NCBI GenBank assembly: GCA_030620115.1
Contig: JAUXFG010000084.1
Span: 1-16,445 of the forward strand
From: Candidatus Fermentibacterota bacterium
Lineage (GTDB): Bacteria > JAFGKV01
Direction: 5' to 3'
Length of the DNA: 16,445 nucleotides
Part shown: piece by piece, positions 1 through 16,445 of the stretch
Position numbering within the stretch: the stretch's first letter is position 1
Layout of the letters: the number at the start of each line of letters is the position of its first letter
Position numbers and translations under genes: made by a program
Notes under the pieces: generated by a model
Database searches by the model: none
Seen by the model: the letters and a program-made list of their open reading frames with translations, nothing else
What the model was told of the DNA's origin: nothing

Positions 1-46
1 CATCGAACAGTCTGCAATGAGGATTCATCGCGGGTAACCGCCAATC

Positions 47-92
47 GCGGGAGCATGGCTCCCGCAGAACAAGGCGCAAGCATGGCTTGCGC
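47..92. repeat. Tandem pair of ATG-loop palindromes
   Basis: Two perfect 8-bp-stem hairpins lie side by side. GCGGGAGC (47-54) pairs with GCTCCCGC (58-65), and GCGCAAGC (74-81) pairs with GCTTGCGC (85-92). Both have the same 3-nt loop ATG (55-57 and 82-84), and they are 8 nt apart. The shared architecture with different stems suggests compensatory divergence of one repeat family, REP-like and dispersed. No coding sequence covers it. It sits about 50 bp upstream of the promoter of the ArsR-type gene, so it could also end an upstream transcript, but no T-tract follows. Confidence 0.7.
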
Positions 93-143
93 ACTCCAAA
101 ACTTCCATACTCAACCTAACCCGGCCTCTGACCGCCATCTCGC

Positions 144-179
144 TTGAGATATTTGGCTATCTGGCTAAATTGCCAAATA
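144..179 (+). promoter_or_regulatory. Promoter with overlapping inverted-repeat operator of the ArsR-type gene
   Basis: A TTGAGA -35 (144-149) and TAAATT -10 (166-171) are separated by 16 bp. A perfect 8-bp inverted repeat, TATTTGGC (150-157) and GCCAAATA (172-179), fills the start of the spacer and the bases just after the -10. A bound dimer would therefore cover the core promoter. ArsR-family proteins commonly repress their own gene from such a site, so autorepression is the natural reading. The sites were found by eye and no start site is known. Confidence 0.5.
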
Positions 180-199
180 CTTGTCATAGGAGAGTGTGT

Positions 200-529
200 A
201 TGGACGAAAGACGACAGGCAAGGCTCGAGGCGCGGGCGAAGATCATCAAGGCAATGGCGCACTCCACGCGGCTGCTTATTGTGGAGGAACTTGCAAAGAG
301 TGAGCATTGTGTCTGTGAATTGACCGAGATGATAGGTGCCGACGTGTCTACGGTTTCTAAACATCTCACGGTGCTTAAGAATGTGGGGATCGTGTGCAGC
401 GAGAAGCGTGGCAATCAGGTCTACTACCAGCTTCGGACACCCTGTATCCTGAACTTCTTCGGCTGCGTGGAGTCGGTGCTGGAAGCTACCGCCAAGGAGC
501 AGGCTTTGCTGTGTTTGCCGGAACGATGA
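200..529 (+). CDS. ArsR/SmtB-family metal- or arsenic-sensing transcriptional repressor
   Basis: This is a 109-aa winged-helix DNA-binding repressor. The start is the ATG at 200, because AGGAGAG (188-194) sits about 7 nt upstream; an in-frame ATG at 170 lies inside the promoter and has no such site. The HTH recognition region is around residues 47-63 (ADVSTVSKHL). Just before it is a C37-V-C39 pair (EHCVCEL), matching the Cys-x-Cys metal/As(III) site of classical ArsR proteins. Further Cys are C66, C82 and C89 (RTPCILNFFGC) and C105, so the true inducer could be As(III) or another thiophilic ion. The wing is around GNQVYYQL. No arsenic permease, reductase or thioredoxin gene follows; the next 530 bp are repeats and a leader, so it is an orphan regulator here. 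The family is clear, the ligand is not. Confidence 0.92.
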   Translation: MDERRQARLEARAKIIKAMAHSTRLLIVEELAKSEHCVCELTEMIGADVSTVSKHLTVLKNVGIVCSEKRGNQVYYQLRTPCILNFFGCVESVLEATAKEQALLCLPER

Positions 530-614
530 AATGGTTTTTTGGGGATGTTTCAGGATAGGCCCAGAAGTGCTTTACACTTTCGGAACCCTCCTCGCAATGA
601 CTGAGGCCCCGGGG

Positions 615-689
615 GTCATCGCGAGCGACAGCGCGGTAATCTCAATTGAGGGCATGAGATTGCTTCGTCGCTATTCTCCTCGCAATGAC
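615..689. repeat. Palindromic dispersed repeat, unit 1
   Basis: This is a 75-bp imperfect palindrome. It begins GTCATCGCGAG and ends CTCGCAATGAC, which are reverse complements with one mismatch, and the inner arms around AATCTCA and TGAGATT also pair. Its last 36 bp belong to a 45-bp stretch (654-698) repeated exactly at 741-785. From memory, the 'CTCGCAATGAC ... GCTTCGTCGC' theme is a very common interspersed repeat in environmental bacterial genomes. Confidence 0.8.
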
Positions 690-702
690 AGAGGGTGGGC
701 TG

Positions 703-776
703 GTCATCGCGAGCGGGAGCGCGGCGATCTCGATGGGAGGATGAGATTGCTTCGTCGCTATTCTCCTCGCAATGAC
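703..776. repeat. Palindromic dispersed repeat, unit 2
   Basis: This is a second 74-bp copy, 88 bp downstream of unit 1 and in the same orientation. Its right half (741-785 including the flank) is identical to 654-698 over 45 bp, whereas its left half differs from unit 1 at several places. The ends again form an inverted repeat. Exact identity on one side only suggests recent duplication or conversion of that half. Confidence 0.8.
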
Positions 777-948
777 AGAGGGTGGCGCCACGGTTCCGGG
801 ATCTCTCTACGGGATATTGTATTCCTATCGTGAGCCGTAGCGCGAGGCCGAGACCGTAAAATGAGAAAATGAAACATCCCCAACACTTGTTCAAAATCGT
901 TGAACTTTCTCCTCTGTCTCCTTGATTGTATGATATTCCGGACTTCTC

Positions 949-1048
949 ACCGGCTTTCGAAACGAAACCGCGTGAAGCTGGTGGGAAGTTCGGGCTAACC
1001 TCTGACTTCCGATCCCGCGTACTGCGCGGGATTGCGGCTGAAGGCCGC
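949..1048 (+). promoter_or_regulatory. Hairpin-rich 5' leader of the response regulator gene
   Basis: Four stems follow one another just before the gene. TTTCG (955-959) pairs with CGAAA (963-967) over an AAA loop; GGAAGT (984-989) with ACTTCC (1005-1010); ATCCCGCG (1012-1019) with CGCGGGAT (1025-1032); and GCGGC (1034-1038) with GCCGC (1044-1048). ACCGGCTT (949-956) could alternatively pair with AAGCTGGT (975-982), competing with the first stem. The ribosome binding site AGGAGAG (1052-1058) follows immediately. A TATGAT at 929-934 could be the -10, but I see no good -35. I do not recognise a riboswitch family. It could be a structured leader, or an insertion of palindromic repeats. Confidence 0.4.
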
Positions 1049-1061
1049 CGTAGGAGAGACC

Positions 1062-1709
1062 ATGGACAGGGATCTCATTCATGTGCTTTTGGTTGATGAT
1101 GATGAGGATGACTATGTGCTGGTCCGCGATCTGCTCACTGAAGTGGCGGGGAAACGATTCGAATTGGAACGGGTGGCAACCTACGATGCCGCACTGGAGG
1201 AATTGAGGCAGGCGCGGCGGGACATCTACTTGATTGACTACCGCCTTGGCGAGCGGGATGGACTGGAGCTCTTGCGTGCTGCCATAGACATCGGCTGCAA
1301 AGCGCCCATCATCATCTTGACCGGTCAAGGAGATCACGATGTTGATGTCGCCGCCATGGAGGCCGGCGCAGCAGATTATCTGGTCAAGGATCACCTCAGT
1401 GGGGAGTTGCTGGAGCGTTCAATTCGCTATGCTCTTGAACGAAAGCGTGCAGAGAAGAAGCTAGACGCTCTCATTTCGAAGCTTCAAGCAGCTCTGGCGA
1501 GAGTCAAGCATTTGAGCGGGCTCCTACCCATTTGTGCGTCGTGCAAGAAGATACGCGATGATCAGGGCTATTGGCAGCAGGTCGAGAGTTACATTTCCAA
1601 ACGTTCTGAAGCCGAGTTCAGCCATGGTTTCTGCCCGGATTGCCTCAGAAGGCTCTATCCGGAGTATTGCGATGAGGAGAATGGAGAAGACTCGCCCGAA
1701 GATGGGTAG
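1062..1709 (+). CDS. Orphan response regulator: receiver domain with C-terminal CxxC...CxxC domain
   Basis: The protein is 215 aa and starts at ATG 1062 behind AGGAGAG (1052-1058). The receiver domain spans residues 5-125: acidic pair D12/D13, phosphoacceptor D59 (LIDYRLG), T87 (ILTGQG) and K109 (YLVKD) are all present, so it should be phosphorylated. A helical, probably coiled linker (126-152) leads to a C-terminal module of about 50 residues with C158-A-S-C161, a conserved-looking DDQGYW segment, H188 and C191-P-D-C194, a likely zinc-binding knuckle. From memory, this tail is frequent at the ends of signalling proteins in Geobacter-like bacteria, and no function is established. There is no DNA-binding or GGDEF output domain. 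The converging hybrid kinase at 1996-5067 is a plausible partner by position only. Confidence 0.93.
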   Translation: MDRDLIHVLLVDDDEDDYVLVRDLLTEVAGKRFELERVATYDAALEELRQARRDIYLIDYRLGERDGLELLRAAIDIGCKAPIIILTGQGDHDVDVAAMEAGAADYLVKDHLSGELLERSIRYALERKRAEKKLDALISKLQAALARVKHLSGLLPICASCKKIRDDQGYWQQVESYISKRSEAEFSHGFCPDCLRRLYPEYCDEENGEDSPEDG

Positions 1710-1995
1710 CCCGAACTTCTCGATCGGGGAGGGATCTGCAATCTGTCAATCTCTAATCTGGAATATAGGGAGAACAGGGGAGGAATTTCGAAATGCTGGA
1801 TTGCTGGAATGGGGGGAGAAAGAAGAGAGCGTTCAGCGTACAGATGACAGAACGAGGATCAAGGAAAGATTCTTCGCTCCTTGGAATCGCTCAGAATGAC
1901 AAGTGTGGCCGGCATTGGACGAGAAGACATCTGTCATTCTGAGGGAGCGATGCGACCGAAGAATCTGGGAGGGGGACGGGTGGAGAATATTCCCA
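1710..1995. other. Convergent intergenic region without a gene
   Basis: This gap separates the ends of the response regulator (plus strand) and the hybrid kinase (minus strand). A weak hairpin, CCCGA (1710-1714) with TCGGG (1724-1728), starts at the response regulator stop but lacks a T-run. The only strong structure is the inverted repeat at 1867-1966. Short ORFs here show no recognisable protein features. Confidence 0.7.
1867..1966. repeat. Inverted pair of 35-bp dispersed repeats, possible bidirectional terminator
   Basis: The arm at 1867-1901 begins AGATTCTTCG and ends TCAGAATGACA. The arm at 1932-1966 is its reverse complement, with a few mismatches confined to the middle, and 30 bp separate them. 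Transcribed from either side it would form a long stem-loop exactly between two converging genes. The 'AGATTCTTCG ... TCAGAATGACA' theme is, from memory, another widespread interspersed repeat. Termination is inferred from location and structure; there is no long T-tract. Confidence 0.7.
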
Positions 1996-4900
1996 CTAAG
2001 GGTCTTGTTGGGTGCTGCTTGGCCTTTCCTTCAGTGTGCGGCTCACGGTTTTCAATAGGAGAGTCATCGAAAAGGGCTTCTGGAGATATGGATATCCTCT
2101 GTCTCGAATAGCCTGCCGCCCCGATTTCTCGTCACTATAGCCGCTGGCGAATATCACTCCAAGGCCAGGCCTGATTTCAAGAAGGCGGTCCACAAGCTGG
2201 GGTCCTCGCTCGTCTGGAAGAACCACATCGCTGAAGATCAGATCAAAAAGCCCCCCCTCTCGCTCGAAGATGTCCACTGCCTCCTGCGCGTTCGCGGCTG
2301 AATATACCACATACCCATACTCGGAAAGCACATCTGTAATGAATTTCTTCACGGGTTTTTCATCCTCCACGAGTAGGATTCGCTCTCCGCTCCCTCGCAA
2401 TACTCCTAGTGGAATATCAACTTCCGGTTTTTCCAACGGGTCCGTGGATATGATGGGCACACATACTCTGAAGGTCGTTCCCCGCTCCACCGCACTCTCG
2501 ACATCTATCCATCCGTGATGCTGCTTCACAATGCCATATGCCACAGGAAGACCCAACCCCGTACCGATCCCAGGCCCCTTGGTCGTGAAAAAGGGCTCGA
2601 AGACATGACACAGGGTTTCTGCATTCATGCCTGTCCCCGTATCCTTGACCGAGAGGCAGACGAAATCGCCGGGCCTGGCATCCGGGTGTACTCTGCAATA
2701 CTCCTCGTCTACCTTCACATTCTCGGTCTTGACCAGGATTTCTCCTCCCTCAGGCATCGCGTCTCGGGCGTTGACCACGAGGTTCATGATGACCTGCTCG
2801 ATATTCCCATGGTCGGCCCCGATGGTCCAGAGCCCATCCTGAAGCTCGGTTCTGAGGGTCACGTCTTCCCCGATAAGCCGCTCAAGCATCTTCATCATAT
2901 CTTTGACAAGGGTGTTGGGATTCAGTGGGCTCAGTTCCATGGGCTGTCTGCGGGCAAAAAGGAGCAATTGTCTGGTCAGATTGCTCGCTCGCACTGCGCT
3001 GTGTTCTATCTCCATCAAATCATTGCGGACAGGGTCATCCTCTCCGACCTTCATGAGTGCAAACTCGGAATACCCTTGAATAGCGGTGAGCAGGTTGTTG
3101 AAATCGTGGGCTATCCCTCCGGCCAACTTCCCTACTGCCTCCATCTTCTGGGCTTCGCGTAGCTGCCTCTCACTCTCCCTCAATGCCTTCTCCGCTCGCC
3201 TGCGCTCCGTGATGTCGCGCCCGAAGCTTACCGTGCCGACAACCTTGTCGCCTGCAAGAATAGGGGCCGTATTCACCGAAAGAACGATGAGATCCCCATT
3301 GTCTCTCTTCACTCGCGCTTCGTAGTGCTGGGGCTCTCCATCCAAGGTATGACGAAAGGCGTCAATCACCGCAGGCATGTCTTCTTCCATGATAAGCGGC
3401 GCGAAGGACTTGCCATGCCAATCCTCGAGCCTTTGGCCGGCAATTTCCTCTGAACGTCTGTTGATGAATATGAAATCCCCGTCACTATCCAAGGTCCAAA
3501 TCATGTCATTAGATTGCTCAACCATGGTGCGATACTTTTCCTCGCTCTCCCTCAACGCCTTCTCTGCCTGCGTGCGCTCGGTAATGTCCTGGCCTTGGGC
3601 CACGGTAGCAATCACTGTTGTGCCATCCTCGGCATAGATATTCGCGGAATTCCATAGCACGATGCGTATCCCGCCGCTCCTACGCTGAATGGGGATTTCC
3701 ACGATTTCCCAGTGTTCTCCCTTGGAGGCACTTTCGATCTTCTGTATGCAATGAGCACGACTTGCTTCGGGGAACAGCACGTCCAATGGTTGCTCCTTGA
3801 TTTCCGTCTCATTCCACCCGCTCATCGCTTCAAAAGCCTTGTTGAAGATGGTGACCTTTTTCCCCGGGTCCCAGACGATAATGGGCGCATTGGCATGTCT
3901 GATCAGATTGCTCAGATAGTCGTGCGTTTCTCTGAGCTCCTTTGTCCGGGTCGCCACTTCTTGGGCCAGAGACCGCGACCAGCGATGAGCAGTAACAGAG
4001 AGGGAAGCCCCACCCGCCATCAGTATCAAAACCACGAGGCCCACAGTATACTGTTTGGAGCGTTCAGCGAGCTTCACAATCTCCTCTACTTCACTGACCG
4101 GTGCGCAGACAGCCATGGACCATATCTGGCCGCCGACATGGACCGGGGTGAATGCAACGAGCTTCTCGATCTCTCCCCTCTGACCCCGGTGGCAGCCGCA
4201 AATGTAACGACCTACACCTTCCGTTCCCGCCATCATCCGGGCCTCAATTCGCTCAATGGCCTCGTGGGAGATGTTGGGGTTCATCTCCGCCCGGACCTCC
4301 AAGGCGTTCCGCCCGGTGAACCCCTCCTCGTGATGCGCCAGAAAGATACCGTCGTCGCCCAATAGCCATGCGTAGCCGGTCTTGCCCGATATAATGGGTG
4401 AGACAAAGCTCTGGGCGATCGTGTTTGGATCAAATGAACCCACCAGAACACCCCGAAACTCACCCGATCGCGGATCGCCGGGATCGATAGGCGCAAGAAC
4501 AGTACCGATCGTGTCTCCAATTGCAACGGTCTCCATCCGGTGTTTGAAATAGACGGGAATGGCAATCCTGATCCGCGGGTCGCCCTTTTCATTGGCAAGC
4601 AAACTGGAAACAATGACATGTCCGCTTTCCTTGGACTCTAGGAAGTAGGCCTCTTCACTGTAGTCGCGGCCAATGAGGTCTTGTCGCCAATCTTCAAAGG
4701 GGTAGATAAAGCGGAGGATGCCACGGCTGTCCAAAAGTCGGAGTGAAGTTCTCGATGGCAGGCCCCAATATGTATGTTGCATATACCCCAAACATGCTGA
4801 GGTTATTTGCTGAATGCTTGGTAGTTCCGCCAATGACGACAATGCCGCACTCAATTCCTCGTAGTTGGCTTGGATGGCTGACGCAGCCGACCGGGCCAGT

Positions 4901-5067
4901 ATCAATTGCTGCTGATTGAACTGCTGCACGGCCATCTTCTTTGTCACATTGTGGTGGAGCTCACTGAGGGATACTACCGTGGCGACCCCAATGAAAGTAA
5001 TGGCTATAATGAAAACCTGACGTCGTGCCAGAGGGAGTTTCCTTTTTGAAGCATTCGTAGGACACAT
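1996..5067 (-). CDS. Membrane-bound hybrid sensor histidine kinase (sensor-PAS-PAS-HisKA-HATPase-REC)
   Basis: This 1023-aa inner-membrane kinase has TM1 at residues about 17-35, a long periplasmic Cache-type sensor (about 40-335) and TM2 at about 341-360. These are followed by PAS 1 (about 380-495, ending [12 protein letters not shown]) and PAS 2 (about 508-622, ending [12 protein letters not shown]). HisKA carries the phosphoacceptor H654 in GGIAHDFNN. The ATPase has its N box at N766, DTGTG at 809-813 and a GTGLGL lid near 835. A C-terminal receiver (about 895-1015) has E901/D902, phosphoacceptor D947 and K997, so phosphate can pass H654 to D947. The ATG at 5067 follows an AGGAAGAGGAA-type site (5075-5086, minus strand). 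The sensor contains an unusual C-G-C-H cluster near 290-293. No dedicated output gene adjoins except the converging response regulator. The ligand is unknown. Confidence 0.95.
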
Positions 5068-5106
5068 TTGGAATGTTCCTCTTCCTGGCTATTCGCAGCA
5101 GATTGG

Positions 5107-5151
5107 GCACGGCATGCCGTGCTCGCGTAAGCGGCCACGCGAAACGTGTGG
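5107..5151. repeat. Perfect 16-bp palindrome plus adjacent hairpin in the kinase leader
   Basis: GCACGGCATGCCGTGC (5107-5122) is a perfect palindrome. Next to it, CCACGCG (5135-5141) and CGTGTGG (5145-5151) form a 7-bp stem with one G-T pair around an AAA loop. CGCGT (5124-5128) could instead pair with ACGCG (5137-5141), so two mutually exclusive folds exist. All of this falls inside the predicted untranslated leader of the histidine kinase. It may be a regulator site, a leader structure or a dispersed palindromic repeat. Confidence 0.55.
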
Positions 5152-5179
5152 TGAAATCCCGGGCTGCGTGCTCATAGGA

Positions 5180-5208
5180 ATTAAAGCATATCTCACATCA
5201 GGAATCAA
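5180..5208 (-). promoter_or_regulatory. Candidate sigma70-type promoter of the hybrid histidine kinase
   Basis: Read on the minus strand, TTGATT (5208-5203) and TTTAAT (5185-5180) are 17 bp apart and match the -35/-10 consensus at 4 and 5 of 6 positions. The start codon is at 5067, giving a leader of roughly 105 nt that contains the palindrome and hairpin at 5107-5151. If real, the kinase is not merely the last gene of the upstream operon, although read-through from murC (212 bp away, same strand) remains possible. Confidence 0.4.
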
Positions 5209-5279
5209 GGATCATCGCGTTGTCCCGGGGATCTTGGCCCGCATTTCTCACCCACAGCCCGAAGGAATGGACGGAGACT

Positions 5280-6629
5280 CTAATGATCGCGGAGCAGATT
5301 TCGGGCGAAGGTGTCGAGGTCGCCGGCGGTCAAAAAAAGGAGTGTGATGCGGTGGCCGAGAATCGATCCCAAGGCAACTCCGAGGTCAAAAAATGCCTCG
5401 CAGTACTCCGCCTGGGCGCCGCGTTGGAGAAGTTCCCGCACGATAAGTCGCCCTGAGATGCCGGCGAGGGGGTTCTCTCTCGCGGCGTAGATCCCCGTCA
5501 CTATGGCCTTATGGGCACCCGTGAGTGCAGAAGCGCACTCTCGGTACAGGCGCGCGGTTCGGGAGTAGAGATGGGGTTGGAATACGGCGATCACCGGGTT
5601 GCCCAATTCTTTGGCCGCATTGATGGCGGCGAGAATTTCCGTAGGATGATGGGCATAGTCGGTTACGAGCACTGTCTTGCCCACAGTGCCAAGGATCTCG
5701 AATCTTCGTGCGAGGCCTCCGAAGGTGGAGAGACCCCGGGCAATGCTGTCGGCCTCAACATGGACGAGAGAGGCCGCTGCCGAGGCCAGAATCGCATTTA
5801 TTATGCTATGTTGGCCTTTCATTAGGAACGGCGCCTGGACCATATTCCCGTTGGGTAGCTGGATTTTGATTTGAATGCTCGAATTCTCGCCTCTTTCGGT
5901 TTCCCCCGAGCAATCATGATCCGTGAAGCCTCCACAGGAGATGACATCGTTGGGCCATCGGATTTGCGGCATCCCACCGGGGTCCTCAGCCCAGAGAACG
6001 GCGCCCCCTTCTGCCGCACCCCTTCGCGCAAATCTCACGAAGGAGGCCCACAGCCGATCAAACGAGCCGTAGACATCAAGATGCTCGGCATCCACGTTGG
6101 TGATCACCGAGATAAAAGGAGAGACACGCTCCAGGGTACGATCATACTCATCGGTCTCCATGACGAGGAGATCACCCGTGCCGTAGTACCCGCCTCTTCC
6201 TGAGCCTGACAAGACCGCGCCGATGAGATAGCCGGGGTCGAGCCCGGCAGTGGCCAGAATATGTGCCACCATGGCGGTCACACTGCTTTTTCCGTGGCTG
6301 CCCGCCACGCATATGGTGGGCCTGGATCTGCTGAGTCGCGCCAGGAGCAATGCCCTGGGGAGCACGGGAACTCCTCTTTGCCGCGCCGCGATCAGTTCAG
6401 GATGATCCCTGGGCACGGCGGCGGTGTGAACAAGAGACCTCGCATCGGTGATATGTTCGTGGTTGTGACCGATCCAGATGGTGGCGCCTGCCGCTCTCAG
6501 TTTTTCGATTCGTGGTGAAGAAGCGCTGTCGCATCCAGAGACCTGGAGTCCCTGATCAAGGAGGTATTCCGCAAGCGAGCTCATGCCCGTTCCTCCGATC
6601 CCAACCAAATGCACGGGGGTGGGCAGCAC
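5280..6629 (-). CDS. UDP-N-acetylmuramate--L-alanine ligase (MurC)
   Basis: This cytoplasmic Mur ligase adds L-Ala to UDP-MurNAc using ATP, the first peptide step of peptidoglycan synthesis. At 449 aa it is a normal length. The N-terminal Rossmann motif is GIGGTGMSSLA (10-20). The ATP P-loop is G110-SHGKSS-116, where most MurC proteins have GTHGKTT. The central metal/substrate motif is E158-T-D-E-Y-D-R-T. NVDAEHLDVYG follows, with GQHSIINA near 272, RRFE at 308-311, DYAHHPTEI at 324-332 and QPHLYSRT near 351. The GTG start overlaps the upstream stop by one base (TAGTG, 6631-6627), implying translational coupling. It is the last gene of the glycan operon, away from any division-wall cluster in view. 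The Thr-to-Ser changes in the P-loop look conservative, so activity is likely. Confidence 0.93.
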   Translation of the reverse strand: MLPTPVHLVGIGGTGMSSLAEYLLDQGLQVSGCDSASSPRIEKLRAAGATIWIGHNHEHITDARSLVHTAAVPRDHPELIAARQRGVPVLPRALLLARLSRSRPTICVAGSHGKSSVTAMVAHILATAGLDPGYLIGAVLSGSGRGGYYGTGDLLVMETDEYDRTLERVSPFISVITNVDAEHLDVYGSFDRLWASFVRFARRGAAEGGAVLWAEDPGGMPQIRWPNDVISCGGFTDHDCSGETERGENSSIQIKIQLPNGNMVQAPFLMKGQHSIINAILASAAASLVHVEADSIARGLSTFGGLARRFEILGTVGKTVLVTDYAHHPTEILAAINAAKELGNPVIAVFQPHLYSRTARLYRECASALTGAHKAIVTGIYAARENPLAGISGRLIVRELLQRGAQAEYCEAFFDLGVALGSILGHRITLLFLTAGDLDTFARNLLRDH

Positions 6630-7339
6630 TAGTTGTTGAGTCCCCGCCTAATCCTTGGGAGATAGAGGCGTACTTGGGTTGCCCTGGCCGGTTCGATGCA
6701 CACCGAGTCGACTGCCGAGCCAAGGGATGGCTCGAAACACCAGATCTCTCTGCAACCAGGGGGGATGCCGGGGATCAGAAAGCTCCCCGCGGAATCTGCG
6801 AGGGCCCAGCCGGCGTTGGGCAAGACCACGATATAGGCAAGCTCTCTCTCGGGGCTGAGCTCTAGATCGTAGAGTCTCACTATTCCGGAGCTCTGCAGCA
6901 CCTTCTCTACTTCCAGGCCGGGCAGCGGCAGGGCGATGTTGAAAAGCCGCTGGCCATTCTCTGCCCGGGCGATGATTCTGGCCACTTTCGAACGTCGAGA
7001 TATGATCCGGAGAGGATCGCCCGGCGCAATGACCTGGAACCGGGGAATCATGCCGCTCTCCGTAAGAGTTACGGTGGCTATACTCTGGTCTTCACCAAGG
7101 GAGTCCGTCTCTGCCCAACGGACCACCACCAACGCGTGGGGAAGCGCCGTCCATTCTTTCCAGGAGGAATCGGAACCGCAATACACGGTCCCCGTGACCC
7201 CGCCCGGCAAGAGATCCTCTGCATTGGCGTCATACCAGAGCACCACGAAGACCCAGATGGCCACACAGCGAAGCCACGATCCATACATTCCCGCCTTGCT
7301 ATTCCTTCTCTCGGTAAATCGGCTCATTCGTTTGCTCAA
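6629..7339 (-). CDS. Exported cupredoxin-like / carboxypeptidase-regulatory-like protein, function unknown
   Basis: The 236-aa product has a signal peptide around residues 18-41 (hydrophobic VAIWVFVVLW, then DANA-ED), so it acts outside the cytoplasm. Residues about 45-150 resemble a cupredoxin-type beta sandwich (GTVYCG ... V-I-APGDPLRIISRRS ... ALPLPG). About 150-225 look like a carboxypeptidase-regulatory fold (YIVVLPNAGWALADSAGSFLIPGIPPG). The order matches plastocyanin-like 'methylamine utilization' proteins, but I see no His/Cys/Met copper set. The start is uncertain. TTG at 7339 gives a TTGA overlap with the sulfatase stop, like the other junctions here; ATG at 7327 is possible; ATG at 7288 has the best ribosome site (AAGGCGGGA) and the neatest signal peptide. 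Its end overlaps murC by one base. A structural or adaptor role beside the exported sulfatase-fold enzyme is an inference. Confidence 0.75.
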   Translation of the reverse strand: MSKRMSRFTERRNSKAGMYGSWLRCVAIWVFVVLWYDANAEDLLPGGVTGTVYCGSDSSWKEWTALPHALVVVRWAETDSLGEDQSIATVTLTESGMIPRFQVIAPGDPLRIISRRSKVARIIARAENGQRLFNIALPLPGLEVEKVLQSSGIVRLYDLELSPERELAYIVVLPNAGWALADSAGSFLIPGIPPGCREIWCFEPSLGSAVDSVCIEPARATQVRLYLPRIRRGLNN

Positions 7340-9141
7340 TCGTTGATGGCATAACCCATGGAGATGAGTCGCTCTCGTGTCTCTTCATCGAGTGGGACTG
7401 GTGTGACTCGGAAGAGGCGCGCGCGCTCCTTCCATTCCTGGAGTTCCGCCAGTATCCTCGGCGCCCTGATGTCGGAGGCACTCATGTCGGTCAGCTCATT
7501 CGGGTCATTCTCGAGATCGAAGAAAAGCGTGTCCACATGGACCACCGAATAGGGGAGCCACGAGCTTATCAAGGACCAACCCTTAGATCGCACAGTGGCG
7601 GCCCGGTTATCGGCATGCTGCGCAATGACGAGATCCCTTGGTCCCGAAGCATCGGTCAGCAGTGTTGGGGCGAAGGAAAAGCCACCGCTCTCCAACGGAA
7701 GGGCTGTGGTAAGGAGGTCTAATACTGTGGGGCAGAGGTCCACTGCTGAGATGAGTCCATCCAACCGCTTCCCCGGCGGAACGAGGCCGGGGCTGTGGAA
7801 GATCAAAGGAACGTGGAGCTGCTGCTCATAGATGCCGATATGGTTGAAAAAGATCCCATGTTCGGTTATTGATTCGCCGTGATCCGCGGTGATCACCGTC
7901 AGGGTTTTGGATTCGAGCAAGAGGCTCTTCAAGTGATCGAGGAGCCTGCCCACTTGTTGATCCGTATAGGCGATCTCGGCGCGATACATGGCCTCCGGGT
8001 AAGCAGGATCGGAGATGCCTTTCAGCCACCTGAGCCCCACCGGCCCAAGATGTGTCAGGTCGGCGATACTCGAAAGAGAATCCGCGAGGTTGCGCCTGCC
8101 TTGTAGCTCTGGCCCATTTGGGGAGAAGAGCCGAGCGAAGTCATGTGGCGGATCATATAACATGTGGGGATCGAAGTAGTGAACCCACAAGAAGAATTTT
8201 TCTTCTCGATGCGCTGACAACCAGTCATTCGCGATCTCGGTAACGACCTCGGCCTTCCATTCGGCAGTCGAAGGAACAAGGTAGTCATCGAAACCCTGAT
8301 GAAGGCCTGAGAGCGCGGGATCAAGATGACGTACGCCCACCACCGCGCCTGTGGCGTACCCGGCTCCCTTGAGAATCTCAGCCATGGTGACGAACTGACC
8401 CGCCAGCGGCGTCCGGAGGTCATAGACGCCGTGATCGCGACCATACATCCCGGTGAAGAGGGTGGCAAGAGATGGGTTGGTGACGTTGAAGTTGGTGAAC
8501 ATGTTGAGGAAGATCGCACCGCTCTGTGCCATCCGGTCAAGCCGCGGCGTTCGTGCCAAGCTATCTCCGTAGCAGCCCACATGATCCGCCCTCAAGGTAT
8601 CAATGGTGATGAGGAGGAGATTGCCGGATCCCCGAGGCCTCGATTTGGAGAGTATCCTCGGCTTTGCCCAGACCGCCCAGGAAGCGGAAGGATCCTCGTG
8701 TCCAGTGGAGCGAGCGCTGAACTCAAGCTCGATTGTTGCACCTCTGAATCGTGAAAGATCAATCTTTGCGGCATCGCCTCTATGGTCCGATGGGCCAATC
8801 CGTCCCCGCCATATGGTGTCGGGCAAAGATCCCCTGGTTCTCGCGGCGACACTGAAGAGGATCTCACCGGAAACCGTCGTCTCCAAGGCGGGGGGGCGCA
8901 TGGGCGTAAAGGTAAGCACTGGTGATGGGGGGATGGAGAGTCGTACACGGAAGCTTCCATTGCCCGGTACGAGGATTCCCCTGTATCGTGTCGTGCCCTG
9001 GCGTATGGTGGAGGCCTTTGCGCTCATGCCACAGATCAGGGAGTCGGAGAGAGCTTGGGTCAGATCGAGATAGACAAACCGGTCGGGAGCCCTTGCACAG
9101 CAAAGGATAAAGAACGCGAGGAGGAAGGAGTGCCGAATCAC
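7336..9141 (-). CDS. Exported sulfatase-fold hydrolase/transferase with Thr at the nucleophile position
   Basis: This is a 601-aa member of the alkaline phosphatase/sulfatase superfamily. It has an N-terminal hydrophobic export signal (residues 5-16, with a poor lipobox-like ILCC) and an unassigned beta-rich segment (about 35-165), then the catalytic domain. That domain has D181 (ITIDTLRADH), T221-N-P-S-L-A-T-L-F-T-G at the nucleophile site, H321/D324/H326 (VHYFDPH), D420-H421-G-E and H434. Metal ligands are kept, but the formylglycine Cys of CxPSR is Thr (codon 8479-8481) and the Arg is Leu. True sulfatases need formylglycine; Thr nucleophiles occur in phosphoethanolamine and phosphoglycerol transferases of this superfamily. 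The substrate could be a phospho-substituent on the glycan. The GTG start overlaps the upstream stop by 4 nt (GTGA). Confidence 0.9.
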   Translation of the reverse strand: MIRHSFLLAFFILCCARAPDRFVYLDLTQALSDSLICGMSAKASTIRQGTTRYRGILVPGNGSFRVRLSIPPSPVLTFTPMRPPALETTVSGEILFSVAARTRGSLPDTIWRGRIGPSDHRGDAAKIDLSRFRGATIELEFSARSTGHEDPSASWAVWAKPRILSKSRPRGSGNLLLITIDTLRADHVGCYGDSLARTPRLDRMAQSGAIFLNMFTNFNVTNPSLATLFTGMYGRDHGVYDLRTPLAGQFVTMAEILKGAGYATGAVVGVRHLDPALSGLHQGFDDYLVPSTAEWKAEVVTEIANDWLSAHREEKFFLWVHYFDPHMLYDPPHDFARLFSPNGPELQGRRNLADSLSSIADLTHLGPVGLRWLKGISDPAYPEAMYRAEIAYTDQQVGRLLDHLKSLLLESKTLTVITADHGESITEHGIFFNHIGIYEQQLHVPLIFHSPGLVPPGKRLDGLISAVDLCPTVLDLLTTALPLESGGFSFAPTLLTDASGPRDLVIAQHADNRAATVRSKGWSLISSWLPYSVVHVDTLFFDLENDPNELTDMSASDIRAPRILAELQEWKERARLFRVTPVPLDEETRERLISMGYAIND

Positions 9142-11606
9142 CGGGGCGTTTTCCCGCCGAAGGTGGCGCCAACCTTTTGGCTGACCGATGAGGCAACCCC
9201 GGAGAGCCCGCCTCGTTGGAAGTGAAAGACAAGCCTTCCGGAGTAGTACCTGATCCTTGATGGAAGATCCTTCCTGGCAAGCATGGCCTCGAGATTCCGT
9301 ATGGCAACATCCTTGTCGTATATGGCACGTTGAAGCGCGGCAACCTCGGCGCCCGATGAAACGGCGGCAGCCGGCAAGGCATGTGACCGAAAGAATGGCG
9401 ATCCGCAGAATTCGGCGAGCGGTTCGATGGTCCTATCCCAGGCTAGTTGCTCCTTTACGAGTCTCGCGGCGTTCTTTGATCGTTCCTCGATCTCCCCGGG
9501 AAACAAAAGCACGGTCCGCACAGCGGCCCGAATGGCCTCGGCATCTTCAGGGTCCAATACCCAACCCGCATGATACTCTCTGATCAGATGGGCCAGGTCG
9601 GCATAGTTGTTATAGAGGACGGGGAGTCCGCAGGAGAGATACTCAACGGTCCGCGTGGTATATGCCAGCTCTCGCTCGGGGTTCCGGAGCATCACGTCCA
9701 TGGCCACCGCCGCACGGGAGTACGCAGAGAGCAGCTCTTCGTGGCTCACCATTCCGTGGGAAACCACACGGCGCGATAATGCAAGCTTCTTGATCAGTGC
9801 CTCGAACCGTCTCGTGTCCAGGGGGATGAAGGGGTGTTTGCCTCCGTACAGCTCAAGCCTACCCTTGCCCGCCTTCTCCAGCTCTTCCACCAGCACGGTC
9901 AAGCCAAGGGAGGGGTCTTGCCATGGCAAGAACACGCCTCCGTACACGAACACAGGTTCATGGTTCGTGCGCCAAAGGCGCTGAGGGAGGTCAGGCGAAA
10001 CACAGACGGGAATCTGTCTGATCATCCGGTCGCGGTATGTGACGCCCGCCATCATGAGCCAGGGGATGAAGTAGGAGAGCTGCCGGTCTCCGGCACAGGT
10101 GAAGAAATCGGCCCGAGCGATGCACGCCAGCTTGGTCCGCATATTGGTTTCTATGTCGAGATGCCCCTGAATAGTACGTTCCAGGAGGTGAGGTCCATGG
10201 AAGTCGAGAGCAATGGGGCGCGGGCACTCCGAGAGTCGTTCCAGGAGGGGCCAACCGCAGGCCACTACTACCGTGGCGCCGGATTTCTGAACTAAAGAGG
10301 CGAGGTTTTCCTCATCCCACGCCAGATCGGCAATCTCAGAGGGAACATTGGGATACGCCCTCAATGCCGCCTTGGGCATACTGAACCGGACTGAGAGCCC
10401 TTTGGCTCGGAGCCCCTGGCCGAGCCCCCATGCCCGGAGCCCGGCACCGGTAGTAGGAAGGCCGGCGAGCGGCAGAATATCAGGGCTGATGAGCAGTACA
10501 TGATTCCCGTTTTGAGGAGCTGCTCGCGCGGGGCCAAAACCCCGCAGCAAATTTTGTTGAATGCGCGCATAGCCGCGCCCGGGATGAATCGGCTCATCGG
10601 GCTTCCCGAACTGAGAAAGGACCTCACTATCTGTCCGGCGTCGTTTTTCCTGGATGAGCTCCCTCTTCGATTGCATCCGGGGGAGGAGGCTGACCGCGTC
10701 GGTGATGGCAGCGAGATGGGCTGCCGCCTCGGGCTCCAGATTGACGGATCCCTGCGGCAGAGAGGGCGGTGCGAGACGAAATCGATTTCTCTGGATGTCG
10801 GATCCCGAGAGCGTCCGAATGCCCGCCAGGAGCAGAGCGGCCGAGAGGGTCCGTCCGAGGTTCTCCTCATCATAGTTCTTGAACATGGAGAGAAGCGCAT
10901 TTCGCTCCAGAAAGAAGCGTTTCTGCCCCCTGGAAAGCCGCGCCGATGTGGCGCCGTGATGGTGATAGACCACGGATTCAGGGATCCAGCGGAGCGTATA
11001 GCCGAGGACCCAGGCCCGCCAGCCGAAATCGACATCTTCATAGTAGGCGAAAAAATCCTCGTCGAACCCGCCGATATCCAGGAATTCCTCTCTCCTGACC
11101 AGCATGGCGCCGCCGTTCAAGAAGATGGAGTTTTCCGCTTCATACAAATCCGGCTTATGGGGGAGCTGAAAGTCACGCTGAAACGCACGGGCTTCGAAGT
11201 TGAGATCTCCCCCTGCGAAGTCGACACGTGTGCCGTCCCAGCTAAGGACCTTACTTCCCACCGCGATTCTCTGGGGGTCTTCTTCCATGGCATGTACCAG
11301 CGGCGTGAGCCAGCCTGGGTCGACCTTGAGATCGTTGTTGAGAAATGCCACATACGGTGATTCCGCCGCGCGAGCACCTCGGTTGCAGGCCATCGCAAAT
11401 CCCGTATTCCGATCAAGGAGAAGATGATTGATCTTCGGATGCTTCGTGTTGAGCCAGCGATCAGTGCCGTCTGATGAGGCATTGTCTACGATGGTGAAGT
11501 GGAGTTTTTCCTTTGGATACTCGGTTTGTAGATATGTAGGCACTGATTGCTTCAGAAGAGAGAGCCCATTGTGCGTGGGAACCGCGATAGTGACGTCGGG
11601 GGTCAT
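9138..11606 (-). CDS. Bifunctional glycosyltransferase: GT2 domain fused to GT4-like domain
   Basis: The 822-aa protein is probably cytoplasmic or peripheral to the inner membrane. GT2, residues about 3-245, has VDNASSDGT (40-48), the NND metal/nucleotide motif (90-92), GGAMLVRREE (165-174) and FDEDFFAYYEDVDFG (181-195). A linker (about 250-365) leads to a GT-B GT4-like domain (about 368-735) with LLISPDILP, an acceptor-side TTGAGLRAWGLGQGL, a YGG hinge (near 555 and 587) and TTRTVEYLSCGLPVLYNN near 650-667. A C-terminal tail (750-822) has a short helical repeat and a basic end. Two activities in one chain suggest two consecutive sugar additions to a growing glycan. The GT2 half is clearly paralogous to the next gene upstream. 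The ATG overlaps the upstream stop by 4 nt (ATGA). Donor and acceptor sugars cannot be read from sequence. Confidence 0.93.
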   Translation of the reverse strand: MTPDVTIAVPTHNGLSLLKQSVPTYLQTEYPKEKLHFTIVDNASSDGTDRWLNTKHPKINHLLLDRNTGFAMACNRGARAAESPYVAFLNNDLKVDPGWLTPLVHAMEEDPQRIAVGSKVLSWDGTRVDFAGGDLNFEARAFQRDFQLPHKPDLYEAENSIFLNGGAMLVRREEFLDIGGFDEDFFAYYEDVDFGWRAWVLGYTLRWIPESVVYHHHGATSARLSRGQKRFFLERNALLSMFKNYDEENLGRTLSAALLLAGIRTLSGSDIQRNRFRLAPPSLPQGSVNLEPEAAAHLAAITDAVSLLPRMQSKRELIQEKRRRTDSEVLSQFGKPDEPIHPGRGYARIQQNLLRGFGPARAAPQNGNHVLLISPDILPLAGLPTTGAGLRAWGLGQGLRAKGLSVRFSMPKAALRAYPNVPSEIADLAWDEENLASLVQKSGATVVVACGWPLLERLSECPRPIALDFHGPHLLERTIQGHLDIETNMRTKLACIARADFFTCAGDRQLSYFIPWLMMAGVTYRDRMIRQIPVCVSPDLPQRLWRTNHEPVFVYGGVFLPWQDPSLGLTVLVEELEKAGKGRLELYGGKHPFIPLDTRRFEALIKKLALSRRVVSHGMVSHEELLSAYSRAAVAMDVMLRNPERELAYTTRTVEYLSCGLPVLYNNYADLAHLIREYHAGWVLDPEDAEAIRAAVRTVLLFPGEIEERSKNAARLVKEQLAWDRTIEPLAEFCGSPFFRSHALPAAAVSSGAEVAALQRAIYDKDVAIRNLEAMLARKDLPSRIRYYSGRLVFHFQRGGLSGVASSVSQKVGATFGGKTPR

Positions 11607-12727
11607 GGCTCGCCCCCGAACCCAAGATGCTCAATGCCCATGGCCTTCATGATAATTTTGTGCGCAATCGCATAGTTCTTATCGCCTAAGAGTGGCGGTA
11701 TGGCATAGTCGCCAAATAGGGGGAGGATGTCGCGGTCATCCCGGCGGCGCATGGCCTGTATCGCCGCTCGTTTCCCCATCCAAAGCTCCCAATTCTCCGC
11801 CATGTCTTCTAGTGCCAAGAGTTGGGCGGCGGAAAGATCGCTGATGGGGTAGTGCCCCTCCGGGGGTGGTGTTTCGGGGAGAGGATCGCTTGGCAGGAAC
11901 CCGGAATAGTCAAATGAGGAGTATGCACTGGCGCGAGCGAACACGGCCCATAGAGATGCCGCCAGGGCAGTCCAGAGATGCCCCTCGGAGTAGTTCTTGA
12001 GAATGGTGCAGAGTGCATTTCGTTCGTAAAGCCTCATCCTCGGCGGGAAGGGGAGCCGTTTTGCCGTGCCCTGATGCCTGTGGTGCACACGCGAGCGAGG
12101 CACAAGCACCATCTTGTATCCCGCCAACCAGCTTCTCCATCCAAGATCAATGTCCTCGAAGTAAGCAAAGAAATCCTCATCGAAGCCCCCTAATCCGAGG
12201 TAGAGCTCCTTCCTTACCAGCATGGCTCCCCCGCAGAGAAAAAGTACCTCCCGGGATGCCTCTTCTAGTTCGCTCAATGGTTGCCCTTGATTCTTGTGGT
12301 GGGCATGGCCCGAGAACGAGACCTCCCCACCGGCGAAATCGAGCTTCTCCCCCGACCAATCCAACAGGACTGAACCTGCAGCCACGATTTCCGGATCGTT
12401 TTCCAGCGTCTCCAAGAGCGGCTCGAGCCAGAGGGGCTGCACCTCTGTGTCATTGTTCAGGAGAGCAACGTATTGGCAGTCAGCAAGATGCGCGACCCCA
12501 ATGTTATTAGGCTTGGCAAAACCGCAGTTCTCCTTGAGGGGGAGATACTCGATACTCTGCGACTTCAACCATTCTTCGGTTCCGTCGGTGGATGCATTGT
12601 CCACCACGAGGAGCCGGATCCCTTGGGCATAGTCCTGTGTGTTCCTCTGCAGCGCAGGCACAAACGATCGGAGATGATCCAATCCATTGTAGGTAACGGT
12701 CACCACCCCTACGCGTGATGCGCTCAT
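11603..12727 (-). CDS. Family 2 glycosyltransferase
   Basis: This 374-aa inverting GT-A transferase, rhamnosyltransferase-like in style, has VVTVTYNG at 8-15, VVDNASTDGT (41-50), NND (91-93), CGGAMLVRKE (165-174) and GFDEDFFAYFEDIDLGWRSW (181-200). After the catalytic core a C-terminal extension (about 255-374), rich in Pro and acidic residues, has no domain I recognise. Nearly every motif is shared with the GT2 half of the downstream fusion (DFAGG, GGAMLVR, DEDFFAY), pointing to tandem duplication. ATGA overlaps at both ends place it inside the coupled operon. It probably adds one sugar to a surface polysaccharide; the specificity is unknown. Confidence 0.92.
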   Translation of the reverse strand: MSASRVGVVTVTYNGLDHLRSFVPALQRNTQDYAQGIRLLVVDNASTDGTEEWLKSQSIEYLPLKENCGFAKPNNIGVAHLADCQYVALLNNDTEVQPLWLEPLLETLENDPEIVAAGSVLLDWSGEKLDFAGGEVSFSGHAHHKNQGQPLSELEEASREVLFLCGGAMLVRKELYLGLGGFDEDFFAYFEDIDLGWRSWLAGYKMVLVPRSRVHHRHQGTAKRLPFPPRMRLYERNALCTILKNYSEGHLWTALAASLWAVFARASAYSSFDYSGFLPSDPLPETPPPEGHYPISDLSAAQLLALEDMAENWELWMGKRAAIQAMRRRDDRDILPLFGDYAIPPLLGDKNYAIAHKIIMKAMGIEHLGFGGEP

Positions 12728-14562
12728 TCCTCGGGATGTCTTCTTACAAGGTTGTAGAGGCGGTAGGGAATAGTGGAACGAACCTTCTCACCCCACGCCT
12801 TGAGCTCGGCCACTTGTTCGCCTCTGGCGGTAAGCTCCGATCCCAGACGTGAGAGTTCTTGGCTCTGGGAGTTGGCCATGGCTTTGAATTCCGCGAATTC
12901 TCGATGCATCTCGGTGATCTTGTGCTCCAGATCGGAGATCTTCGTGTCTCGTTTCCTGACGACGCCCTCCCAATACCGGAGCTGTTTGCTCACCTCGTCG
13001 ATGAGTTCCTTCTGCTGTGCGATCTGTTGCTCCAACCCTTCCCGGAGCTGCGTGAAGAGTTTTTCTTGTGCCTGGAATTGGTTTTTCCAGTGGTCCCTAT
13101 CGATGACGAGCTTCGAGATATCCTGTCCCAGCTCTGCGGATTGCTGTCGTTCCTGCGCAAGGAGTTCATCGAGTTTTCTTGTTTCCTGCTGGGCCAGATC
13201 ACCGGTATGCCGGGCTCCAATAACGGCCTCTTTGAGCTCCTCGATGTGCTTCTCGAGATTGCCGGCATGGTTCCTCGTGAGCTCCAACTCCCGTGTCACC
13301 TTTTGTCGGGAGTCGGAAGCCAAGGAAATATGAGAACGCCAGTCAGGCGAACGCCGAGGTCGCCTGGCCCACTGGACCAACGCACGCGTCGTATGTTCGA
13401 CATTGAATCGATTGCTTGCATGCGCATAGGCTTTGGCCGCCATTTTCTTGAGCTCTTCAGGGTGTGACGATGCCCAGAGCAGGTGTGAGGAGAGGGCCTC
13501 CGCATCTCCGGGCGGAAACGCAAGCGCACCCTTGGATCGTTCGAGTTCGCGGCTGAGTTCCGACAGCCTGGAGGTTATGATGGGTACGCGACACGCAATC
13601 CATTCCATGAATCGAGTCTTGGTTCCCAAGCGTACTTCCAGAAGGCTCCGATCTGAATTCACCGCCACGTCGGCCAAGGCATAGTACTGCATGAGTGATG
13701 AATAGGGGACCCAACCTTGCAGATGGAATCGTTCCTTGAAGTTGGAATGCTCAACGAGTCGGGTAAAATGCAGATACGTCGACGTGTCCTGCTCTCCCAG
13801 ATCACCGCCGGTGGCGACAAAATGCATCTTGTTGGTGCGGGCCATGGCCTTCTCGATCCCAAGAAAGAGAGTGTCGACATCGCACCATGTGTTGAATCCG
13901 CCTGACCACAGGACCACGAAAGAATCCTCCGGCACAAGCTCTCCGCGCAATGGATCGTTCTCCAAGGGCGTGATGGCTGGATCGAGACTGCAGGGGATCG
14001 TTTGAGTCATCCGGTAGTACGCCGTTCTCCGACTCATCCGGCCGGACATGGCCAACTGCCCTTCCAATGCCGACGATTGTGCCCGGCTCACTGCGGAAAA
14101 GCGGTCGCCTCGTTCGAGAATGGGTGTCAGCATGTCGTAGTGATGCTGAATGGTCTCGTCCTCGCCCAAAAGCGCGGCTTTTGCCTGGCCTTCTGCTAGG
14201 GGGTCCCCAAAAAGATCGGCCCACACCGGCAGATCGTAGGCAACTTGAACCGCACGGAAGGCCGGAAGAAAGGTCACCGCCACGATGGCGCGAGGTTTCC
14301 ATTCGTCGAGCAGCTTGGCAAGCCTTGGTCCGGTCATGAACTCTTCATCGCTCAACGCAGCATATGTGATGGATTTCATATCCGGCGGCAATGGAGCTGA
14401 CGGATCAGCATCAGCGTTCTCGTAGAGACGTAGCGCCAGAGAGACATCGTGTTTCCCCGCCAACAATCCTCTCACGAATTGAGCGGTCCGAAGCCCCGGG
14501 GCATGCACTCTACTGGCATCCTGGCCCGGGAGCGGTCCCATTCCCAGAACGGCGATTTTCAC
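12724..14562 (-). CDS. GT4-like glycosyltransferase with C-terminal coiled coil
   Basis: The protein is 612 aa. The start is GTG at 14562, not an upstream in-frame codon at 14619. A perfect AGGAGG (14575-14570) lies 7 nt before it, the GTGA overlap with the upstream gene matches neighbouring junctions, and the protein then opens with the Rossmann strand MKIAVLGMG. Residues 1-400 form a GT-B fold: the N-lobe with ADLFGDP near 115, and a C-lobe with VLWSGGFNTWCD (217-228), LQGWVPY (281-287) and a donor-site region ending KTRFMEW (315-321). Residues about 415-590 are a long charged heptad-rich coiled coil, ending in STIPYRLYNLVRR. Similar coiled-coil tails are seen on polysaccharide assembly and capping proteins, so it could scaffold the complex or measure chain length (inference). 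Confidence 0.9.
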   Translation of the reverse strand: MKIAVLGMGPLPGQDASRVHAPGLRTAQFVRGLLAGKHDVSLALRLYENADADPSAPLPPDMKSITYAALSDEEFMTGPRLAKLLDEWKPRAIVAVTFLPAFRAVQVAYDLPVWADLFGDPLAEGQAKAALLGEDETIQHHYDMLTPILERGDRFSAVSRAQSSALEGQLAMSGRMSRRTAYYRMTQTIPCSLDPAITPLENDPLRGELVPEDSFVVLWSGGFNTWCDVDTLFLGIEKAMARTNKMHFVATGGDLGEQDTSTYLHFTRLVEHSNFKERFHLQGWVPYSSLMQYYALADVAVNSDRSLLEVRLGTKTRFMEWIACRVPIITSRLSELSRELERSKGALAFPPGDAEALSSHLLWASSHPEELKKMAAKAYAHASNRFNVEHTTRALVQWARRPRRSPDWRSHISLASDSRQKVTRELELTRNHAGNLEKHIEELKEAVIGARHTGDLAQQETRKLDELLAQERQQSAELGQDISKLVIDRDHWKNQFQAQEKLFTQLREGLEQQIAQQKELIDEVSKQLRYWEGVVRKRDTKISDLEHKITEMHREFAEFKAMANSQSQELSRLGSELTARGEQVAELKAWGEKVRSTIPYRLYNLVRRHPEE

Positions 14563-15497
14563 CTCATCACCTCCTGAGGCACAAATGTCGGTGGTTCTCT
14601 CAGTCTTTGCACGAGCCACCGTGGCATCTCAACTATGGTCGCGGCACGTGCCAAACGGGCGCCGCGACGCGCGTGAGAGGACAAGGCGGATCCGTACCAT
14701 GCCTTCTCCGCAGGAAGGAAGATATCCTTCAGTGCGGCCGTCGTATAGTGCTTCAGTACAAATCTCAACCTGTTCCTCTGATACCTGAAGTGGTACTGTA
14801 GGCTCTCCGGACCCGAGGTCTGCGCTTCAAAATGTCGAGCCGAAGCCCACGGAATGACCAATGACATGACTCCCGTGTTCGCCGCCCGCACGCAGAAATC
14901 GGCCTCTTCAAAGTAGGCAGGACTGAATCGAACGTCAAAGCCACCGAGCTGCTCGAGGATGTGTCGCCGGACGAGAAAGAGCGCACCGGTGACATAGTCG
15001 CAACGAAGAAGGTCATCTTCCATGGCCAGCATATCTTGCTCGTGTCTTCCCCGATGCCTTGTCATGCCGTTGGCCAGTATGATTCCACCGAGATGCTGGA
15101 TGATTCTTCCCTCCGGGCCAAGCAGCTTGACACCCAAGATGGCAGGCTGATACCTCATCGCCTCACGACGCAAGGTGTCGAGACAGCCAGGATCCGGCAT
15201 AAGATCCTGATTCACGAAGAGAAGAAGGTCCGTGGTCGCGGCCTCGGCGCCTCGGTTGCATGCCCGTGCGAAACCCAAGGCTCGGCGGCTGTGGAGGATC
15301 TTGAGATGTTCGCCAAAAATCCGTGAGAGCTGATCTGCTGAACCATCCCGGGAGCCATTATCCACTACGACCAGAGAATCATCTTGCTGGAGCTGCGACA
15401 GGAGCGTCTCTACACAGGACAGAATCAGCTCGCCTCCGTTGTGTGAGGGCACTATTGCGGTCAGTGACGGAAAGCCCTTGGCGGATTCTTCAGGCAT
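14559..15497 (-). CDS. Family 2 glycosyltransferase
   Basis: The 312-aa protein starts at ATG 15497, which overlaps the upstream stop by one base (TGATG, 15499-15495) behind a GGAAAG site. A longer in-frame start at 15587 would run through the upstream gene and add about 30 low-complexity residues. It has a GT-A fold: TAIVPSHNGG (13-22), VVDNGSRDGS (44-53), an NQD motif (96-98) in place of the more usual DxD or NND, and, further on, a YVTGALFLVRR segment and a GGFD..F..AYFEEADF segment, the expected acceptor-loop region. It is more distant from the other two GT2 domains than they are from each other. It probably adds a sugar early in assembly of the same glycan. Confidence 0.92.
   Translation of the reverse strand: MPEESAKGFPSLTAIVPSHNGGELILSCVETLLSQLQQDDSLVVVDNGSRDGSADQLSRIFGEHLKILHSRRALGFARACNRGAEAATTDLLLFVNQDLMPDPGCLDTLRREAMRYQPAILGVKLLGPEGRIIQHLGGIILANGMTRHRGRHEQDMLAMEDDLLRCDYVTGALFLVRRHILEQLGGFDVRFSPAYFEEADFCVRAANTGVMSLVIPWASARHFEAQTSGPESLQYHFRYQRNRLRFVLKHYTTAALKDIFLPAEKAWYGSALSSHARRGARLARAATIVEMPRWLVQRLREPPTFVPQEVMR
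14570..14575 (-). promoter_or_regulatory. Shine-Dalgarno AGGAGG that decides the GT4-like start
   Basis: Read on the minus strand, this perfect anti-16S match lies 7 nt upstream of the GTG at 14562 and inside the last codons of the upstream GT2 gene. It is the strongest ribosome site in the operon and rules out the longer reading frame from 14619. Confidence 0.8.
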
Positions 15498-16445
15498 CAG
15501 CTTTCCGGCAGACTGAAGCAAAGCCGGAAGCCAACCCAGAGGCCGTGCCAGCCTTGGGGGAGCGCTTGCCGTGCGGCGGCTCTGCACTGATCAGCGCCGG
15601 CAATCCAGGATCCTCCTCGAACCACTCTCAGCCGGGCGAGGCCTGCTTCGAGATCATGGCACCACTCTGATATCCCGCCGGCCATATCTCTCACGCCATA
15701 CGGGGAAATATCCCCATCGAATACGCCTACAGGTTCCAACCCTGGCGGGCCGCGGCGAGAGTCTCGCATTCTGCAGAGACGAGGATGGAAGGCATTGCCC
15801 CACGGATAGATCCTTCCTTGTGCGCCCCGGGCGGCCTTTTCCCACTCCACCTCATTGGGGAGGCGATAGGGTCTTCGCTCCCTCTCGCTTTGCCATTGGC
15901 AATACCGTGATGCCGCTTCCCATGACACGCCGATGACGGGGAGCTCCAGCTCGAAATTGCCTCGATACCTGACGCCGCCGGCGATGACCAATCTCGAAGG
16001 AATGGGGAGATGCTCATCCTGGGAAGTCCTCATCACCAGGGAGGTTCCCTCTTCGTCCTTTGGCAAGAGCGATTCAATATCGGCTTCTTCGTCAACAATT
16101 TCGTTGAGGAATTGGCAGTACTGACGGAAGGTGACAGGAAGGCGCGACATACATATGTCCCCTACCATCCGCTCCCGGGGGAAGCTGGCGCCTGGCGCTC
16201 CTGGGTCTCCGCCGAATTGGAATCTGCCGGCAGGGATGTGCAGGAACTCATCGCCGACCTGGGCTTCGTGATAGAGTCTCACCACGGCGTGTTGCTCGCA
16301 GGCTGTCTTGAGTTCAATCGCCAATGTAGCAGACGCGCAGCCCAGCGCTTGGAGTGAAATAAGGTATGGCCCCGGCGCGAGCCCCTGGGAAGAGAAGGGA
16401 GTCTCGGCTGCCGCGGGCTCTTCTTCCGGCGCCAGGATCGCCTCC
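15497..16445 (-). CDS. C-terminal part of a SUMF1/FGE-fold protein (partial, continues past right edge)
   Basis: The frame is open from the stop at 15497 to the window edge, so the true start lies outside. An internal TTG at 16324 is not convincing. Entering from the edge, a Pro/Glu-rich linker leads to GLAPGPYLISL, then VGDEFLHIPAGRFQFGGD and the SUMF1/FGE domain (ELPVIGVSWEAASRYCQW, YRLPNEVEWEKAARG, YPWGN, SPYGVRDMAGGISEW, VVRGGSWIAGADQC, GLWVGFRLC). The 'PGPYLISL' linker before 'GD.F..IPAG.F..GGD' resembles, from memory, Ser/Thr kinases with a C-terminal SUMF1 domain; the kinase part would be beyond the edge. The catalytic Cys pair of true FGE is not found in the GGSW segment, where only one Cys (codon 15584-15586) remains, so it is unlikely to make formylglycine. 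The stop overlaps the next gene by one base. Confidence 0.85.
   Translation of the reverse strand, partial: EAILAPEEEPAAAETPFSSQGLAPGPYLISLQALGCASATLAIELKTACEQHAVVRLYHEAQVGDEFLHIPAGRFQFGGDPGAPGASFPRERMVGDICMSRLPVTFRQYCQFLNEIVDEEADIESLLPKDEEGTSLVMRTSQDEHLPIPSRLVIAGGVRYRGNFELELPVIGVSWEAASRYCQWQSERERRPYRLPNEVEWEKAARGAQGRIYPWGNAFHPRLCRMRDSRRGPPGLEPVGVFDGDISPYGVRDMAGGISEWCHDLEAGLARLRVVRGGSWIAGADQCRAAARQALPQGWHGLWVGFRLCFSLPES

Follow-up and report, generated by a model that had tools for sequence, protein, structure and literature searches.

The window analyzed here, meaning the whole stretch of DNA under study, is a complete contig (C70) of 16445 bases. It carries a series of genes on the minus strand that includes a sulfatase-fold gene, a SUMF1-domain ORF, and four glycosyltransferase genes.

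Organization and conservation of the operon

The following genes were identified in the operon:

15497..16444, minus strand: C-terminal portion of a kinase-nSTAND1-SUMF1 Ser/Thr kinase whose 5' end falls beyond the contig edge (PF03781, E=7.5e-36)
14559..15587, minus strand: glycosyltransferase family 2 (PF00535, E=3.7e-21; orthologues in synteny)
12724..14619, minus strand: GT4-like glycosyltransferase with a coiled-coil-like C-terminus (PF13524/PF13692/PF00534; synteny)
11603..12727, minus strand: glycosyltransferase family 2 (PF00535, E=4.4e-18; synteny)
9138..11606, minus strand: fused GT2-GT4 glycosyltransferase (PF00535 at residues 6-129, PF00534 at residues 550-715; synteny)
7336..9141, minus strand: sulfatase-fold (alkaline phosphatase superfamily) enzyme of the Thr nucleophile type, predicted to be exported (PF00884, E=4.1e-45)
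6629..7339, minus strand: small protein whose N-terminal segment is hydrophobic; follows the sulfatase-fold gene in the operon (synteny)
5280..6629, minus strand: MurC, UDP-N-acetylmuramate--L-alanine ligase (TIGR01082, 379.6 bits, cut-off 335.1; synteny)

The four glycosyltransferase genes are located between the SUMF1 ORF and the sulfatase-fold gene and are joined by start/stop overlaps, which agrees with the single overlapping operon described in the initial annotation. The operon extends beyond position 7336 into the gene of the small protein, an orthologue of which shows a sub-threshold CarboxypepD_reg match, and then into murC. The gene order kinase-GT2-GT4-GT2-GT2/GT4-sulfatase-small-MurC is common to three genomes from two genera (the source genome G000, G001, and G002), with 55-58% identity for both the sulfatase-fold and the SUMF1 sequences, and the synteny does not reach beyond one family (two same-family genomes besides the source). 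Neither a polymerase nor a flippase gene was recognized adjoining the glycosyltransferases, and the type of glycan is therefore a guess; a literature search on glycosyltransferases of the Fermentibacteria returned nothing direct.

The upstream genes are also syntenic and are of mixed kind (a metallo-beta-lactamase fold, DUF6754, and other membrane proteins), as would be expected if the kinase, the glycosyltransferases, the sulfatase-fold enzyme, and MurC were encoded by envelope genes that are transcribed together, with kinase and enzyme not directly linked in function. However, the start/stop overlaps, together with a gene order retained in both genera, point to selection for co-expression, and co-transcription as the whole explanation is considered rather unlikely.

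The sulfatase-fold enzyme carries a threonine at the nucleophile position

Five features were located within the sulfatase-fold gene:

9082..9141, minus strand: signal peptide (N-termini of the window protein, L051, and L052)
8647..9072, minus strand: N-terminal beta-sandwich resembling CBM51 glycan-binding modules (model pLDDT 82.9)
8599..8601, minus strand: Asp181, predicted metal ligand (invariant in 38 sequences)
8479..8481, minus strand: codon of Thr221, position of the formylglycine (FGly)-forming Cys/Ser (alignment)
7879..7884, minus strand: Asp420-His421, predicted metal ligands (invariant in 38 sequences)

At the site of the FGly-forming Cys the ORF reads NVTNPSLATLFTG. The T-N-P-S-L motif noted in the initial annotation aligns under CAPSR of 6hhm, placing Thr221 in the Cys column of the FGly sulfatases and Leu225 at the Arg of CxPxR; the (C/S)xPxR motif of FGly-dependent S1 sulfatases is thus absent. 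Thr221 is invariant in 38 aligned relatives, as are D181, H321, D324, H326, D420, and H421, and Thr occupies the nucleophile site in 105 out of 109 aligned relatives. The Ca ligands Asp-Asp and Asp-Asn of the S1 sulfatases are represented by D181-T182 and D420-H421, a mismatch that is a weak argument alone because His is known to stand in for the Ca-ligand Asn and the second Asp is just 76% conserved in true sulfatases (PMC5066984).

The AlphaFold model of the enzyme (pLDDT 83.9) displays the fold of the S1 formylglycine sulfatases (SulfAtlas S1, PF00884), the family to which it is also related in sequence, with 6hr5 as the best match (Z 38.7, rmsd 2.5, 343 residues). Among the structure matches listed, the close ones are all FGly sulfatases or FGly phosphonate monoester hydrolases and no solved Thr-type member of the subfamily was recognized, so that the subfamily lacks a solved Thr-type guide. 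Fold and best sequence matches would suit a formylglycine-independent enzyme that hydrolyzes sulfate or some other ester, and a literature assay of a Thr-type member of the subfamily was not found. This activity is nevertheless unlikely: no case of FGly formation from Thr has been demonstrated (PMC5066984), and the enzyme departs from the S1 sulfatases in Thr221 and Leu225 for Cys and Arg, Thr182 for the second Ca-ligand Asp, and His421 for Asn (DH instead of DN).

The combination of a Thr nucleophile with acidic and His metal ligands is shared with MCR-1, EptA, LtaS, and YejM, members of the same superfamily that use a metal-site Thr (PMC7576196). By analogy with these enzymes, the invariant D181, T221, D420, and H421 fit the Thr-nucleophile phosphoryl enzyme proposed in the initial annotation. 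In contrast to EptA/MCR, LtaS, and YejM, the enzyme has no multi-helix membrane domain and its fold is nearer to the S1 sulfatases; the NCBIfam models fell well short of their cut-offs, with 38.3 bits for YejM (cut-off 825) and <25 bits for EptA/MCR. Uncharacterized Thr-type PF00884 proteins share the TxPS motif, the invariant D/T/DH residues, and the WxHxxDPH pattern with the enzyme but differ from it in the CBM51-like N-domain and the kinase-glycosyltransferase operon setting.

The enzyme is predicted from its N-terminal sequence to be an exported lipoprotein, with a clear lipobox in the orthologues (IGGC, AAGC). In the model, the N-domain matches 7js4 (Z 14.0, rmsd 2.5 over 135 residues) and CBM51 entries take ranks 1-10 (Z 12.3-14.0), other sandwiches scoring mostly 10-11; the sequence identity is just about 10% and sugar binding is putative.

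The SUMF1 domain is part of a Ser/Thr kinase

Two features were located at the SUMF1 end of the operon:

15521..16252, minus strand: SUMF1 (FGE-like, C-type-lectin fold) domain (PF03781 match)
15584..15616, minus strand: GGSWIAGADQC segment with a single Cys, FGE Cys pair absent (comparison with human FGE and orthologue alignment)

The SUMF1 domain matches PF03781 with 124.5 bits (cut-off 23.3). In the segment of the FGE Cys pair the ORF reads RGGSWIAGADQCRAAAR, which gives GGSWIAGADQC where human FGE has GGSYMCHRSYC, the first Cys of the GGSxxCxxxxC motif being replaced by Ala. C287 is retained in a "CR" form that is also seen in other non-FGE SUMF1 proteins. The nearest solved sequences are ToxD (7spq) and SUMF2 (1y4j), and the domain belongs with FGE and its pair-less homologues (SUMF2, ToxD, GldK/PorK) but differs from FGE in the missing Cys pair and in its fusion to a kinase. 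This domain is not an FGE, and the alignments, in which neither a nucleophile Cys in the sulfatase-fold enzyme nor a Cys pair in the SUMF1 domain was found, leave the observation made in the initial annotation standing.

The same annotation treated the SUMF1 fold as a protein of its own. The domain was confirmed but does not form a gene product by itself: the gene is cut by the contig end and encodes the tail of a kinase-nSTAND1-SUMF1 protein. The N-terminal part of the kinase lies on contig C47 (13-2877, minus strand) and aligned to residues 12-946 of a 1260-aa orthologue, and the part in the window aligned to residues 948-1256. No overlap between the ends of C47 and C70 was found; their adjacency is deduced from the synteny and from the orthologue alignment, which is continuous (946/948). 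Pkinase and nSTAND1 both scored over cut-off in the C47 part. The full-length protein has about 1260 residues, and G001 and G002 contain Pkinase and PF03781 within one chain of 1260-1266 aa, as in a Hanks-type Ser/Thr kinase with a SUMF1 domain. A further Pkinase-SUMF1 fusion was found in another genome (G130). All three orthologues carry the kinase motifs HGDLK and DFG, the Walker A Lys of the nSTAND domain is replaced by Arg in each of them, and no membrane helix was predicted in the kinase. A PHROGs search on the SUMF1 part returned only a family without a name and the label "kinase". The adjacent positions 16253-16444 have a PEGA-like look by eye only and no match in Pfam.

Its location at the C-terminal end of a Ser/Thr kinase makes a role in recognition or signaling most likely for the SUMF1 domain, in line with the earlier suggestion of a function other than FGE activity; nothing direct was found in the literature on kinase-FGE domain pairs. 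Proteins in which nSTAND1 is followed by a C-terminal FGE-type lectin domain have been described as putative antigen sensors (PMC10907252), and the nSTAND1 match in the C47 part would be consistent with a conflict or defence sensor that is merely located upstream of glycan genes. The kinase differs from those proteins in its N-terminal protein kinase, its altered Walker A motif, and its setting, where neither defence nor a DGR was apparent. Furthermore, no defence genes were seen among the neighbors, the SUMF1 domain is not hypervariable (56-58% identity among orthologues), and the order with biosynthetic genes is conserved, making a defence function improbable.

Frequency of Thr-type and pair-less variants in the source genome and its relatives

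Overall, in an analysis by individual loci, the source genome contains 24 sulfatase-fold matches and six SUMF1 matches without any sign of formylglycine chemistry. Thr is present in 22 out of 23 distinct sulfatase-fold genes and Cys in none of the 23, and the FGE Cys pair is absent from all five SUMF1 genes that are readable at the site. Neither an FGE nor an anSME was found in this genome, the best match to a radical-SAM sulfatase maturase, an alternative source of FGly, scoring 47 bits (cut-off 349). A published count reports Thr in 30 out of 59 Pfam sulfatase seed sequences (PMC5066984). At the level of sequence, Thr-type PF00884 proteins and pair-less SUMF1 domains are thus the rule in the source genome and common elsewhere. 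Because formylglycine chemistry is missing from each of the genome's sulfatase-fold and SUMF1 genes that are readable at the site, its double absence from the operon is the background expectation; both proteins are ordinary variants, the parts of the operon are all of known kinds, and the joint occurrence requires no special explanation. The labels "sulfatase" for PF00884 and "FGE" for PF03781 can accordingly mislead.

These frequencies bear on the claim that a sulfatase-FGE pair was kept together after both partners lost formylglycine chemistry, the SUMF1 domain now recognizing its sulfatase-fold partner. Both genes do occur in one operon in the three syntenic genomes, and to this extent the predicted co-occurrence was found; it was not seen elsewhere. 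Among 78 other loci of sulfatase relatives, a SUMF1 gene was present in the fetched flanks of three, none with a glycosyltransferase cluster, and no related glycosyltransferase-kinase cluster was found in any of them. The exception with the strongest score (L107) was rejected, its SUMF1 protein being unrelated, ~9 kb away, and without a kinase in the part seen. The two products also have different predicted compartments, and direct contact between the mature kinase and the mature enzyme is unlikely because the kinase lacks any predicted membrane helix and the enzyme is exported as a lipoprotein. A relic pair is therefore highly improbable, and this case lends little support to the idea of a lost enzyme-activator pair.

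Potential function of the operon

The reading that is favored, with slightly better than even confidence, is that of an operon for a surface or envelope glycan, belonging to a single uncultured family of bacteria (Candidatus Fermentibacteria / Eisenbacteria), that combines a kinase-borne sensor with an exported Thr-nucleophile phosphoryl enzyme. The four cytoplasmic glycosyltransferases would build the glycan. The cytoplasmic Ser/Thr kinase probably senses a ligand or partner through its SUMF1 domain and probably tunes the glycan pathway by phosphorylation. The exported lipoprotein may bind the glycan through its CBM51-like domain, and Thr221 together with a metal held by Asp181, Asp420, and His421 might act on a phosphoryl (phosphodiester) group of the glycan, by hydrolysis or by transfer.

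A more specific and quite doubtful extension is that the kinase, with its degenerate nSTAND switch, reads a cytoplasmic glycan or lipid-linked precursor via SUMF1 and phosphorylates partners such as the glycosyltransferases or MurC, which would couple the assembly of a surface glycan, finished outside by the CBM51-Thr phosphoryl enzyme, to peptidoglycan synthesis. If the regulatory reading is true, kinase-borne SUMF1 domains would become testable as sensors in envelope-glycan operons.

Organization of the operon

The window is a complete contig of 16,445 bases from a 4.1-Mb genome assembled in 296 contigs. The ends of adjacent reading frames overlap all along the operon, as the initial annotation had stated.

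Operon genes in the window, in order of transcription
15497-16444, minus strand, SUMF1-domain protein, C-terminal 315 residues
14559-15587, minus strand, glycosyltransferase GT2
12724-14619, minus strand, GT4-like enzyme
11603-12727, minus strand, GT2
9138-11606, minus strand, GT2-GT4 fusion
7336-9141, minus strand, sulfatase-fold protein
6629-7339, minus strand, small protein with a hydrophobic segment at the N-terminus
5280-6629, minus strand, MurC

Downstream of MurC (1996-5067), inspection by eye suggested a putative hybrid sensor histidine kinase that includes PAS-like and receiver regions. A repeat of about 87 bases (GAGATTGCTTCGTCGCTATTCTCCTCGCAATGACAGAG) is present in copies at 588-785; the open reading frames there, 531-833 and 616-894, read like translations of the repeat and not like genes.

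The SUMF1 domain belongs to a kinase

The SUMF1 part lacks the FGE cysteine pair (GGSWIAGADQC compared with GGSYMCHRSYC in human FGE) and hence formylglycine chemistry, as was first proposed. The initial observation is otherwise accurate, except that its SUMF1 protein is part of a truncated kinase. G001 (JAFGKV010000143.1) and G002 (JALOPK010000016.1), two further genomes of this family, have orthologues 1260-1266 residues long that carry an N-terminal Pkinase domain and a C-terminal PF03781 domain. The window part matches orthologue residues 948-1256, and residues 12-946 are matched by a kinase N-terminal part at the edge of another contig of the window's genome (C47), where Pkinase and nSTAND1 both score above cut-offs and the upstream genes are the same as in G001. 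The HGDLK and DFG kinase motifs are kept in all three genomes, and the nSTAND1-like region of each of the three orthologues (L131, 4779-8561; L132, 10280-14080; L138, 1-3000) has the Walker A sequence SGRTS, with Arg for Lys. No transmembrane-like stretch was found in the two complete kinases (mean hydropathy over 19 residues peaks at 1.46 and 1.63). A syntenic block upstream of the kinase (L131, 462-4601; L138, 3265-7422) encodes a metallo-beta-lactamase-fold hydrolase, a DUF6754 protein and three others that are either membrane proteins or unassigned.

The sulfatase-fold enzyme

Thr221, within NVTNPSLATLF, aligns with the Cys of formylglycine sulfatases, which bears out the proposed absence of formylglycine chemistry. 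Invariant across 38 aligned relatives are Thr221, D181, D420, H421 and a W-x-H-x-x-D-P-H stretch. The predicted model (pLDDT 83.9) has the S1 sulfatase fold (match to 6hr5, Z 38.7, rmsd 2.5, 343 residues), whereas Leu replaces the Arg of CxPxR and Asp-Thr/Asp-His replaces the calcium set Asp-Asp/Asp-Asn. The suggested Thr-dependent phosphoryl enzyme is plausible, with precedent in MCR-1, EptA, LtaS and YejM of the same superfamily, whose nucleophile is a metal-site Thr (PMC7576196). Modelled alone, the N-terminal 150 residues form a beta-sandwich (pLDDT 82.9) for which CBM51 modules take the first ten places among solved structures (Z 14.0 to 12.3), making a glycan-binding module likely. Clear lipoboxes in the orthologues (IGGC, AAGC) predict that the enzyme is exported and probably anchored in the membrane.

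Pairing of the two folds

The window's genome contains 24 PF00884 matches, two being pieces of one gene. The nucleophile column is occupied in 23 distinct genes: by Thr in 22 of them, by Arg (as aligned) in one and by Cys in none. This nearly all-Thr set represents a family that is uncharacterised and has expanded in this lineage; several members have large N-terminal extensions and some genes are clustered (contigs C203, C65 and C133). The FGE pair is absent from all five readable GGS segments among six SUMF1 matches, the sixth being cut by a contig end, and a search for the radical-SAM maturase anSME gave no match up to the cut-off. Counting the window, 109 sequences were taken from 80 public loci, and the column holds Thr in 105 of them, Ser in two and Cys in two. 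A control sample drawn from other genomes with the Pfam model has Cys in 16 of 26, so the column detects Cys where present. A published analysis reports Thr in 30 of 59 Pfam seed sequences of PF00884 (PMC5066984). In a SUMF1 sample compiled here, the FGE pair is missing from 36 of 39 rows (window counted twice). Finding both types in one operon is thus not surprising.

The full order from kinase-SUMF1 through GT2, GT4, GT2, GT2-GT4, sulfatase and small protein to MurC is common to all three genomes. Outside it, the fetched flanks of 78 loci with sulfatase relatives contain a SUMF1 gene in three, a lower bound since some flanks are short, and the glycosyltransferase cluster in none. The two genes thus do not form a module that recurs as a pair; their association characterizes the operon of a single lineage. 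It is not evidence for a repurposed sulfatase-FGE system.

Proposed role of the operon

The operon proteins belong to known kinds, and sequence and models reveal their parts and likely locations. PMC10907252 proposes that nSTAND1 proteins ending in an FGE-type lectin domain are sensors, which supports a sensor role for SUMF1; the same proposal is also compatible with a defence role of the kinase-nSTAND1-SUMF1 protein. The most likely account is a glycan pathway: in the cytoplasm, the glycosyltransferases would assemble a glycan; outside the cell, the exported CBM51-Thr enzyme would act on a phosphoryl or phosphodiester group of this glycan; and the cytoplasmic kinase would regulate the pathway with SUMF1 as sensor or docking domain. 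Within this glycan pathway we infer the substrate and reaction direction of the Thr enzyme and the regulation by the kinase.
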